Shown here piece by piece: positions 1 to 64,000 of a stretch of 64,000 nt of DNA. Position 1 is the stretch's first letter. Each line of letters starts with the position of its first letter. The notes beneath the pieces are model-generated. The model was given only the letters and a program-made list of their open reading frames with translations. It did no database searches and was not told where the DNA came from. Made by a program: the position numbers and the translations under genes. This DNA is from Halobacterium noricense (GTDB taxonomy: Archaea; Halobacteriota; Halobacteria; Halobacteriales; Halobacteriaceae), in contig NZ_CP089468.1 in assembly GCF_021233435.1 (NCBI RefSeq), positions 1,240,001-1,304,000 of the forward strand, given 5' to 3'.

Positions 1-255
1 GCGTTCGTACTTGGGTTTGCCCACGAGGAAGAGTTCGAGATCATCGCGCTGTGTGCCGGGTCGAACTACTGCCTCGAACTGATGAGCGCCTACGCTATCA
101 CCGTCATCATCGGCATCGTCGGACTGACGATGCTGTTGATCGCCGGCTATCAGCACCACGAAGAGAAGGTCGAACAGTACACCCCGTATCTGCCGGCGTT
201 CTCTGCGGCTGTGCTCATCATTATGGGCCTCGGATTCATCACCGGATTGCTATGA
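1..255 (+). CDS. C-terminal part of a metal-transporter-like membrane protein (partial)
   Basis: The reading frame is open from the first base and stops with TGA at 253-255, so only the last 84 residues are present. It begins with FAHEEEFEI, an acidic histidine-containing motif next to a membrane segment. Two hydrophobic segments follow (about residues 31-48 and 65-84) with a charged stretch between them containing HHEEKVE. The layout resembles the C-terminus of nickel/cobalt or related metal permeases of haloarchaea. Substrate and full family cannot be decided from the fragment. It is separate from the cargo genes that follow. Confidence 0.6.
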   Translation, partial: AFVLGFAHEEEFEIIALCAGSNYCLELMSAYAITVIIGIVGLTMLLIAGYQHHEEKVEQYTPYLPAFSAAVLIIMGLGFITGLL

Positions 256-334
256 ATCTGCCCGGTAAGAAGGTCGCTATCTCTCAGGCGGATATTCAGT
301 CGTCTCCCTCGACACCTGACGGTTACTGACAGCC

Positions 335-375
335 CTGTTTTTCTGGGGCACGAAGGGGTGAGCCCCACATGGGCT
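335..375 (+). promoter_or_regulatory. Leader hairpin A (T-tract plus hairpin)
   Basis: A T-tract (338-342) is followed by TGGGGC (344-349), the loop ACGAAGGGGTGA (350-361) and GCCCCA (362-367), a perfect 6-bp stem. The 3' arm can instead pair downstream: AGCCC (361-365) with GGGCT (371-375), also perfect. The two stems exclude each other. The site is 18 bases before the ATG at 385. It is the first of six such sites in the window. Confidence 0.7.
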
Positions 376-384
376 CGTGGTTTG

Positions 385-807
385 ATGACCAAAGACCCAG
401 CTGAGGATCCATTCAACGACTGCGAATTAGACCCCGAAGCGATTCTCGGGACACACACCTTCGAAGACGTCCTGTTCACCGACGACACGAAAACCCCGGT
501 GAACGTGCTCACCGGCGAGACACCGGCACATTCGCAAGCAACCCTCGAGGAAGCGAAGGTGTTCGCTGCCAGTATCGACACGGAGACGCCCCAGATCGCG
601 CTCCCCGCATCCGTCGAGTCGCAGGTCGAAACACAGAGCAAGCCCTACACGGCGGCCGCGTTCTTCCACTTCAAGGCGACAGGCTCGCTCGCACGCCACC
701 GTGCTTACCACGCCGCTTACGAGTCGGACGCGTTCGCGGTCGACTTCGAGGCCGACTACGAATCGGGCGACCTGACCATCACTGTCGAACGAGCGGACGA
801 ATCCTGA
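385..807 (+). CDS. Conserved hypothetical acidic cargo protein
   Basis: A 140-residue acidic soluble protein with no signal peptide or membrane segment. I recognise no catalytic motif. The C-terminal half (from about residue 80, KPYTAAAFFHFKATGS) looks folded and ends in alternating hydrophobic residues (DLTITVERADES). The ATG at 385 is preferred to the upstream GTG at 358 because 358-384 lies inside leader hairpin A. It stands alone between leaders A and B, as a single-gene unit. Function unknown. Confidence 0.6.
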   Translation: MTKDPAEDPFNDCELDPEAILGTHTFEDVLFTDDTKTPVNVLTGETPAHSQATLEEAKVFAASIDTETPQIALPASVESQVETQSKPYTAAAFFHFKATGSLARHRAYHAAYESDAFAVDFEADYESGDLTITVERADES

Positions 808-825
808 GAATCCGCCGTCACGAGG

Positions 826-860
826 AGAGTTTTTCGAGCGCCGGCGATGGGTGCCGGCGC
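826..860 (+). promoter_or_regulatory. Leader hairpin B
   Basis: A T-tract (830-834) is followed by a perfect 8-bp stem, GCGCCGGC (838-845) and GCCGGCGC (853-860), around the loop GATGGGT. It lies 51 bases before the start of the frameshifted gene at 912. I found no clear third segment that competes with this stem. Confidence 0.7.
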
Positions 861-911
861 AGCTGGAGCGAGCAACGACCCCCGGTGCGTCGGCGTTTCG
901 AGGTGTTCGAG

Positions 912-1399
912 ATGCATATGGTGATTTACGCACTGGTAGAGGCATCGACAGAAAACGAAGCAGTAGCTACAGGGAAACGGTGTTCAATCGATTAGTCGGA
1001 TCGAAGCCACATTCTTGCGCCGTCTTCGACTATTCTGTGCCCTTCGACGAGGGCACGTCGGTTGCGGGGAAGGCGCGGTGGGGTGAACTCCCGACTGCAG
1101 CCCCCGTCGACTCTGATGATGGCCAAGCCCTGCTTGAGCGTGGCTGGGAGGCAACGAAGGAGGAATTCGAACGCAACCTAGATCGGGTGAAAGAGGCCAT
1201 CGAGGAGCTCTCTGCGGAGGAAATCATGCGCGACGAGGACCTCGCCCGGCACGCCTTCCACCAAGTCGGTGCGTACGACGGCCCGACGATCTTCCTGTAC
1301 ACCGAACACGGAACCGGCATTCGCCACCGAAAACAGTTGAACCGACTCCTCGAGGAGAGTGAAGCGCTCTGGATCGTGCCCGCTGACGTCCACTTCTAA
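912..1399 (+). pseudogene. Conserved haloarchaeal cargo gene with a single-base frameshift
   Basis: Translation from ATG 912 (or 918) gives MVIYALVEASTENEAVATGK and then hits TAG at 993-995. The frame carrying the rest of the protein (VFNRLVGSKPHSCAVFDY onward, through AFHQVGAYDGPTIFLYTEHG to IVPADVHF) takes over at about 980. One base missing near 977-980 (expected codon GCG after AAA) joins the two parts into a sensible protein of about 160 residues. The upstream open frame from 851 has low-complexity Arg-rich sequence and is not the true N-terminus. It lies between leader B and the gene at 1402, whose ATG is two bases after its stop. Function unknown. A sequencing error is an alternative. 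Confidence 0.7.
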
Positions 1400-1401
1400 G
1401 A

Positions 1402-1767
1402 ATGCCCAGGATTACCAACTGGCGACGCGAGAGCCGCTCGCCGACGCTCGCGTATCGGAACACCGAGATCGGCGCTCGGGCTGTCATGCATCGAGCCCCG
1501 GACTCCTACCGGTACAAATGGCGTGGGGCAATCCTCGTCGACGGCTACCCGGTATGGTCGCGGGGGTACGAGACGAAGGACGCGACGTCGTTCCGTGACG
1601 AACTCCGGGAGCGGCCGGCCCCGGACCTCAGCTGCCCGGAGTGTCCGAACAACGACGTTCGCGTCGGCGAGAAAACAGCAGATAGAGCGAAAGTCCAGCG
1701 GTGGTACAACTGCCCTGACTGCGGATACGAAGCCCCCTCACGCATCGTCTACGGCGCCGAACGCTGA
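1402..1767 (+). CDS. Zinc-ribbon conserved haloarchaeal protein (DUF7568-like)
   Basis: This 121-residue basic protein has an N-terminal region rich in Arg and Tyr (SYRYKWRGAILVDGYPVWSR at about 37-56). A C-terminal zinc ribbon follows, with one CPEC pair (about 77-80) and one CPDC pair (about 104-107). The family is common on haloarchaeal plasmids; the DUF number is recalled from memory. Its ATG is two bases after the stop of the preceding frameshifted gene, so the pair is probably co-transcribed from the leader B side. A nucleic-acid-binding role is a guess from the zinc ribbon and charge. Confidence 0.7.
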   Translation: MPRITNWRRESRSPTLAYRNTEIGARAVMHRAPDSYRYKWRGAILVDGYPVWSRGYETKDATSFRDELRERPAPDLSCPECPNNDVRVGEKTADRAKVQRWYNCPDCGYEAPSRIVYGAER

Positions 1768-1790
1768 GTGGGTGAGCCCGTGCTGGGCGC

Positions 1791-1834
1791 TGTTTTTTTG
1801 CCGGGCACGAAGGGGTGACCCGAGTCAGTCGGGT
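1791..1834 (+). promoter_or_regulatory. Leader hairpin C with competing second stem
   Basis: A run of seven T (1793-1799) precedes CGGG (1802-1805), a loop containing ACGAAGGGGTGA, and CCCG (1819-1822). The loop and flank are identical to leader A over GGGCACGAAGGGGTGA. The 3' arm also forms a better stem downstream: ACCCGA (1818-1823) with TCGGGT (1829-1834), loop GTCAG. The second stem ends 10 bases before the ATG at 1845 and could affect ribosome access. Confidence 0.7.
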
Positions 1835-1844
1835 CAGTCCAACA

Positions 1845-2240
1845 ATGAGTCTCGAAGTACGTGACCGACACAGTAAAGCACTGTTCGAGTTCCTCTGGTG
1901 CCCCGTCTGCGGGCAGGAGGTCTTCACCCACATCCCCTTCGAGGGGGTGTTCTGCAAGCACTGCAACACCCAGGTCGAACTCCAGGAATCCCGGGAGACA
2001 CGTGGCTACGAGGAGGCCGTCCTCGCCTGCTTCGACACGGACTCAACCTGGAATCTCCACGTCGACGAGAAACTGCGTCGCGATCTGCCTGATGGGTCGG
2101 CGCGCGTGAAGATCCTCGGCGCACCGGGCGCCTACAAGGTCGACTGGTGGAGTCCAGAGCCGGACGACGAGTGGGAGCCGGTCGAACGTGGGGAGTTCGA
2201 CGACGTCGAGGAGCCGGACGAGGTGTCGCATCTGGCGTAG
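1845..2240 (+). CDS. Zinc-finger conserved haloarchaeal protein (DUF7567-like)
   Basis: A 131-residue acidic protein. Two CxxC pairs near the N-terminus (CPVC at about 19-22 and CKHC at about 36-39) can hold one zinc. A conserved middle (residues about 50-100) includes TWNLHVDEKL and KILGAPGAYKVDWWSP, and the tail is acidic. The ATG at 1845 is chosen over the open frame from 1815 because the latter starts inside leader C. The family is recurrent on haloarchaeal mobile DNA near TFB and ArdC-like genes. Molecular function unknown; protein or nucleic-acid binding through the zinc site is an inference. Confidence 0.7.
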   Translation: MSLEVRDRHSKALFEFLWCPVCGQEVFTHIPFEGVFCKHCNTQVELQESRETRGYEEAVLACFDTDSTWNLHVDEKLRRDLPDGSARVKILGAPGAYKVDWWSPEPDDEWEPVERGEFDDVEEPDEVSHLA

Positions 2241-2328
2241 CAGAACTCCCACAACACCCTCTGCGTATGCGTTGTATAGCGTCCCTACGGGTGAATAGCC
2301 ATTAGTTCAGCGTTCGCTCCGCAGTCCG

Positions 2329-2374
2329 TGTTTTTCGACCCCCGGGGATGGGTGAGGGGTTCGCCAGGATGGCG
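2329..2374 (+). promoter_or_regulatory. Leader hairpin D with overlapping second stem
   Basis: After five T (2331-2335), CGACCCC (2336-2342) pairs with GGGGTTCG (2356-2363) with one bulged T. The loop CGGGGATGGGTGA carries the same GATGGGTG core as leader B. CGCC (2362-2365) can pair with GGCG (2371-2374), and this overlaps the base of the first stem. The site is 27 bases before the TFB start codon. Confidence 0.65.
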
Positions 2375-2400
2375 GACGCCTCGAATTCGGTGAACGACCG

Positions 2401-3324
2401 ATGCCAACGAGTGACATCTACGCGCGTGGCTTCGACGAGGACGTACAGACTGATGGCAACCAGTGCCCGGAGTGCGGTGGCCGCGTCGCAACGAACGTCC
2501 AGGAGACGGTCTGTAAGGACTGTGGGCTCATCGTCGACGAGCAGCGCATCGACCACGGGCCGGAGTGGCGACCGAGCGACGCGGACGACAAAAAGCGGAC
2601 TGGCGGGCCACTCATGGTGGCGCGCCACGACCGTGGGCTGTCGACGGAAATCGGGAAACACACTGACGCGGCGGGGAACACGCTCTCGGGGCGGAAGCGC
2701 CGACAACTCGCTCGGCTGCGCCGCGAGCAGTCCCGGGGACGGTTTCAGTCGAAAGCCGAGCGGAACCTCGCACACGGCCTGGGAGAAGTGCGGCGAATCA
2801 GTAGCGCGCTGGGCCTCTCGGAGACGCTCCGTGACCAAGCGTGTCAGCTGTTCCGGAGTGCGCAGAACGAGGACCTCCTGCGAGGGCGGTCGATCGAAGC
2901 GATCGCCGCGGCGAGTGTCTACGGCGCGTGTCGCTGTACTGGCCGGTCGCAGACGCTGGACGATGTGGCGGTCCCGGCGCGCGTCGCGCAGTCCCGCGTG
3001 AAGAACGCGTATCAGACACTGAACGCAGAGCTTGGCTTACCGGCGAAGCCAGTGCAACCGAGCGCGTTCGTGCCGCGGCTCGTCTCCGAGCTCGCGTGTC
3101 CGGACGAGGTTCGCCGACAGGCGCGGATGCTCGCGGAACGTGCAGAAGCGGCTGGCGTGACTGACGGTGTGCATCCCGCTGGCTTCGCGGCGGCGTGCCT
3201 CTACGAGGCGCTATGCGAGTGTGGACGCCACCCGTTGAAGACGAGGGTCGCGGAGGTGGCGGACGTCTGTGTGTCGACGGTTCGGACGCATCAACAGACA
3301 ATCATCAGCCTCACCGCAGAGTAG
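2401..3324 (+). CDS. tfb: Transcription initiation factor B (TFB)
   Basis: This 307-residue protein is an archaeal TFIIB homologue that bridges TBP-bound promoters and RNA polymerase. The N-terminal zinc ribbon uses Cys 22, 25, 38 and 41 (CPEC and CKDC). A B-reader region follows (about 50-90, with HGPEWR and GGPLMVARHDRG), then two cyclin folds (about 120-205 and 215-300). The segment SIEAIAAASVYGACR in the first fold and a C-terminal helix-turn-helix-like end (VAEVADVCVSTVRTHQQTI) are typical. Haloarchaea carry several TFBs with different promoter preferences. A plasmid-borne copy near mobile genes may direct transcription of the element. The upstream leader D suggests regulated expression. 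Confidence 0.93.
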   Translation: MPTSDIYARGFDEDVQTDGNQCPECGGRVATNVQETVCKDCGLIVDEQRIDHGPEWRPSDADDKKRTGGPLMVARHDRGLSTEIGKHTDAAGNTLSGRKRRQLARLRREQSRGRFQSKAERNLAHGLGEVRRISSALGLSETLRDQACQLFRSAQNEDLLRGRSIEAIAAASVYGACRCTGRSQTLDDVAVPARVAQSRVKNAYQTLNAELGLPAKPVQPSAFVPRLVSELACPDEVRRQARMLAERAEAAGVTDGVHPAGFAAACLYEALCECGRHPLKTRVAEVADVCVSTVRTHQQTIISLTAE

Positions 3325-3349
3325 TCCTCGACGGTCGTTCTGAGAGGGG

Positions 3350-3625
3350 CTATGCCCAGTTGTGATCGTCGATGCCCTCGTAATGTTTCAGACGGCTATC
3401 GATCTCCCAGGCCTCCCAGCCGCACTCGTGGTAGAGAATATCGGCGAGTTGGTCGAAGTTGCTTTTGTCCAGCTCAATACCGCGGTTCCCACGGTAGCTG
3501 AGGCACGGTTCGCTTCGAAGCTCGGTGTAGATCTCCCGAGCGGTCGGATAGTCTCCATCGATTGATGAGAGGTTTAGGAGCGTGTCTTCTGGAATCGGCG
3601 TCCCCTACTTGTGTTTCGCGATCAT
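3350..3625 (-). pseudogene. Small conserved-looking gene interrupted by TAG at codon 7
   Basis: On the minus strand ATG at 3623-3625 starts MIAKHK, meets TAG at 3605-3607, and then continues in the same frame as GTPIPEDTLLNLSSIDGDYP and on to KHYEGIDDHNWA with a stop at 3350-3352. The 84 codons after the TAG have protein-like composition and a coherent fold pattern (FDQLADILYHECGWEAWEID). There is no other good start downstream of the TAG. I infer a nonsense mutation in a small gene, or a start I have missed. Suppression of TAG is possible in principle but nothing here supports it. Function unknown. Confidence 0.5.
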
Positions 3626-3757
3626 CGTCGCCAGAAGGGCGCATTTTACCGACGGCTTCTCGATGCTCGGATAGATAGATTATATACGGATAAACCCTGT
3701 TAATGGCTGTTAACATGGGTGGGGACGCTTATCCAGGCGGAGGTGTTGTTTCGCTGT

Positions 3758-4099
3758 ATGAGCAGCATGGAGGACGCGGCCGACCGTGGCCAGAAGAAGG
3801 AGCTCCGCAAGGAACATCCGAGCGGATGGCTCTACCTCACGCAGCACGACGCGATTCCCATCCTTGTAGACGCCCTGCTTGACCTCCCGCCCAACCGCGA
3901 GTTCAATAAAACCGAACTCGCAGAGCATGCTGGTGTCACGCGTCAGACGGTCGGGAACTACACTAACCTGCTAATCGAGGTCGAACTCATCGAGGAAGTT
4001 CCGCACACGTCCCCACGCCGGTACCGCGTCGCAGACAGTGACGTTGTTCGCGAACTCTTCGAGCTGAACAGCGCGCTCAACAACGTTGGCGGCGAGTAG
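3758..4099 (+). CDS. Small winged-helix DNA-binding protein
   Basis: A 113-residue protein with a helix-turn-helix at about residues 50-75 (NKTELAEHAGVTRQTVGNYT) followed by a wing-like segment (EVPHTSPRRYRVADSD). The organisation fits a small plasmid-type transcriptional repressor. The frame is open from GTG 3719, but ATG 3758 (MSSMEDAADR) gives a more typical N-terminus. An AT-rich TATA-like element (TTATATACG near 3670) lies upstream, and TGTTAA occurs twice just before the frame (3699 and 3709), a possible binding site. It heads a run of plus-strand genes to 5544. Confidence 0.65.
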   Translation: MSSMEDAADRGQKKELRKEHPSGWLYLTQHDAIPILVDALLDLPPNREFNKTELAEHAGVTRQTVGNYTNLLIEVELIEEVPHTSPRRYRVADSDVVRELFELNSALNNVGGE

Positions 4100-4156
4100 T
4101 CAGGCCATCAGCTATCCATCCGAGAATGGTAGGTAAGCCCGCAACGCCGAAGCCAA

Positions 4157-4408
4157 ATGACCGACACAGACGAGCGTAAGCAGCTCGACGAGAAGCACGA
4201 GCGCGTCCGCGAGCGGCGCATCGAGGGCGTCAAACGCTGGGTCGAATACATCAAGTCGGAGCCCGTCGACGTGTGGGGGCCACAGCAGAACGCGGTTGTT
4301 AATAGTCAACTCGAGGCCGCACAGGAGGCTGCCGTATCGGTAGCCCACCAACAGCACGTCGCGGACGTTGCCGCGGACATTCTCGCGGAGCAAGACGACT
4401 CGGCGTAG
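4157..4408 (+). CDS. Small coiled-coil hypothetical protein
   Basis: An 83-residue, highly charged, mainly helical protein. The first 30 residues (DERKQLDEKHERVRERR) look like an amphipathic or coiled-coil helix. A second helical region follows a short WGPQQNAV linker. There is no membrane segment or metal site. It lies 57 bases after the winged-helix gene, in the same direction, and may be its partner. I do not recognise the family. Confidence 0.55.
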   Translation: MTDTDERKQLDEKHERVRERRIEGVKRWVEYIKSEPVDVWGPQQNAVVNSQLEAAQEAAVSVAHQQHVADVAADILAEQDDSA

Positions 4409-4501
4409 CGTGTCGACAGTAGCGTCACCCGCCACAGCGGCTTCCCCTTTGAATATTTGAGTGAGGGGAAATTATTTGAATCGCGCGGAGCAAGAGATAG
4501 G

Positions 4502-5068
4502 ATGATGGCTGAATCGAACCCGGAGTCGTGGGCGGACATGAGCGGGCGTGAGCGTGTCCGCCACGTTGTGGAGCTGCTGGACGAGCCAACGCCGGTCCAG
4601 GAGATCGCGGACCGGGCAGATGTCTCGCGCGCGACAGCTGACGATGAGCTTCAGCGACTGCAGAGTGACGACTGGGTCACTGAAACGACCGTCGACGGAA
4701 CGAAAGCCTACGACCTGAACCCCGTGCGAATGCTCTTCGACGAAGTGACGGACCTGATCGAGGCGAACTCGCGCGACGAGCTAGAGCGTCAGCTCACAGC
4801 GCTGAAAGACGAACAGGAAGCATTAGCGACGGAGTACAACGTCAGTTCACTCGACGAGTTCCGGGAACAACTCGCTGCCGAAGAACTCTCGGCTGCGGAG
4901 CTTCGTGAGCGACGGAATGTCGCCGCTACGTGGGAGGCGATCGATACGGAACTCGGGCTGGTGAAACACGCCCTCCAGCTGTACGATGACGTTCTCGAAC
5001 TCTCGTCACCGCGGACTGATTCCCCCTCGACATTCGCCTTATGGTCGTCTTCCTCGCAAACCGAGTAA
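4502..5068 (+). CDS. HTH and coiled-coil protein (DUF7342-like)
   Basis: This 188-residue protein has an N-terminal winged helix (about 20-60, with PTPVQEIADRADVSRATADD) and then a long acidic coiled-coil region (about 75-140, DELERQLTALKDEQEALATE). The family is common on haloarchaeal plasmids; the DUF number is from memory. Its 3' end overlaps the next gene by 28 bases, which implies translational coupling. The ATG pair at 4502/4505 is chosen because TTGAATATTTGAGTG and ATTATTTG just upstream look like promoter sequence with a short leader. It is probably a regulator of the pair. Confidence 0.7.
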   Translation: MMAESNPESWADMSGRERVRHVVELLDEPTPVQEIADRADVSRATADDELQRLQSDDWVTETTVDGTKAYDLNPVRMLFDEVTDLIEANSRDELERQLTALKDEQEALATEYNVSSLDEFREQLAAEELSAAELRERRNVAATWEAIDTELGLVKHALQLYDDVLELSSPRTDSPSTFALWSSSSQTE

Positions 5069-5544
5069 ACTTGCAGAGCAAGCGGCTCCACGACCGCATT
5101 CGGAACCGACTCAGTGGTGCGTTTGACGACGTTCGGCGGCGGCGTGCCGAGCCACGCGAAGCCGGCCCGTATCGTGTCGTCAGCGCTGTGAACCCGCGGC
5201 AGTTTCTGGACGACGCTGCGTACCCGGTGACGAATGCACGGGTTGAGATCGGGTTTCAGCTACAGTCTGGGGCGACCCACGAGTACTACTGGGTCAACTG
5301 GGTTGAACCAGATCGGAGTCTGCTGGTAGGCTGGCACCAAGACGATACACACGATTCACTCGGCCCAGTTCACCTGCAGGTGAACGACGGCACGACGACT
5401 GTCGCCCACCAGTCCGCGCAGTTCATCGACGCACACCCGCTGGCGGTTGTCGAACGCCGACTCGCCTCGCTTGGAACCGTGGTCCGTGCGGTCGAGTGGG
5501 AGCAGGGCCGACCGGTTGGATTCGACTCCGGCTCCCTGGAGTAA
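5041..5544 (+). CDS. Conserved haloarchaeal protein paired with the HTH/coiled-coil gene
   Basis: A 167-residue soluble protein whose ATG lies inside the end of the previous gene (28-base overlap). It starts with a basic region (QSKRLHDRIRNRLSGAFDDV) and continues as a beta-rich domain with conserved-looking aromatic motifs (THEYYWVNWVEPDRSLLVGW and HQDDTHDSLG). The fixed pairing with a DNA-binding partner is reminiscent of a two-gene regulatory or toxin-antitoxin module. That is inference: I see no nuclease or other catalytic signature. Confidence 0.6.
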   Translation: MVVFLANRVNLQSKRLHDRIRNRLSGAFDDVRRRRAEPREAGPYRVVSAVNPRQFLDDAAYPVTNARVEIGFQLQSGATHEYYWVNWVEPDRSLLVGWHQDDTHDSLGPVHLQVNDGTTTVAHQSAQFIDAHPLAVVERRLASLGTVVRAVEWEQGRPVGFDSGSLE

Positions 5545-5682
5545 TCCCGCCTCTTCCTCGCACAGTTGCCGGTCGCTACCTCGAGGCTGCACAGGTCGCT
5601 GGCGTATCGGTTGGCTGCCCGCTCGCTGCTCGAACCGCTGGCGGCCCAGTGCTTAACCAGTTCCCCCCGAAACACGGCGGTG

Positions 5683-7017
5683 ATGCCCTCCAGACACGCG
5701 TTCCTCACCGGAGTCGCCGGCCTCGCCGCGACGACGCTGGCGTCGCCCGCTAGCGCGGCCAGTCCACCGGCCCAGACGTGGTCCCGCACGTACGAGCCCA
5801 AGGGGAACCGACAGACCCTCGTCCACGATATCGTCCCCCTGGAGTCGGGGTTCGGGCTCGTCGGACTCAGCGGGACGCTGCACGAGTACACCGGCTGGCT
5901 GAGTCGCGTAAATGTGGCTGGCCGCTCGCAGTGGCACACGCTCGCGGGGCCGACTGACGGGTCGTTCCTCGCTGGCGCGCCGGAAGCCGGTGAGCCTGCT
6001 GGCCTCGTAGCGACGGGCGTCACCAACGTCGGCCAGGGCCCATGGACCCCGGACTACAGCGACCCGTATGTTGTACGAGCGAATCTCGCAGGCGAGCTAT
6101 CGTGGACGAAAACGTATCAGCCAACCCTCCCACATGGCGGCGCGGACACGCTCGCGAGCGTTCCTGACGGGTTCGTCCTCGTCGGCAGCGGCGGCGATGA
6201 TAGCACGCACCCGTGGGCGGCCCGGATTACCGGTGACGGCACGCAGCAGTGGACGTACCACCACGACGAGGCTGGCTCGGTGAACGCTGCGCTCGGGCGT
6301 GACAGTGGCGCGGTCGTTGCCGGGTCGACGTGGCCAGCGGGCGCGGACTCGCCAGCGCCGCGTGCTCGCCAGGAGGCCGCGTGGATCGTGCGACTCGCTG
6401 CCGACGGAAGTCTCGACTGGCAGTGGCGCGTCAACCCCGAGAACGGGGCGCGCATCGAGGCGCTGGCCCCACACCCCGATGGCGGTGTGGTCGCGGTCGG
6501 GCGTCGTGGCTTCGCGACGGAGAACCGGGGCGTCGGCTGGCTGGTCGCCCTCGACGCGGCGGGGAATCGGCGCTGGGCACGGACGTACCCGCAGGAGTCG
6601 TGGAACTGGCATCAGGACGTCGTCTCCGTCGATGGTGGGTACGTGCTCGTCGGGACACGTGAGATGGACGCGGAGACGGACGCGCGTGGGGCGTGGCTGC
6701 TCCGTGTCGACGCTGACGGGCGCGTGGTCTGGGATCTGCAGGCGGCGACCGGGACGGACGCACAGACCGCTCACGCACTCCCCGACGGTGGGATCCTGGT
6801 CGCCGGGGAGCGCGCCACGGATGCCCGTGAGCGGAACGCTGGCTGGCTCGGGAAGTTCGGTGGCGAGCCAGCGCCCGGATCGAATGGCGGGCCGAATGTC
6901 TCACTGCCGTCCCCACCTAGCTGGGCCGGACCAGCCCTCGCTGGTGGTGTCGTTGGTGCTGTTGGCGCGCGTGCCGTTGCGCGCTGGCGACAGTCACGTT
7001 CGGACGTCAACCAGTGA
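5683..7017 (+). CDS. Exported beta-propeller repeat protein with C-terminal anchor
   Basis: This 444-residue protein begins MPSRHAFLTGVAGLAATTLA, a signal peptide of near-Tat type in which the usual twin arginine is Arg-His. A series of repeats follows with the pattern D-G-x-x-W and DGGxVxVG (for example PDGFVLVGSGG, PDGGVVAVGRRG, VDGGYVLVGTRE, PDGGILVAGER), typical of PQQ-like or WD-like blades. A Gly/Pro-rich linker and one hydrophobic segment near the C-terminus (ALAGGVVGAVGARAVA) with a basic tail suggest membrane attachment. ATG 5683 is preferred to the open frame from 5566 because it places the signal peptide at the N-terminus. Likely surface or periplasm-side binding protein; ligand unknown. 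Confidence 0.7.
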   Translation: MPSRHAFLTGVAGLAATTLASPASAASPPAQTWSRTYEPKGNRQTLVHDIVPLESGFGLVGLSGTLHEYTGWLSRVNVAGRSQWHTLAGPTDGSFLAGAPEAGEPAGLVATGVTNVGQGPWTPDYSDPYVVRANLAGELSWTKTYQPTLPHGGADTLASVPDGFVLVGSGGDDSTHPWAARITGDGTQQWTYHHDEAGSVNAALGRDSGAVVAGSTWPAGADSPAPRARQEAAWIVRLAADGSLDWQWRVNPENGARIEALAPHPDGGVVAVGRRGFATENRGVGWLVALDAAGNRRWARTYPQESWNWHQDVVSVDGGYVLVGTREMDAETDARGAWLLRVDADGRVVWDLQAATGTDAQTAHALPDGGILVAGERATDARERNAGWLGKFGGEPAPGSNGGPNVSLPSPPSWAGPALAGGVVGAVGARAVARWRQSRSDVNQ

Positions 7018-7091
7018 ATCCTACTCAGTGCAGCGTGTGCCTACTCTCGGGAGCACGTCGTCCAGCAGAACTAACCTTCTTGCAGTAGCGC

Positions 7092-7748
7092 ATGCAGACG
7101 ATGGCGTCTCCGACTGACGGTGAACGACCAACGGACGCGGTCACCGTCGCCCAGCGGTATCTCAGCTATGAACGACCGCTCAGTACGCTTGTTGGCGTGG
7201 TCGTTGCCTCGGTGTTCCTGGCGACATACCTGCTGAGGGGGCTGCTGGCTGCGGTCCTCGTTGGCGCGGCGCTGGTCGTTGTCATCCGTGCTCCAGTGCT
7301 TCGACCGCACGGAACGATACGGCTCCGGAGTGACGACGATGTGGAAACGGTGCGTGCTGCGTTTACGGGGCTGACACCGCCCGTCCTCGCGTTCCAGTGG
7401 GGAATCGCGGATGCTGTGACGACTGCGAACGGCGTGCCAACCTACGTCGTGTCGTATCTGTTCGGCCTGCGAACGAACGAGGTGACCGTCCAAACGGACA
7501 CGGCGCCGACAGCAGGCGGTGACACCCGCGTAACACTCGACGTCACGATCAACGGCCACCCGTGGGCGACGTACACTGCGACGATTCGGGACGATAGCGA
7601 CGAGACTGTCGTCGACGTTGCATACGTCGCCGAGCGCGGCTTCGGTCTGCGACGCCTGCCACAGCAGCTCGTGCTCCGGCACTACAGAGACGAAGCCCTC
7701 GAAGCGCAGGGGTATACGGTCGTCGAGCGCGACGCACAACTTCGGTAA
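7092..7748 (+). CDS. Two-TM membrane protein with soluble C-terminal domain
   Basis: A 218-residue protein. Two hydrophobic segments lie at about residues 30-47 and 49-66 (STLVGVVVASVFLATYLLRG, then LLAAVLVGAALVVVIRAPVL). The remaining 150 residues form a beta-rich domain (for example TYVVSYLFGLRTNEVTVQT and GDTRVTLDVTING). It follows the beta-propeller gene by 74 bases in the same direction, which suggests a cell-surface function for both. I do not recognise the family. The start may be ATG 7092 or ATG 7101. Confidence 0.6.
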   Translation: MQTMASPTDGERPTDAVTVAQRYLSYERPLSTLVGVVVASVFLATYLLRGLLAAVLVGAALVVVIRAPVLRPHGTIRLRSDDDVETVRAAFTGLTPPVLAFQWGIADAVTTANGVPTYVVSYLFGLRTNEVTVQTDTAPTAGGDTRVTLDVTINGHPWATYTATIRDDSDETVVDVAYVAERGFGLRRLPQQLVLRHYRDEALEAQGYTVVERDAQLR

Positions 7749-7893
7749 GCCCCAGGATGACTCACTTCGGCCGCGTCAGTTTTTACTCAAAACGTTCTCC
7801 GAAACGCTGTGTTCGTGTCTGTTGCGAGAGGTTGTACTGACACGGATGGCGCGTCACAACATCTATTGCGATGGAGAGGGAAAGTAGAGTAAG

Positions 7894-8202
7894 ATGGCCA
7901 CAAACAACGACAAAATCCAGTTTCGGGGTGAAACTGAGAAGAAGGCGACTCAGATTGTCGATCAGATGCGTCTTGGTGGGATCAACATCAGTGAGCTTGC
8001 TCGACAGGGCCTTCAAGAGAAACTCCGAGAAGTCCTCTCGGACGAGGAGAAGATCACCCTCCACCAGCGATACAAGCAGGGAGAGCTCTCTGAAGAAGTT
8101 GCAGAGATCCTTCTTGGTGATGGCTTAGACGAAATTGAGCGCGAGCGGGAGGCCTTCGAGGAGGCTGCAGAGCTTGATACGACCGGAGTTTTCCAGAAGT
8201 GA
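7894..8202 (+). CDS. Antitoxin-like RHH protein partnering a PIN-like protein
   Basis: A 102-residue acidic protein. The N-terminal 45 residues (IQFRGETEKKATQIVDQMR then GGINISELARQGLQEKL) fit a ribbon-helix-helix DNA-binding fold, and the rest is charged helix suited to toxin binding (GELSEEVAEILLGDGLDEIE). The stop is two bases before the ATG of the PIN-like gene, the usual antitoxin-first order. The protein would neutralise the toxin and repress the operon. The sequence upstream (7749-7893) is AT-richer than its neighbours and should hold the promoter. Confidence 0.7.
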   Translation: MATNNDKIQFRGETEKKATQIVDQMRLGGINISELARQGLQEKLREVLSDEEKITLHQRYKQGELSEEVAEILLGDGLDEIEREREAFEEAAELDTTGVFQK

Positions 8203-8204
8203 AG

Positions 8205-8813
8205 ATGGTGGACGATGCTGTGCGCCATCCAGTCATCGTTGATACGGACGCAGTGATCGCCGTAGCGAACACGAATCTCTGGTCTCGAATTTCGGACAAT
8301 CTACAGCTGACAACGACGAACGTCTGTTATCACGAGCTGAAGCGCCACGTTCGCGAGATGTCTGAGTACGCGCCTGAAGGGACGAGAGAACGGTGGATGC
8401 ACGATGGGAGCAAGAGGGCAATTGAGTCGTTCGACGACGAGGATCAGCCGTTTACGACGGTCCCGTGTGTTCCCCGACCGCATGGCGAGGATGCTGGGGA
8501 GAAGTCCGTGAAGACGGAAATCGAACAGAATACAGCGCTGTACCGGTTCGCTATTTTGATGGATAAGCACGGACGTCGGGCGATTAATCGAGTATTCGAC
8601 GACGCAGAAGAGACGACTGGGAAGGCGGTTGCTCCCACGTTTTTGCTGTATCTGTTACTAGACGAGGGGGCGTGCACTGTAGCTGAGTTTTGTCAGGCCT
8701 GTGGCGAGATGCTTCGAGGAGAAGGCTGGACAGGGTATCAAGCGATTCAGGCAGCATGGGAAGCGATCCCGGTCGATTGCTCGCAGTATCTCCCGAACGA
8801 TCTACTGCCATGA
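8205..8813 (+). CDS. PIN-like toxin or nuclease
   Basis: A 202-residue protein that opens with HPVIVDTDAVIAVANTNLW, the first acidic motif of a PIN-domain ribonuclease. Further acidic residues follow (YHELKRHVREMSEY, FDDEDQ, INRVFDDAEE), but the classic C-terminal DxxI motif is not clear, so this may be a divergent haloarchaeal branch. The protein is longer than the usual 130-140 residues of VapC. It follows an RHH antitoxin-like gene by two bases. ATG 8205 was chosen; GTG 8199, which would overlap the antitoxin stop, is possible. Confidence 0.65.
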   Translation: MVDDAVRHPVIVDTDAVIAVANTNLWSRISDNLQLTTTNVCYHELKRHVREMSEYAPEGTRERWMHDGSKRAIESFDDEDQPFTTVPCVPRPHGEDAGEKSVKTEIEQNTALYRFAILMDKHGRRAINRVFDDAEETTGKAVAPTFLLYLLLDEGACTVAEFCQACGEMLRGEGWTGYQAIQAAWEAIPVDCSQYLPNDLLP

Positions 8814-8946
8814 ATACTCCTGACTAAAGAAATCGGACTACCAACTACTGCTGAGGGACACGTCTGCGCACGGTGACAGCGCGAGCACTACCGTCGCGTC
8901 CTCACGTGATTCGGTGACGGTTATCCCTCGTCCACGACACAGCGGT

Positions 8947-8990
8947 TTTTCGTGCGCCGCGAGGGGTGCGGCGCGCCTCCTGAGAGGCGG
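8947..8990 (+). promoter_or_regulatory. Leader hairpin E, separated from its probable gene by a tnpB element
   Basis: After five T (8946-8950), GCGCCGC (8954-8960) pairs perfectly with GCGGCGC (8968-8974) around the loop GAGGGGT. CGCCTC (8974-8979) and GAGGCG (8984-8989) form a second perfect stem that shares base 8974 with the first. The next feature is the left end of a tnpB element. Beyond its right end (10616) lies the ArdC-like gene, so this was probably that gene's leader. Confidence 0.65.
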
Positions 8991-9070
8991 GTCGTGGTGA
9001 CACGTAGCGAGCGGAAGCCCACCCCTTTAGGGGTGGGTGTAAGCGACAGCATCGCCCACCAGTCCACGCG

Positions 9071-9214
9071 CTACGACTCGTCTGGATGTTCAACCGCTTC
9101 CAACCCCGCTTCGATAATCTCTCGATAGGCGTCTTCGAGGCTCGCGTCCTGCTGTTCAGCGTAGTCTTTCACCCGCCCGTTCAGCGTGTGTGAGATGTCG
9201 ATGTTCGGTCGCAT
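9071..9214 (-). CDS. 47-residue RHH-like protein divergent from tnpB
   Basis: Minus-strand ATG at 9212-9214 gives a 47-residue protein ([20 protein letters not shown], then [20 protein letters not shown]) ending at TAG 9071-9073. A short beta strand followed by two helices matches a ribbon-helix-helix fold. The intergenic DNA contains TATGTC (9219-9224), CAAAA, GACATA (9230-9235), a perfect palindrome placed between its start and that of tnpB. It is therefore a candidate repressor of itself and of tnpB. Small genes of this kind beside haloarchaeal tnpB are familiar to me, but I cannot name the family. Confidence 0.7.
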
Positions 9215-9218
9215 CGTT

Positions 9219-9235
9219 TATGTCCAAAAGACATA
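9219..9235. promoter_or_regulatory. Palindrome between the divergent RHH gene and tnpB
   Basis: TATGTC and GACATA form perfect 6-bp arms around CAAAA. The site is 4 bases from the RHH start and 17 bases from the tnpB start, where a repressor would cover both promoters. An operator for the 47-residue RHH protein is inferred. Confidence 0.5.
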
Positions 9236-9252
9236 TAGACGTAGAACTACAA

Positions 9253-10566
9253 ATGTCTGTTGTCGTGCGGCGAACCAACACGTTCGCGGTTCGGCCGCTC
9301 TCCCCCAAGGACGAGCAACTGCTCCGCGAGTTGTTGGACGCCTCCGCCAGCCTCTGGAACGAACTCACCTACGAACGTCGCCAGAACTTCTTCGACGGCG
9401 AGAGTGTGTGGGATACCGCCGACTACCGCAAGCAGTACGTCGGTGTCCTCGGCTCTGCCACCGCTCAACAGGTCATCCGCAAGAACAGCGAGGCGTGGCG
9501 GTCGTTCTTCTCTGCCCGAGAGGATGGCGAGGACACCGCCCCGCCCGGCTACTGGGGCAACGAGGCCGAGGGCCGGGAGTTGCGGACGTACATCCGCAAC
9601 GACCAGTACACCCTCGAAACCGGCGGGCGGAGCCGCCTCGAAATCCCTGTGGGACAAGACCTGAAAGATGAATACAGGCTTGGCTACCACGACCGTCTGC
9701 GCCTCGAAGTCGCTGGCAACCCCAATTGGGAGGGCGAACAGGGCCGGTTGGAACTGTACTACGACGAGGTGGCCGACACGTTCAGGGCCATTCAACCCGT
9801 CACCGTGCCTGATTCTCGACGGGATTCACCACTGGCTTCGGAAGAAGCCGCGCTGGACGTGGGCGCGAACAACCTCGTCGCCTGTACCACCACCACCGGC
9901 CAGCAGTACCTTTACGAGGGCCGCGACCTGTTCGCCCGCTTCCGGGAAACCACCGAGGAGATTGCCCGCTTGCAGTCCAAACTCTGCGAGGGCCGGTACA
10001 GTAGCCGGCTGATTCGACGCCTCTATCGCAAGCGGACGCGACGGCGCGACCACGCACAGGACGCGCTCGTGCGCGACCTGATGGAACGACTGTACGACAA
10101 GGGCGTTGCCACGGTGTACGTGGGCGACCTCACCGATGTCTTGTCGGAGCACTGGTCGGCAGAGGTGAACGAGAAAACGCACCAGTTCTGGGCGTATCGC
10201 TCGTTCATCGACCGGCTCGCCACGACCGCCGAAGAGTACGGCATCACGGTCGAAGTAAAGTCAGAAGCATACACGACGGCGGAGTGCCCCGAGTGTGGCG
10301 AACGCGATGATACAGAGCGGGACGGCGATGTGTTCCGCTGTCTGTGTGGCTACGAGGGGCACGCCGACCTCGACGCGTCGCGGACGTTCCTCGAACGACA
10401 GGCTGGCGAATCCGAAGTCGGGTCGATGGCACGGCCCGTGCGCCTCAAGTGGGACGACCATAACTGGTCGGAGATACCATACTCTCCCGAGAGGGTAAGT
10501 CCCAACGAGGAGCGCACAAACCGGAGTACCCGCAAGGGGAAACTTGCCTCCGTGGGTGCGGCATAG
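9253..10566 (+). CDS. tnpB: TnpB, RNA-guided nuclease homologue with altered RuvC-II motif
   Basis: This 437-residue TnpB has RuvC-I Asp in [13 protein letters not shown] and RuvC-III Asp in [14 protein letters not shown]. The zinc ribbon is CPEC plus CLC (in FRCLCGYEG). At the RuvC-II position, where most TnpBs have Glu in an EDL motif, it reads VYVGDLTDV, so Glu is replaced by Gly. A second copy of the same lineage at the end of the window (63322-64000) also has VYVGDLTDV. Either another acidic residue takes over or the nuclease is inactive. The start ATG 9253 ([18 protein letters not shown]) follows a short leader. A basic tail after the RuvC domain (residues about 385-437) is typical of haloarchaeal TnpBs. 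Confidence 0.88.
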
Positions 10567-10670
10567 CCAACACCCCCACCGGAGGAATCCCACCCCTTCA
10601 GGGGTGGGAGGATGTCAAGGCTAGTTCCTCGTCGGTCTCCTTCGCTGAGACCGACACGCGATCAGACGAG

Positions 10671-11543
10671 ATGCACAGCACCATCGAAGCGTGGATTGAC
10701 GAGCTCGTGGCTGGCGTCGACGACGCGCAAGCCAGCGACGAATTCCAGGAATGGTTGGACGTCCAGAGTCGGTTCCACGACTACTCGTATCGGAACACGC
10801 TGCTCATCAAGCGCCAGTGCCCGGAGGCGACCAAGGTTGCGGGCTACCGGACGTGGCAGGAGGAGTTCGACCGCCACGTCCAGAAGGGCGAGTCAGCCAT
10901 CTGGATCTGGGCGCCAATCATCGCCAAGCGGTGCCCGGAGTGCGAGAATTCGCCGAGCTACCACGACGACAGCGACTGTGAGTACGACGAGACGCCGCCC
11001 GAGGAGTGGTCGAAAGGCCTGGTCGGATTCAACCCCGCGCCCGTCTTCGACATCTCCCAGACGGAGGGCGAGCCGCTTCCCGAACTCGACACTGCAGCGA
11101 CTGGGGAGGCTGGCGAGCTCGCGCCACGACTCTTGGACATCGCGGACGAGCTTGAGGTGACGGCGCGCATCGTTCCTGCGGACGAATGGACGCATGGCGA
11201 CGCGAAGGGCGTCTGTGAACGGCTCAGCCCCATGGATGCGCAGCCGGTTGTGGAGGTTCGTGACCGGGAGAACGACGCGGACCTCGCACGGACGCTGATC
11301 CACGAGTACGCGCACGCGTTGCTGCATGCTGGCGTGACCGAGACGGCTGAACGGTCGAAGCGTGAAGTCGAGGCGGAATCAGTTGCGTACATCGTCGGGC
11401 GGTACTGCGGGCTAGACACGAGTCGGTCGGCGTTCTACCTCGCCGCGTGGGAAGCAGACGACGCTGAGGTCGTTCGTGACCGGCTTGACCGCATCAGTCG
11501 GACGGCCGAGCAGCTCATCGAGACGCTGGAAGCCGATACCTGA
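10671..11543 (+). CDS. ArdC-like antirestriction / zinc metallopeptidase protein
   Basis: This 290-residue protein has an N-terminal ArdC-type ssDNA-binding region (SRFHDYSYRNTLLIKRQCPE and AGYRTWQEEFDRHVQKGESA). A CPEC plus DSDCEY segment follows, and a C-terminal zinc peptidase domain has HEYAH at about residue 211 and a downstream Glu in KREVEAESVAYIV. ArdC proteins protect incoming single-stranded plasmid DNA from restriction, which fits the transfer genes at 14943-22228. The frame stays open upstream of ATG 10671 and reads KASSSVSFAETDTRSDEMHS, which looks like native N-terminal sequence. It is cut at 10616 by the right end of the tnpB element. The present start is therefore probably an internal Met. 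Confidence 0.8.
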   Translation: MHSTIEAWIDELVAGVDDAQASDEFQEWLDVQSRFHDYSYRNTLLIKRQCPEATKVAGYRTWQEEFDRHVQKGESAIWIWAPIIAKRCPECENSPSYHDDSDCEYDETPPEEWSKGLVGFNPAPVFDISQTEGEPLPELDTAATGEAGELAPRLLDIADELEVTARIVPADEWTHGDAKGVCERLSPMDAQPVVEVRDRENDADLARTLIHEYAHALLHAGVTETAERSKREVEAESVAYIVGRYCGLDTSRSAFYLAAWEADDAEVVRDRLDRISRTAEQLIETLEADT

Positions 11544-11547
11544 ATTA

Positions 11548-11588
11548 TTAACCAACATCTGCTGCCGACCCGCGCCTTTGTTGGTTAA
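11548..11588. promoter_or_regulatory. TTAACCAACA inverted repeat
   Basis: TTAACCAACA (11548-11557) and TGTTGGTTAA (11579-11588) form perfect 10-bp arms separated by 21 bases. The site is between the ArdC-like and RHH genes. The same half-site recurs at 12688-12696 and, as an inverted pair, at 13974-14015, so it is probably a shared operator rather than a terminator. Confidence 0.5.
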
Positions 11589-11724
11589 GATTGTTTATCC
11601 CCATAACCGAGGCAGCATAGCTGAAGCTGAGCAGAGGGTAGATTCTATGCAGAAACACACGCGGAGTACCATCGAAAAACCACAACGTGGACATCAGGCA
11701 CGCTTCCTCGGCGACCGTTTATTT

Positions 11725-11753
11725 GATATGCAGGCGTAAAGCACTAGCATATC
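11725..11753. promoter_or_regulatory. Operator-like inverted repeat before the RHH gene
   Basis: GATATGC (11725-11731) and GCATATC (11747-11753) are perfect 7-bp arms 15 bases apart. The right arm abuts the ATG at 11754, and a TATA-like TTTATTTG lies at 11718-11725. This is a typical place for autoregulation by an RHH antitoxin. Confidence 0.55.
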
Positions 11754-12050
11754 ATGTCCGACGCTGAGACCTCGACGGGTGACGACGGCCCGGAAACCGT
11801 CCAGATCAATCTCCGACTCACACAGGCGTTCCTGGACGATATCGACACTACCTGGGAGGAACAGGGGTTCAACTCTCGCAGTGAGTTCCTGCGGTACGCG
11901 GCACGGGACGCGGTCAAGCACCCCGAATTCTCGCGCGAGGGCTGGAAGCAGATTGCCGCGAGTGAACACGACCTCCGGACCGGCGAGGCCGAACTTGTCT
12001 CCCGTGAAGACGTTCTGGCGATGATGGACGACGACACGGATGGCGAGTAG
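11754..12050 (+). CDS. RHH antitoxin / repressor
   Basis: A 98-residue protein with a clear ribbon-helix-helix domain (ETVQINLRLTQAFLDDIDTT then NSRSEFLRYAARDAVKHP). A C-terminal acidic segment (about 65-98) follows that could bind a toxin. The fold uses a two-stranded sheet to read DNA as a dimer, and the inverted repeat immediately upstream is the probable target. Its last bases overlap the ATG (12040) of a truncated RelE-like toxin, so it was the antitoxin of a toxin-antitoxin operon that is now broken. Confidence 0.75.
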   Translation: MSDAETSTGDDGPETVQINLRLTQAFLDDIDTTWEEQGFNSRSEFLRYAARDAVKHPEFSREGWKQIAASEHDLRTGEAELVSREDVLAMMDDDTDGE

Positions 12051-12141
12051 CAACAACGAGTGGGCGTGGATGTTCGCGCCTCGTGCAGCCACGCGGTTTG
12101 AGGACCTCACAGCGGGACAGCGCGGAAACTCACCCCCTTAG
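12040..12141 (+). pseudogene. RelE-like toxin, truncated after 28 residues
   Basis: ATG 12040 overlaps the RHH stop by 11 bases. The frame reads MASSNNEWAWMFAPRAATRF then EDLTAGQR, which matches the N-terminus of RelE/ParE-type toxins (W-x-F/L-x-P-R-A-x-x-x-F-x-x-L). The coding sequence then runs into an IS200/IS605-type left-end motif and stops at TAG 12139-12141. The catalytic C-terminus is absent. I infer that a tnpB-type element inserted or deleted the rest, leaving an orphan antitoxin. Confidence 0.6.
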
Positions 12142-12158
12142 GGGTGGGTTCTCGCTCG
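12108..12158 (+). repeat. Solo left end of a tnpB-type element
   Basis: The stretch holds GCGCGGAAACTC followed by the hairpin CACCCC (12131-12136), CTTA, GGGGTG (12141-12146). This is the same pattern as the left ends at 9010, 22700 and 45628. No tnpB or right end follows, so it is a remnant. It lies between the truncated toxin and the minus-strand regulator. Confidence 0.6.
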
Positions 12159-12641
12159 CTATGTATCACTAACAACGGCATCGAGTTCGGGCTCGTCAAA
12201 GTCGAGTGCGTCCGCGACAGCGTCCGGAAGATCCGGGCGGGGCGCCGATTCGTGGCGCTCGATTTTCTCGGTTTTCCGCGTGTTTTCGTAGAAGGCGCGT
12301 GCGACCGGGAGGCCACGGAGGTACTTGTAGTCGTGGAGGATCTCGACGCCTCGCTCAGTGAAGCCGTAGAACTGAGCGGGAAGATCACGTGTTCCCTTGC
12401 TCGGTTCGTACGTGTAGCGTGCGAGGAGCCCGGCGTCGATCAGCGTCTCCAGCTGGTCTTTGATGGCCGCTTGGCTCTTCCCGGTCATATACTCGAGTTC
12501 GGCGAGCGACATCAGGTGGGCGGGGTGGCCCAGCAGCTCCTGGATGATGAGATGGCGCGTATCCTGGGACAGCAGCTTGAACAGCCGCTGCTGTTCCGCG
12601 AATGGCCCCGCATCGGCTGCGCTAGTGCCGGTTTCGCTCAT
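12159..12641 (-). CDS. Winged-helix transcriptional regulator (ArsR-like fold)
   Basis: A 160-residue protein. The N-terminal domain has QQRLFKLLSQDTRHLIIQEL and SLAELEYMTGKSQAAIKDQL, the helices of an ArsR-type winged helix used by many haloarchaeal regulators. A wing follows (ARYTYEPSKGTRDLPAQFYG) and then a helical C-terminus. The start at 12641 (MSETGTSAADAG) is preferred to the open frame from 12683. The divergent gene begins at 12757, and a TTGGTTAA half-site lies between them at 12688-12696. The regulator may act there and at the related inverted repeats nearby. Its 3' end abuts the solo tnpB end. Confidence 0.7.
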   Translation of the reverse strand: MSETGTSAADAGPFAEQQRLFKLLSQDTRHLIIQELLGHPAHLMSLAELEYMTGKSQAAIKDQLETLIDAGLLARYTYEPSKGTRDLPAQFYGFTERGVEILHDYKYLRGLPVARAFYENTRKTEKIERHESAPRPDLPDAVADALDFDEPELDAVVSDT

Positions 12642-12687
12642 ACGTGCTGGTACGAAGCGGGGCGCTATAACAGTTCGGGTCATCCAA

Positions 12688-12696
12688 GTTGGTTAA
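12688..12696. promoter_or_regulatory. GTTGGTTAA half-site in a divergent promoter region
   Basis: GTTGGTTAA lies in the 115-base gap between the minus-strand winged-helix gene and the plus-strand gene at 12757. It matches one arm of the inverted repeats at 11548-11588 and 13974-14015. A single half-site is weak evidence alone. Confidence 0.35.
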
Positions 12697-12756
12697 ATCA
12701 AGAACAGCCAAAGTGATTCAGAAGGAGTAAGGTGGTGTGATTTGAAAGAGCGACTA

Positions 12757-13557
12757 ATGACCGATCCAAGCCCGCCACCGGATGCTGGAGAGATTATGAC
12801 CGTTGTTCACGAGGCCGTCGGGGGCATCGAACTTGATCCTGCAGAGAAACGGGAAATCTGGCGGTTCACGCAGCGTGAATTGCCGTATCTCTGGAGTCAG
12901 CGGACATCGTATTTCATCTTGGGGAGCTATCGCGACCCCTATCTCCGCCGACTTCGCGCCGTCCAGAACGAACTCACGAAGCAGCTCGGTGCCTATCCGT
13001 TCATCATGGGAGACCTCCTCGAACTGCCGACTGATCGGCTCAATACGTTCGATATCATGTTTTCGTTGCTTGCGACCTACAGCGACTACATCGTCGGGGT
13101 CTTCGAGAAGGAGAGTGGCGGGGAGGCCCCTGAATTGGGCGAGATCGATGACTCGCCTTATTTCGACAAATCATACGTGTTCCCGCGGGATTACGCGTGG
13201 GTGACTGACGCAAACCTTGACTCGAAACAGCACGTCATCCAAGCCGCCCTCGGGATCGCGTTCGCAGACGAGTTGTCGACGGATGAAGTCCAAGCAAAAG
13301 TCGAGTCGCTCGTTGATCGTGCCCAAGAGAGCGGGCTCGATATCGACGAACAGGAGGTTTGGGAGGTGATCGACGACCGGGCAGATGAGGGCGAAGAGCC
13401 GGCAACGTACAGTTGGGTCCATCTCAACAAGTTCCGCAAATTCGAACTCCACGATCGGTGCTTCCCGTGGACGACAGAGAACGAACTTCGAACACTGGTT
13501 GCCGAACTCCCGTCCCCGACACCACGCCCAGAGTGGGAAGCACGTGGTGATAGCTGA
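12757..13557 (+). CDS. Hypothetical protein with a Rossmann/TIR-like N-terminal region
   Basis: This 266-residue acidic protein was not recognised with certainty. Its first half alternates predicted strands and helices (SYFILGSYRDPYLRRLRAVQ, then GAYPFIMGDLLEL, FDIMFSLLATYSDYIVGVFE). That recalls the TIR-like or deoxyribosyltransferase-like nucleotide-binding folds seen in some haloarchaeal DUF families. The phrase YIVGVFEKESGG followed by acidic residues is where such folds place a catalytic Glu. The second half is helical and acidic. It is transcribed away from a winged-helix regulator. A defence or NAD-related role is speculation. Confidence 0.5.
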   Translation: MTDPSPPPDAGEIMTVVHEAVGGIELDPAEKREIWRFTQRELPYLWSQRTSYFILGSYRDPYLRRLRAVQNELTKQLGAYPFIMGDLLELPTDRLNTFDIMFSLLATYSDYIVGVFEKESGGEAPELGEIDDSPYFDKSYVFPRDYAWVTDANLDSKQHVIQAALGIAFADELSTDEVQAKVESLVDRAQESGLDIDEQEVWEVIDDRADEGEEPATYSWVHLNKFRKFELHDRCFPWTTENELRTLVAELPSPTPRPEWEARGDS

Positions 13558-13596
13558 CCGTTCAAACCGCTCAAAGCATATGCGCTCGGTCGCGGT

Positions 13597-13640
13597 CGTG
13601 TTTGTCTGCGCCCGCGGAGCGGTGGAGGCGCACTCGCGCC
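13597..13640 (+). promoter_or_regulatory. Leader hairpin F with competing second stem
   Basis: TGTTTGT (13600-13606; T-tract with one G) precedes TGCGCC (13607-13612), loop CGCGGAGCGGTGGA and GGCGCA (13627-13632), a perfect stem. GGCGC (13627-13631) can instead pair with GCGCC (13636-13640), loop ACTC. The site ends 11 bases before the ATG at 13652. Confidence 0.65.
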
Positions 13641-13651
13641 TTCATCGAACC

Positions 13652-13996
13652 ATGTCTTCCCAGCAACTCAGAGTAATTCCAGAATCGGTCCCACAGGGCA
13701 TCGCTCGGGCTGATCTCGACCCACGAACGAGGCGAGCGCTCGAGGAGGCGATGGCCGTCTCTTTGCTCGAAAAGGGCGGCCGTTACGAGGTGCGGTCCGC
13801 GTCCGGAAACTGGTACGAAGTCGACGTCGTCGCCGAGACGTGCACCTGCCCGGATTGGGAGTATCGCACGCCCGAGGGTGGTTGCAAGCATCTACGGCGC
13901 GTCGACGTCGAACTCAAACTTGGTCGGGTTCCCCGGCCGGATGGTCGACTGCCGGACCAGGCGCGCACGAGGCTTAACCAACAGAACGCCCCGTAA
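13652..13996 (+). CDS. SWIM zinc-finger protein
   Basis: A 114-residue protein with a SWIM motif at about residues 64-81: CTCPDWEYRTPEGGCKH, that is CxC then CxH. The preceding segment (GRYEVRSASGNWYEVDVVAE) is the strand pair normally found before a SWIM finger. SWIM domains bind DNA or proteins; haloarchaeal plasmids often carry such small ones. The ATG at 13652 follows leader F. The stop codon (13994-13996) lies inside the loop of a 14-bp inverted repeat that precedes the next gene. Confidence 0.78.
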   Translation: MSSQQLRVIPESVPQGIARADLDPRTRRALEEAMAVSLLEKGGRYEVRSASGNWYEVDVVAETCTCPDWEYRTPEGGCKHLRRVDVELKLGRVPRPDGRLPDQARTRLNQQNAP

Positions 13997-14015
13997 GCGA
14001 GGTTCTGTTGGTTAA
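13974..14015. promoter_or_regulatory. 14-bp inverted repeat with TTAACCAAC arms
   Basis: TTAACCAACAGAAC (13974-13987) and GTTCTGTTGGTTAA (14002-14015) are perfectly complementary, 14 bases apart. The SWIM gene stop codon is in the loop and the next start (14028) is 12 bases downstream. The arms share TTAACCAACA with the repeat at 11548-11588. It may be an operator or a transcript-end hairpin. Confidence 0.6.
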
Positions 14016-14027
14016 CCATGAGTCATC

Positions 14028-14327
14028 ATGCCAGAGCCACCAACCCCACCGACAGGACCGCCCGGCGAGCTCGTCGACTCGTTGGAGGCGTGCTCGCCCG
14101 AACAGCTACGACAGATTGCGACGTACGCCGACGAGCTCGCGACGTATCGAGACAAAGAACCCGCGGAGACAGTTGCGGACTCCGAGGACGACCGGCCGGA
14201 TGCGGTCCCTGCGAAGGCGTCGATCACGGTCAAGGAGATCAACGACAACCGCTACTACTACTGGCAGTGGCGGGACGGCGAGCACGTCCGCTCGGTGTAC
14301 AAAGGACCCGTCAATCCGGATGACTGA
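14028..14327 (+). CDS. Small conserved protein (DUF6788-like)
   Basis: A 99-residue protein with a Pro-rich N-terminus (MPEPPTPPTGPPGELVDSLE), a helix with CSPEQLRQIATYADEL, and a C-terminal strand pair SITVKEINDNRYYYWQWRDG followed by VRSVYKGPV. The last pattern (xYYYxQWRxGxxVRSxYxG) recurs in DUF6788 proteins linked to mobile DNA; the number is from memory. It follows the SWIM gene with an inverted repeat between. Role unknown, possibly nucleic-acid binding. Confidence 0.6.
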   Translation: MPEPPTPPTGPPGELVDSLEACSPEQLRQIATYADELATYRDKEPAETVADSEDDRPDAVPAKASITVKEINDNRYYYWQWRDGEHVRSVYKGPVNPDD

Positions 14328-14348
14328 CGCCTGCTTGCTCTGAGACGT

Positions 14349-14639
14349 TTATTCTGCTTCCTCTTCGAGGTCGACGTACTGCTGTTCCCATTCGCGGCGC
14401 GCGGCGATTTCGCGGCGGCCGCGGTCGGTGATCGTGTAGTAGTTGGTGCGCTGGTCGAGTTCACCTTTGTCGATGAGACCCTTGTCGACGAGCGTGTCGA
14501 GGTTGGGGTAGAGCCGGCCGTGGTGGACTTCGGACTCGTAGTACTCTTCGAGTTCGTCTTTCACGGCGAGGCCGTGCGGTTCGTCCAGACCAGCGACCAC
14601 ATACAGGAGGTCTCGCTGGAAGCCGGTGAGATCGTACAT
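14349..14639 (-). CDS. PadR-family transcriptional repressor
   Basis: This 96-residue protein is a compact PadR winged helix: DLTGFQRDLLYVVAGLDEPH, GLAVKDELEEYY, then GRLYPNLDTLVDKGLIDKGE and the wing RTNYYTITDRGRREI. The GRLYPNLDTL helix is the recognition helix diagnostic for PadR. A palindrome (AGTTTGGC and GCCAAACT, 14640-14662) begins one base before its start codon and overlaps a TATA-like sequence, so autorepression is likely. It faces away from the transfer operon starting at 14943, which it may also control. Confidence 0.88.
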   Translation of the reverse strand: MYDLTGFQRDLLYVVAGLDEPHGLAVKDELEEYYESEVHHGRLYPNLDTLVDKGLIDKGELDQRTNYYTITDRGRREIAARREWEQQYVDLEEEAE

Positions 14640-14662
14640 AGTTTGGCTGAAACTGCCAAACT
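14640..14662. promoter_or_regulatory. PadR operator palindrome
   Basis: AGTTTGGC (14640-14647) and GCCAAACT (14655-14662) are perfect 8-bp arms with a 7-base spacer. They directly precede the PadR start codon on the minus strand and adjoin TATAATTC. The size and position fit autoregulation by a PadR dimer. Confidence 0.7.
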
Positions 14663-14813
14663 GTATAATTCTTGTTAATGGCGATCGCGATACGAACCCA
14701 GCGAATGGACATTCTACTGGCAGTGTCGCTGCTCATAGCCCACGGATAGACCCGAGTACGTTCTTCGCGGGGCACCGTCACCCCACACCTCCTTAGATGT
14801 TGACTGGTTCTGT

Positions 14814-14942
14814 TCTAGGTTATTTTTTGAAATACTAGGAGAAAATATATACCACCTCCCTCTGTCACTTTTCGACTGCGTGTTGACAAGTAGCACACCA
14901 GAGCGCCCCCGGTAACGTCCCCAAAGAGCAGACTACTGCATC
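14814..14942 (+). promoter_or_regulatory. AT-rich promoter region of the transfer operon
   Basis: An AT-rich block (14817-14852) within GC-rich DNA contains TTATTTTTTGAAATAC and AAAATATATACC. The latter is a good archaeal TATA box. It is about 90 bases before ATG 14943, so there would be a leader unless a second promoter exists. The exact start site is not visible. Confidence 0.5.
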
Positions 14943-15356
14943 ATGGCCCGATACGTCCCCTCCAAATCCACTGCCAGTGACGCCGACGCACCATCAGTCA
15001 GCCACCTCCCGCGCAAGGTCGCTACCACCATCGTCCTCGTCAGCTTACTCATGGTCCAGCCGGCGGCCGCCCAGAGTAGCGCGGTCTGTAGCGCGGACAA
15101 CCTCCCGAGCATGATTGAGGGGTTCTTCCAGCTGACGACCGCGCTGGGCATCGTCGGCCTCGCCGTCGTCTGGCAGGCCGACTCACTCATCGAGATGTTC
15201 ACGCTCAGCCCGGAGCGCAAGAAGGGGTTGAAGCGGCACAAGCGCTCGGCGATGAAGTCGGCGGTCGTCCTCGTCGTGCTCGGCCCGCTGTACACGGTCG
15301 CCGGCTCGATGATGAACCTGCCACTCGCGACGTGCGTCGATCTCGTCCCCTGGTAG
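14943..15356 (+). CDS. Small membrane protein of the transfer operon
   Basis: A 137-residue protein. After a charged N-terminus comes a hydrophobic segment ending in a signal-peptide-like site (VATTIVLVSLLMVQPAAAQS). Two more hydrophobic segments follow (GFFQLTTALGIVGLAVVWQA and SAVVLVVLGPLYTVAGSMM) separated by a basic loop (SPERKKGLKRHKRSAMK). Two Cys residues outside the membrane parts (SAVCSADN and LATCVDLV) could form a disulfide. Size, position and topology resemble the VirB2/TrbC-type pilin-like subunits at the head of conjugation operons. That assignment is by analogy. Confidence 0.6.
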   Translation: MARYVPSKSTASDADAPSVSHLPRKVATTIVLVSLLMVQPAAAQSSAVCSADNLPSMIEGFFQLTTALGIVGLAVVWQADSLIEMFTLSPERKKGLKRHKRSAMKSAVVLVVLGPLYTVAGSMMNLPLATCVDLVPW

Positions 15357-15366
15357 CGTTCTGTTC

Positions 15367-17073
15367 ATGCACTACCGAGCGCGCGTTGTCGTGGCTGCGC
15401 TGGTCGTCGCTGGCGGCATCACCAGCGTCGTTGCTGCTACCCCACCACGGCCGGGGACCGAAGCCAACGGGCTCACCGAGAACGAATCTGCGACGCTGTG
15501 GTCGCGGGACACTGACGACTACATCAACCAGACGACGTACCGCGAGCGATACGGCGAGAACCGGACGGCCGTCCAGCAGGTTGCGAACGGGACGGACGTC
15601 ACGTTCACGCGGCCGCCCGCAACCGCCGCCACGTGGACACGCAACGACTTCCAGGATCTCGATGCGGGCGGCTCGAACACGTCCGTGCATCCACCACACG
15701 CGAACCTCACGGATAGCGTCTTCATCGAGAACGCCCACGCCACAGTGTTCGCGGTGCAGCCGTCGACGCGCGCCCACCTCGCTGCGGGGACGAGGCCACT
15801 GTATATTGCACCGAACGGCACCCTCCGTGGGTTCGTGGATTATCGCGTCCGCCTCCCGGAGGGGAATGCGACGAGTGAGTGGTCGCTCGTTGACCATTCG
15901 GTCGACACCGTCCGGCTGCAGGCAGACGGGGTGCCGCTTGCCGAACAGAATGGCTCCCACACGCCCGTCCTCGACTATCAGACGACCCGAAATGGGAGTG
16001 CGACGCTCTCGTTTACCGCCGAAATCGACGTTCGCGTGCGGCAGACGACGCGCATCGATCACGGGAACACGACCAGCGTGGATATCACCTTTCACGCGGA
16101 CTCGGTGACCGTCTCGGATACGCTCGATGTCGCGTTCTACAACCTGTCGGCGACCGCCCACTACGCGTCGTATCCGAACGGCGACGCTGGCGTCGCGGTC
16201 TTCCAGTCGCGGCCGTGGCAGGGCTTCACGCTTCCCGAGCGCGGCGCGCGAGTCCGTGGCATTTGGCGGTTCTACACCGCCCGCAATTCGGACTGGGAGA
16301 CGCTCATCACTACGAACGCGACGGGGCAGTCGGTAGTCGAGTCACCCGCGCTCCCGGTGGGCGTGCACGCCTACCCGTCCCAGATTGGGCCACGTGACGA
16401 ACCCGTCCGAGGTGGCCCCGAGTTGCTCTCGACGTGGGGTGGCGACCAAGCAACACCCGCGGGGACGATTGGGGAGAACGTCTCCATCGACGTCGTGAAC
16501 CAGTCCTACCAAGCGACGTACGGGGTCGCTGCCCGGACAGACAGTCTTGAGCGGGAGTCACTCCACGTTGCAGGAATCGTCCGTGGCGTCAACGAGACCG
16601 TCAAGCCGGCAGCTGGCGCTGACCGCCAGCTTCGTCGGAGCAATCTCTCCGTTGACGTCGTTCGCCAGAATCAGACGGCAGCCGTGCTCCGTGTCGAACT
16701 CCGCGATTCGCGTACTGGTGCGCCGATTCAGTTGGCGGACCGTGACCGCCTGCATCTGATTGGTGGCGAGACGCGAACCGGCGCGATTACCATCAACGGC
16801 CAGCGTGTCGAAACGAATCGTTCTGGCGTTGCGACCGTCACTGTCGACAACCCCGGCGTATATACGGCGCGCTACCAGCCTGGCTCATGGCTCAGCCACA
16901 ACCCTGCGTACGTTCCCGCGACGGCGACGGCGCGCTGGCATCCACTCACCACGATTCAGGGCTGGTTCGCGCTCCTCGTCGAGGTTGGCTGGCAGCTCCT
17001 CCCGTTCGTTGTCGTGTTCTACGCCGGCACGCGGCTCCTCCGACTGCTCGGCTTCACCACCCGCTTCCAGTAA
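15367..17073 (+). CDS. Large exported surface protein with C-terminal anchor
   Basis: This 568-residue protein has an N-terminal signal peptide (YRARVVVAALVVAGGITSVV). A long exterior region of about 500 residues is rich in NxT/NxS sites and beta strands. A membrane segment lies near the C-terminus (LLVEVGWQLLPFVVVFYAG), with a short basic tail. Near residues 460-505 an immunoglobulin-like piece occurs (GAITINGQRVETNRSGVATV). It follows the small membrane protein by 10 bases and precedes a lipoprotein by two. In this position it is a candidate mating-surface or adhesion component. No homologue is recognised by name. Confidence 0.6.
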   Translation: MHYRARVVVAALVVAGGITSVVAATPPRPGTEANGLTENESATLWSRDTDDYINQTTYRERYGENRTAVQQVANGTDVTFTRPPATAATWTRNDFQDLDAGGSNTSVHPPHANLTDSVFIENAHATVFAVQPSTRAHLAAGTRPLYIAPNGTLRGFVDYRVRLPEGNATSEWSLVDHSVDTVRLQADGVPLAEQNGSHTPVLDYQTTRNGSATLSFTAEIDVRVRQTTRIDHGNTTSVDITFHADSVTVSDTLDVAFYNLSATAHYASYPNGDAGVAVFQSRPWQGFTLPERGARVRGIWRFYTARNSDWETLITTNATGQSVVESPALPVGVHAYPSQIGPRDEPVRGGPELLSTWGGDQATPAGTIGENVSIDVVNQSYQATYGVAARTDSLERESLHVAGIVRGVNETVKPAAGADRQLRRSNLSVDVVRQNQTAAVLRVELRDSRTGAPIQLADRDRLHLIGGETRTGAITINGQRVETNRSGVATVTVDNPGVYTARYQPGSWLSHNPAYVPATATARWHPLTTIQGWFALLVEVGWQLLPFVVVFYAGTRLLRLLGFTTRFQ

Positions 17074-17075
17074 TC

Positions 17076-17897
17076 ATGACCAGACACCTCCAAGACCTTG
17101 ATCGGCGGACCGCCCTCCGAACAGTTGCTAGTGCTGCGCTTGCCGGTATCGCTGGCTGCCTCTCTCAAGACTCGTCTCCCGGTAATGGATCGAGTGCTGT
17201 CGACGGGCCGCTCCAGCAAGTCACGGTCGACGGCACCGCGGTCGTCGTCGGCCTTGCCTCGGAGGCGGACGTGGATCGAATCAATCTCATCCAGCCAAAC
17301 GGCGAACTCTTCGCCCAACAAGCGGTCGCGGCTGGTGTCCAGCAAGTCTCGTTCGAGATTGGGGCGACCTACCCACCAGGTGAGTACGACATCGTTGCCC
17401 TCCAAGGCGAGGAGACTGTCACCGAGCACTCGTTCCAACTCCAGCCGGAGATTCATATTCGGGCTGTCGGTCTCTTCCGAAACCATCCGGAGAAGCCCTG
17501 GGACGAGGTGTACGGTGAGTCTGAGACAGATCGGCTGAAGAACGGGGAGGCATTCGTCACAGTCGAAAATACCGGGACTGGCCCTGAAGCAGTAGTTGAG
17601 TTAATATTCTTAGGCGACGTCCCGAATCCACTTGAGAACCCTCGCGGTAATGGGATGTACGAAACTGAACGGGTTGTTGTTCCTCCGGGAGAAACAGTCG
17701 ACCTGTTTAGCGGTTCATTCCCGTTCGGTTCGGAGTCAGAGTCAGGAATGGGTTGTTCTCCCAGCGGAAATAGCGGGCAATTCACGGTGACTGTCAAGAC
17801 CCAGCACAGTGATGGCCCAGCTTCAAACACGTTCGATGTGCAATACTCTGGCTCTAATGATATGGTTGACTGCGAGGTTTCGATCACGGAGGCCTGA
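17076..17897 (+). CDS. Tat-type lipoprotein of the transfer operon
   Basis: ATG 17076 gives a 273-residue protein. The N-terminus has DRRTALRTVASAALAGIAGC, a twin-arginine signal followed by a lipobox (AGIAGC), so the mature protein starts at the Cys and is anchored by lipid. The rest is a beta-rich extracellular domain with TVENTGTGPEAVVELIF, typical of the CARDB-like or immunoglobulin-like modules of haloarchaeal lipoproteins. Only two bases separate it from each neighbour, so it belongs to the operon. The upstream open frame from 16887 is overlap with the previous gene. Confidence 0.75.
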   Translation: MTRHLQDLDRRTALRTVASAALAGIAGCLSQDSSPGNGSSAVDGPLQQVTVDGTAVVVGLASEADVDRINLIQPNGELFAQQAVAAGVQQVSFEIGATYPPGEYDIVALQGEETVTEHSFQLQPEIHIRAVGLFRNHPEKPWDEVYGESETDRLKNGEAFVTVENTGTGPEAVVELIFLGDVPNPLENPRGNGMYETERVVVPPGETVDLFSGSFPFGSESESGMGCSPSGNSGQFTVTVKTQHSDGPASNTFDVQYSGSNDMVDCEVSITEA

Positions 17898-17899
17898 CC

Positions 17900-19006
17900 A
17901 TGGTTGACCTCATAGATGTCGTACTTGAAGGATTCAAGGCGGTCGTTGATTGGCTCATCAGCTTATTCATGGAGGGGCTTCAGTCTCGGTATCGGAACTT
18001 GACTGAGGAGATATTCGGGACACCGACCCCAGAGACAGATGGAGCGTTCATATTTGGTGAAGCAACCAACGCCCCCTGGCAAACGATTCAGGACGGGCTT
18101 ATTGGTGGTGAAATAATGTTGATATCCCTTCTTCTTCTCGTGATGAGTGTTCAGGGGCGACACACTATCCGAATCTTCAATATCGGAAGTGCATACGAGG
18201 CCAGGAAAACCAAGAAGACCGCGTGGGTCGGTGCTTTCCTAATAATTACATGGTACTGGGTTGGGTCGCTCACCCTCTATCTCGTTAATGGATTTACCAT
18301 CGCTCTCATACCAGATATATCGTCCCTAGCGTCAGCGATGCTCCGCCTCTTGGGAGCCACTATCACAAATCCCGTTTTGTCGATCCTCTTCGCTATTATT
18401 GGCGGTCTTGGAATTTGGGCGCTTGAAGCCCTCTTCTACATCCGCAAAGTTCTGCTCTTCGTCTACCTATATGGGATGCCGATAGCGATCGCTCTGGCTT
18501 ACGGAAACGTCCCCGTGCTCTCCAATATTGCATCAAACTTCAGCAAACGGTTCGTTCCGTTAGCGATCCTTCCACTCCCCGCTGCGATCGTCTTCAAGGG
18601 ATACGACCTCCTCTACGGTAGTGGGACACTCACACCTGGGACGGCATTCCTCAAGTATCTCGTTGCCACCACACTCCCACTAGTCGCACTCTACATCACG
18701 TGGAAGACGTTCACGTTCGCGACGCCGCTCACAGCCAAGGTTCTCGGTGGCGCGACGAAGGGCGCGGCACTCATCGGTGGTGTTGCTGCTGGCGCGTACG
18801 TCGGTGGTGCTGGCATCGCGACGACGGCGGCTCGCTGGGGGCCGAAAGCCGCGGCCGGCCACGCGGTCGCCCAGAAGGCCGCAGCGCGTGGCGGGCACAC
18901 CGACGACAATTCGTCCCCGTCGTATCGACGGACGGAGAACGACCCCAGCGAGCGTACGGAGTCGAGTGACGAACATGGGATGGAATTCGACCGGGGGATC
19001 CACTAA
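17900..19006 (+). CDS. VirB6/TrbL-like polytopic membrane protein
   Basis: A 368-residue protein with about six membrane segments (for example GEIMLISLLLLVMS, VGAFLIITWYWVGSLTLYLV, ILFAIIGGLGIWALEALFY, VLLFVYLYGMPIAIALAYG, YLVATTLPLVALYITW). A Gly/Ala-rich segment (GAALIGGVAAGAYVGGAGIA) and a polar tail (about 320-368) follow. This topology is that of the VirB6/TrbL channel components of type IV secretion systems, and the neighbour is a VirB4 ATPase. Codon use in 17900-18600 is AT-richer than its neighbours, suggesting a different origin for this part. The stop is two bases before the next gene. Confidence 0.7.
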   Translation: MVDLIDVVLEGFKAVVDWLISLFMEGLQSRYRNLTEEIFGTPTPETDGAFIFGEATNAPWQTIQDGLIGGEIMLISLLLLVMSVQGRHTIRIFNIGSAYEARKTKKTAWVGAFLIITWYWVGSLTLYLVNGFTIALIPDISSLASAMLRLLGATITNPVLSILFAIIGGLGIWALEALFYIRKVLLFVYLYGMPIAIALAYGNVPVLSNIASNFSKRFVPLAILPLPAAIVFKGYDLLYGSGTLTPGTAFLKYLVATTLPLVALYITWKTFTFATPLTAKVLGGATKGAALIGGVAAGAYVGGAGIATTAARWGPKAAAGHAVAQKAAARGGHTDDNSSPSYRRTENDPSERTESSDEHGMEFDRGIH

Positions 19007-19008
19007 CG

Positions 19009-20124
19009 ATGGTCGACCAGAATGCGGCTGCACGGCGCATTATGGACCAGTTCGGCGAGGAAGGCCGCATCCCCATCCTCAATATTGACGAGGGCGACGT
19101 TGGCGTCCTTATCGCGTTCCCAATTGTTGGGCTGCTCGTTGCGGGGCTCACGGGCGTGGAGTCGCTCGCGCTTCCGCTCGTTGCTGGTGGCTTCGGGTTT
19201 GGGGTAGCCGTCCTCTACGTGTCGCCTGACCACCTGAACGCGTGGACGTGGACGAAAGACGTCTACCGGTACGTGAAGCGGCCTCGGGTAACGTTCAGCG
19301 CGCCCGAAGACGAGACTGAGTCCACTAGAACAACACGTAACGAGGGCGGCCTCGCGAACTACACGCCGTTCAAACCGGACGAGCGCACGCAAGACCTCAC
19401 GAACGTCGAACGGGCATGGCCGGGCGCGGGCGCGATCCAACGCCAGGATGGCGCGATGGAAGCATTCCTCGAAGTAAATCCCGGGAATATGGATTTCGCG
19501 ATGTCCGACGACTGGGCGCAACTCCAGGAGGCGGGGGCGGCGTTCGCCAACAAGGAGTTGGACTGGCAGCTGAAGTTCCACGCCACGACCCGGTCGTTCC
19601 CCGTCGAACAGATCACGGAGACCATCGAGGAGCGCCTGACTGACGAGGACGTCAAACAGAACCCGATCTTTCGGAAACTCCTCGAGGAGTACCGGGAGAC
19701 GCGCCCGAAGGAGATGCGTGAGCGCGGCAGCCAGCAGGTGCACTACTACATCGGTGTTGAGGTCACGCCGCTGGAAGTCTACGACCGGTTCCGCGACGAA
19801 GCGACACCCGCGGAGAAACTGACGCAGTTCCCGATTGTTGGCGTCCTGTTTCGGCCGTTCGTGACGCGTCGCGAGGACCTCACTGCTGTTGAGCGTCGCG
19901 CCAAAATGTTCGAGAAACTCGATCAGCGAGTCAACGACGTTCGCGCCGAGTTCCTCCAGCAGGCGTCAGGGTGGTCAGCGCGCCGGCTCAGCACGGTCGA
20001 GCTGTTCGTGTTGAATCTGGCGTTCTGGAACGGCCGCGAGCACGACTACGGCGACGCTGAACGCGTCGTCCGCGACCACCCCATCATCGACCGCTCGCGC
20101 CGAGAGGTCGACCATGATATGTAA
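19009..20124 (+). CDS. Transfer-operon protein with two N-terminal TM segments
   Basis: A 371-residue protein. Residues about 30-72 form two hydrophobic segments (VGVLIAFPIVGLLVAGLTGV and LALPLVAGGFGFGVAVLYV), followed by a soluble region of about 290 residues. The start resembles PrgI/VirB3-type subunits that anchor VirB4 to the membrane. The soluble part has the look of an N-terminal VirB4 domain (AMEAFLEVNPGNMDFAMSDD, QVHYYIGVEVTPLEVYDRF). It overlaps the VirB4 gene by 11 bases. I infer that the two proteins act as one split VirB3-VirB4 unit. Confidence 0.65.
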   Translation: MVDQNAAARRIMDQFGEEGRIPILNIDEGDVGVLIAFPIVGLLVAGLTGVESLALPLVAGGFGFGVAVLYVSPDHLNAWTWTKDVYRYVKRPRVTFSAPEDETESTRTTRNEGGLANYTPFKPDERTQDLTNVERAWPGAGAIQRQDGAMEAFLEVNPGNMDFAMSDDWAQLQEAGAAFANKELDWQLKFHATTRSFPVEQITETIEERLTDEDVKQNPIFRKLLEEYRETRPKEMRERGSQQVHYYIGVEVTPLEVYDRFRDEATPAEKLTQFPIVGVLFRPFVTRREDLTAVERRAKMFEKLDQRVNDVRAEFLQQASGWSARRLSTVELFVLNLAFWNGREHDYGDAERVVRDHPIIDRSRREVDHDM

Positions 20125-22228
20125 TGCTTTCCTCCAGGCCGGCGGAATCGATCGCCAGCTCGAGGAGTGGCTACCAGCGCCAACATCGATCGAGGGCGCT
20201 GTCCTATACGTAGTCCTCGCTGTGATGGCTGTTCTCATCGTGGTACAGCTCTGGAACTGGTACGCCGAGGACGACGAGCCACAGGTTGCGTTCGCGGACG
20301 TGCTCGACGAGGAGACACTTGAGGAGGGTCGCGTGGAGGGCCAGATCCTTGACGACGTTGCGGAGTCCCAGCAGACCGTGACGGCCCCGGATGCCATCGA
20401 GTGGGAGACGCGCGCTGCCCGAGTTGGGGAGCAGTGGACGTCGACGCTGTACATCGCTGACTACCCGGATTATCCGAGCGATGGGTATCTCAGCGAACTT
20501 TTCGAGCTCACCGACGTCCAGTTCGATCTGACGGCGCACGTGACGCCCCGAAATCAGGAACGTGCGCGCGATGAGCTGCAGGATATCGCGGACGACCTCC
20601 AAGTCGACGCTGACCTCGAACAGAGCGTGCGCAGCGCGTACCTCCAGGAGCGCGCGAATGAAGCGGCGGCGACGTACACAGCAGTCGAGAACGGTGCCAG
20701 TGTGTTCGACCAGAGCATGTTCGTGACGGTACGCGCCGACGAGAAAGACGACCTTCGGGACGCCGTGCAGACGGTGAAGAGTACGCTCCGCGACGACCCG
20801 GCGAACCTCACGCCGAAAACGGCGATCTGTCGCCAGGACCTCGCCCTACAGTCGGCTGCGCCGATTGGACGCGACGAGTTCGGGCGGACGTCAATCGCGC
20901 TCGGTGGTGCCATAGGTGCGCTGTTGGCGTCTCCCCAGCAGGCGACGATCCTCGAGGAAGGTGGTGTCGAGTTCGGGATTCACAAGGATACGCGCAGCCC
21001 CGTCGTGATTGACCCGTTCAGCAGGGAGAACGGCTATGCGATGTTCACCATCGGTGACCCTGGTTCCGGGAAGTCGTTTAGTTCCAAGCAGAACTTCATC
21101 CGTTCGATCGAGCAGAGCAAGGACCGGATTGGCGTGATTCTCGAGCCGCTGAACGACTGGGCTGGCGTCGCCGAGGCGCTTGATGCGGAACGAATTACGG
21201 TCGGTGGGACGCTCGGGCTGAATCCCCTCGAACTACGGGAGACCCCTGAACGTGTCCAGCGTGCGATGGGCGAGGATGCGAGCCCGTTCAACGAGAAGCT
21301 CGACGACGCGATGAGCTTCCTCACGAACTTCTTCGCGTTACGCGGGGTTTCGCTTGGGGATCGACGGACGACGCTGGAACTCGCGCTCACGCGAGCGTAC
21401 AACGAACAGGGAATTACGGACGATATTTCGACCCACGACAATCCCAGTCCGACGATTCGGGACGTAATGGACGTGCTCGAAACGATGGTTGAGGAGCCCG
21501 AGGAATTCGTTGTACGGACTGACGAGGAGGCCGGGAAGCTCGCTGGGGATGCGACGTGGCTGCTCGACCAGCTCCGTCCCTTCGAGGAAGGCGGCCGGTA
21601 TTCGAATCTCGGGCGGCCATCGGCGTTTGACATTCGCGACGAGAAAGTGATCTACCTTGATTTAGCCCAGCAGGAGGGGAGCGTGGACAGCAGCACGGCG
21701 CTGACGATGCAGCTGTTGATCTCGTTGGTGTACGAGCGCGCGAAAGTCTCGGAGCAGGAGGTCGTGTTCTACATCGACGAAGCACGCTATCTCATGCAGG
21801 ACGCCGCGAGCCTCGCATTTCTGGAAACGGTGTTTCGTCATCACCGGCATCACAACCTCTCGATTCGCTTGGTGACGCAGACGGTTGATGAGTTCTTCGA
21901 GCATGCCGAAAGCGAAGCGATCTTGGATCAGTGTGCGGTGAAGCAGTTCCACCGATTGGATGGGATGGACGAGCAGTGGGCCGAGGAGTTCGGGCTGAAC
22001 TACGCACAGATGCGGTTCGTGCAGGACGCTGTCCCAGGAAATGAGGAGGCTGGGTTTGCGGAGGCATTGGTTGGTGTTGATGGTGAGTGGCGTGGGATTA
22101 CGGTCGAAGCGATGCCCAAGGAGAAGCAGGTCATCGACTTCGATCCGACTACCCAGGGTCGTTCGTCGTTGCTCGGTGGGGAAGTCGAGAGGAATACGGT
22201 GTTTCAGGATGACGATATGACTGATTGA
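20114..22228 (+). CDS. virB4: VirB4-type conjugation ATPase
   Basis: This 704-residue ATPase powers assembly or transfer in type IV secretion. One membrane segment near the N-terminus (AVLYVVLAVMAVLIVVQLWN) precedes a VirB4 N-terminal domain. Walker A is GDPGSGKS at about residue 313, preceded by AMFTI. Walker B is EVVFYIDEARYL at about 548-559. HHRHHNLSIRLVTQTVDEFF matches the conserved motif after Walker B. It ends the operon. No relaxase or VirD4 coupling protein is present in the window, so they must lie elsewhere, or the module has another use. Confidence 0.88.
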   Translation: MICNAFLQAGGIDRQLEEWLPAPTSIEGAVLYVVLAVMAVLIVVQLWNWYAEDDEPQVAFADVLDEETLEEGRVEGQILDDVAESQQTVTAPDAIEWETRAARVGEQWTSTLYIADYPDYPSDGYLSELFELTDVQFDLTAHVTPRNQERARDELQDIADDLQVDADLEQSVRSAYLQERANEAAATYTAVENGASVFDQSMFVTVRADEKDDLRDAVQTVKSTLRDDPANLTPKTAICRQDLALQSAAPIGRDEFGRTSIALGGAIGALLASPQQATILEEGGVEFGIHKDTRSPVVIDPFSRENGYAMFTIGDPGSGKSFSSKQNFIRSIEQSKDRIGVILEPLNDWAGVAEALDAERITVGGTLGLNPLELRETPERVQRAMGEDASPFNEKLDDAMSFLTNFFALRGVSLGDRRTTLELALTRAYNEQGITDDISTHDNPSPTIRDVMDVLETMVEEPEEFVVRTDEEAGKLAGDATWLLDQLRPFEEGGRYSNLGRPSAFDIRDEKVIYLDLAQQEGSVDSSTALTMQLLISLVYERAKVSEQEVVFYIDEARYLMQDAASLAFLETVFRHHRHHNLSIRLVTQTVDEFFEHAESEAILDQCAVKQFHRLDGMDEQWAEEFGLNYAQMRFVQDAVPGNEEAGFAEALVGVDGEWRGITVEAMPKEKQVIDFDPTTQGRSSLLGGEVERNTVFQDDDMTD

Positions 22229-22282
22229 AGCCGGCGGGAGAAGCCGTTTTGGTGGCTGCTGATTTCTATCTTGTTTCGAGGA

Positions 22283-22312
22283 GAGAATCCCGCCCTTCAG
22301 GGCGGGAGTGAG
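22283..22312 (+). repeat. Right-end-like hairpin after virB4
   Basis: GAATCCCGCCCTTCAGGGCG continuing GGAGTGAG forms a stem CCCGCCC/GGGCGGG with loop TTCA. The layout matches the right end at 10587-10610 with different stem bases. It is a solo tnpB-type end or an intrinsic stem after the operon. Confidence 0.45.
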
Positions 22313-22404
22313 TCCGACAACTCCTACACAGACCACCGTCGATGGCAGGCTGGATATTCAACGCTAATCATCCGTTTAAGTTGGCTTGAATACATAGGCT
22401 ATGT

Positions 22405-22670
22405 ATGGTGATTGAGGTCACGCGCACCTACGTGGGTCCATCCAGAACCACCGGCAGGTCTGCGATGGCCTTGACTCGCTCGGAGACTCCGCCTCGAAAC
22501 TCTGGAACGTCGCCCGCTGGACAGCCGACCGCATCTGGGATGCAACAGGCGAAATTCCAGATGAAGGCGTGCTGAAAGCGTATATGAACAACCAGTCGTG
22601 CTGGAAAGACCTGAATGCACAATCCAGTCAGAACGTCATCGAAGAACTTTCTGACGCTTTCCACTCCTGA
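22405..22670 (+). pseudogene. N-terminal fragment of a tnpB gene
   Basis: ATG 22405 reads MVIEVTRTYV and then loses frame. From about 22437 another frame gives QNHRQVCDGLDSLGDSASKL, then WNVARWTADRIWDATGEIPD and ends IIEELSDAFHS-like (VIEELSDAFHS) with TGA at 22668-22670. These are the first about 88 residues of a haloarchaeal TnpB (the helical domain preceding RuvC). One missing base near 22432 explains the frame change. The RuvC part is absent because another tnpB element starts just downstream. Confidence 0.65.
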
Positions 22671-22689
22671 AACGACCGTAACTCATAGC

Positions 22690-24095
22690 GGAAGTAGCGC
22701 GGAAACCCACCCCTTTAGGGGTGGGAGGAATCGCGTCCGCTTTACTCAGCAGTCCACCGACGATAGCCCGGCTGACTCCCCCAACTCGGACTTAAATTTT
22801 TACGTGATTCCAGATGCCCATATGAGGTGTGGCGGTCGTTCGGAACATCCAAGTGAAACTCGACGTGCCAGACGCCGCTCACAGCGTCCTCGACGAGACG
22901 TTCGAGCAGTTTCGCTACGCCGCCCAGTCCGTCGCAGAGTATGGCTGGGCCGACGACCCAACCGAGATTATTACTGACCAAAGTGACCTCAACGCCGCCA
23001 CCTATGACGACGTGCGCGAGGACACGGAGCTGCACTCCAACCATGTTCAGTCAGCGCGAAGCCTCGCGGCTAACGCTCTTTCGAACTGCCAAGATCGCAT
23101 CTTCGAGGGAGAAACCGCAAGCGAGCCCACCTTCCGCGGGACAGCCTCGTGTACGGCGTCCGTACAATTACGTACAACGACGACCACTGTACGCTCGCTA
23201 CCGTCGATGGCCGCATTCGCGCTGAATACGTGACGCCCGAAGACGACGAAGGGACGCCGTTCGCCGAATATTGGAATAGTGGGGAGTGGGAGCGCAACGA
23301 GGCGACCCTCCACAAGCGTGACGGCGAGTACTACCTCCACGTTGCCGTGGAGAAAGACCTAGAGACGGATGCGTCGACAGTCGAGAACGGAGCGGTTCTC
23401 GGCGTTGACCTCAACGTTGATGGCTACCTCGCCGTCACCAGCACGGGCTCGTTCCTCGGGAATGCGGACTCCCTCAACCACAAGCGCAGCGAGTACGAAC
23501 GACGGCGTGGTCGTCTGCAACAGACTGGCACTCGATCCGCCCACCTCACCATCCAGCATATTGGATCACGGTTCTCACGCTGGAGTGACGACTACCTCCA
23601 CCGTGTCTCGAAAGCCATCGTGCAAGAAGCGCGCCGCCATGACTGTTCGGCTATCGCGTTCGAGGACCTCGAGCAGATTTGCGACCGCATCTCGAACGCC
23701 AGTAAATTCCAGCAGTGGGCGTTCCGCACGATCCAGGAGTACACCGAGTACAAAGCCGAAGAGCACGGAATACTGGTGGAGACAGTTGAACCCGCATACA
23801 CGAGTCAGCGGTGCAGCCACGCAGCGTGCGGCTTCACACACGACAAGAACCGAAACGGTGACGACTTCGAGTGCCTGAACTGTGGGAAGGAACTCCACGC
23901 CGACTATAATGCCGCGCGGAATATTGGGTGGCGGCTTGTCCAGCACTGGCTCAAGTCTGGTGCTGGACGCGCCAACTGTCAGGTGGCGCTGAAGTCAGGG
24001 ACGCTGAACGCGAACGGCGACTATTCGCCTGCCGAGAGTATCGGCCAGAGCGCGAGTCCACTGACAAGCCCACCGCTTTAGCGGTGGGTCCCTGA
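22690..24095 (+). mobile_element. IS200/IS605-type element with frameshifted tnpB
   Basis: The left-end hairpin CCCACCCC (22706-22713), TTTA, GGGGTGGG (22718-22725) follows AGCGCGGAAA, as at other left ends. The right-end hairpin is CCCACCGC (24069-24076), TTTA, GCGGTGGG (24081-24088), then TCCCTGAC. The gene between is tnpB. No tnpA is present. It has landed beside older tnpB debris. Boundaries are approximate. Confidence 0.65.
22829..24081 (+). pseudogene. tnpB: tnpB with a single-base frameshift
   Basis: The first frame (GTG 22829) reads NIQVKLDVPDAAHSVLDETF and continues to about 23137. The rest is in the next frame from about 23140 (LVYGVRTITYND onward). One missing A (expected CGC GAG GAC, present CGC GGG AC) restores a full TnpB of about 417 residues. 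The RuvC residues are intact in the second part: Asp in VLGVDLNVDG, Glu in AIAFEDLEQI, Asp in LHADYNAARNI. The zinc ribbon is present (CSHAAC and CLNC). The lesion is recent or an assembly error, since the rest looks undamaged. Confidence 0.8.
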
Positions 24096-24113
24096 CCGTA
24101 CGCTGGGAGCGAC

Positions 24114-24668
24114 TCAGAGATATTCGGTTCGGAGTCGCTCGACATAGGCTCTGTCCCAGTGTTTCGTCTCAACAAAGTACGTCAGCACGGCGTCGACGTA
24201 GGCTGTCGAGAGAATTCCATCACGTGCGAGCGAACAGAGGACGTGCGGCGTAGTGAAGAGCGTGTTTCGGTCATTGAGGCTGAGAGAGACGAGGAGATAG
24301 TTCGTGGTGTTGAATTCGTCGGTAAGAAACATCGCGGCTTGGAGGTCGTTTGCGAGCCAGATCGCGTGTGATTCGCCTGTGTCAAGTCCATAGGTCAGCG
24401 GCGCTTCGAGTGCCGCTTCGACATCGTGCGTCGTCAGGTGGTGGGCTGCTTGGAGCACGAGGTCGGCGGCCCTGGCGAGGAGGTCGTCGCCCACAGCAGC
24501 CTCTCCAATCTCCCCCATCACCACGTCCGGAACGTGGACGTCGTATGTCGCGAGCAGTGCTTTGAGTGGATCTGCGCCCGTCGGCGCGCGGTCGCTGGCG
24601 TCGACGCGAGTTATCGCGAGATTCAGCAACGAATTCGCATCAATAACAATCGTCGATTGGCCCGCCAT
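24114..24668 (-). CDS. PIN-domain toxin (VapC-like)
   Basis: A 184-residue protein with PIN acidic motifs: STIVIDANSLLNLAI (first Asp), VVMGEIGEAA, GLDTGESHAIWLAN and AAMFLTDEFNT. These place three or four acidic residues around one metal site for RNA cleavage. The start is three bases after the stop of the RHH antitoxin, the usual order. It probably cuts RNA and is inhibited by the antitoxin. The stop is about 30 bases from the right end of the tnpB element. Confidence 0.8.
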   Translation of the reverse strand: MAGQSTIVIDANSLLNLAITRVDASDRAPTGADPLKALLATYDVHVPDVVMGEIGEAAVGDDLLARAADLVLQAAHHLTTHDVEAALEAPLTYGLDTGESHAIWLANDLQAAMFLTDEFNTTNYLLVSLSLNDRNTLFTTPHVLCSLARDGILSTAYVDAVLTYFVETKHWDRAYVERLRTEYL

Positions 24669-24671
24669 TTA

Positions 24672-25046
24672 TTACGCGTCCGACTCGTCGCTGTCCGACC
24701 ACGTCTCGACGTTCCCCTCGTAGAACTCGTCGTCACTGGGAAGCTCGTCGTCGAGGACTGGCTCGGGTGGCGCGCGATCGATGGAGTCACGGAGGAGTTT
24801 CAGCCGCATCGCCGCTTCCGTTCCGAGGAGGTCCTCGATCGTCTGGTAGTCCGCTCGGCCGTCGTAGTAGGCTTGCTTGATGCGAGCCCGGAACTCGTCG
24901 TTGTCCGTCAGTTCCGCGAGTTCGTCCTGTAGGGCGTCGATGAGCAGCTGCGTTCGGGAGATATCGAGGAGGTCGGCGGCCCGATCAGCACGCTCGACGA
25001 GCGACCGTGGCGCGTTAAAGTCGACGCGCGTTTTTTCCTCCGACAT
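24672..25046 (-). CDS. RHH antitoxin (VapB-like)
   Basis: A 124-residue protein. The N-terminus (KTRVDFNAPRSLVERADRAA, then DLLDISRTQLLIDALQDELA) is a ribbon-helix-helix dimerisation and DNA-binding domain. The acidic tail (PEPVLDDELPSDDEFYEG) can wrap the toxin. ATG at 25046 is used; GTG 25049 is possible. A perfect palindrome (25056-25072) immediately upstream is its probable operator. It heads a two-gene operon with the PIN toxin. Confidence 0.8.
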   Translation of the reverse strand: MSEEKTRVDFNAPRSLVERADRAADLLDISRTQLLIDALQDELAELTDNDEFRARIKQAYYDGRADYQTIEDLLGTEAAMRLKLLRDSIDRAPPEPVLDDELPSDDEFYEGNVETWSDSDESDA

Positions 25047-25055
25047 CACACTCTA

Positions 25056-25072
25056 TGTGTAGGGTCTACACA
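25056..25072. promoter_or_regulatory. Operator palindrome of the RHH/PIN operon
   Basis: TGTGTAG (25056-25062), GGT, CTACACA (25066-25072) is a perfect 7-bp palindrome. It lies 9 bases before the antitoxin start on the minus strand. Position and symmetry fit binding of RHH dimers for autoregulation. Confidence 0.65.
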
Positions 25073-25270
25073 CAAATAAGCGTGGCGTCACCAATTCGAG
25101 GCGGAGCCGCTGACTCCCCAACAGTCGAAACGTCTGCGTCCAGAGAGGCTCACACGAACGGTCGAAGAAGCATTCGACCAATACGGTGCCCCACGCATCG
25201 AAGGACAGTCCTCATCGTCGACGTGCCAGCGGAGTTTGTCGTCGGCCTCGATGTCGAGACGCCGACGGCC

Positions 25271-26905
25271 TCAGGCGGTGGTCGCTGACCGGAGTGCGAA
25301 GACGAGGAGGAAGATGGCAATAGCGGCACCGACCAGGGCGACCGGGATGGTGGTCGGGTCGATAAATGAAATCGCCGTAGCGTAGGTGAGCGCGGCAACG
25401 GCGATGGCGCTGGCGACAATACCGACGGCGAGGGTGCCAGCGAGGTGGACAGCTTCAGTATTTCGCGTGGGGGTGTGGCGGCCAACTTCTTGGCCGAGTT
25501 GCCAGGCGAAGTGGCCACTATCCCAGGCGACGAAACTGCCGATGATACCAGCGAACAACACCCATCCCGGGAGTGCCTCGACACCGCCGAAGGCGGAGGC
25601 AACGAAGAGCCCTGCCCCAGACAGTGCAGGGCCGACGGTTTTGGCTGGCAGGAGCTTGATCCACATCGCCAGCCGGAAGCCCGCGATCATCCCGGCGGTA
25701 CTGAGGAGAACGGCTGTCAGCGCGGCGAGCGTAATGGTGGCCGGGCCGTAGAATGTGATAACGCTCCCGGAGAGCTGGCGGTAGGTCGGCGCCATCGTTG
25801 ACGGCAGTGATGTCACGATGAACGCCTGGACTGTGTTGACGAGCGGGTCGGCGACAACGACCCCGACGACGGTGAGCGTGACGCCGCTGAGCGCCGCACT
25901 GTACCGTGCAACTGAGAGCGCCGCCGAGGCCTGTGCAAGCCGCTTGAGCACGGAACTCACCACAACTAAGCCGAGGCTCACGCCGATACTGATGGCGAGT
26001 AGGAACCGGAGTGGTTCCAGTTGGGTCGCGCCGATCAGCAATCGATAGGTCGAACCACTCAGTTCCGACCGGAACTGTGGGCGCCGAAGCAGCACGTCGG
26101 TAATTACGCCGATCGGGATGAGGAGTATGAGACCCCAGGTGAGTTTGGTGAGGTGCCCCTGAATTGTGTGGAGTGCGGCCTCGTGCTCGCGGCCGAAGAG
26201 CGCGACAATTGGAAGGGCGCGAAGCGCCATCCCGAGTGTAGCGGTTGTCCCGAAGAGCAGGAGGACGAGCGAGGCCACTTGGGGCGCAGCCGCGGCGGGC
26301 GTGAGGAAATACGTCGTCACCACGGAGAGGCCGTCGCTGACGGTGCTGCCAACCGTCTGATTCTGGCGGGCAAGCGTGGCCGTGCCGATGACTGCCGCCG
26401 CTGCCAGCACTGTTGTCGCGAGTACTGGACTGACGAGTGTTCGGTACGTGACGCTGGAGAGCGCGCGGAGTGACGCCCGCGTGAGGAGGTCCGCGATGGC
26501 GACGCAGGCGCCAACCACCGCCAGCATGAGACTCGCGACGACGATGAGTTGGGCAACCACCTCAAGGATGGCTGTCGCGCCCTGCGCGGGTGTCGGCTGT
26601 GGGAATCGTGTTCCGGACAGCGACAGCGCGGCGTACGCGAGCCCGCCCGTCGCTGCGAGCCCGAGCGGGGCGACGAGCAGGCCGGCAAGATACTGCGTGA
26701 TGACGCGCCACGAGGAGTGCGTCGCCAGCCACAGCCCGCCAGCGAGCGAGAGCGCGGCGACCCATGCAGTCGCAAGCGGGAGCAGCAAGTCAAGCCAGGC
26801 GGCGATCAGCGACGTTACGGCGATCGTGACGAGGACGCTAATGAGGGTGGCCTGTCTCGTCGGTCGCCACGTGGACTCGTCGACGGTCGTTGGCTGTGAG
26901 GACAT
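25271..26905 (-). CDS. Polytopic membrane protein (DUF7519-like), last gene of the MoxR operon
   Basis: A 544-residue, very hydrophobic protein with roughly 13-14 membrane segments and short loops (for example ATLISVLVTIAVTSLIAAWL and VASLVLLLFGTTATLGMALR). The start at 26905 (MSSQPTTVDESTWRPTRQ) overlaps nothing and follows the DUF58 stop by one base. The order MoxR, transglutaminase, DUF7269, DUF58, DUF7519 is a recurring haloarchaeal operon as I recall it. The membrane protein may form the membrane base of the system. No transport motif is visible. Confidence 0.7.
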   Translation of the reverse strand: MSSQPTTVDESTWRPTRQATLISVLVTIAVTSLIAAWLDLLLPLATAWVAALSLAGGLWLATHSSWRVITQYLAGLLVAPLGLAATGGLAYAALSLSGTRFPQPTPAQGATAILEVVAQLIVVASLMLAVVGACVAIADLLTRASLRALSSVTYRTLVSPVLATTVLAAAAVIGTATLARQNQTVGSTVSDGLSVVTTYFLTPAAAAPQVASLVLLLFGTTATLGMALRALPIVALFGREHEAALHTIQGHLTKLTWGLILLIPIGVITDVLLRRPQFRSELSGSTYRLLIGATQLEPLRFLLAISIGVSLGLVVVSSVLKRLAQASAALSVARYSAALSGVTLTVVGVVVADPLVNTVQAFIVTSLPSTMAPTYRQLSGSVITFYGPATITLAALTAVLLSTAGMIAGFRLAMWIKLLPAKTVGPALSGAGLFVASAFGGVEALPGWVLFAGIIGSFVAWDSGHFAWQLGQEVGRHTPTRNTEAVHLAGTLAVGIVASAIAVAALTYATAISFIDPTTIPVALVGAAIAIFLLVFALRSATTA

Positions 26906-26906
26906 C

Positions 26907-28235
26907 TTAGTGAGTGAGGTGGGTGAGTGAGCGGGCGAGCGCTGTATCAATCGGCGTGTCGAGCTGCCAGTCAACGACCGCGAAGCCGGCATCCGTCAGC
27001 CGCGTCTGTCGGAGGTCGCGGTGGAGCGCGACGAGATTGCCCGCACTCGTTGTGCGGTCGGTCACGTCCGGACTGACCACCGTAACCGGGTAGTCGTACG
27101 GCCGCAGTCCCCCCGCGAGCTCGAGCGGCCAGTCGTCGAGCAAGGGCGTGACAACCACAACCTCGGCGCGTGGTGGGAGGCGGCGGCGAATCGCCTCGCC
27201 CGCTGCCGGCATCGAGAGATCGAAGACGTCCGCACGCGGTGGGGTTGGCGTCACCGAGTGGCGATTCGGCCCATTCGTTGCGGTGTCCTCGACGGCATCG
27301 AGGAGGTCGGCGGCGTCAGTCGGCGTCTCAGCGGTCACCCACGGCAGATCATGCGGGCCGACAGTAAGCGTCGCGTCGTCGGGTAAGCCGACCGCGGTGA
27401 GGAGCGTGTCGACGTCGGCCGTCGCGAGGGCGTCGTGCAAGCGTGCGCTCACGTACGCGTTGAGTTCCGGGGCTGTCGGATGGCCTGGTGCCGGACTCAC
27501 ACGCGTCGCTTTGCGCGCATCCACGATGATGGCCGTCCGAGTGGCATGTTCCTCCCGGAATTCGACCGTCGAGAGCTCGCCGGTTTTGGCGTACTGGCGC
27601 CAGTTCAAGCGATTCAGTGGGTCATTCGGTTGGTAGTCGCGTGTGCGGTGGAACTCGAGCCCCGGGCCACCCTGGTCGGTTGGCTGCGTGCCTGCGCGAT
27701 GAATGGGCGTCTTCGTTGGTGGGGAGTCGATCGCGCGAAGCCCCTCGAAGCTGGTGTCGCCGCCCGGCTCGAGGGTGGTCGTCGCCTGCTCACTCCCGGC
27801 AAAAGACCGGCCACGGGCGACGGGCGCATCGAACTCGTGCTGGCCGCGTTTGGCCACCACCTCGTAGGTGGTCGACGCGGTGTCGCCGGCTCGCAGTGGC
27901 GCGCTCACCCGCGGAGTTCCCGAGACCACTGCAAGCTCCCCGGGGACACCGTCGATCACGCGCAGATCCGGTACCGCCGCGTCCCCAGTGTTCGTCACAG
28001 TGAGCGTGACTGGGACGCGCTCACCGGGACTGGCGGCGGTCATACCAATTTCTCGGTCCGCCTGAAGCTCAGCGTCGGCTGGAACCACGGAGAGTGCGTC
28101 GTAGGCGGCGAACGCGACGGGGATCGCGGCTGCAGCGACGACCATCGCGCTGGCGTACAGGAAGCCAACCGCGACGAGAAGCAGGGCCGCAATCCCCGCC
28201 ATCTGCCAGCGGTACGTCCGCCTCACGGCCGTCAT
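26907..28235 (-). CDS. DUF58-family protein with VWA-like domain
   Basis: This 442-residue protein has two hydrophobic segments at the N-terminus (QMAGIAALLLVAVGFLYASA, then MVVAAAAIPVAFAAYDAL). A beta-rich domain follows (VPVTLTVTNTGDAAVPDL). The DUF58 core has RDYQPNDPLNRLNWRQYAKT and TAIIVDARKATRV at the start of the VWA-like part. DUF58 proteins work with MoxR ATPases, probably in protein assembly or maturation at the membrane. The start at 28235 overlaps the DUF7269 stop by 4 bases, showing translational coupling. Confidence 0.88.
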   Translation of the reverse strand: MTAVRRTYRWQMAGIAALLLVAVGFLYASAMVVAAAAIPVAFAAYDALSVVPADAELQADREIGMTAASPGERVPVTLTVTNTGDAAVPDLRVIDGVPGELAVVSGTPRVSAPLRAGDTASTTYEVVAKRGQHEFDAPVARGRSFAGSEQATTTLEPGGDTSFEGLRAIDSPPTKTPIHRAGTQPTDQGGPGLEFHRTRDYQPNDPLNRLNWRQYAKTGELSTVEFREEHATRTAIIVDARKATRVSPAPGHPTAPELNAYVSARLHDALATADVDTLLTAVGLPDDATLTVGPHDLPWVTAETPTDAADLLDAVEDTATNGPNRHSVTPTPPRADVFDLSMPAAGEAIRRRLPPRAEVVVVTPLLDDWPLELAGGLRPYDYPVTVVSPDVTDRTTSAGNLVALHRDLRQTRLTDAGFAVVDWQLDTPIDTALARSLTHLTH

Positions 28236-28864
28236 TCGCCATCCGCCTCCGTGCGGTGTGCAGCGAAAGCTTCGACTTCCCGAGCGGTGACGCGGACGCG
28301 GCGAGCGCGTTCCCGCTCCGGATCCAGCCACCGACGCAGCCGACTCCAGACGGAATACTCGACGTCCCCGGCGTCTGAGAGGAACGCTGCTGCAAGCTGC
28401 GACTCCGTCCACGCCCCATCCGCGAGCGCGTCCTCGGGGGTGGCGTCTGCCGTCGCGATCAACGCCTCCGTTGTGTCCCGCAGGAGCGTGCGTGCTTCCG
28501 CGGTCTCGTCTTCCGTGAGTGAAGTGGCGTCAAGCGTACTGGGAACGGCTTCAGTAACTGGCGTTCGGTCGTCGTCGATAACGCGTTCCGGCGCGCGCTC
28601 CTGTGCGCCATCATACCGGGACGTACTGCCTGCAGCCGGGTTCGACGGGGTTATGCTCCCACCCCACGCCCCGAGGAGCGCGTACAGCGAGAGGACGCCG
28701 CCAACGGCCGTCAGCAGGTGATTCGGGTCCGTGTCGCCGAGTCTGGTTTCGACGAGGGAGAGGCCGGGGAGCTGTGTCGCGAGCCCCGGTTCGAAGGTGT
28801 AGACTGTGCCGAGCGCGAGCGCCAGCACGCCCAACCCACCACTGACAGCGGTACGCATCCGCAT
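28232..28864 (-). CDS. Membrane protein with acidic domain (DUF7269-like)
   Basis: A 210-residue protein with two hydrophobic segments (VSGGLGVLALALGTVYTF and LLTAVGGVLSLYALLGAWGG) and a helical, acidic cytoplasmic domain. The latter ends with SRLRRWLDPERERARRVRVT. It overlaps the upstream transglutaminase stop by one base and the downstream DUF58 start by 4. The family is known to me only as a companion in this operon. The role may be to link the membrane complex with DUF58. Confidence 0.75.
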   Translation of the reverse strand: MRMRTAVSGGLGVLALALGTVYTFEPGLATQLPGLSLVETRLGDTDPNHLLTAVGGVLSLYALLGAWGGSITPSNPAAGSTSRYDGAQERAPERVIDDDRTPVTEAVPSTLDATSLTEDETAEARTLLRDTTEALIATADATPEDALADGAWTESQLAAAFLSDAGDVEYSVWSRLRRWLDPERERARRVRVTAREVEAFAAHRTEADGE

Positions 28865-31800
28865 TAGTCCGCACCCCCAGTCTCCGAACTGTCCTCCGCT
28901 TGAGTTGCCTCATCACGGGCTGCCGCTTCGATCGCCTGACTTGCGGTCTCGACGCGTTCCAGTCGCGCTGACGGCTCCCGATGGCCGTATTCGACGGCGC
29001 GGAACTCGTTGCGCAGCGTGGCAACCGCGTCGGCCGGCAACTCGTCACGGCTGACGGCGTGTGCCGCAAGCTCGCCCGGCGTGTAGTTGTCGGGCCGACG
29101 AATGGACACATGCGTGAGCAGCGTCTCCCAGGCCTCCCGGAACGTCCGATAATCCGACTGTGGCGTGGCTGTGTCGCCGCGCTGCACGGCGCGGGCGCGG
29201 TTCGTGATGTCGTCCGCAATCGACGACGTCTGGCTGGTGAGTCGCCGGCGCACCCGCTGCAACCACCGCGCGAGCCGCGTGGCGAGCACCCGCGGCGAGA
29301 GCTTCCCACGGAGAGTCGCGAGTACCGCACGGAGTGCTGCGTGGAGCGTCCGAATACTACGCGCGACCCATCCGGCCATCGTAGTGGCGACGTAGACGAG
29401 CGTGTTACTGAGCCACCGCACAGCCCCAACGAGGAATGCGGTCAGGCGTGCGAGCACTCCCCGAGCGCGAACCCCGGACCGGCGTTTGGTGTACCCGAGC
29501 ACGCCCACCACGAGGACGACCGCACCAACGGCAATCGCGGTATTCTGGTAGATCCCCTGGATGCTCGTCGTGGTGGTCTGTTCGAACTTGCGGACTTCGA
29601 GTGCGGCCGCGTCGGCGACCGGGAGGCGCGTTGTGAGCGTGCCATCCGGCCCGGTGACGCCAACCTCGTTACCGTTGAGTCGGACTGGGGCACCGGGTAC
29701 AGCCGACCCATTCAGGGTGGCCATGACCTCGACGCGGGTGAACGGGAGTGCAAGCGGCGCCACAGATGACGCATTCACCGTGAGTTCCGGCAATCGAACC
29801 GACCTCGTCCCGGCGACCTCGCCGCGCTCGACGCGGATCGTCGCGTTGCCGGGGACACTCGGCAGCGTGAGCGTCGTCATACCCGAATTGTTCGTCCTGG
29901 CGACTGCCTCGCCATCGAGGCTGACCGACGCATTCCGGAGAGAAACGTTATCGACGGCCGCCACCACTCGCACCGTATTCCCCGTGACCGTCCGCCCGAG
30001 AATCGAGACGGACGCGTTCGTCGCCAACGAATAGCTCTTCGTCGTGTTGTTCCCCGACTCAGGTGGTTGGGCGTGCGTCTGCGTGCTGCTCCGTGGGGCA
30101 ATTCGCTCGTCGCGTGCGGGCTGGGCGCTGCGGAGGGTTAGCGGTCGATAACTCTGCTGTGGCGTCGCCAGTTGCGATGTGCGTTGTGCCGTCGCGGAGT
30201 CGGTCGGCGCTGTGACGGAGATGTTCAAGGTGGCGGTGTACGGCACTGTCCCAGTCACGTTGCCAGTCTCGTTCGTCACGCCGACTGACTCGCCGTTGAA
30301 CGAGACGCGAGCCCCCGAAACGGCAGTATCCTGCCGAGTAACCGTCACAAGTACGGTGCTGCCGGGGACTGGATCACGATTCAGCGTCACATTCAGCGGG
30401 CTGGATTCTGAACCAGTCTCCGAGTCGTTCTGTGTGGGTTCGTTGGACTGGGAGTCGCCGTCTCCCGACGACGGCTCCCCACTACTGGTCGAGCTGTTCT
30501 GTCCAGTACTGCTCGTGGGACTCCCATCGCTGGGTGCGCCCGCTGGCCCCGCGGTCGTACCTGCTGGACCGGGTTGTGGCTGGCCGCTTCCACCCGTGGC
30601 GCTCCCGGACTGGGTGCCGTTCGGCGACTGTTGATTGTTGGTCGGTGGCGTCTCCCCCGGAGATCCAGGGACGCCGGCAGGGGTGTACTCGCTTTGCGAG
30701 CCCGCGGCGCTCCCGCTGCCCGTGCCGATCGATTGGGCTTCCTGGGTCTGGCGCTCGCTGGCGGGAGTCGGGTCGAAGCGCACCCAGCCAACGTCGCTGA
30801 AGTAGACTTCAACCCACGCGTGAGCGTGCAGCGCGCGAACCGTGTACTGGTTGGGGCCCGACTGTTCGCCCGGCGCATACCCGACCACGTAGCGTGCAGG
30901 AATGTCGTGGGCGCGCAGCAGCGCGGTCATGCTCGTCGCGAAGTACTCACAGTACCCCGCCTCCATGTCGTGGACGAACTGGCTGGCGACACCATCGGAT
31001 GGTGGCTCCGAGACGGACAGCGAGTAGTTCTTGTTCGTCTCCAGCCAGGCCTCGACCCGCTTGGCCGCGGCATATCGCGACGTAGCGCCAGCAGTGATCG
31101 TTTCGACGGCCGGTGTGAGTGCTTCGCGTTCCTCGCGCGGTAACTGCGTGTACTTGTCGGCCACGTCCCCGGACGCACTCCCACTGGTCGCTTTCAGGAC
31201 GGCTGGGTCGCGTGGTGGCCGCGAACTCCGCGCAGTGTACGTCGTCCCCGCGGGGAGTGTCTCGGCGGCATGCACGGCCCGCGTAGGCGTCACCTGCAGG
31301 GTGGCCCCACTACGCACGCGGTGTGGCCGCCACGCCGTCGGGAGCGCCGTCGCCGCCGTCTTCAGCTGGACGCTGTACGTGAGCTGTCGGTCACTCCGTT
31401 CGGTGTGAATCGGCGCCGAATACGCGCTCGGCGTACCGGTCTGTTGCCAGCCGCTACCGGTGTAGCGGTCGTACGCGTTCGTCCGCCAGTACGCCGGCCG
31501 GTCAGCGTTCACGACAAAATGAATTTCGTCATTCTGAGACTGGAACCCGGACGAATTTTCCGACGCCAGGCTCCCCCCGACGCTCGTCTCCTGGCCGGGA
31601 GACAGCGCGCCGAGTTGGCTCCCACCACCAGCTGCTGCGCCACCACCGGTTCCATTCCCAGCGCTGCCACCCCCACCACTGCCTTGGAGTGGCTCCGACC
31701 CGCCACCAGGGACAGGAACGACAGAACTGGCGGGCGTGTCATTCGCGAGCGAGCCCAGCGCGGGCGTCAACCCAGTCGCCAGAACGACCGCGATGATGAG

Positions 31801-31878
31801 TAAGCCCGTGAGCGCGACGCTCCTCCACTGCCGTGACCGGCCGGAGTCAACGAGTGGCGTTTGCTGACGATCACTCAT
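28864..31878 (-). CDS. Transglutaminase-like protein with repeated Ig-like modules
   Basis: This 1004-residue protein has an N-terminal membrane segment (VALTGLLIIAVVLATGLTPA). A Gly-rich linker and the transglutaminase core follow: Cys in MEAGYCEYFATSMTALLRAH, His in LHAHAWVEVYF and Asp in VRFDPTPA, the Cys-His-Asp triad. A Ser/Pro/Gly-rich spacer (about 380-480) precedes several carboxypeptidase-like or Ig-like modules (VSFNGESVGVTNETGNVTGT). A second membrane segment follows (TAIAVGAVVLVVGVLGYTK), then a basic and helical DUF4129-like C-terminus. Start at 31878 (MSDRQQTPLVDSG). It is probably a membrane-bound modifier of surface proteins, working with MoxR and DUF58. Confidence 0.85.
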   Translation of the reverse strand: MSDRQQTPLVDSGRSRQWRSVALTGLLIIAVVLATGLTPALGSLANDTPASSVVPVPGGGSEPLQGSGGGGSAGNGTGGGAAAGGGSQLGALSPGQETSVGGSLASENSSGFQSQNDEIHFVVNADRPAYWRTNAYDRYTGSGWQQTGTPSAYSAPIHTERSDRQLTYSVQLKTAATALPTAWRPHRVRSGATLQVTPTRAVHAAETLPAGTTYTARSSRPPRDPAVLKATSGSASGDVADKYTQLPREEREALTPAVETITAGATSRYAAAKRVEAWLETNKNYSLSVSEPPSDGVASQFVHDMEAGYCEYFATSMTALLRAHDIPARYVVGYAPGEQSGPNQYTVRALHAHAWVEVYFSDVGWVRFDPTPASERQTQEAQSIGTGSGSAAGSQSEYTPAGVPGSPGETPPTNNQQSPNGTQSGSATGGSGQPQPGPAGTTAGPAGAPSDGSPTSSTGQNSSTSSGEPSSGDGDSQSNEPTQNDSETGSESSPLNVTLNRDPVPGSTVLVTVTRQDTAVSGARVSFNGESVGVTNETGNVTGTVPYTATLNISVTAPTDSATAQRTSQLATPQQSYRPLTLRSAQPARDERIAPRSSTQTHAQPPESGNNTTKSYSLATNASVSILGRTVTGNTVRVVAAVDNVSLRNASVSLDGEAVARTNNSGMTTLTLPSVPGNATIRVERGEVAGTRSVRLPELTVNASSVAPLALPFTRVEVMATLNGSAVPGAPVRLNGNEVGVTGPDGTLTTRLPVADAAALEVRKFEQTTTTSIQGIYQNTAIAVGAVVLVVGVLGYTKRRSGVRARGVLARLTAFLVGAVRWLSNTLVYVATTMAGWVARSIRTLHAALRAVLATLRGKLSPRVLATRLARWLQRVRRRLTSQTSSIADDITNRARAVQRGDTATPQSDYRTFREAWETLLTHVSIRRPDNYTPGELAAHAVSRDELPADAVATLRNEFRAVEYGHREPSARLERVETASQAIEAAARDEATQAEDSSETGGAD

Positions 31879-31998
31879 TCGTGTTGTATAGCCCCCTGGC
31901 CGTCCCCCATCCGGGCATGCTGATAGCGTGATATGCTGAGGCAACCATTAAAAGTGTTGTCAGATTTAAATCACACTCCGGGACACCTGTGCTCGTTG

Positions 31999-32961
31999 TC
32001 ACTCCTCTTCAGTGACGCCCGGCACCGCAAGCTGCTCGAGGACATCCTCGATGATCGCCTCACGATCGACGCCCTTGGCATCCGCTTCCGCGGTCAACAC
32101 GAGGCGATGCTGGAGGGCAGGGATCGCGGTGGTCTTGATATCGTCCGGTACCACGTAGTCGCGGCCGGCAAGCGTCGCGCGGGCCCGTGACGCCTCGAAG
32201 AGCTTCTGGATGCCGCGCGGACTCACACCAACGTCGACACGGTCGTCCTCACGCGTCCGGCGGCCGATCCGAACGAGATACTCACGCAGCCGCGTCTCGA
32301 CGTCAACGGTCTCCGGCACGTGTTGCAGGTCGGCGACCGTTTCGGCGCCATCCAAGACTGGCGTGACGCTGGGGACGTGTTCGAACCGATTCGCGCGCCG
32401 ATCAATTAGCTCGAGTTCGCCGTCCAGCCCGGGATACCCCATACTCGTTTTCACCATGAACCGGTCGCGCTGGGCTTCCGGCAGCCCGAACGTCCCCTCC
32501 TGCTCGACGGGATTCTGCGTCGCAATCACGAAAAACGGACTCGGCAACTCGTGAGTGGTGCCGTTCACACTCACTTGCCCTTCCCCCATCGCTTCGAGCA
32601 GCGCGGCCTGTGTTTTCGGGGGTGCGCGATTGATCTCGTCAGCGAGCACGACGTTCGCGAACACTGGCCCGGGCTGGAACTCGAACGTCCCATCAGCCTC
32701 ATTATAGATGTTCGACCCAGTGATGTCCGCCGGCAACAAATCCGGCGTAAACTGGATGCGGGAGAACTCCAAGCCGAGCGCTGTCGCGAAACTCTGCGCG
32801 GTCAGCGTCTTCCCGGTCCCTGGGACGTCCTCAAGGAGTGCGTGCCCGTCCGCGAGGAAGGCGGTCATCACGCTCTCGAGGAAGTCGTCGTCAGCAATTA
32901 CCGCAGCTTGTACTTCCTCAAGTACGTCCCCCACGCGGTCGCGCGCCGTCGACGAGTCCAT
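31999..32961 (-). CDS. MoxR-family AAA+ ATPase
   Basis: This 320-residue AAA+ protein has Walker A DVPGTGKT at about 45-52, Walker B VVLADEINRAPPKTQAALL at about 105-123 and sensor 1 FFVIATQNPVEQEGTFGLPE. Further MoxR signatures are PEAQRDRFMVKTSMGYPG and VGVSPRGIQKLFEASRARA. MoxR ATPases act as chaperones for insertion of cofactors or maturation of complexes with VWA proteins such as DUF58. It is the first gene of the minus-strand operon, with 120 bases between it and the transglutaminase. The start at 32961 (MDSSTARDRVGD) is preferred to the open frame from 33024. Confidence 0.93.
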   Translation of the reverse strand: MDSSTARDRVGDVLEEVQAAVIADDDFLESVMTAFLADGHALLEDVPGTGKTLTAQSFATALGLEFSRIQFTPDLLPADITGSNIYNEADGTFEFQPGPVFANVVLADEINRAPPKTQAALLEAMGEGQVSVNGTTHELPSPFFVIATQNPVEQEGTFGLPEAQRDRFMVKTSMGYPGLDGELELIDRRANRFEHVPSVTPVLDGAETVADLQHVPETVDVETRLREYLVRIGRRTREDDRVDVGVSPRGIQKLFEASRARATLAGRDYVVPDDIKTTAIPALQHRLVLTAEADAKGVDREAIIEDVLEQLAVPGVTEEE

Positions 32962-33172
32962 ACGATGACAGGACGAGGGCGGTCGCAAATAACTATCGCT
33001 CCCATCCAAGGCACGCCCGGTCAAGAGGTCAAATCGACGCCCTGTCGCGGGAGTGCTCTCAAACTAGCAGCGGTAACGAGCGCTCGGGGACAGCAATAGC
33101 CGTCGTTGCAGAGGTGAGACGCCCCTTGGGTTAGTCACGAGGTGCTGCGTTGTCGTCGCGAAACTAGCCTGC

Positions 33173-33583
33173 TCAGAAGAGGGTGACGCCGAGACTGAGC
33201 GTCCAGCCGTTGCTTGCGACGCTCGCGATGACAAGTGAGCCACCTGCCAGCGAGATGTTCTTCAGGAAGCTGTTGAGCTCATCCTGCCGTTGGTCGTCGG
33301 GAACCGCCCAGAAATCGTGCATCATGACTGCGGAGACGATGAGGAACGCCGCAAGTGCGATTGCGGCGACGACGGGAAAGACGCCCACGATGACGCCCAG
33401 CCCACCGAGAACGAGGAGTGCGCCGGAGGCGAGCACGGAGAACCGAGGCACGGGGAGGCCCTTATACTCGGCGTAGTCGGCCATCTGGTCGGTCTGCGTA
33501 AAGTGGCTAACGCCGGTGAACGCGAGGACGCCACCGAAGAGGAGGCGACCGATGACGATTATGGCGGTGTCAAGCACCGCCAT
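33173..33583 (-). CDS. DoxX-family membrane protein
   Basis: A 136-residue protein with four membrane segments and the DoxX signature GRLLFGGVLAFTGVSHFTQT near the N-terminus, then GLPVPRFSVLASGALLVLGG. A short polar loop (WAVPDDQRQDELNSFLKNIS) precedes the last segment. DoxX proteins are associated with quinone and sulfur metabolism or redox homeostasis, but their exact role is not settled. The start at 33583 (MAVLDTAIIVIG) is preferred; 33604 is possible. It stands alone. Confidence 0.85.
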   Translation of the reverse strand: MAVLDTAIIVIGRLLFGGVLAFTGVSHFTQTDQMADYAEYKGLPVPRFSVLASGALLVLGGLGVIVGVFPVVAAIALAAFLIVSAVMMHDFWAVPDDQRQDELNSFLKNISLAGGSLVIASVASNGWTLSLGVTLF

Positions 33584-34075
33584 CACGCAGCCACCCGCAG
33601 ACACGTTTGCTCGATAGTACTCCGCAGTAGCCGTGATTGGTCGTAGTTCAGCATATGTACAACGTAGCGTGGGGGCCGTATACGGCTGTTGACCGGACGG
33701 TAAAACGACGGCGTAAAGTTGCGTCGCCTCTCAGACTCGTCTCCGACGTCACGAGTACTGTATGCCGTTCCCTCCCGTGACGGACCGTGGTTGTCGAGAC
33801 TGAGTCCAGGTTCACTCACAGAGGTCCAATGCGGATGCCGGTCTCGGAGGGTTGGAGGACGCGCGTCAGCCACTTGCGACAACCTACCGACACGCCAACC
33901 GCCTCAGCGGTGGGTCGCGGATAGAGTCCCCGCCGCTGGTCGCTCTATCGGCGCTAATGGACTCGTGGCCGATTCGCTTGGCTATCGAGGGCTGGCGTCG
34001 CCGGACGTTCATTGCTTCGACATACAGGGAGACTGGTCCGCACCATGACGGGTGATGTTGGTGGCGTCCGGCTGG
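33584..34075. other. Gene-poor stretch with a tnpB right-end remnant
   Basis: No convincing gene is present. At 33886-33920 the sequence GACACGCCAACCGCCTCAGC followed by GGTGGGTCG resembles the right end of the tnpB elements (stem ACCGC/GCGGT, loop CTCA). It is a decayed element end in plus orientation. The rest is ordinary GC-rich DNA. Confidence 0.45.
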
Positions 34076-34840
34076 TTAGCTGCGTTGCCTGAGGCTCGCG
34101 AAATCGGTTTGGAGCCAGTCGACCCGGGTGTCGAGGCGGTCGCGGCGATGGCGGAGATCTTGCAGAAACCAGTCGGGGTCGTCACTCAGAGCGACGTACG
34201 AGAAGTTGGTGGGTTCGAACTCGAATTCTGATCGATACGCTTCACCGATCGTATAGTAGGCGTGTACGCGATCGACCGCGGTCTTGGCGTCGGCGAGGTA
34301 CTGCTTGGCGTCGGTGACACAATCCTCAGCATCGACGAACAGCGATTGTAGTGAGTCCTCGTTTTCGGTCATCGTATCTGGCTGGTCACGCTGGAGTCGT
34401 GTTTCGATATCATCGAACAGCCGCTTCGCCGTCGTTCGGCATCGCTCGATCGCCGTGAACGCCTCCGACGCGGTCCCATAAGCGTCGAACGCACGAAGGT
34501 AGAGACATTCGGTGTAGCGCTGGACGGCGGTTTTGAACGCGGTCCAGTTGAGCCCGAGGTCGCTGCCACGCCCATTCAACTCCGGAAACCACGACTCCGC
34601 CAGCCGAGTCGCAATGTGTTCACGGAGAGCTGTGCGATCCTCCTCGTCAGTTAGGGCCGCGCCAGGTATCCCCTTCCTGTCCTTGCGGATGTCTGCGACG
34701 AGGTCGTCGGTCTGCTCGGTGCAGGCGTCCAAAAGCGATGGTTCGATTTCGGCGATTTCACTGTGACACGCGTCAAGCGCATCATCGAGGGCGTCGTGTG
34801 GCCCGGTTAGCGTGAGTCCCGTATCAGGCACCGCCATCAT
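34076..34840 (-). CDS. Hypothetical helical protein
   Basis: A 254-residue soluble acidic protein that is almost entirely helical, with heptad-like segments (DALDDALDACHSEIAEIEPS, VTDAKQYLADAKTAVDRVHA and DLRHRRDRLDTRVDWLQTDF). It contains four Cys but no CxxC pair. A double ATG (34838-34840 and 34835-34837) marks the start, with an AT-rich stretch upstream (ATCAAAATAG near 34874). It is flanked by non-coding DNA and IS remnants. I do not recognise the family. The composition would suit a cytoskeletal, scaffold or toxin-binding protein, but this is only a guess. Confidence 0.55.
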   Translation of the reverse strand: MMAVPDTGLTLTGPHDALDDALDACHSEIAEIEPSLLDACTEQTDDLVADIRKDRKGIPGAALTDEEDRTALREHIATRLAESWFPELNGRGSDLGLNWTAFKTAVQRYTECLYLRAFDAYGTASEAFTAIERCRTTAKRLFDDIETRLQRDQPDTMTENEDSLQSLFVDAEDCVTDAKQYLADAKTAVDRVHAYYTIGEAYRSEFEFEPTNFSYVALSDDPDWFLQDLRHRRDRLDTRVDWLQTDFASLRQRS

Positions 34841-35411
34841 TTAGACACATCAACATGATGCAGACATATCATCAAAATAGTTGGGGATTATTGACATCGA
34901 TCGCTACCAGTGGAGCCAGCGTAATCCGGCCACGCGGTTGAGGCGGTAGTCGTGGGCTCACGGTTAGCGCCAGCTTAGGCGCTCGGCACAAGATATCGGG
35001 GAGCGGCTCGCAGCAGCCGATGCATTCACAGGCGGCACGAGGCGGATGCCACGGGACTTGACCCCGAGGCGGTTGACCGGCATAAAATAGTGGGCGGGAT
35101 TTCTGTCTGTGTAGGTTAGCGACACCCCCTTCCGAGTCCTGGACAGTGGTTGTGGTGCCGTCGGCCACATCCGGTTGTCCCCCCGGCCGGCGAGGAGCTG
35201 CGTTGGTTCATACGCCCCTCCCGTGGCCGACGGCATTCTCACCCCATTAGCGAGCGAACCCACAATCAAAGTGAATAAGTTTGATTGCGTGAAAGCCAGC
35301 GTTTGTCGTCGGCTCATGGCTGACATGTCGCACCAGCCCTACCCCCCGCACGAACTATCGCACCAGACCTCTCCCTTCCCCCAGCGGACCAGCCGACGAC
35401 AACTCCCATCC
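34841..35411. other. Intergenic region without a supported gene
   Basis: The open frames on both strands lack coherent composition (many Pro/Arg/Ser residues) and none has recognisable motifs. AT-rich patches lie near 34850-34890 (promoter of the minus-strand gene) and 35262-35290. I see no tnpB ends or repeats. It may hold decayed sequence. Confidence 0.4.
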
Positions 35412-35651
35412 TTACCGCAAAGTCCGTCTCAGTCGGTGAATTAGTGCACCGAGCCACGCGAAAATAGCGATAATCGTGTATATTGACCGCCCTCCGATTC
35501 CGAAGTCTCGTGGATGTGGAAACATATTGACGACATCGGCTGCAGCAGATGCTGATAACGACCCGTAGCTCAGGAGGGATATCACAGAGACCGTCCCTAC
35601 TGCCAGTAGGAACCATTCTATCGCGGCACCCACTCTCCCTTCGTCTGACAT
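35412..35651 (-). CDS. Small two-TM membrane protein
   Basis: A 79-residue protein with two hydrophobic segments (AAIEWFLLAVGTVSVISLLS and SIYTIIAIFAWLGALIHRLR) and a polar loop with VVNMFPHPRDFGIGG. It ends in a short basic tail. It is 39 bases downstream of the lipoprotein stop on the same strand, so the two may be co-transcribed. No family recognised. Confidence 0.5.
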   Translation of the reverse strand: MSDEGRVGAAIEWFLLAVGTVSVISLLSYGSLSASAAADVVNMFPHPRDFGIGGRSIYTIIAIFAWLGALIHRLRRTLR

Positions 35652-35690
35652 ATTTAGGCGGTAGAAGTCATAGCAACTTCAAGGAATGTG

Positions 35691-36683
35691 CTATTCGTCG
35701 TTGGCTTTGGAAGAACTCTTCTCACGAACAGCCGCTGCAGCATCAGCCTTCGAGGACGCCGTCCTCGCCAACGCTGACACCTCGTTGGAAACCGAAGACG
35801 ACACCCCCGCCGAATGCAGCGATAACTCATCACCCGCCTCACTCAAGATTCGCTCCGCCCGATCCGCCTTTGGAACTGCATCTGAGTACGACTCCAACTG
35901 GTAGTACTCGCGAGCCGCAACCAGCGCTCTCATACCACGAATCACCTTTCCAACCAGTCCCTCGGTGTCGTTGAGTGCCTGGCGTTCGTCCGCCAACTGC
36001 GTGATTTTTCTCGCATACTCGGACTCCGACAATCCCCCTAAGGCAGTTGCGTCACTCGACTCACGTTCCCGTTGGAGCGCGCTCACCGGGTTCAGTGCAC
36101 TTGTCACTGCGGATCGCATCGACAGCGATGTCGATTGCGCCTTGCGGGGGTTCTCATTCTGGAGGTTCGTCCGCGCCGTTTTGAGCGTAGTGTACGCCGT
36201 AATCAAGTGCGTCTGCGCGGTCGTCGAATGCGAGAGGAACGAATGAACGCCGGTGAGCTTACGGATGGTTTGCGCTTGCTCGTCGGTGGCATCAGCTTCT
36301 TGGGCGGTCGTAAGTGCGTCCTGCGCGGTCGCGAGGGCAGTGTTAACTGGTTGCTGTTTGAACGAGGTGGAGGTAGCCGCCACGGTTGTGATATCGGGGT
36401 CTTCGCTGCCCGTGTACTCGTGGAGGGCGTTCCCGAGGGCGTTTCGAGCGCGTTTGATTGCGGTCGCGGCATCCGGTTGTGCTTGCGAGGTGGTCTCTGT
36501 CGCGGCCTCAGTTTCCGTGGCGGTTTCGGTTTGTGGACTCGTAGTTATCTCCGCCGTGGTGGTGTCGGTCGTGGGCGGTGTAGCGGCGGTGTTTGTGGGT
36601 TGGCTGGTAGTGTTGCTGTTCATGCAGCCGGCGAGCCCAGCCAAGGTAGCGACGGCTGTAGCGAGATACGAGCGGCGATCCAT
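35691..36683 (-). CDS. Lipoprotein with long helical domain
   Basis: A 330-residue lipoprotein. The signal peptide MDRRSYLATAVATLAGLAGC has a twin Arg and a lipobox (AGLAGC), so it is probably exported by Tat and lipid-anchored. A Thr-rich linker of about 50 residues (TTTAEITTSPQTETATETEA) follows, then a helical domain with AAQ/TAQ-type repeats (TALATAQDALTTAQEADATD). The ATG at 36683 was chosen because it starts the signal peptide. An outward spacer or binding protein on the cell surface is likely. Ligand unknown. Confidence 0.72.
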   Translation of the reverse strand: MDRRSYLATAVATLAGLAGCMNSNTTSQPTNTAATPPTTDTTTAEITTSPQTETATETEAATETTSQAQPDAATAIKRARNALGNALHEYTGSEDPDITTVAATSTSFKQQPVNTALATAQDALTTAQEADATDEQAQTIRKLTGVHSFLSHSTTAQTHLITAYTTLKTARTNLQNENPRKAQSTSLSMRSAVTSALNPVSALQRERESSDATALGGLSESEYARKITQLADERQALNDTEGLVGKVIRGMRALVAAREYYQLESYSDAVPKADRAERILSEAGDELSLHSAGVSSSVSNEVSALARTASSKADAAAAVREKSSSKANDE

Positions 36684-36936
36684 ACCATAGGACACGTTAT
36701 TCTGCGAACATAACCGTTCGGGAGCCCAGCTACGCTCATTCGCAAAAGGGAGTTCACTTCCAGTCTTGACCGAAGCTACTCCCCCATCTCGGTGTGGTTT
36801 CTCACCGGCTGATTTGCCGTGGGACAGCCACAGTAAGGCCCCGCGGGAACGACAGCCCAGACTGGCCCGTGAACGTGCCCACTGCTTCGAGAGGCACGCA
36901 GAAAGCTTATGACGCTCACGCTCGGACTCCGGCCTT

Positions 36937-37317
36937 GTGCAGGAACGGATACCTGCAGTGAACGGTGGCACGATCGGGCTCGTACTCGGAGCTGTCCTCT
37001 ACGCGGGCGTCTGGCTGGCAGTGTTCGGTTCGGGTTCGCCGATTACGTTCTATCTCTGGATTGCGTTCGGTGGACTTGCGCTGGGTGGTCTAGCGGGCTT
37101 CGCCCTGGGACGAGAGCGGTTAGTCACCCCGGTTTCGCTCGCCCTCCTCGTCCTGTTGGTTGGAGTGATGCCGACTGGTGGCGTCGACGGAGGTACGTCC
37201 AGCCCTGGCGCGTACTCCATGGTGTTCATCTTCGGGTGGCCGCTACTCTTCGTGCTGGCCGGCCTGCTGGCTTTCATTGAACGCTCCGACAGCATCTGGC
37301 CACAGTCTCCACTGTAG
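36937..37317 (+). CDS. Small four-TM membrane protein
   Basis: A 126-residue protein starting at GTG 36937 with four hydrophobic segments (GGTIGLVLGAVLYAGVWLAV, YLWIAFGGLALGGLAGFALG, VSLALLVLLVGVMPTGGV, MVFIFGWPLLFVLAGLLAFI). Loops are short and the tail is ERSDSIWPQSPL. There is no transporter signature. The context is a string of lipoproteins and membrane proteins. Function unknown. Confidence 0.55.
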   Translation: MQERIPAVNGGTIGLVLGAVLYAGVWLAVFGSGSPITFYLWIAFGGLALGGLAGFALGRERLVTPVSLALLVLLVGVMPTGGVDGGTSSPGAYSMVFIFGWPLLFVLAGLLAFIERSDSIWPQSPL

Positions 37318-37464
37318 TAGCGGGCAGGCGTTCGTCTGTACTTTCCCGAATCGATGACCCACGTGCGGCAGGTGCTCACCAGCTGCCTTACCATGGTACA
37401 GCCGCTCAGTAGCGCTGTGAGCCGCCCAGAAGACACTTATCCAACATGTTATGAACGGCTAGGC

Positions 37465-38031
37465 ATGCCCCCTGATGGATCTCGCCGTGCCATCCTTGCG
37501 AGTCTCGGAAGCGTCCTACTTACCGGCTGTAGCGGCAGCTCACCGACTGAGACAACCACACAGGACGTCCCAAACTCAACTACGTCTGCTACGTTCTCGT
37601 CGTCGTGTGCAGGATCTGGCGAGGTGGCTCTAACCGCTGAATCCGAGGTGTTCACCGTTGATGAGAAATACGACGGGTTCGAGTTTACGCTCCACAATCA
37701 GACGACTGCTTCGCTGACGATCACGCGGACGAAGGCGTGGGAAATCCAGAGACGCACAGCCGATGGCTGGGCGCAAGTCGCGACTAAGGGCGGTGTCGCG
37801 GACGGTGAAACGCGGACGCTAGACTGTAGCGAGAAACACACATGGCATCTCGCACTCTTCGAACATCCAACGCCACCTGGCCGTAAGACGACGTACCTCT
37901 TCGTGAATCTCGCCGAGGGACACTACAAATTCTCGGTAACGGGCACTCTCGAAACTGGCGTAGAGATCACTCGCTCAACCCAGTTTGAACTGCGGAGACA
38001 ACTACCACCCCAGACCGAAACTGAAAAATAG
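37465..38031 (+). CDS. Lipoprotein with Ig-like domain
   Basis: A 188-residue lipoprotein. MPPDGSRRAILASLGSVLLT continues to GCSGSS, a twin-Arg signal with lipobox. A Thr-rich linker is followed by a beta sandwich with VDEKYDGFEFTLHNQTTASL and GRKTTYLFVNLAEGHYKFSV. This pattern occurs in immunoglobulin-like bacterial and archaeal lipoproteins. The ATG at 37465 is chosen because it begins the signal. The stop (38029-38031) is 5 bases before the stop of the interrupted minus-strand HTH gene, so the two genes converge. Confidence 0.68.
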   Translation: MPPDGSRRAILASLGSVLLTGCSGSSPTETTTQDVPNSTTSATFSSSCAGSGEVALTAESEVFTVDEKYDGFEFTLHNQTTASLTITRTKAWEIQRRTADGWAQVATKGGVADGETRTLDCSEKHTWHLALFEHPTPPGRKTTYLFVNLAEGHYKFSVTGTLETGVEITRSTQFELRRQLPPQTETEK

Positions 38032-38202
38032 GATCTCAGCGTGGAGATATCGTCTGGTTAACGGCCAAGTCTTCGGGTGAGCGGCAATAGAGCGTGCCGC
38101 CCTGTTCACCGGAGATCGTCTCGACGAATCCTTCGTCAGCGAGTGTGTTCAGGTGTTTGCGCGCGGTCTTTGGAACGGTCCATACACCGTCAGCCACCGC
38201 AT

Positions 38203-39604
38203 CATCCGTCTTTAGCTAAGCCAGAAACCGCGTGACAGCAGCGACTTATCGAGGCTACTTTTCGGGAGGAATGAGGAGGCGTAGCTGTGTCCAACAGAGC
38301 CTCCTCATCGAGAATTATGCGTCGGCTCACTACTCTCTTTCCCTCCGAGTTCCTCGAAGAGCACGCCGAGGAACTCGGCGTGGTCGAGCGAGAGGGCAAG
38401 CTTCAGATTCCCGTCCTCGTGTGGGCGCTCGTGTTCGGCTTCGCCGCAGGCGAGAGCCGAACACTCGCCGGGTTCAGACGCTGCTACAACTCCACAGCTG
38501 ATGAAACGATCTCTCCCGGTGGATTCCATCAGCGGCTGACGCCGACGTTGGCAGAGTATCTCCGCGACCTCGTCGAGCGTGGTCTCGACGAGGTCGCTGT
38601 TCCCAACGCTGTTGACGCTGATATCGACCGATTCAGAGACGTGATGATCGCTGATGGAACGGTGTTGCGGTTGCACGAATTCCTCTCTGATGAGTTCCAA
38701 GCCCGTCACGAGGAGCAGGCTGGAGCGAAGCTCCACCTGCTCCACAACGCCACCGAGCAGACGATTGAACGACTCGACGTGACCGACGAAAAAGCGCACG
38801 ACAGCACGCTGTTCAAAACGGGCTCGTGGCTCCAAGGACGGCTCGTTCTGTTCGATCTAGCGTACTTCAAGTACCGCCGGTTCGCGTTAATCGACGAGAA
38901 CGACGGCTACTTCGTGAGTCGGCTGAAGCAGAACGCGAATCCGGTGATAACGGAGGAATTACGGGAATGGCGCGGGCGCGCCATTCCCTTAGAGGGCAAG
39001 CAGATCCACGATGTGGTCGATGATCTCTCTCGGAAGTACATCGACGTTGAGGTCGAAGCGGAGTTCAAGCGAGGCCAGTACGAAGGAACGCGGTCGCTGG
39101 ACACGAAGCGGTTCCGCGTCGTCGGCGTCCGTGACGAGGACGCCGACGACTACCATCTGTATATCACGAATCTATCGCGAGAGGAGTTCTTCCCGGAGGA
39201 TTTAGCAACGCTGTATCGGTGTCGGTGGGAGGTAGAAACGCTGTTTCGTGAACTGAAGACGCAGTACGAGTTGGACGAGTTCGACACAAGCGACCCGGAT
39301 ATCGTGAGAATTCTGCTGTATGCGGCGTTGCTGTCGCTGCTGGTGAGTCGTGAGCTGTTGGATCTGGTGACCGAGCAGGCTGATGACGAGATCGTGTTTC
39401 CGCCAGAACGCTGGGCGGCGACCTTCCGGTCGCACGCCCAGCTCATCCTCCACGAACTCGGTGAGTATCTCGGTTACTCACCACCGCCGTTGCTGGAGCG
39501 GCTGATCGAGGATGCTCAGAAGATTCACCAGCAACGACCGGTCTTACAGGAGACGCTCGCTACCGCTACACAACCGAGGTGTGAGTCTTAGCTAAAGACG
39601 AATG
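38203..39604 (+). mobile_element. ISH8-type IS4-family insertion sequence (1402 bp)
   Basis: Ends are CATCCGTCTTTAGCTAAG (38203-38220) and, inverted, CTTAGCTAAAGACGAATG (39587-39604): 18-bp terminal repeats with one mismatch. Both sides carry the direct repeat GCCACCGCAT (38193-38202 and 39605-39614), a 10-bp target duplication. Length 1402 bp and 10-bp duplication fit the ISH8 group. The single transposase gene is intact, so the copy may still be active. Confidence 0.9.
38317..39591 (+). CDS. IS4-family transposase (ISH8 group)
   Basis: A 424-residue DDE transposase from ATG 38317; an upstream GTG at 38287 would add 10 residues. Catalytic residues: Asp in DVMIADGTVLRLHE, Asp in GRLVLFDLAYFKYRR and Glu in LYRCRWEVETLFRELKTQY, where Y-R-E-K spacing is that of the IS4 family. 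HTH-like residues at the N-terminus (FPSEFLEEHAEELGVVEREG) probably bind the terminal repeats. The gene fills the element from 114 bases after the left end to just before the right repeat. Confidence 0.9.
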   Translation: MRRLTTLFPSEFLEEHAEELGVVEREGKLQIPVLVWALVFGFAAGESRTLAGFRRCYNSTADETISPGGFHQRLTPTLAEYLRDLVERGLDEVAVPNAVDADIDRFRDVMIADGTVLRLHEFLSDEFQARHEEQAGAKLHLLHNATEQTIERLDVTDEKAHDSTLFKTGSWLQGRLVLFDLAYFKYRRFALIDENDGYFVSRLKQNANPVITEELREWRGRAIPLEGKQIHDVVDDLSRKYIDVEVEAEFKRGQYEGTRSLDTKRFRVVGVRDEDADDYHLYITNLSREEFFPEDLATLYRCRWEVETLFRELKTQYELDEFDTSDPDIVRILLYAALLSLLVSRELLDLVTEQADDEIVFPPERWAATFRSHAQLILHELGEYLGYSPPPLLERLIEDAQKIHQQRPVLQETLATATQPRCES

Positions 39605-39968
39605 GCCACCGCATTAGCTGACACCGGGCTGTACGTATGCGCAACAACATGTCGAATGCGCTCGTAGGGCGTCGTTTCGGCCTCCCACTCCTCGCCAGCC
39701 GCCTCGTTGACGTCTGCAAACTCGGCTGGCGGGTTTCGGTCGTTCGTATGGAAACGCACGGTGTAGAGGAACATGGTCCTTCGGGACATCGTTTATTCTT
39801 CCCCCTCCTGGCAAATTCGTCGCTTACGTCTTGTAGGTCAAGCCCACCCTCCGTATGGAAGTTGAGCACATTTGAGGTTGCCATGCTGCGCGTTGTCCGA
39901 CGCGCATCTGCTACTTAACCCAAGGAATCAGGCAAAAGACGGGAATATCGAAGGAAGCGCCTCAGAGA

Positions 39969-40430
39969 TTAGCTACCGTCGTCAATAGTAACTTCCTCTT
40001 GAGCGACAACTGTTTTCGAACCACCACTACCAATCGCGGTGACTGTTACCTGAACAGTCTCACTTCCGGTACCATCGACTGTAATTGTATTGTCAACTAC
40101 CTCGGTGTCCCCGCCGGTTACATTACCTAATTCAATTGTGGCTGATTGGCCAACATCATCAAGAACTACTGCATCACTTCCAGCAGCAGTGACGTTGAGT
40201 TCCTCGGCATTCCCCTCGCTAATCCACGTTGCACTCGCAGTTCCGTCGTCATTCTCGCTGATGTCAGCGCCGGCTTGGACGTTCTCGCTCACGGAGTCGC
40301 CGAAGCCGAGCACGAAGCTGGCGATAACGGCGGCCAAAATAACAGTGATGGCGACCATCAAGATGACGCCGATGACTGGTGATACGCCACGTTCGTCGCG
40401 GTCCGGGATCTCTAGTGTTATCTTCTTCAT
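39969..40430 (-). CDS. Archaeal type IV pilin
   Basis: A 153-residue pilin. The class III signal peptide is KITLEIPDRDERG followed by VSPVIGVILMVAITVILAAV, where processing occurs before the conserved SPVIG segment. The hydrophobic stretch forms the pilus core. The rest is a beta-rich, acidic, Thr-rich exterior domain (ATIELGNVTGGDTEVVDNTI). Haloarchaeal pilins act in surface adhesion. Start at 40430 (MKKITLEIP) is preferred to the open frame from 40571. No pilus assembly gene lies nearby, so assembly would use proteins encoded elsewhere. Confidence 0.88.
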   Translation of the reverse strand: MKKITLEIPDRDERGVSPVIGVILMVAITVILAAVIASFVLGFGDSVSENVQAGADISENDDGTASATWISEGNAEELNVTAAGSDAVVLDDVGQSATIELGNVTGGDTEVVDNTITVDGTGSETVQVTVTAIGSGGSKTVVAQEEVTIDDGS

Positions 40431-40616
40431 ATGTTTGGTGTGCACGCATCCCAAAGGAATACGGTGGTTCTCCACAAACCGCTTCGTGGAGCTCGCCCCT
40501 CCGTTTTCCCCGGTTCTGAATTCGTGCGTAACCAAGTATATCCCTCCCGCGTACTTAAACTCCACCGCCAAGTACTCCTCTCCTAACTAGTCCCCCAACT
40601 ACCAACACGTTTCACC

Positions 40617-41405
40617 ATGCCCCTCCCCACACCCCACGCCCTCGCGCGAACGTACAACACGCCCAGCTACGATGACCCGTGGGCAGCCGTCGAGGACTAC
40701 CAGCGCGTGCTCGAATACACGGCCGCCCATCCAGACCTCGGTAGTAGCGCCGTTTCCAGTCGGCTAGACCTCCCGCGCAGCCGCCTTCGAGCCTGGATGA
40801 ACGGCAGCCGTCCAGACGCGGTTCGCGGCATCCAGACTGCCGAAGCGAACGGCTGGCTCGCCGAGCACGCCACCGCAGAGACCGAACGTGCGCTCGTCCA
40901 ACTGGCTGCGTGGGTGCTCAGCGGCGGCAGCATCCACATCGGTGATAGCCCACACGTGTACTTCTCGCTCGACCACGACGACGGCCACTTCGCGACGCTT
41001 GCTGCCGCGGCCGGCTTCGATTACGACGTCGTCAACGACGCCACTCCGGACCGGGCAACCGAGGCCCGCCCCACAACTGATGGTGCCGTCCTCGCGCGTG
41101 TGCTCGTCGCGATGGGGGTGCCGGCTGATGCGACCGCGAAACAGACCGCCACGAGCCTCCCCGCGTTCGTCATCGATCTCGATGAGACACTGCTCGAAGC
41201 ATTCGCCCGCATCTATGTGTTGAACCGTGGCGCCACCCACGCGGACAAAGCGACGCTGACAATCCGCGAACAACGCCCTGCGCCGTATCTCAGCGAGCTA
41301 GCCGCCGTGCTGCAGTCAGCCGCTAGTGAACCCGTCACCCACTCCGGCCGAACAGTGACAATCTCCGCAGCGGCGGCCCGAGAGCTTCTCGACGACCCGG
41401 CTTGA
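40617..41405 (+). CDS. Protein with N-terminal HTH and C-terminal domain, haloarchaeal
   Basis: This 262-residue protein has a homeodomain-like HTH at about 30-70 (AVSSRLDLPRSRLRAWMNGS). A middle alpha/beta part follows (GGSIHIGDSPHVYFSLDHDD, GHFATLAAAAGFDY), then a helical segment with LPAFVIDLDETLLEAFARIY. The pattern HIGD...VYFSLDHDDGHFATL is reminiscent of DNA-handling enzymes related to homing endonucleases, though no full catalytic set is visible. The divergent pilin gene starts 187 bases away. A DNA-binding regulatory role is likely; the exact function is unknown. Confidence 0.6.
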   Translation: MPLPTPHALARTYNTPSYDDPWAAVEDYQRVLEYTAAHPDLGSSAVSSRLDLPRSRLRAWMNGSRPDAVRGIQTAEANGWLAEHATAETERALVQLAAWVLSGGSIHIGDSPHVYFSLDHDDGHFATLAAAAGFDYDVVNDATPDRATEARPTTDGAVLARVLVAMGVPADATAKQTATSLPAFVIDLDETLLEAFARIYVLNRGATHADKATLTIREQRPAPYLSELAAVLQSAASEPVTHSGRTVTISAAAARELLDDPA

Positions 41406-41660
41406 CTGACCGATCGGACACCCGGCCTTCCGCTTCTCCACCGCTGCCTGTCGGACGCTAACGCAACAAATGCAATCGCAGCCAGCCTCGAACACTAGCA
41501 TTCCCCTGCAAGCCGCCTGTTGACTGATTCCCAGCGAACCACTGTCTGATGGCTGAATTGTCGGAAGATTGCCAGCGCGCGGAGCAACGATCGCACACCG
41601 CTGCTTCCCGTGAGAACCACCCCCGCATTTCTAATGACACGTGATATAATCAGTCATTAG

Positions 41661-42455
41661 ATGCTGAATCTGAATCGGTCCCCATTCATTCTGATTGTCC
41701 TCTTCGTCGTGCTCGCGGGGTGTAGTGGGCAACCGATCACGTCCGGGACAACCGATGTGCCGGACGCAGCAACCAGCACAACCACCGACCACGACACACC
41801 TCAGTCGACCCTCGCACCCGGCCTTACCGAGTCCGGTGTGACTGACGCGTGGGCGCTGGCACAAGCCCATCGCGACAGCCTCGCCAACACCACATACACT
41901 GAACGTAGCCAGCACACCGTACGAGCGAATGGCACGCTCCGCCGAGCGGTGACAACGACACTCCGGCAAGGACAGGGTGACCGGTACGTCTACGAGCGTT
42001 ACGCTCACGGTACGGCCGCCTTGTTCCCGAATCTGACCGTATTTCGCAACGATTCGACGCTCGTACAACGGACAGCCTACGATAATGGCACCGTCGCGTA
42101 TAGCGGCCCCGAGGCGGCCGCGACGCCCGCGACAGATCGCTATGGGAACGTCTACGCGGTGCTAAGCGCGAGTCCCACAACCGTCGAAGAGGCAGTCGCA
42201 CACAACGGCACGACGCGCTACCGCGTGATGTCAACTGGTCCACCGACGAATTCATCGGCGTACGCAGGCGTCTCCAATTACACCATGACTGCGCTCGTTG
42301 GCCCCGATGGGCTCGTCCACGAGTACACCATCTCCTATGCCGAAACCCGGGGTGGCCAGACAGTTACTGTCAGTACTGCAGTGCAGTTCACTGCCCGAGG
42401 AAAGACGGTTGTTCAGCCGCCTGAATGGGCTGCAGACGCGCTCGTAAACAGCTGA
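41661..42455 (+). CDS. Lipoprotein (DUF7537-like)
   Basis: A 264-residue lipoprotein with a Sec-type signal ending in a lipobox (FILIVLFVVLAGCSG). A Thr-rich linker leads to a soluble domain with many N-glycosylation sites (NTTYTERSQHTVRANGTLRR). The repeated-sheet pattern (DRYVYERYAHGTAALFPNLT) is shared by haloarchaeal DUF7537 lipoproteins as I recall them. TATA-like GATATAAT lies at 41642-41649, about 12 bases upstream of the start, suggesting that the true start might be slightly downstream or the promoter elsewhere. Function unknown. Confidence 0.68.
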   Translation: MLNLNRSPFILIVLFVVLAGCSGQPITSGTTDVPDAATSTTTDHDTPQSTLAPGLTESGVTDAWALAQAHRDSLANTTYTERSQHTVRANGTLRRAVTTTLRQGQGDRYVYERYAHGTAALFPNLTVFRNDSTLVQRTAYDNGTVAYSGPEAAATPATDRYGNVYAVLSASPTTVEEAVAHNGTTRYRVMSTGPPTNSSAYAGVSNYTMTALVGPDGLVHEYTISYAETRGGQTVTVSTAVQFTARGKTVVQPPEWAADALVNS

Positions 42456-43509
42456 ACCGCGCTAACTCGTGGGCGTTAGCAATCGGTTTTGAACAGTGGT
42501 CGCAGTGGACCCGCCGTCCCGTACAGGGAACGCACGCAGCACAAGGGACACTCAGTCGTCGACTGCATATACGTCCCCGCGACGCTTGACTCGGGCGATA
42601 ACGAGTCGTTGCTCGTCCTGCCGGCCTGTCGTGGAAAGACGAAATCCGCCGACGCGATGGAACAGTTACGCAGGTATGGCTCTGGTATCAGTAGTACGCG
42701 TCGGGCCGTGGGATAATACCGAAAACAACGAGCCACGGTACTCACTCATCGTAGCGGTGCAGGCCGGGGTGGCCTGCGCCGGCTCGCAAAGGCAAATGTG
42801 CCGCAACTGGTGTGTCGCTGGTCGCACAGTAGTCTCGGGTGCGCTCAACTAGCATGCTGTGATGGCCGGGCAGTCCTCAGGCTACCCGCCATCGCTGCGA
42901 CCGGCGACATTTCCTCGGTTAGTTAACCAGACACCTAAAGGTATGGAGTCGTGCAGTTGTCACCAACCACGGTTCTCATCGGTGCCGCGGGCGAGGTAAA
43001 AGCGAGTGTTGCTGGCTGTGGGCCGTCCTCATTGTGTCTCTTCGGATAATCTGGGCGCCTCAGGTGCGGTTCGCAGCCAGCACACACCGCGTGTCGTTGC
43101 AGACTTTCCTCGTTAATTATCGATTAGTTGGCGGGATGTCGCCGACCACGTAATGGGCGAGAACACAGGCCGAGTTGTCTGCGACGACGCACTCGTAGGT
43201 TGTGTTCAAGGGCGATCGGCGACACCGATTGCTGGGCTTGGCAGCCACCTAAGTATTCTGATTCCCCAGTAGCGAGCGAGCGTTCGCAATCAGGATCTTT
43301 CCGGCTGTGCCCGAGATTTCACTCCGCCAGCGGAACAGTGGCGGCGCAAACTCGCCGCCATCGAACCCTGCTCCATCAGCAACTCAACGCGAATCTCGAA
43401 CCACATCTCCCGGACATCATGAACCACCGGAATAGAGACCTTACCATATCCGCTTAATCTAGGTGATGAAGTAGTGGTCTTTAATCGAGTCTCAACCGGG
43501 TTTTGTACC
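42456..43509. other. Non-coding region upstream of the origin repeats
   Basis: About 1 kb without a supported gene. Short open frames on both strands have no coherent protein features. A possible 43-codon fragment on the minus strand (about 43121-43255, with TTYECVVADNSACVLAHYVV) looks protein-like and may be the tail of a lost gene. TTAACCAG at 42922-42929 resembles the TTAACCAAC half-sites elsewhere. The region leads into the iterons of the origin. Confidence 0.45.
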
Positions 43510-43515
43510 ACCGTG

Positions 43516-44186
43516 GAGAGTACGTTTCGTCTGTCTTCGGTTGCCATTGCGTGGAGTGAGAGAGTACATTTCGTCTGTCTTCGGTTGCCATTGCGTGGAG
43601 TGAGAGAGTACATTTCGTCTGTCTTCCCACACCCCGCCCAATCTAAGTGAATCGTAACCCAGAGACACCGATCAACACCACCAATCGCGTACGCTCACAC
43701 GATCACAGACACACCGGACGACGAGTGAAAGGCTACGTTACCCTGCGCACCGTTCATTCCCGACGCCTCCTGTGAGGCGTTGTTCCCACCGATAGGGAGT
43801 ACGTTTCGTCTGTCTTCGGCTGGAACTCCTTGAAGTGAGAGAGTACATTTCGTCTGTCTTCCCAACCCTCTGGGGAGGCCCGATAGACCCAATTCGGAAA
43901 CAGCAATTAGTGCTGCCAGTCGTTTGCTTCACTGTTATGCGACCATAGACACATCTGAAAACGAGTGAAAGGGTCGAGTATTCACTTACGTGTGAGTGGT
44001 TTCTTGGCGTTTCTCGTGAGAGCGCGGGGACTCTCGATTCGGGAGGGTACATTTCGTGTGTCTTTGATGGGGTGTTGCTTGGTCGTAGAGTGAGAGTACG
44101 TTTCGTCTGTCTTTGGATCAGTCGGATGGTGGCTGGGAAGCCGGGTTTGTATTTAGATGTAGGGAGTGGATTTCGTGTGTCTTCAC
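43516..44186 (+). repeat. Origin iterons: eight direct copies
   Basis: The core TAC(A/G)TTTCGTCTGTCTT occurs at 43521, 43565, 43609, 43800, 43844, 44048, 44097 and, degenerate (TGGATTTCGTGTGTCTT), 44167, all in the same direction. Several are preceded by GAGAG. Three consecutive spacings are exactly 44 bases (43521-43565-43609 and 43800-43844), about four helical turns. They end about 110 bases before an orc1/cdc6 gene. A ninth copy, inverted, lies beyond that gene at 45542-45569. This is the arrangement of origin recognition boxes around a haloarchaeal origin. Confidence 0.8.
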
Positions 44187-44295
44187 CGTATAGAATTGAG
44201 CGACTGAAACGGGGGAGTGGTCTCTATTCCCGAGTCAGACGAAACTAGCGAAAGAAGGTTTTAACTAGGTATGGTGGTTCGCCGATGGTAGACGC

Positions 44296-45492
44296 ATGGC
44301 TGGGCCATTCAGTGACGTCGAGCAGACGATTTTTGCTGCCAAAGAAGTTCTTTCTGAAGACCACCAACCAGATCAAATTCTCGAACGCGACGAGGAGATC
44401 GACGACTACCGATACGCCCTCCAGGACGTCCTCTTTGGCCGCACTCCCCAGAACGTAATGCTGTACGGGAAAGCAGGCCTCGGGAAAACCGCAGTGACGA
44501 AATACATGATGGAGGCGCTGCAAAGCGAGGTCAAAGACCGACCGGACGCCGACGAACTCCACGTCCACCAGCGGAATTGCAACGGGAAAACAGTGTATAC
44601 CGTTGTTCGCAACCTCGTCAACGAGTTACTTCCAGACACTGCCAGTGACTTCCCGAAACGAGGGCTTGGCACAGGCGATGCCTTCGAGGAACTCTATACG
44701 CAACTTGATCGACTCGGCGGCACCCATCTCATCGTCTTCGACGAAATTGATCATCTCGATAATGTCGATACGCTCCTGTACGAGTTGCCGCGTGCACGAT
44801 CAATCGGGCATATTACGAATTCGAAGGTCGGCGTCATCGGCATCAGTAACAACTACACGTTCCGGCAATCGCTCTCCCCGAAAGTCAAAGACACCCTGAT
44901 GGAGACTGAGATCTCGTTCAGTCCGTATAACGCGATCGAGCTTCGAACGATTCTCACCGAACGTGCCGAACAAGCATTTGTTGACGGTGTTTGTGACGAA
45001 TCAGCGATAGCAAAAGCAGCAGCGATCGCCGCAAAAGACCGCGGCAATGCACGCCAAGCAATCGACCTGCTTCGAGTTGGCGGAGAAGTTGCAAAGCGAC
45101 AGGGAGACGACTTCGTCGACGACACCCACATTACGGAAGCCCAAGAACTCGTCCAGCGAGGCCGCCTCAGCAATCGCATTCGCGACCAAACCCAACACGC
45201 CCAACTCCTCCTCGAAACTGTCGCCTACCTCGAACAACGTGGAGAGACCCCCACTCGATCAAAGACAATTAAAAACCAGTATGAAGAGGTTGCACAATCC
45301 CACGCAGCAGACCCACTCACCACGCTCAAAAGCATTCAAAACCACTTATCAGACCTTCACATGCTCGGCTTCCTCCATCGAGATGGCCAAAATCACGGGG
45401 AAGGCGGTGGCCGATACTACGAATACGGCCTCGATCTTGACCCCGAAATCATCCTCGACATCAGACGCGACATCGACGAACAACTACCCTAA
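44296..45492 (+). CDS. orc1: Orc1/Cdc6-family replication initiator
   Basis: This 398-residue initiator has Walker A YGKAGLGKTAVTK at about 56-68, Walker B THLIVFDEIDHL at about 143-154 and a sensor 1 region (KVGVIGISNNYTF). Arg residues follow in KDRGNARQAIDLLRVGGEVA (sensor 2). A C-terminal winged helix (about 290-398) with TRSKTIKNQYEEVA and LGFLHRDGQNHGEGGGRYYE binds origin boxes. The iterons on both sides are its probable sites. Haloarchaeal megaplasmids usually carry one orc gene next to their own origin. An AT-rich TTTTAACTAGG near 44257 is a likely promoter. Confidence 0.92.
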   Translation: MAGPFSDVEQTIFAAKEVLSEDHQPDQILERDEEIDDYRYALQDVLFGRTPQNVMLYGKAGLGKTAVTKYMMEALQSEVKDRPDADELHVHQRNCNGKTVYTVVRNLVNELLPDTASDFPKRGLGTGDAFEELYTQLDRLGGTHLIVFDEIDHLDNVDTLLYELPRARSIGHITNSKVGVIGISNNYTFRQSLSPKVKDTLMETEISFSPYNAIELRTILTERAEQAFVDGVCDESAIAKAAAIAAKDRGNARQAIDLLRVGGEVAKRQGDDFVDDTHITEAQELVQRGRLSNRIRDQTQHAQLLLETVAYLEQRGETPTRSKTIKNQYEEVAQSHAADPLTTLKSIQNHLSDLHMLGFLHRDGQNHGEGGGRYYEYGLDLDPEIILDIRRDIDEQLP

Positions 45493-45541
45493 CAGACTCC
45501 TGCAACTGCAGCCATCGACTTTCCCCGTTCACTCTCGTAGC

Positions 45542-45569
45542 CAAAGACAGACGAAACGTACTCTCACCC
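45542..45569 (-). repeat. Inverted origin iteron downstream of orc1
   Basis: AAAGACAGACGAAACGTACT CTC is the reverse complement of the iterons upstream of orc1. It places the gene between convergent boxes. It is 50 bases after the orc1 stop. Confidence 0.75.
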
Positions 45570-45599
45570 TCTAGGATTTCATGAGCCACAGCGTTGAGG

Positions 45600-47050
45600 G
45601 GACGCGGTGGATCACAGCGGTAGCAGCGCGGAAGCCCATCCCTTCAGGGGTGGGAGGAAGCGCGTAAGCGTCGTGCGACAATCCACCGATACCGGCATTT
45701 CCGACTCTCCCTACTTCAAAGATATTAATAAGGTATAGCGATTCTTGTGATGTACATGGTGTGGGAGGTAACGCGAACGGTGCGGGTTCGCCTTGACGTG
45801 CCCGACGACCGGAAGAGCGACCTCCACGCCACCAACAAGAAATTCCAATACTGTGCCAACCGTACTAGTGAGTGGGCGTGGCGCTATCTCGACGAAGACT
45901 GCGTCACCAGCAAAAACAAAGCTGAAGCCGCCATCTACGACGACCTCCGCGAAGAAACCGACTCCCTCCACGCCAATCTCGTCCAAAAAGCGATCAAACG
46001 CGCCACCGACGACATCGACAACTGCGTAGACAGGCTGGCCGAGGGTGAGAACACCAGCCAGCCCGAATACGACACCTTCAGCATCGTCTACGACAAGCGA
46101 GCCGCCACCTACTACCGTGACAAAGTGAGCCTCGCCACCGTCAACGGCCGTGTCGAATGCGACTACGACCTCCCGGAGAATCCAGACGGCACACCACACG
46201 GTCAGTACCTCCTCAACGACGACTACTCATTTTCGACGAGTACCGTACATTACGATAGTGAGGCAGATGAGTTCTACCTGCATGCGGCGATGGAGCAAGA
46301 GGTCGACGCGAGCAGTCCTGAGAAAGCCCAGGATTCGAGAGTCCTGGGCGTGGACTGCAACGTCAACGACCACATCGCCGCCACCAGCACCGGTGCGTTC
46401 ATCGGCAACGCCGACTACCTCAACCACCAACGCCGCGAGTTCGAGAAGCGTCGTGCCAGCCTCCAACAGACTGGCACGCGCAGCGCGCACGTGACGTATC
46501 AGCGCATCGGTGGCAGGTTCGGTCGCTGGAGTGAGGATTACCTGCATCAGTGCTCCAAACAACTCGTTGTAGAAGCCCAACGCCATGGCTGCACGCACAT
46601 CGCGTTCGAGGATCTCGAGCAGATTCGCGATCGTATCAGTGATGGGAAGAAGTTCCAGCAGTGGGCGTTCCGCAAACTGCAGGAACAAACAGCGAATAAA
46701 GCAGAACTGGCTGGAATCGTTGTCGAGACAGTCGAACCGTCGTACACGAGCCAGCAGTGCTCGAAATGCGGCTGTACGCTCGAGGAAAACCGCAACGGCC
46801 AACAGTTCGAGTGCTTGGACTGCTCGTACTCGGTGAATGCGGATTATAATGCGGCGAAGAATGTTGCGCGGAAACTTGCACTCAAACTCCAGCGGGGGCA
46901 GAAGTCCCCCGCTGGAGGGGCGTTCTGTCAGTACGCCCTGAAGTCGGGGGTGATGACCGTGAGCGCTACTGAAGTGGCGTCCGACACCCCAGTGTCGGCA
47001 GAACGGGAGTCCACTGACAAGCCCACCCCTTTAGGGGTGGGTCACTGACG
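45600..47050 (+). mobile_element. IS200/IS605-type element with intact tnpB
   Basis: The left end has AGCGCGGAAG then CCCATCCC (45635-45642), TTCA, GGGGTGGG (45647-45654) and GGAAGCGCG. The right end has CCCACCCC (47022-47029), TTTA, GGGGTGGG (47034-47041), then TCACTGAC. tnpB fills the space and no tnpA is present. The guide would start in the flank after TCACTGAC or within it; the exact RNA end cannot be read from the sequence. The right end replaced the last codons of a minus-strand antitoxin gene. Confidence 0.72.
45756..47048 (+). CDS. tnpB: TnpB, RNA-guided nuclease, apparently intact
   Basis: A 430-residue TnpB (start MVWEVTRTVRVRLDVPD at 45756; ATG 45750 is possible). All three RuvC residues are present: Asp in RVLGVDCNVNDHIA, Glu in THIAFEDLEQIRDR and Asp in SVNADYNAAKNVARK. 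The zinc ribbon is CSKCGCTLEENRNGQQFECL ending in DC. The N-terminal helical domain (about 30-130) and the beta-barrel parts are continuous. It is the only undamaged TnpB with a complete catalytic triad in the window. It shares much sequence with the frameshifted copy at 22829-24081. Confidence 0.92.
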   Translation: MVWEVTRTVRVRLDVPDDRKSDLHATNKKFQYCANRTSEWAWRYLDEDCVTSKNKAEAAIYDDLREETDSLHANLVQKAIKRATDDIDNCVDRLAEGENTSQPEYDTFSIVYDKRAATYYRDKVSLATVNGRVECDYDLPENPDGTPHGQYLLNDDYSFSTSTVHYDSEADEFYLHAAMEQEVDASSPEKAQDSRVLGVDCNVNDHIAATSTGAFIGNADYLNHQRREFEKRRASLQQTGTRSAHVTYQRIGGRFGRWSEDYLHQCSKQLVVEAQRHGCTHIAFEDLEQIRDRISDGKKFQQWAFRKLQEQTANKAELAGIVVETVEPSYTSQQCSKCGCTLEENRNGQQFECLDCSYSVNADYNAAKNVARKLALKLQRGQKSPAGGAFCQYALKSGVMTVSATEVASDTPVSAERESTDKPTPLGVGH

Positions 47051-47282
47051 GAAGCTCCTCGTCGAGAGCCTTGCGATTTGCGCCGTCGTCAGCCTCGAAG
47101 TCGGCTTCAAGCGCTTCCGTGTCCCACGCATCGCTGGCTTCCTCGACGTCTTCCGCGAAATCGAGCAGGCCGTAGTCGTCAACCATCCGTTCGAGCGCGT
47201 CACTGAACGACTCTCCCTCGCGTTTTTCGTCTTCAACGCGAGCGTACAGCCGCTCACTCACCCGAACTTGCTTCGTTCCCAT
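47031..47282 (-). CDS. Orphan VapB-like antitoxin with 3' end supplied by an IS
   Basis: An 83-residue protein (GTKQVRVSERLYARVEDEKR, then EGESFSDALERMVDDYGL) of the antitoxin type often paired with VapC in haloarchaea. A C-terminal acidic region follows. The last residues SVTHP and the stop come from the tnpB right end, so the native last codons and the toxin gene that would follow are missing. Upstream, GTTGAC occurs twice (47291-47296 and 47300-47305), a possible operator. Whether the protein is still useful is unclear; it might neutralise a toxin elsewhere. Confidence 0.7.
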   Translation of the reverse strand: MGTKQVRVSERLYARVEDEKREGESFSDALERMVDDYGLLDFAEDVEEASDAWDTEALEADFEADDGANRKALDEELPSVTHP

Positions 47283-47403
47283 ACTAGCGTGTTGACGCTG
47301 TTGACAAATGAAACTGGCGGCACGTCAGCGACCCACAGCTGAAACCGTAGACTTTCGCTTCGCACCACTGTAATCTAACCTTCCGTTAATCCGGTGGGGT
47401 AGC

Positions 47404-48420
47404 TCAAATCCCGAGTTTGAGGACGGCTAGTGTACCCGCGCTAACCAGGACAAGCGTGGTCAACACTATTGCAACTGGTTGGATGCCTGTTGTTCGGAGT
47501 TTCGAGATGTTGATGCTCAGGCCAAGTCCGGCAAACGCAACCAAGAATAGCCAGCGGTAGGCAGCACTCAATCCTTGAGTTACAGAGTCTGGGATCAGCG
47601 ATGTTGAGGTTAGTAGCATCACCGCTAAGAATCCAAGCACGAATTTCGGGAAGGAATCCCAGAGGACTCGCAGAGAAATCCTCTCGTTGTGGGCGGAGTC
47701 AGCGTAGGCCAGCGAGTACCCGCCGACGATGACGCCAAGGAGGATGTTTCGCGTGAGTTTCGTAATTGTCGCCCACTGCCCGGCGGTTTCTGAGAACGTG
47801 AACCCGGCTGCGGTCACCGGCCCGGTACTGAACATCGTGATCCCCGCCCAGATCCCAAACACCTGATCACTCAACCCGAGGAACGCCCCCAGTGCCGGAT
47901 AGACAAACAGCGTGAGAATATCGAAGAGGAGGATTGTTGCGGCTGCGTACGCGATATGTTCGTCGTTGGCGCGAATGCTTCCGGCAACGCCAACCACTGC
48001 GGAGACACCACACACCCCTGCACCAGCAGCCAACAGCGACCCAAGCTTTTCCGGGATATCAAAGACAGTCCGGCTAAGCACCTCAACAACCACGATCGTT
48101 ACAGTAACGGCACAAATCGTCACCGCGAGCAACACCAGGCCGTTCCCAAGCAGTGTTTCAAGCGATATCCGAGCGCCCATGAGGACAATCCCGGCTGCGA
48201 GCCAGAGATTGTGTGTTCCTATGCCAGGGATGATGCGTGCTGGTAGTGACACCGTATTCCCGACGAGCAGGCCAAGCACAACAGCAAGCACGAGCGGTGT
48301 CACGTAGGGGATTTGCGTTCCCAGAACTTGTGCGACTAACGCGAGGCCGACAAGCACCAATAACCCCGGCACATACCGTTTCAGAGGTGTCACACGGTGG
48401 CCGTTCTCTGTTGTAGTCAT
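47404..48420 (-). CDS. YeiH-type putative sulfate exporter
   Basis: A 338-residue polytopic membrane protein with about ten segments. Family signatures are visible: NLWLAAGIVLMGARISLETL, LLAAGAGVCGVSAVVGVAGS and IWAGITMFSTGPVTAAGF, all characteristic of the YeiH / UPF0324 family. Members are annotated as putative sulfate exporters, but the substrate is not proven. The gene stands alone on the minus strand, 121 bases upstream of an antitoxin. The start at 48420 (MTTTENGHRVTP) is clear. Confidence 0.85.
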   Translation of the reverse strand: MTTTENGHRVTPLKRYVPGLLVLVGLALVAQVLGTQIPYVTPLVLAVVLGLLVGNTVSLPARIIPGIGTHNLWLAAGIVLMGARISLETLLGNGLVLLAVTICAVTVTIVVVEVLSRTVFDIPEKLGSLLAAGAGVCGVSAVVGVAGSIRANDEHIAYAAATILLFDILTLFVYPALGAFLGLSDQVFGIWAGITMFSTGPVTAAGFTFSETAGQWATITKLTRNILLGVIVGGYSLAYADSAHNERISLRVLWDSFPKFVLGFLAVMLLTSTSLIPDSVTQGLSAAYRWLFLVAFAGLGLSINISKLRTTGIQPVAIVLTTLVLVSAGTLAVLKLGI

Positions 48421-48592
48421 TCTAGGGCCTTCGACGACGAGACTATCCTTGTCTCAGGCACCCACCCCTAAAGACGCAGGTATTCTCCTTGCTCTCCCTT
48501 AGCACCTTCACGAAGCCGCCCAAGAACGAAAAGACGCTATTGCTGGAAAGTAGCGGAATCGGTTCACGTGTGTGTCGATACCCGCTTTCGGT

Positions 48593-48835
48593 TTAGTTGA
48601 GCGAGTAGACTTGTTTGCGGGCGTCAGTGAATGAGAATCTAGCGGTAATGGCGTTTGCTTCTTCGAGGCGGGTGAGTGCGTATCGGACGGTGCGGGCGGG
48701 GAGGAGGGTTTCGTCAGCGAGCTCACTCTGCGTGAGGGTGTCGTTGTGTTCGAGGACTTTTGCGACGAGTTTCGCGCTGGGCGGCAGATCTTCGATTGCC
48801 TCAGCGGTGGTGTCGTCCATGCTTGTCGTACTCAT
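48593..48835 (-). CDS. Small MarR-like winged-helix regulator
   Basis: An 80-residue protein from ATG 48835 (MSTTSMDDTTAEAIEDLPPS). The HTH core is AKLVAKVLEHNDTLTQSELA followed by DETLLPARTVRYALTRLEEA and a short wing (ARFSFTDARKQVYSLN). Such one-domain regulators are common in haloarchaea. It may control the divergent or neighbouring YeiH gene, which starts 170 bases away on the same strand. The extended frame up to 48904 is not supported by sequence quality. Confidence 0.72.
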   Translation of the reverse strand: MSTTSMDDTTAEAIEDLPPSAKLVAKVLEHNDTLTQSELADETLLPARTVRYALTRLEEANAITARFSFTDARKQVYSLN

Positions 48836-48940
48836 GCTCACCAGTCTTGTGCGAACGATATTAATCCCTACGCTTGTCCAGACTATGCGTTGTTTTACGG
48901 GCATGATACAATAACTGGAGAGTTCACGGAGTTATATCAC

Positions 48941-49054
48941 TCATCTGGTCACCGACTCTTGCAGCCCAACTTCTTGGAGGGTAATCAACGTCTCCGTAGC
49001 ATACTTCGAAAGTCCTACCTCTTCGAGCTTTTCCCGCGGGACACGAATGTCCAT
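48941..49054 (-). pseudogene. N-terminal fragment of a TrmB-like regulator
   Basis: Minus-strand ATG 49052-49054 reads MDIRVPREKLEEVGLSKYAT and then ETLITLQEVGLQESVTR before TGA at 48941-48943. This is the start of a TrmB-type HTH domain (LEEVGLSKYATETLITL). The recognition helix and the rest of about 200 residues are absent. The break falls just upstream of a MarR-like gene, so a deletion is probable. Confidence 0.55.
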
Positions 49055-49353
49055 ACCTTCCGTATCGCGGATTGCGCAGTTACCCACTCGAGAATGCACC
49101 CCAGTAGATTTATCGTTGCTCAGCGCAATACTCTATACTGTTGGTTCTGGCCATGGAGGCCGGCCAACGCTTGGAAGATTGAGGCCGACGCTGTTGAGGG
49201 CGGCGTCACAATCTCTTCCAGGCTTTCCTACTCAAGTATAACGCCGCGCCAGCAGAAGCGCTGGGTGTTTCACAGCGGGCACCGCGCAGAATCTAACCCC
49301 TTTAGCGGGGGGGTAGCTGACAAGCCGAGGCCTATGTATGGTGAACGTGGCCG

Positions 49354-49506
49354 CTACTCTTGGTCGCTGGAGTGCTCGGATTCCTCAGCGCGTTCGGGTG
49401 GGTCCGCGGGATCATCCAACGTGTCCTGAAACTCCGCGTGTTGTGCGGCGATCTCTGCTTGGAGCGATTCGGCCGTTTCCCCGTCGTTTTCTTGGTCTCG
49501 ACTCAT
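49354..49506 (-). CDS. 50-residue acidic small protein
   Basis: Minus-strand ATG 49504-49506 gives MSRDQENDGETAESLQAEIA then AQHAEFQDTLDDPADPPERA and ends EESEHSSDQE. The composition is that of a natural haloarchaeal small protein (Glu/Asp-rich, helical core from about 12 to 30). It is not linked to a neighbour. A decayed tnpB-type end (near 49300, CCCCTTTAGCGGGG) lies just downstream. Confidence 0.5.
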   Translation of the reverse strand: MSRDQENDGETAESLQAEIAAQHAEFQDTLDDPADPPERAEESEHSSDQE

Positions 49507-49728
49507 AGCGTACTGCTTGCGGATTGCTTGATTGGGTAGGGGATATTAGCAGCTGCGATCCCCGTGCAAAGCCCTCGCCCGCTACGAAAACCGCCCACTG
49601 TGTGGACGAGACGAACGACATCTCGGCACCGCGGGAACCAGTTGGATTCTCTGTATGTGGGAAATAGGCAACACGCCTATATATTTCTATTAGTAATAGT
49701 TTACTCAGTTTCAACGAAAATCAGACTC

Positions 49729-50559
49729 ATGCTCCAGCCGATCACGCTGAACGTCGGGAACCCGGGTTCGCACACGCGCATCGATTGCCTGCAGGAAGCA
49801 CACCAGAAAGTCGCCGAAGAACAAGAGCTTCTACGTACGGAAGCAAACGCCTTCAGCGATTTCTGTGCCCGCCTTGACGGAATAGACTGCGAAACCAAAC
49901 CCCGGGAGGCAGTCACTTCAACCTCAGCCAGACACGATACCGTCGCCTTCCACAGCGACCCAGTCCCGCCCCAAGGAGACACGCCAATTCGGGATGCGTA
50001 CGTCGAGACCGTAATGGACACGCCACATTATGAACGAGAGTATGCGGATTCGTACTGGGAGAGCATCACTGCAGAGTTCGGGAACGAATTCGCGATGATG
50101 CTCGATCAGGCAGCAGTGATCACTCCAGCGTTGAAAGACCACGTGCTGACAGCAGCACAGCAGTCGAAAGAACAACGAAAACAGCTGATCTCGACACTCA
50201 ACCGGGAAGCCTCCGCACTAGAGGAAGCGCACGCGGACCTGTATACGATCGCTGAAGAAACCAACGCGATCCGGTCGCGACCGTTTCACGACTGTACAAC
50301 GGCTGAACTCCAGCACCTCCGCGCTGATATTGACCAGCTCTCCGCGCAGTGCGAAGAGCTCGCCACTCGCCGCCAAACCAGTGATCTGGAACTTCGCTCA
50401 GTTGGCGCTGGCCTCAAGAACACCCTTCGGCGAACTAAGTACTTCTACGAATCTCTGGAAACCACGCATCCCATCCTTGACCCCGTCGCCACCATCAGCG
50501 ACCAACTCACAACTACTACCCAACGCATCACCGACATCCTCGCGACAAGAACCGCCTGA
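49729..50559 (+). CDS. DUF7260-like helical protein
   Basis: A 276-residue acidic protein with a long helical N-terminal half (CLQEAHQKVAEEQELLRTEA) and the segment ETVMDTPHYEREYADSYWES, followed by NEFAMMLDQAAVITPALKDH. These recur in haloarchaeal DUF7260 proteins as I remember them. The C-terminal half is coiled-coil (ALEEAHADLYTIAEETNAIR). ATG 49729 is preferred. The sequence TATATATTTCTATTAG at 49677-49692 is a good TATA region, giving a leader of roughly 20 bases. Function unknown. Confidence 0.68.
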   Translation: MLQPITLNVGNPGSHTRIDCLQEAHQKVAEEQELLRTEANAFSDFCARLDGIDCETKPREAVTSTSARHDTVAFHSDPVPPQGDTPIRDAYVETVMDTPHYEREYADSYWESITAEFGNEFAMMLDQAAVITPALKDHVLTAAQQSKEQRKQLISTLNREASALEEAHADLYTIAEETNAIRSRPFHDCTTAELQHLRADIDQLSAQCEELATRRQTSDLELRSVGAGLKNTLRRTKYFYESLETTHPILDPVATISDQLTTTTQRITDILATRTA

Positions 50560-50664
50560 GAACTGACGGTAGCCTTCCGCCCAACCCCGGGGTGGTCTCA
50601 GTTTCGGCTGCCAAGGGAAGTTCCCTCACAGTCCTTATTACAGAGCCGGTGGTTGGTCCGAATA

Positions 50665-51411
50665 ATGGGTACGCTGCGAGATCTCCTTACCGCCGCCAAG
50701 ATTGACCTGACACGGCTGTTGGGCGCGTGGCGTGACATCGCGTTCTCTCGACAGGCCAATGAGTATTCGATTCAGGACCGCTGGCACCTCGACTCTCCCG
50801 TCGAGCAACTCGCGTTCTGGGCGTGGAGCCTGCTCGGCGCCATCCTCATCACCGTCATCTACCCGTTCGCCGCACTCGGCTTCTGGACGCGCTACGTCGG
50901 CCGACAAATCGACCGGCTCGTCGCCGGCCTCGGCGTCCTCGTCATCATCGCCGCGATGGCCGTCCTCTGGGGTGGCCTCACAGCACTCGCCTGGGACCGC
51001 CTGCCAACAACCGGCTTCCGTGCCGTGCTCGCCGCAAGCGTCGTTGCAACAGCCTCAGTTGGCCTTAGCTGGGTGTTCGCCCGCCGCGGGTCGCGCCGCC
51101 TCACGCTCACCCTCGCGTACCCGTTCGCGGTCGCAGCCATCTTCGTTCCGCCAGTCACGGCCGCACTGTTCTCGCCAACGATCGGCGCCGGCATTCTCTC
51201 GGAGAGCGAGCTGTTCGCCGAATGGCTCCTCAACAACGTCGTCATCATCGGCGATCTCAGCACGACCATCCGCCAGCAGTTCGAACTTGCCGGCGTCGCC
51301 TTCATCGCTATGTGGTTTGGCTTCGCCATCCCGGTCGGCTGGACGCTCGCGCTCCTCGTCTCCCTCGCCAATCTGATCCGCCCGCGCACCCGCACGAACT
51401 CAGGGCGCTGA
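50665..51411 (+). CDS. Polytopic membrane protein
   Basis: A 248-residue protein with about six membrane segments (FWAWSLLGAILITVIYPFAA, LGVLVIIAAMAVLWGGLTAL, VLAASVVATASVGLSWVFAR, LAYPFAVAAIFVPPVTAALF, GVAFIAMWFGFAIPVGWTLA). The soluble N-terminal 40 residues are basic (KIDLTRLLGAWRDIAFSRQA). No channel or transporter motif is recognised. It is transcribed toward the CetZ pair, which lies on the opposite strand. Confidence 0.6.
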   Translation: MGTLRDLLTAAKIDLTRLLGAWRDIAFSRQANEYSIQDRWHLDSPVEQLAFWAWSLLGAILITVIYPFAALGFWTRYVGRQIDRLVAGLGVLVIIAAMAVLWGGLTALAWDRLPTTGFRAVLAASVVATASVGLSWVFARRGSRRLTLTLAYPFAVAAIFVPPVTAALFSPTIGAGILSESELFAEWLLNNVVIIGDLSTTIRQQFELAGVAFIAMWFGFAIPVGWTLALLVSLANLIRPRTRTNSGR

Positions 51412-51498
51412 AGCACGGCGAAACAGCCCACGAAGCCACTCACGAACGGCATCAGCGGCCCGCCGAAATCGTGTGGTCAAAGAAGTCGGTGATCGACG

Positions 51499-52647
51499 CT
51501 AGTCCTGATTTTCTGGTGACATCGCCGCTTCGTCGCGGTCCCCACCAGCGTCTTCCTGGTAGTCGACAGCCTGTTGCTGGAGGGCGTCGATCCGGGGGAC
51601 GTCGGTCACATTCGAGAAGAGGACGACCGCTTCGAGGGTAGATGAACCGTTTCGGGGGTCGTCACCGGCGAGAATTTCGACGGTGTCAGTCTCCTGTTCG
51701 AGCCACTGGCGCGCGCTTTCGAACCCGCGCCGCGAGAGTTCCTCTGGCGGTCCTGAGAGCACGACCAGCGCTCGTTCCGCGCTCGCAATATCACATGGGA
51801 CGGTAAGCCGCGAGTTGGCGGCCTGCCGGACGAGCGATTTGACCTTCGCGGCGTCAGTCGTTTGGGGCTCCGCCTCGTCGCGAACACCAAGCCACGTCAG
51901 CAACCGAGCAAGGACGCCGGATGAATCCCAGTCAAGTTTGGTCGCGGCGTGCCCGATCGACGAGAGACCGCCGGGGGCGAGCGTGCGAATGATGTCACTC
52001 GAGTCGACCGCGTTCTCCGCGACCGTCGACGAATCGAGCTCGCCTGCCGCGAACAGCGTCACGACGCGTGCCACGAGCGCATGCGTCGCCTCGTTGTGGC
52101 CATCTTCATCTACCCGGGGCTGCCAGGTTTCGCGGTCGAACGTGAGCATGCTGTCTGCTGCGGGCACGATCGAGCGGAGCGCGCGACCCGCATTAACTGC
52201 CGCTTGCCCGCCCTCGGATTCGGCCGGGAGGACGCCCAGCGCGTACACCGGCTCGTCGTACGTAGCCTGCAGGTCTTCGATAATGACCGATCCGGCACCG
52301 CTGCCGGTGCCACTGCCGAGCCCGGCAACGACGAGGATGCCGTCGCATTCGTGGATCGGGATCGAGTCGAACGCCCGCCGTATCTCGGGCAAGTCATTTC
52401 GCGTGACGTCGACAGCGAGGTCGGGGTCCCCGTCGACGCCCTGCTCGTCGACTGCATGGTGGGTGTCGCCGATCAGGAACCGTTGCGCCTCGGGGATCAT
52501 GTCCAGGTCGTCGGGGATCGTCTGAGAGATCTCGCAGACGAGCGCGTTGCCGTGGCTGAACGTCCGCTCCGTCTCCGCTTCCACTGCGAGGATGCGATTG
52601 ACGATCCGACTCCCGGCCTCGCCGATCCCAACGAGTGCGAGTTCCAT
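51499..52647 (-). CDS. CetZ-type tubulin/FtsZ-family protein (copy 1)
   Basis: A 382-residue tubulin-superfamily protein. The N-terminus MELALVGIGEAGSRIVNRIL is the nucleotide-binding start. The tubulin signature is GLGSGTGSGAG (about 115-125), where CetZ normally has GGGTGSG. The region NAVDSSDIIRTLAPGGLSSI corresponds to the T7-loop zone, keeping Asp residues that promote GTP hydrolysis. The C-terminus is acidic. The start shares one base with the stop of CetZ copy 2 (TAATG), so they are translationally coupled. CetZs influence cell shape and motility in haloarchaea. Confidence 0.88.
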   Translation of the reverse strand: MELALVGIGEAGSRIVNRILAVEAETERTFSHGNALVCEISQTIPDDLDMIPEAQRFLIGDTHHAVDEQGVDGDPDLAVDVTRNDLPEIRRAFDSIPIHECDGILVVAGLGSGTGSGAGSVIIEDLQATYDEPVYALGVLPAESEGGQAAVNAGRALRSIVPAADSMLTFDRETWQPRVDEDGHNEATHALVARVVTLFAAGELDSSTVAENAVDSSDIIRTLAPGGLSSIGHAATKLDWDSSGVLARLLTWLGVRDEAEPQTTDAAKVKSLVRQAANSRLTVPCDIASAERALVVLSGPPEELSRRGFESARQWLEQETDTVEILAGDDPRNGSSTLEAVVLFSNVTDVPRIDALQQQAVDYQEDAGGDRDEAAMSPENQD

Positions 52648-53825
52648 TAGACGACCGGGTCGAGATCGTCGTTTTCGTCGGTAATCAGGTTGTTAATCTC
52701 CTCCTCGCGGACGGCTTCCTGCTCGGCGATCTTCTCCTGGGCGTCGACAGCCTGATTCTGGATTGCGTCGATTCGCGGGGTTTCCGTGACGTTCGAGAGC
52801 AGGACGGCCACGGCGAGCTGTGGCGACTGCTTGCGCGGGTCGTCACCCACGAGCACTTCCACCGTGTCGGCTTCCTGTTCGAGCCACTGGCGCGCGCTTT
52901 CGATGCCTTTCCGGGAGAACTCGCTCGGCGGCCCCGACACCACGACGAGGACGCGGTCGGCGCTGGAGATTTCGGCGGGCACCGTGAGCCGGGAGTTGAC
53001 GGCGCGACGCACGAGCCCCTGGATTTTCGTCGCGTTACTCCCGTCATCCTGTTGGGTGGTCTGGTCGCCGCTCCACCGGTCGAGGAGACCTTCGCCCGCG
53101 TCGTTATCGACTTGGGTCGCAGCGTACCCGATCGTCGACACCCCACCCGTGTCGAGGGTACGGATGATGTCGCTGGAGTCCATCGCGTTCTCGGCGACTT
53201 CCGAGTCGTCCGTTTCGCCGGCCGCGAGCAGCGTGACCAGTCGGGCTGCCAGCTCGCGGTTCATCTGCTCGTAGCCCTCCTCGATCGTCTGTTCGCGAGC
53301 CCGCCAGGCGTCGTTGTCGAAGCCGATGAAGTTGTCGACCTTCGTGACGAACGACTGCAGCGATCGCGCGGCGTTCAACGCCGGGCGCCCGCCTTCGAAC
53401 TCGCCGGGCAGCACGCCGAGGCCGTACACGGGTTCGTCGTACATCTTTTGGAGCGCGTCGATGACGACCGGACCGCCACCGCTACCGGTGCCGCCGCCGA
53501 GGCCTGCCACTACGAGCATCGCGTCGACTTCGTGAATTTCGATATCGTCGAACGCCCGCCGGATCTCTTCGATGTCCGCCGAGGCGACTTCCGCGCCAAC
53601 TTCCACGTCGCCGCCGACCCCGTGGCCTTTGGCTTTCTGATTCGTGTCACCGATCAGGATTCGTCGGTCCTCGGGAATGTAGTCGGGCTTGGCGAGGTCC
53701 GTCCGTGCCGTGTTAATCGCGTGGACGTGCTGACAGAGGTTGCGATCGGTGCGTGATTCGAACTCGAGCATCCGATCGACGATCTTGCTCCCGGCGTTCC
53801 CGACGCCGATTGTGGCGAGCTTCAT
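52647..53825 (-). CDS. CetZ-type tubulin/FtsZ-family protein (copy 2)
   Basis: A 392-residue protein with all CetZ signatures: MKLATIGVGNAGSKIVDRML, the GTP loop GLGGGTGSGGGPVVIDALQK and NAMDSSDIIRTLDTGGVSTI. The start is placed at 53825; ATG 53834 is an alternative. A TATA-like TTTTAAATAG lies at 53851-53860, about 20-30 bases upstream, so the transcript would be leaderless or nearly so. It is the first gene of a two-gene operon. Compared with copy 1 it has a more canonical P-loop. Confidence 0.9.
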   Translation of the reverse strand: MKLATIGVGNAGSKIVDRMLEFESRTDRNLCQHVHAINTARTDLAKPDYIPEDRRILIGDTNQKAKGHGVGGDVEVGAEVASADIEEIRRAFDDIEIHEVDAMLVVAGLGGGTGSGGGPVVIDALQKMYDEPVYGLGVLPGEFEGGRPALNAARSLQSFVTKVDNFIGFDNDAWRAREQTIEEGYEQMNRELAARLVTLLAAGETDDSEVAENAMDSSDIIRTLDTGGVSTIGYAATQVDNDAGEGLLDRWSGDQTTQQDDGSNATKIQGLVRRAVNSRLTVPAEISSADRVLVVVSGPPSEFSRKGIESARQWLEQEADTVEVLVGDDPRKQSPQLAVAVLLSNVTETPRIDAIQNQAVDAQEKIAEQEAVREEEINNLITDENDDLDPVV

Positions 53826-53936
53826 GACGGTCATTCTATCCCGTCAAGGCTATTTAAAACCCGCGAGTCTTCACCCTCCGTAGACAGGTCACCAGCCCTA
53901 GTATTTTTCACCAATCACATCCTTGAAACAACACCT

Positions 53937-54992
53937 TATAGTAGCCGTTAGAAGTAATTGCTTACTTTAGGGATTGAAAGTTGGTCGAGAGCGGTGTCGA
54001 TCGCCGTTGTTTCGTCGAGCGAGTCGAAAAAGCGATTGCTCAGAGCGGCTTGCAGCTGTCGCCAGCATTCCTCGACCGGATTCAACTCCGGCGAATACGA
54101 TGGAAGCGTCACGAAGGCGAGGTCGTCACGGGCCGCCAGGCCTGTGACGGCCGACGCCTGAAAATACGGCGCCCCATCTAGCACCACGAGCAAGTCATCT
54201 TCGAACCCTTTACATAATGCAAGAATGAAATGTTTCGCATGTTCGGCGGTGACGTACTCTTCGAAGCGGGAGAAGAAGCAATCACCGTCCTCGGTGATCG
54301 CGCCCAGCAAACACGTCCACTTGCGTTGGCCAGAGAGTTCCACGGAGGGCCGCGTGCCGCGCGGAAACCATGCGGCACGCGGCTCAACTTGCACAGATTT
54401 CTTCGTTTGATCGATGCAGACTACGGTGGCGTCCAGCTCCCGGTGCTTTTTTTGAACTCTTCGTGGAACTGTTCTTGTTCATCTTCGTCGGCTTCAGCGG
54501 CTGTACAGCGTGGTTTTTGATAGCTCAATCCCGCTTCTTTCAACAGCCGCCGACAGCTCGGGATTGAATACTCGACGCCGTACGTGTCTTCGAGATGCTG
54601 TTGAGCAAGCGCCGGCGTCCACGCCGGCGCATCCAACCCGACCTCCTCGGGTGAGTCGTGGACCGTTGCTTCGAACTGTTGTTGCTGTGTTTCTGAGAGT
54701 TTTCGATTTCTTCCAGAACGGTGAGTGTTAGAGACAGCGTGCTCAAGCGAGTCGTCGGTGTCGAGTCGGTTGAGCCAGTTGTAGATTGTTTTCCGGTGAA
54801 CGTCGTACCACTGGGCTAGCTCGGCTTTCGTGACACCGTTTTTGTACGCGATCGCGGCTAACAACCGCTCTGTTGGCTTCTTTCCCTCCACGTTCTCGAG
54901 AGCATCTTGCAGCTCTTCGACGGAGATTTCGTCGAGGTGCTCCACTACCTATTGCAACAACTTTATTGCAAATAATTCTACCGACTACTATA
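53937..54992 (-). mobile_element. IS630-family element
   Basis: Ends read TATAGTAGCCGTTAGAA (from 53937) and, inverted, TATAGTAGTCGGTAGAA (from 54992), imperfect terminal repeats flanked by TA as expected for IS630 target duplication. A transposase in two overlapping frames fills the element. Length is about 1056 bp. It sits 110 bases upstream of CetZ copy 2, beyond its TATA box, so it does not interrupt that promoter. Confidence 0.82.
53948..54945 (-). CDS. IS630-family transposase made by -1 frameshifting
   Basis: The first frame (54945 to 54421) gives an HTH part: TERLLAAIAYKNGVTKAELA, VHRKTIYNWLNRLDTDDS. The second (to 53948) gives the catalytic part (VELSGQRKWTCLLGAITEDG, LLVVLDGAPYFQASAV, YSPELNPVEECWRQLQ). 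They join at a run of seven A (54453-54447), TTCAAAAAAAGCACC. A -1 shift there gives EEFKKKHRELDATVVCIDQT, which supplies the first catalytic Asp (CID). The DDE triad is then complete. Programmed -1 frameshifting is known in IS630-like elements; here it is inferred from the slippery run. Confidence 0.82.
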
Positions 54993-55289
54993 GACAGTGC
55001 CTGAATGGCCGATACCGGCGGCTAACATTCGTGAAAAACGACTAACTATAGCCACCATCAAATATATTTAGTTGGGTGGTGTTATTATCTATCTTGGTCG
55101 TATTCTCGACCGATATCAGTCCCTCAAAATGACCGCAATAATGGGCCATAACACAACACATATGATACTCAAGACCGACCTACTGTAATGTCGCCGGCCC
55201 TAGGAGAGGTTGTCATCCAAACCTGCGCTACACGCCGTAATGTCCACCGGCATGGGCGCTACATAGGGCCGGCGATACCCGCTTTCACA
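54993..55289. other. Non-coding stretch after IS630
   Basis: AT-richer than its surroundings (for example ATCAAATATATTTAGTTG at 55057-55074), with no coherent reading frame. CCGATACCGGCGGC near 55003 and AGGGCCGGCGATACCC near 55265 share CGGC/GATACC pieces, perhaps old element ends. I see no gene. Confidence 0.4.
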
Positions 55290-55585
55290 GCGGTAACAGC
55301 GCGGAAGTCCACGGCTCCAGCCGTGGGAGGAAGCGCGTAAGCTTGATCTAACTTCGAGACTAACCGGGATGCACGTCCCACGGGTCCAGAAGCGGTTGGT
55401 GGACGGGCAGTCTATCAGCCAGCCCTCGAAGTTGGGGACGCTGAACGAGTCCCTCCGACTCCCGTATTGGGAGCTACCTGAGAAAGCACCTCGTTAGAAA
55501 GCGAGCGGGCGTAGGGCTTTCCTGCGGGAGCGCGACACCGGGAGTCCACCGACAAGCCCACCCCTTCAGCGGTGGGTCGCTGACC
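55290..55585 (+). mobile_element. Internally deleted tnpB element
   Basis: A left end (CAGCGCGGAAGT, then stem CCACGGCT 55309-55316 and AGCCGTGG 55319-55326, then GAGGAAGCGCGTAAGC) and a right end (GACAAGCCCACC then stem with GCGGTGGG at 55569-55576 and TCGCTGAC) are only about 230 bases apart. Between them a piece reads like a TnpB C-terminus (PSKLGTLNESLRLPYWELPE). The RuvC coding part is missing. The element is therefore a short derivative that could be mobilised in trans. Confidence 0.65.
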
Positions 55586-55793
55586 TGCCGGTGCTAGTTG
55601 GGAGCCACCCAAGACGCTTGGCGATGAGCAGGCCGATTGTAGCGGTAACGAAGGCCAAGCCGATACTAAAAGTTATATCAATAACTGAGTGACCGCCACG
55701 AACGTCGTATCGGAAGTACCGGATAACACCCAGAAAGAGGGCGATCAGCAGAACTGTACTGAGTTCCTGCGGCGTAAGCTGTTGGAAAACCAT
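55566..55793 (-). CDS. Small membrane protein with 3' end in an IS
   Basis: A 75-residue protein from ATG 55793 (MVFQQLTPQELSTVLLIALF) with two hydrophobic segments, the second DITFSIGLAFVTATIGLLIA. Its last eight residues (TGRSATHR) and stop lie in the right end of the deleted tnpB element, so the native C-terminus is probably lost. The start is followed by a sensible N-terminus; the open frame from 55847 is less likely. Function unknown. Confidence 0.5.
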   Translation of the reverse strand: MVFQQLTPQELSTVLLIALFLGVIRYFRYDVRGGHSVIDITFSIGLAFVTATIGLLIAKRLGWLPTSTGRSATHR

Positions 55794-55972
55794 ATTACTA
55801 TGTGGCGCTGCCATCAGGAAGTATGTTCTTGCCGTTTGGCTGGTCAACGACGCCCTTCTGCCCAGGCTAGTGAATTCGTTCGTGACGACCTCGACGTCCC
55901 CAGAGGGGAGTTGGTGTTACTGGTCGTGTAACGCCTCGCAAGCGTTTTCTTGGACAACGTGACAGTAGGACT

Positions 55973-56287
55973 GTGCGCCGTCGAAAATTCCTCGCTGGGA
56001 CAACAGCCCTCCTTACGGTTCCACTTGCCGGCTGTGCGCATCCCCCAAACGTACTCGATATGCGAGAAGCGACACCACAAGCGCTGAGCGAGAAGATGTC
56101 TCAAACACTCTCGCCCCACTCACAAGGGTGCGAGACGATCACAGAGGCTGTCGTGAATGGATATGCGACTGTCGCTAGAACCGTCCCATCGATTCGCCCT
56201 GATGAGCCCATTCGATTGGAGGATCACTACTATGAGGTATCCATGCGGGTGCGAGCTGGGAGCGAACAGGCTACACCATTCAGGTGA
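55973..56287 (+). CDS. Tat-type lipoprotein, possibly frameshifted
   Basis: GTG 55973 reads MRRRKFLAGTTALLTVPLAG then C, a twin-Arg signal with lipobox. The mature part continues for about 83 residues (GYATVARTVPSIRPDEPIRL, then EDHYYEVSMRVRAGSEQATP) and stops at 56285-56287. Another frame carries on with TIQVTRRVIPTARGWS and a third with TWLVAYQGTPYLAYAEFPS, both protein-like. A frameshift near 56260-56290 is possible, in which case the true protein would be longer. Function unknown. Confidence 0.5.
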   Translation: MRRRKFLAGTTALLTVPLAGCAHPPNVLDMREATPQALSEKMSQTLSPHSQGCETITEAVVNGYATVARTVPSIRPDEPIRLEDHYYEVSMRVRAGSEQATPFR

Positions 56288-56625
56288 CGAGACGAGTAAT
56301 TCCTACGGCACGTGGCTGGTCGCGTATCAAGGGACTCCGTATCTCGCGTACGCTGAGTTTCCATCTGCGGTGACCGCAGCCCCATCTGGAGACCGGTCGG
56401 GAAGCGAGGGAGGACTGGCACCGGACCGATCGAGGACAAGAGAGAACACCCGGTGTTAACATCTGTTCCACCCTGAAAACGGGTTTTTATCTTTCCGTCT
56501 CGATTAACATAGCCGCTACTCTTTGCTCGATACGGGAGCATGGTCCCGACTTAATCAGACCGAGGTATCTCGGCAAATGGGATTCAGGAAAAAGTTTTTA
56601 CTCCCACCAAATTTGTAGTCTATAA
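56288..56625. other. Region after the lipoprotein, with a terminator-like end
   Basis: The first 170 bases may be the shifted continuation of the preceding lipoprotein. At 56473-56497 CCTGAAAACGGGTTTTTATC ends in a T-tract, a likely archaeal terminator. A T/A-rich promoter region lies at 56586-56622 (AGTTTTTACTCCCACC, TAGTCTATAA) before the next gene. Confidence 0.45.
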
Positions 56626-57021
56626 ATGACACGAACTGAGTCGAGCGTACGCCTGCCCGACAGTGTAGCCGGATACGTCGCAAACGATCTCGCGATCATC
56701 ACCGGAATCATCCACCTGTTACTTGCACCACAGTTCATCAACTTTAGCCAGACGCTCGGCACGCTGTTCCTCCTCAACGGACTCGGATTCTTGGGTGGGA
56801 TTGCACTCTATCTGACGAACTACTGGCGGCGAGAACTTTACCTCGTCGCCGCGGGATACGCCCTCGTTACGTTCATCGCGTTCTTCGTGTACGGTGGCTT
56901 CGAGGGCTTCGTCTCCGCGTTCTATATGCGTGGCTCGCTCAACTGGAACGCGGTCGGAGCGAAAACAGCAGAAGTCCTCCTCATCTTCTGCTCGCTCTAT
57001 CTGTACACGGACTCACAGTGA
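56626..57021 (+). CDS. Four-TM membrane protein (DUF7475-like)
   Basis: A 131-residue protein with about four membrane segments (DLAIITGIIHLLLAPQFINF, LGTLFLLNGLGFLGGIALYL, ELYLVAAGYALVTFIAFFVY, AKTAEVLLIFCSLYLYTDSQ). The pattern of a His in the first segment (IIHLLLAP) and a short N-terminus is shared by haloarchaeal DUF7475-type proteins as I recall. TATA-like sequence just upstream and a short leader make the start at 56626 clear. Function unknown. Confidence 0.62.
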   Translation: MTRTESSVRLPDSVAGYVANDLAIITGIIHLLLAPQFINFSQTLGTLFLLNGLGFLGGIALYLTNYWRRELYLVAAGYALVTFIAFFVYGGFEGFVSAFYMRGSLNWNAVGAKTAEVLLIFCSLYLYTDSQ

Positions 57022-57104
57022 GACACTCTCACGCCTTTCAAGCGGACGGCACTGTCTAGTTGAGTCAGTTTGAGAAGTGAGCAGGTCGGAGTAAGTTGGT
57101 AAAG

Positions 57105-57837
57105 ATGCTCTCAGACCTGCTCAGCGAGAGCTATGACCCGTATTTAGAAGAATCTTGGGAGAATGAGCGGACGGCGACGTGACGAGACGCTCCGCGTCTC
57201 GTTCGCACATCAGAACCCGTTGGGTTCTGAGGACGCCCGTTAGGGCGTTCGCCGTCCGCCTCCACCAAACCGGTTGTTCCCTTCGAGAAACAACAACGAT
57301 CTTAGCTGAATTAGGCGTGCAACGTTCTCATGGAGCGGTTTGGAACTGGGTGCGTCGACTATCTGACAGCGGCTGCGACCCGCCTGAGGCGCAGCCGAAG
57401 CGGGTCGCCGTTGACGAGACTGCTGTCAAAATTAACGGTGAGTGGTCTTGGCTGTATGCTGCAATAGACATCGACACAAAGTTGATCCTCGATGTCGCGT
57501 TGTTTGAGCGGCATGGCACCGATCCAGCGGCTGCGTTTCTGCAGAAACTCCAGGAAAAACATGATATCTCAGAGGCTGAGTTTCTCGTCGATCAGTTCGG
57601 CTATCGGACTGCCCTCGCTCGATTAGGGTTGAGCGGCCGGGTCAACTATACCGACCGAAACCTGATTGAAAAGTGGTTTCACACCCTCAAATGCGGGTCG
57701 ACCGCTTCCATAACTCGTGGGTGGGCAGTCGGTCGAGCGTCCAAGAGTTGCTTGAACAATTTATGCATTACTACACCCGCCACAGACCGCATCAAGCTCT
57801 CGATGGAAAAACGCCGATCGAGGAGGTCCAGAACTAG
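57105..57837 (+). pseudogene. IS6-family transposase, interrupted twice
   Basis: ATG 57105 reads MLSDLLSESYDPYLEESWEN then ERTAT and stops at TGA 57180. After a 56-base insertion the frame resumes (TPVRAFAVRLHQTGCSLRET) and goes on through the DDE motifs: Asp in KRVAVDETAVKI, Asp in EFLVDQFGY, Glu in RNLIEKWFHTLK. Near 57690 one base is missing and the end (MRVDRFHNSWVGSRSSVQEL, then HRPHQALDGKTPIEEVQN) is in another frame up to TAG 57835-57837. The three parts make a complete IS6 transposase of about 225 residues. As it stands it is inactive. Confidence 0.8.
57180..57235. repeat. 56-bp double-hairpin insertion in the IS6 transposase
   Basis: The insert begins TGACGAGACG and holds two perfect hairpins: ACGAGACG/CGTCTCGT (57182-57189 and 57195-57202) and CAGAACCC/GGGTTCTG (57211-57218 and 57222-57229). 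It is bounded on each side by ACG. Removal joins the coding parts as ERTATPVRAFAVRL. It looks like a small palindromic mobile unit. Confidence 0.55.
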
Positions 57838-57845
57838 ACAGTGCC

Positions 57846-58109
57846 AAGCGGAGTATATTGTCAGGCTCCCACCCCAAGGGGGGTGGACTTGTCAGTGAAC
57901 GGCGCACGGTATATTCGGCGTTTAACTGCCGGCTTGAGAATCGGCTGCTCGGCACGGCGATTGCCGAGCCTGGTGATATAATGTTGTATCGCTACATATA
58001 CTGAACGCGTTCGCCAGAGCAAACACCACAATTGCCGTCTCATTTCTCGACGAGGAGTACTCCGACCAGAGAGAATCGTAGGCTGCGTTTCAAGCGAACC
58101 CCCCTCAAT
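57846..58109. other. tnpB right end in minus orientation and non-coding DNA
   Basis: At 57866-57900 the sequence GTCAGGCTCCCACCCCAAGG followed by GGGGTGGACTTGTCAGTGA is the reverse of the tnpB right ends (CACTGACAAG then stem). The rest (57901-58109) has no supported gene. An inverted motif GGCACGGCGATTGCCGAGCC near 57952-57971 could form a short stem. Confidence 0.5.
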
Positions 58110-58440
58110 TCAGCTAAAGTCGTTCCCAAGGGGACACTGTGACTGGGTGTTGTTGGATTCGGGCTGTTGGGAGTGCGTGAGTTGTTGGATGGCGGTGTTG
58201 ATTTCGTGGACTTGGGTAGTTTGTTCTTCGTTGGCGGCGGCGACGGCTTCGATTTTAGTGGCGACTTGGTCAGCTTGATCGACGAGTTCGTCAACCATGC
58301 TGCCGACTTCTTTTGCGGAAGCTGCTTGGTCGCTGGTGGCGTCGGAGACCTCTTGGATGCTCTGTGAGGCCTCAACAACTGCATCGGCGATGTTTTGGAG
58401 GGTTCCATGGCGGATTCGATTTGCGTAATACAGCGTTCCC
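58110..58440 (-). pseudogene. C-terminal fragment of a chemotaxis transducer
   Basis: The minus frame reads NRIRHGTLQNIADAVVEASQ, then EVSDATSDQAASAKEVGSMV, ELVDQADQVATKIEAVAAAN and EEQTTQVHEINTAIQQLTHS. These are the heptad-rich signalling segments of a methyl-accepting chemotaxis protein (the part near its C-terminus). The sensing, membrane and hairpin tip parts are absent. It was probably severed by recombination, as CetZ copy 3 begins its 3' end just upstream. Confidence 0.65.
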
Positions 58441-58494
58441 CAATCAGAAATTCGTGAGGACCACGACCCGTACGTGTTTCGCTCGGACGACCGG

Positions 58495-59583
58495 TCAACT
58501 GTTCGTCGTCCGGAGTTCATCAATCCGAGGTGCGTCACGGATGCCAGCGAAGAGAACGAGGATTGCAAGTGAATCGCCGTTTGGGATCGGATTGTCACCG
58601 GTCCGCAATTGTACTGAACCGATTTCTTCTGACAGCCACGTCTGACCGTCAGAGATCGCCGACTGGTGGAGCCAGGCTGGCGGCCCGGACACGACTAGCA
58701 GGCCGCTTGTTGCTGCGTTGAGCGGATAGTTGAGCGTCAATCGCCCGCGAGTCGCACGGCGAAGCGTTGTTTCGACTGCCTTGATCGCTGCGACTTCATC
58801 GACCGTTTCGTCGCGTGCCCCGACGAGTCCGCGAACGCGGCCGAGCAGCGACGCTGAGTCTGCCTGGCTGTCGAGCGTCTGTTGTGCGTAGCCGATTGTC
58901 GCCAAGCCACCTTCGTTGAGCGTCGCGATAATTTCGCTGGCGTCGACGACCCGTTGCCCGACTGAATCCGCGCTCGCGGCTTCGCCAGCACTGAAGATCG
59001 CGCCAAGATGCTCAGCAAGGGTCTGGTTTAGTTCATCGGCCACCTCCAGAACGTCGTGCTCGGCGTTGAGCCACACGTCATTATCGAAGACGATCTGTGC
59101 ATCCACCACGCTATCTAGGGACTGCAAGGCGCGCGCGGGATTCTCCGCGGGGATATCCTCGTGGGCAGCCGGTAACACTGAAACCGAGTACACAGGCCGG
59201 TTGTACACCGCCTGCAGCTCGTCGGCGAGTTTTGGGGTTGCAACAGAGCCGGTTCCGCCGCCGAGCCCAGTAACCAGAATTATTGCGGCCGCGTCCGAGG
59301 TGACTGCTGAATCGACCACTCGCTGCATCTCCACGAGATCCTCCTCAAGGGCTGCTGCAGCCACTTCGCGGTCCCCGCCAGTGCCGTTCCCGTTTGTTTC
59401 CGCTTGGCCGAACAGCTGGCGTGCATCCTCTGGGACGGCCGTTAACGCCGCGAGATCGACGCCGTCAGTGTCCAGCACACAGCCGCCGGCGAGATACGAT
59501 GCTGGCCGGTTGGCATCATCTTGGTAGAGTGCATCGACGATGCGGCCGCCAGCACCGCCAACGCCGATAGCTACGACGCGCAT
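58495..59583 (-). CDS. CetZ-like tubulin/FtsZ-family protein (copy 3, divergent)
   Basis: A 362-residue protein. The N-terminus MRVVAIGVGGAGGRIVDALY and the signature GLGGGTGSVATPKLADEL identify the tubulin superfamily; the last glycines of the P-loop are replaced (VAT for GGG). The T7-loop region is RVVDASEIIATLNEGGLATI, with Asp and Glu in place. It is less similar to copies 1 and 2 than they are to each other. The C-terminus is short (RIDELRTTNS) and stops near a chemotaxis fragment, so it may have been trimmed. Its role may be regulatory. Confidence 0.82.
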   Translation of the reverse strand: MRVVAIGVGGAGGRIVDALYQDDANRPASYLAGGCVLDTDGVDLAALTAVPEDARQLFGQAETNGNGTGGDREVAAAALEEDLVEMQRVVDSAVTSDAAAIILVTGLGGGTGSVATPKLADELQAVYNRPVYSVSVLPAAHEDIPAENPARALQSLDSVVDAQIVFDNDVWLNAEHDVLEVADELNQTLAEHLGAIFSAGEAASADSVGQRVVDASEIIATLNEGGLATIGYAQQTLDSQADSASLLGRVRGLVGARDETVDEVAAIKAVETTLRRATRGRLTLNYPLNAATSGLLVVSGPPAWLHQSAISDGQTWLSEEIGSVQLRTGDNPIPNGDSLAILVLFAGIRDAPRIDELRTTNS

Positions 59584-59630
59584 ACTATGCATGCCGGTAG
59601 CCGGCTTGAACTATCTTTCTACAGGCGGAC

Positions 59631-59913
59631 GGTGGTGTTCAGATAAGGATTCGTCTGAACACAGCTTCAGCCGGCGAACCAGCCGATTTCCTGGTGGTCG
59701 CCGGGAGAGCAACGCGCTCCCGAGGCCTCGGAAATCGGAGATTTCCTGCTGGATTGAAACGGCGAGGCGGTCTCGACGAATCCCGGCGAAGTAAGCACGT
59801 GAGCGACCAACGGGAGCGAACGCGCGCAGCGAGCCGCGGGAGTCGAGACCACCGAGGGCTTTCAAAAAGCAACATCGTCTCCGCTACTTTCGTCTGCTTA
59901 TCTGAACACTGCC
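59631..59913. mobile_element. MITE derived from the IS6-type element at 61941
   Basis: The ends are GGTGGTGTTCAGATAAGGAT (59631-59650) and, inverted, GCTTATCTGAACACTGCC (59896-59913). They match the ends of the 61941-62638 element. GGCGGAC flanks both sides (59624-59630 and 59914-59920), 7 of 8 bases of a target duplication. The 283-bp interior has no transposase, so the element is non-autonomous. Confidence 0.75.
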
Positions 59914-59972
59914 GGCGGACCATCTTGAGTCCCTTGGGATGAAGTACTCCGGGATCAACATCTGGTGTTGTT

Positions 59973-60683
59973 CTAGTCGAATGCGGCTTCGATAGCGTTC
60001 GTCCAAGAGCCGAAATGCCGGACATACGTCGTATGGCTGTGCTTTCCATGTTCATTCATGTCTCGCTGTGTGGGTTGTTTGTCTAACTTGTTAGCGAGAC
60101 GCTGTAATTCCGTACATAATGCGTCTTTTGTTAAGTCGGATGGTGGTTCGAACCCCGCCGCTTCAACTGCAGCACTCCAGGATCCGTACCGACGAATATA
60201 CGTCGTCGGGTCATATTTTCCTTGTTCTTCCACCTCACGGAAGGTTGGTCGCTTGTTGAGCTTGTCACCGAGTCGTGTGAGTTCGGTGCGTAATTTGTCG
60301 CTGGATATTCGTTGTCCCACGTTATCCGGATCATAGCCCGCGGCATCAATAGCAGCTGCCCATGATTCAAAATGGTTCTTGTACGTTGATCCCCAGTACT
60401 CTCCTTGTTCATTCATCTCAGTGATTGTGGGTGGCCGACCAAGTTCTTCGCCCAGTCGCTTAAGTTCTGTAATGAGTGCTTCTTTTGGAATTTCTGATTG
60501 AGGCGGCCGGGGCTCGTATCCCGCAGTTTCGAGTGCCGATTGCCACGACCCGAAATGCGAAAAGTACACACGGGCACTGTATTCAGCTTCCTCACGAATC
60601 TCCTGTAGTGTCGGTGGGCGGCCGAACTTTTCCGCTAATCGGTCGATTTCGGTTAAGAGTTCCTCATCAGAGTAGGTTGGCAT
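59973..60683 (-). CDS. Four-repeat DNA-binding protein (HNH-associated repeats)
   Basis: A 236-residue protein made of four tandem repeats of about 55-60 residues. Each has the pattern L-x-x-E-L-x-R-L-x-x-x-L-x-x-x-P-T followed by E and then T/Y-x-x-x-F-G-S-W-x-x-A-I/V-x-A-A-G-Y/F-x-P. Examples are YFSHFGSWQSALETAGYEP, YKNHFESWAAAIDAAGYDP, YIRRYGSWSAAVEAAGFEP and YVRHFGSWTNAIEAAFD. Such repeats are known as homing-endonuclease-associated or HNH-repeat units and are thought to bind DNA. No HNH nuclease domain is attached. It lies between a MITE and a damaged tnpB. Confidence 0.8.
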   Translation of the reverse strand: MPTYSDEELLTEIDRLAEKFGRPPTLQEIREEAEYSARVYFSHFGSWQSALETAGYEPRPPQSEIPKEALITELKRLGEELGRPPTITEMNEQGEYWGSTYKNHFESWAAAIDAAGYDPDNVGQRISSDKLRTELTRLGDKLNKRPTFREVEEQGKYDPTTYIRRYGSWSAAVEAAGFEPPSDLTKDALCTELQRLANKLDKQPTQRDMNEHGKHSHTTYVRHFGSWTNAIEAAFD

Positions 60684-60747
60684 TACTCTACCGTACGTAT
60701 TCAATCGGCAAAGCCGCTTTCCATCAAATTGGTTGAGGTAGGTGTAA

Positions 60748-60790
60748 TATGTCAGCGACCCACCGCTGAAGCGGTGGGCTTGTCGGTGGG
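60748..60790 (-). repeat. Right-end hairpin of the minus-strand tnpB remnant
   Basis: GTCAGCGACCCACCGCTGAA then GCGGTGGGCTTGTC is the reverse of GACAAG, CCCACCGC, TTCA, GCGGTGGG, TCGCTGAC. It marks the 3' end of the truncated tnpB at 60752-61771. The tnpB stop codon is inside it. Confidence 0.6.
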
Positions 60791-61771
60791 CTCCCGTTCA
60801 AACTCCAAGCTGGAGTGGACACTAGATGTGTTGCTTACGTTCAACATCCCCGACTTCAAGGCAAGCTGACCGTTGCCCAACCCATCGGGACGTTTGCCCG
60901 GTGGTAAAGCTAACAACCGAAGGCCAACGTTTTTCGCCGCGTTGTAGTCGCCATCTACCTCGTACCCACACTCGTTACAATCGAACCACTCCGTCTCCTT
61001 GTCGCGGTTCGTACTGGACTGGTGGCCACACTTTGAGCAAGTCTGCGAGGAAAAGGCAGGGTTGACCGATTCGACCCGAATGCCGTATTCGGCGGTCTTG
61101 TACTCGATTTGCTCTTGCAGTTCCCGAAACGCCCAGTTGTGCATCTGCCGTTTCAGGCGGCTATCATAGGCGTCCATCCGTTCGAGGATGTCGGTCAGGT
61201 CTTCAACGGCGATATACGAGCAGTCGTGTTGTAGGGCTTCGTCCACAATTCCACGCGAGATGGTGTGCAGGCGGTTCAGGACGAAGCGGTTTTCACGCCC
61301 CGACAGTCGCCGCAACGCCTGCCGAGCGGAGCGTGTGCCTTTGTCCTGAAGGCTTCGTCGCACGCGGAAGTAGTGGTTCTGCCCCCACAGTAGCTCGCCG
61401 CCGTCGAAGAACCGCCCCGTACTCGTCACGGCGACGTTCTTGAGATTCAAATCCACGCCGAGAACACGGTCACCGTCACGCTTGTCTACCTCTTTCTGGA
61501 CGACGTGGAGGTAGAACGTATCCTCCCCGGGACAGTAGTGGAGCGTGCCTATCCGCTTCTCGTAGTTGTTGTTTTCCAGACACGACCGCTGGTACTCTCC
61601 GAGTACGAAGTCGGCTTCGACGCGCCCGTTGACGGTCGAGGGCGTGGCGTACTCGTCTTTGATTGTCAGGGTGCGCTTGTCGTAGACGGCAGACGGTTCA
61701 TCGAACGAGGGGAGTGGGCGGCTGTTGCCCTTCTCCCACTCCGCGACGGTGAGTCGCCCTTTGACATCCGC
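60752..61771 (-). pseudogene. tnpB: tnpB lacking its N-terminal part
   Basis: The frame is open from 61771 to the stop at 60752 (about 340 codons) but has no N-terminal helical domain and no good start; it begins just after TGA (61772-61774). Sequence includes TVAEWEKGNSRPLPSFDEPS. RuvC-I Asp is in RVLGVDLNLKNVA, RuvC-II Glu in SYIAVEDLTDILER and RuvC-III Asp in EVDGDYNAAKNVGLR; the zinc ribbon is CSKC and CNEC. The nuclease core is thus complete, but without the N-terminal domain it is unlikely to bind guide RNA. Initiation at GTG 61456 is possible, giving only a RuvC part. Confidence 0.78.
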
Positions 61772-61884
61772 TCACCCCTTGGAGGCGAGGGGGGGTTCCT
61801 ATGACCGATGCCTCCGAACTAACTCCTAAATGCCGGGCTACGTCCGTGAGAGTGGGTCGCTGCACAACGATCTGATAACTTTCG

Positions 61885-61930
61885 TCTCATAATGGTAACG
61901 GCGTGGAAGCCCACCTCTTCAGTGATGGGG
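61885..61930 (+). repeat. Decayed tnpB left end beside the IS6-type element
   Basis: GGTAACGGCGTGGAAGCCCA then CCTCTTCAGTGATGGGGG resembles the left ends at 45620 and 22695, with several changes in the stem. The IS6-type element has inserted 10 bases further on. Confidence 0.45.
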
Positions 61931-61940
61931 GTCTGATACG

Positions 61941-62638
61941 GGCGGTGTTCAGATAAGGATTGAAAGGTGAGGCGGAGCGTTTTCTGAGTGATCTATGCCC
62001 GAAAACACCCGCCTCAACGGGAATATCAACCAGATCGACTTAGAGTTTGTTGAACGAGAAGCGACACCGCAGCTGCTGATGAAGCTCAGTATTCAGCTCC
62101 ATCTTGCTGGGCTCTCGCTTTCGAATACTGTCTCAATTCTTGAGCTATTCGGTGTCAATCGAGCTCGATCCACCGTTCATAATTGGGTCCATAAAGCCGA
62201 CCTACAGCCAGAGTCTGGACGGACTCCGGATCACGTCGCGGTTGACGAAACCGTGATCCGACTCAATAACGAGCAATACTGGCTGTACGCTGCTGTCGAT
62301 CCCGACACAAACAAATTACTCCATACAAAGCTTGAACCGACGCGTACGAACGTGATTGCTCGCTCGTTTTTCGCCAAACTCCGGGAGAAACACGACGTCG
62401 ATGATGCCGTGGTTCTCGTGGATGGCGCACCCACGCTGAAAGACGCCTGCAACCGACACGGCCTCCGATTCCAGTATGAAAAACATGGGAATCGGAATGC
62501 TGTCGAACGTGTCTTTCGAGAGATGAAACGTCGAACCTTATTGTTCTCAAACTGTTTTAGCAACGCCGCAGCAGATACCGCCGACGATTGGCTCAGATCC
62601 TTCAGCTTCGCATGGAATCAGCTTATCTGAACACTACC
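61941..62638 (+). mobile_element. IS6-type element, 698 bp, complete
   Basis: Terminal repeats GGCGGTGTTCAGATAAG (61941-61957) and, inverted, CTTATCTGAACACTACC (62622-62638) match at 15 of 17 bases. A perfect 8-bp duplication CTGATACG flanks it (61933-61940 and 62639-62646). The transposase is intact. It is the likely parent of the MITE at 59631-59913. Confidence 0.88.
61995..62630 (+). CDS. IS6-family transposase
   Basis: A 211-residue DDE transposase. The N-terminal helix-turn-helix is SIQLHLAGLSLSNTVSILEL with VNRARSTVHNWVHKADL. Catalytic residues are Asp in DHVAVDETVIRLNN, Asp in AVVLVDGAPTLKDAC and Glu in RNAVERVFREMKRRT. The short length and spacing are typical of haloarchaeal IS6 transposases. 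It starts 54 bases inside the left end and stops 8 bases before the right end. Confidence 0.9.
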   Translation: MPENTRLNGNINQIDLEFVEREATPQLLMKLSIQLHLAGLSLSNTVSILELFGVNRARSTVHNWVHKADLQPESGRTPDHVAVDETVIRLNNEQYWLYAAVDPDTNKLLHTKLEPTRTNVIARSFFAKLREKHDVDDAVVLVDGAPTLKDACNRHGLRFQYEKHGNRNAVERVFREMKRRTLLFSNCFSNAAADTADDWLRSFSFAWNQLI

Positions 62639-62686
62639 CTGATACGACCAACAGAGTTTACGTCGCAGAGATTCACGCCTCACTAT

Positions 62687-62857
62687 ATGGACTCTGTTCG
62701 GCGTGCGCTCCGGGAAGGAGAAATTAAGAAGGACATGTATGAGCGGCTGGAATGTGCGGAGTGTGGCGAGCAACTGGTAACCAAGAACGAGCCAGATGAG
62801 GTTGGGTCGATTCGTGCCTGCCCGGAGTGTGGACAGGAGTGGCGTCAACTCCCGTGA
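62687..62857 (+). CDS. HVO_0758-type small zinc protein
   Basis: A 56-residue protein, MDSVRRALREGEIKKDMYER, with two CxxC pairs (CAEC at about 23-26 and CPEC at about 45-48) for one zinc ion. It fits the haloarchaeal HVO_0758 family of micro-zinc-finger proteins, as I recall it. Such proteins have been linked to stress and swarming phenotypes in Haloferax, but the function is not settled. TTTACG and the end of the IS6-type element lie just upstream, so its promoter may have been altered by that insertion. Confidence 0.82.
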   Translation: MDSVRRALREGEIKKDMYERLECAECGEQLVTKNEPDEVGSIRACPECGQEWRQLP

Positions 62858-62975
62858 CAACCTGGGCGCGCTACCGCACCGGGAACCTTTTGCCGCCTCT
62901 CCATCCCTGAGGGAGTGGTTCTGCGAGCGAACAACCCGTTCTGCTGGTTGACTTGAGTGGGAGCCCGAAAAGTTG

Positions 62976-63272
62976 ATGACTACATCGCGGCTTCCCAGCG
63001 ATATTGTGGCTGTACGAAGCTATGAGGATCTGACACAGCGGATTGTTGAGCATCTCGAATCGCGCCTCGAAAATGGGTCAGCCTTCACGAAAAGTCGCCA
63101 TATTGCGGATGCATTAGATGCGTCAGTAAAGCGCGTTGGCACAGTAATGGCCGCATTACAGACCGCGGAAACCCGGTTGGAAATCCGTCAGTGGGGCGGC
63201 CAGTCCGATGGCGCCACATGGTACATCACGGTGGACGCCGATAGCGAGCAGACCGACACGAACAGCCAATAA
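62976..63272 (+). CDS. DUF7123-like small protein
   Basis: A 98-residue protein whose core IVEHLESRLENGSAFTKSRH, then IADALDASVKRVGTVMAALQ resembles a winged-helix fold. WGGQSDGATWYITVDADS closes the domain. This agrees with haloarchaeal DUF7123, by memory. The start is ATG 62976. The stop (63270-63272) abuts the right end of a tnpB element on the other strand, which therefore inserted exactly behind the gene. A regulatory role is likely but unproven. Confidence 0.72.
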   Translation: MTTSRLPSDIVAVRSYEDLTQRIVEHLESRLENGSAFTKSRHIADALDASVKRVGTVMAALQTAETRLEIRQWGGQSDGATWYITVDADSEQTDTNSQ

Positions 63273-64000
63273 CATCCTCCCCGGCGTGAACGCCGGGGTT
63301 TCCTCACGCTGGGAGTCTCGGCTATGCCGAGTCCACGGAGGCAACTTGCGGGTTCGTGTGCTCCTCGTTGGGACGGGGAGAGCGTGATAACTCCAGCCAA
63401 TCGTGACTATCCCACTTGAGGCACACAGGCCGTGCCATCGGCCGTGCTACCGTTTCGTGCCGCCTCAGGAACGTCTCGCTCGCGGCGAGGTCCGCGGGCC
63501 TTCGAAGCCGCAGGTACACGTCAGCGTGTCCTGATGTCGCGTCGTGTCCTCGGTCGAACTGCAGTTCGGACACGTCTGCGAGGTCCACGCTTCCGTGCGG
63601 ACTTCGACGGTGATGCCGAACTCCTCGGCAGTATACACGAGACGGTCGATGAACCGCCGGAACGCCCAGAAGTTGTGCAGCTTGGCGTTCGTCCGAACCG
63701 ACCAGTGCGTCTCGGGTACGTCGGTTAAGTCGCCGACGTACACCGTCGAAACACCCTCGTCGTGCAGCCGTTCGACCAGATCCCGACAGAGTGCGTCCAT
63801 CGCGTGGTCGCGCCGCCGCGTTTGACGACGGTACAGTGAGTCGATTCGCTTCGAACTGTACCGGCCATCCTCGAGCTTCGACTGGAGTTCGGCAATTCGT
63901 TGCGTGGTCTCGCGGAACCGTTCGAACAGGTCGCGTCCTTCGTAGAGGTGCTGCTCGCCGGTCGTGGTCGTACAGGCGACGATATTGTTCGCGCCGATGT
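63272..64000 (-). mobile_element. Partial IS200/IS605-type element, right part
   Basis: The right-end hairpin is CCCCGGCG (63279-63286), TGAA, CGCCGGGG (63291-63298), followed on the minus strand by AGGATGT. This is the same structure as at 10589-10615 with a different stem sequence. tnpB of the same lineage as 9253-10566 runs into the window edge. Confidence 0.7.
63322..64000 (-). pseudogene. tnpB: tnpB (same lineage as 9253), frameshifted and cut by the window end
   Basis: The frame from the window edge reads [20 protein letters not shown] through [20 protein letters not shown] to [10 protein letters not shown]. Near 63499 one base is missing (expected GGC CAC GCG, present GGC CCG CG). The RuvC-III part ([14 protein letters not shown]) and the tail are in another frame, ending at 63322. 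As in the other member, RuvC-II has Gly (VGDL) where Glu is expected. It is inactive unless the frameshift is an error. The N-terminal part lies outside the window. Confidence 0.8.

What the first reader, a model, noticed from the sequence alone, without database searches (positions are those of the whole stretch)
10090..10140. TnpB lineage with Gly replacing the RuvC-II Glu
Two TnpBs here (9253-10566 and 63322-64000) read VYVGDLTDV where the catalytic Glu of RuvC-II is expected (as in AFEDLEQI of the copies at 22829 and 45756). Both keep the RuvC-I Asp. The first keeps the RuvC-III Asp ([10 protein letters not shown]) and the second has it in a shifted frame. Conservation of the change in two diverged copies suggests that it is fixed in the lineage and not decay. 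The protein may use another acidic residue or have become a guide-directed binding protein, as described for some TnpB-derived repressors.
Basis: partly seen in the sequence, partly recalled or inferred. Interest (0 to 1): 0.6.

Follow-up and report, generated by a model that had tools for sequence, protein, structure and literature searches.

The report
TnpB nuclease with relocated catalytic glutamate
This transposon-borne, RNA-guided DNA-cutting protein has not lost its catalytic glutamate: the residue sits 47 positions further along the chain, an arrangement already described for other TnpBs and for the eukaryotic Fanzors, so it is most likely an ordinary working nuclease.

Summary
The Gly is real (codon 10123-10125, residue 291 of the TnpB at 9253-10566) and fixed in the lineage, but the enzyme is not missing its glutamate. 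E338 (codon 10264-10266) sits exactly six residues before the zinc-finger CxxC: the published 'alternative glutamate' (Ealt) of Fanzors and of one TnpB clade (PMC10711439). All 78 lineage members with both sites readable are Gly/Glu; in a 95-sequence alignment every TnpB has Glu at exactly one of the two sites (31 Gly/Glu, 64 Glu/Pro or Ala). Both aspartates and the zinc ligands are kept. A confident AlphaFold model places E338 directly after RuvC strand 5, where the Fanzor catalytic Glu is described. The gene lies in a complete IS200/IS605-type element (TGAC|9002-10618|guide) with a covarying right-end hairpin, varied guides and an empty site in a relative, so it looks mobile and selected, not a domesticated repressor. 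The second copy is a truncated, frameshifted relic on the minus strand. New details: all 65 full-length members have a CxC second zinc knuckle and escape the published Ealt pattern; most elements carry a conserved divergent 47-codon ORF. Cleavage was not tested. New member of a known kind; low interest.

The parts
8998..9001 (+). TGAC target motif / likely TAM at the left boundary
   Evidence: similarity among many copies starts right after TGAC; empty site in relative G067 reads TGAC|GGCTAG
9002..10618 (+). IS200/IS605-type element, whole
   Evidence: ends from comparison of copies, coordinates, empty site
9018..9037 (+). left-end subterminal hairpin CCCACCCCTTTAGGGGTGGG
   Evidence: sequence
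9071..9214 (-). conserved divergent small ORF, 47 codons ([47 protein letters not shown])
   Evidence: present upstream of 55 of 75 lineage loci, dN/dS 0.21; no Pfam or NCBIfam match
9253..10566 (+). tnpB, 437 aa, alternative-glutamate type
9856..9858 (+). RuvC-I Asp202 codon
   Evidence: invariant
10123..10125 (+). Gly291 codon, at the canonical RuvC-II Glu position
10264..10266 (+). Glu338 codon, alternative catalytic glutamate (Ealt)
   Evidence: definition in PMC10711439
10285..10347 (+). zinc finger, CxxC (345, 348) and CxC (363, 365)
10366..10368 (+). RuvC-III Asp372 codon
10589..10608 (+). right-end hairpin, part of the inferred guide-RNA scaffold
   Evidence: 26 distinct stems 93% paired against 65% with shuffled partners
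10607..10618 (+). conserved right end GGAGGATGTCAA
10619..10638 (+). inferred guide: flanking host sequence GGCTAGTTCC...; length of about 20 nt assumed from known TnpBs
   Evidence: variable between copies; contiguous with TGAC in the empty site; guide use is inferred
63322..64000 (-). second copy of the lineage, truncated and frameshifted relic; Gly codon 63732-63734, Ealt codon 63591-63593

Best explanation
Copy 1 is an IS200/IS605-family TnpB, an RNA-guided DNA endonuclease of the alternative-glutamate type. The RuvC-II Glu has moved from the end of RuvC strand 4 (Gly291 here) to the residue right after strand 5, six residues before the zinc finger (Glu338), and completes the metal site with Asp202 and Asp372. 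Guided by an RNA made from the element's right end plus the flanking host sequence, it most likely cuts TGAC-adjacent target sites that the element has left, which favours retention of the element. Shown here: residue positions, conservation, reciprocity with the canonical site, element ends, empty site, hairpin covariation. Inferred from known TnpBs and Fanzors: metal binding, cleavage, guide use, retention function.
For: Glu exactly six residues before CxxC, as in the published Ealt definition. Gly/Glu in 78 of 78 readable lineage members. Glu at exactly one of the two sites in all 95 aligned TnpBs and in all 27 loci of a further set, mostly other archaea. D202, E338, D372 and the zinc ligands invariant in 31 lineage members; E338 coded by both GAA and GAG. 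AlphaFold model (pLDDT 82) puts E338 right after strand 5, the place described for the catalytic Glu (PMC11423790); best fold matches Cas12f, ISDra2 TnpB and mimivirus Fanzor2. SpuFz1 E541 binds Mg2+ with D383 and D606 (PMC10432273). Intact ORFs in many genera, defined ends and empty site, covarying right-end hairpin.
Against: No cleavage, metal-binding or RNA data for this protein. The one archaeal TnpB whose RuvC residues were found tested in a paper (SisTnpB1: D187, E271, D335) has spacing that fits the canonical Glu, so it does not prove an active archaeal Ealt enzyme. No tnpA lies beside this copy.
Confidence: 0.9

Rival explanations
1. A nuclease-dead, guide-directed DNA-binding protein (TldR-like repressor) that lost the RuvC-II Glu and now regulates transcription.
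For: The canonical Glu position is Gly throughout the lineage. Ten loci in several genera share the same guide.
Against: A complete acidic set is conserved, with Glu at the known alternative position. TldRs are described as RuvC-inactivated and tied to non-transposon genes (PMC13418256); here guides and flanks vary between most copies and an empty site exists. The ten loci with one guide share about 3-5 kb of 91-96% identical flank, which suggests recent joint transfer.
Confidence: 0.04
2. A decayed transposase gene: the Glu was lost by drift and the protein does nothing.
For: The second window copy is truncated and frameshifted; some relatives carry internal stops.
Against: Full-length intact ORFs in dozens of genera, catalytic residues kept through synonymous codon change, more than 100 invariant positions in 31 members.
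Confidence: 0.02
3. The catalytic Glu is replaced by the neighbouring acidic residue in the same loop (Asp292 or Asp295), not by E338.
For: Asp292 directly follows the Gly in most members.
Against: Asp292 is not invariant: relatives read VYVGALTDV and VYIGGLTDV, and the same Asp occurs in canonical E-D-L TnpBs; E338 is invariant and reciprocal with the canonical Glu.
Confidence: 0.02

Closest known systems
Alternative-glutamate (Ealt) TnpB clade with D-phi-G RuvC-I motif (Yoon et al. 2023, PMC10711439)
   Same: Glu six residues before the zinc finger, hydrophobic residue after the RuvC-I Asp (DVG here), canonical Glu absent
   Different: Second zinc knuckle is CxC, so the published regular expression matches 0 of 65 full-length members; archaeal, IS200/IS605 type
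ISHhu1 (IS200/IS605 element of Halobacterium hubeiense)
   Same: TnpB about 70% identical, same Gly/Glu arrangement
   Different: Carries tnpA next to tnpB; the window copy has none and has the divergent small ORF instead
Fanzor1/Fanzor2 (SpuFz1, mimivirus Fanzor2)
   Same: Relocated RuvC Glu before the zinc finger; related fold (Z 18.5 to 9b0l)
   Different: Fanzors carry DPG at RuvC-I and are eukaryotic or viral; here DVG
ISDra2 TnpB
   Same: Fold (Z 20-21), element type, right-end guide RNA logic
   Different: ISDra2 TnpB has the canonical Glu (general knowledge)
TldR (TnpB-like nuclease-dead repressors)
   Same: TnpB-derived; canonical RuvC-II position differs from active ISDra2 TnpB
   Different: TldRs have an inactivated RuvC and non-transposon partner genes; neither is seen here

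Membership tests
Ealt-type TnpB | Glu six residues upstream of the zinc-finger CxxC | tested here: met
   E338, C345, C348
Ealt-type TnpB | canonical RuvC-II Glu absent | tested here: met
   Gly291 in 78 of 78 readable members
Ealt-type TnpB | match to the published search pattern (CxxC ... CxxC zinc finger) | tested here: not met
   0 of 65; all 65 match when the second knuckle is CxC. This is a search filter of the paper, not a catalytic criterion
Ealt-type TnpB | RNA-guided DNA cleavage dependent on the relocated Glu | not testable with these tools
   needs a cleavage assay with mutants
Fanzor / pro-Fanzor | DPG at RuvC-I together with Ealt | tested here: not met
   DVG at 202-204
TldR (nuclease-dead repressor) | RuvC acidic residues lost | tested here: not met
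   D202, E338, D372 invariant
TldR (nuclease-dead repressor) | immobile, stable association with a non-transposon gene | tested here: not met
   flanks and guides vary between most copies, empty site found; ten loci with one shared flank look like a spread plasmid segment
IS200/IS605 element | subterminal hairpins, TCAA right end, insertion 3' of a short fixed motif without target duplication | tested here: met
   comparison with known IS200/IS605 ends is from general knowledge
IS200/IS605 element | own Y1 transposase tnpA | tested here: not met
   none beside this copy; four well-matched Y1 genes elsewhere in the genome; tnpA beside tnpB in some close relatives. TnpB-only IS200/IS605 elements are known

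The most novel reading that the evidence does not exclude
The lineage is a TnpB-only transposon that carries its own small DNA-binding regulator: the conserved 47-codon ORF transcribed away from tnpB represses tnpB or guide-RNA expression, or helps transposition, alongside a relocated-Glu TnpB whose active site behaves differently (for example with less collateral ssDNA cutting, as suggested for Ealt enzymes in PMC10711439).
Probability: 0.25. Interest if true: 0.4.

Novelty: new member of a known kind. Interest (0 to 1): 0.2.

Why it matters
It is a caution for genome scans: checks of the active site position by position against ISDra2 TnpB will call Ealt TnpBs 'dead', and the published Ealt pattern misses this common haloarchaeal lineage because of its CxC knuckle. 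In this one genome 10 of 26 TnpBs that could be typed have the Ealt arrangement, and close relatives of this protein occur in 123 of 194 haloarchaeal genomes sampled. If cleavage is confirmed, these would be halophilic relocated-Glu nucleases on which the effect of the Ealt site on collateral cutting can be tested beside canonical TnpBs of the same host.

Tried and rejected
A first AlphaFold job on the lineage alone gave a poor model (pLDDT 63.6); replaced by a 95-sequence alignment. A looser HMM alignment suggested some viral TnpBs with Lys, Arg or Gln at the canonical site; those that entered the full MAFFT alignment have Glu there; the rest, including a 279-aa fragment read as Gly/Pro (L149), were left unresolved. 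Rfam found no family above threshold in the window; weak HgcC hits at the right-end hairpin are below threshold and were taken as chance. Viral-contig scans with P0001 and two other Ealt proteins found no relatives. SisTnpB1 was considered as proof of an active archaeal Ealt enzyme and rejected, because its residue spacing fits the canonical Glu. A residue-level alignment to Fanzor2 (9b0l) could not be printed because Cas12f chains ranked above it. Ten loci with an identical guide were considered as possible domestication; a block of about 3-5 kb around the element is 91-96% identical across genera, so recent joint transfer is likelier. Papers by Jiang (2023), Altae-Tran (2023) and Wiegand (2024) were looked for and not held; nothing is cited from them.

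Full report
OBSERVATION. The TnpB at 9253-10566 (+, 437 aa; Pfam OrfB_IS605 and Cas12f1-like_TNB; NCBIfam guided_TnpB) reads VYVGDLTDV with Gly291 (codon 10123-10125) where canonical TnpBs have the RuvC-II Glu; Asp202 and Asp372 are kept. The second copy reads the same motif on the minus strand (63465-63998) and continues past the window edge; its match starts only at about residue 58 and it is frameshifted before RuvC-III. The canonical copies at 23074-24078 and 45756-47045 read IAFEDLEQI.

THE GLU IS PRESENT ELSEWHERE. Forty-seven residues after Gly291 stands Glu338 (codon 10264-10266) in [16 protein letters not shown]: a Glu, exactly six residues, then CxxC. Yoon et al. 2023 (PMC10711439) call this Ealt: canonical TnpBs have the Glu about 50 residues upstream of the zinc finger, Fanzors and a D-phi-G TnpB clade have it six residues upstream. 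The degraded second copy has it too (TEAWTSQTC).

RECIPROCITY. All 78 lineage members with both columns readable are Gly/Glu. Among the other TnpBs of the same genome 16 are Glu/(Pro or Ser) and 7 are Gly/Glu (the eighth Gly/Glu row listed there, L111, is a partial lineage member from another genome). In a 95-sequence MAFFT alignment that adds TnpBs from viral contigs, 31 are Gly/Glu, 59 Glu/Pro, 5 Glu/Ala, none has both and none neither. In 27 loci, mostly from other archaea and including two archaeal-virus elements (SMV1 and ISDka2), 18 are Gly/Glu and 9 Glu/other (four of these are lineage members and one repeats an own-genome copy). In eight diverse Ealt proteins the Glu is one of eight invariant columns. 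E338 is coded GAA 65 times and GAG 13 times, Gly291 by four codons, so the residues are held by selection on the protein.

STRUCTURE. A first model was poor. With 95 sequences AlphaFold gave mean pLDDT 82: Gly291 lies near the end of RuvC strand 285-292, Glu338 directly after strand 332-337, Asp202 near the end of strand 197-203, Asp372 at the start of helix 371-384. PMC11423790 places the catalytic Glu in the loop between the fifth strand and the TNB domain, and PMC10432273 reports SpuFz1 E541 with D383 and D606 binding Mg2+. The best solved-structure matches are Cas12f (Z 23), ISDra2 TnpB (Z 21) and, lower, mimivirus Fanzor2 (Z 18.5). Side-chain distances could not be measured.

PHYLOGENY. 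With the two trait columns blanked, trees of 34 and 77 TnpBs need two changes between states (shuffled means 11.5 and 25.7) and do not reject a single Ealt clade (AU p 0.21 and 0.505). This agrees with the separation of Ecan and Ealt reported by Yoon et al.; long branches are involved, so one origin is not shown.

ELEMENT. Comparing 60-75 copies, similarity starts right after TGAC and ends at GTCAA. In the window the element is 9002-10618 with TGAC at 8998-9001. Relative G067 has the two flanks joined as TGAC|GGCTAG, and G201 agrees with more differences: an empty site without target duplication, in the upstream region of an ArdC-like gene. The right-end hairpin covaries: 26 distinct stems are 93% paired, against 65% with shuffled partners (highest of 1000 shuffles 74%). 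The flanking guides differ between most copies. This is the anatomy of an IS200/IS605 element with a right-end guide RNA. Transcription of that RNA is inferred here; such right-end RNAs are known from Halobacterium salinarum (PMC12558985). The window copy has no tnpA beside it; the genome holds four well-matched Y1 transposase genes that could act in trans. Some close relatives, including ISHhu1, carry tnpA next to tnpB.

MECHANISM. Most likely an active RNA-guided nuclease whose D202-E338-D372 site is rearranged, and which favours retention of its element. Shown: positions, conservation, reciprocity, ends, empty site, covariation. Inferred: metal binding, cleavage, guide RNA, retention. The repressor reading fails its main test, since a complete acidic set is conserved, and no domestication signature was found.

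WHAT IS NEW. All 65 full-length members have CxC as second zinc knuckle, so the published Ealt regular expression matches none of them. A divergent ORF of 47 codons (9071-9214, minus) or a homologue lies upstream of 55 of 75 lineage loci, with dN/dS 0.21 over 41 distinct copies; nine further loci carry a different small ORF (type MVAVRIEFDDEEQ) in the same place. It matches no Pfam or NCBIfam model and is annotated 'hypothetical protein' or not at all in plasmid records. Its resemblance to ribbon-helix-helix proteins is by eye only.

VERDICT. Observation confirmed, with the strand and decay of copy 2 noted; interpretation partly supported; new member of a known kind; low interest.

Noticed in passing
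window 9071-9214 (minus) and equivalent sites in 55 of 75 lineage loci: Conserved divergent 47-codon ORF upstream of tnpB, inside the element, under purifying selection (dN/dS 0.21), with no Pfam or NCBIfam match; looks ribbon-helix-helix-like by eye. Nine loci carry a different small ORF (RIEFDD type) in the same place.
   Followed up: partly
L038, L039, L060-L063, L065, L078, L103, L108: Ten copies in several genera share the same guide TGGGCGCGATCTGGGCGA and about 3-5 kb of 91-96% identical surroundings, with an Orc1/Cdc6-like ORF in some; looks like a recently spread plasmid segment.
   Followed up: partly
G000, whole genome: One haloarchaeal genome holds about 28 TnpB genes or fragments; of 26 that could be typed, 10 have the relocated Glu and 16 the canonical one.
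   Followed up: yes
L025 and L027 with L251 and L252: Two further Ealt TnpBs of the same genome lie next to Y1 tnpA genes, so full tnpA-tnpB elements with the relocated Glu also exist here.
   Followed up: no
window 10619-11543: The element sits just upstream of an ArdC-like gene whose upstream region is widespread on haloarchaeal plasmids, although this copy lies on the largest contig.
   Followed up: no
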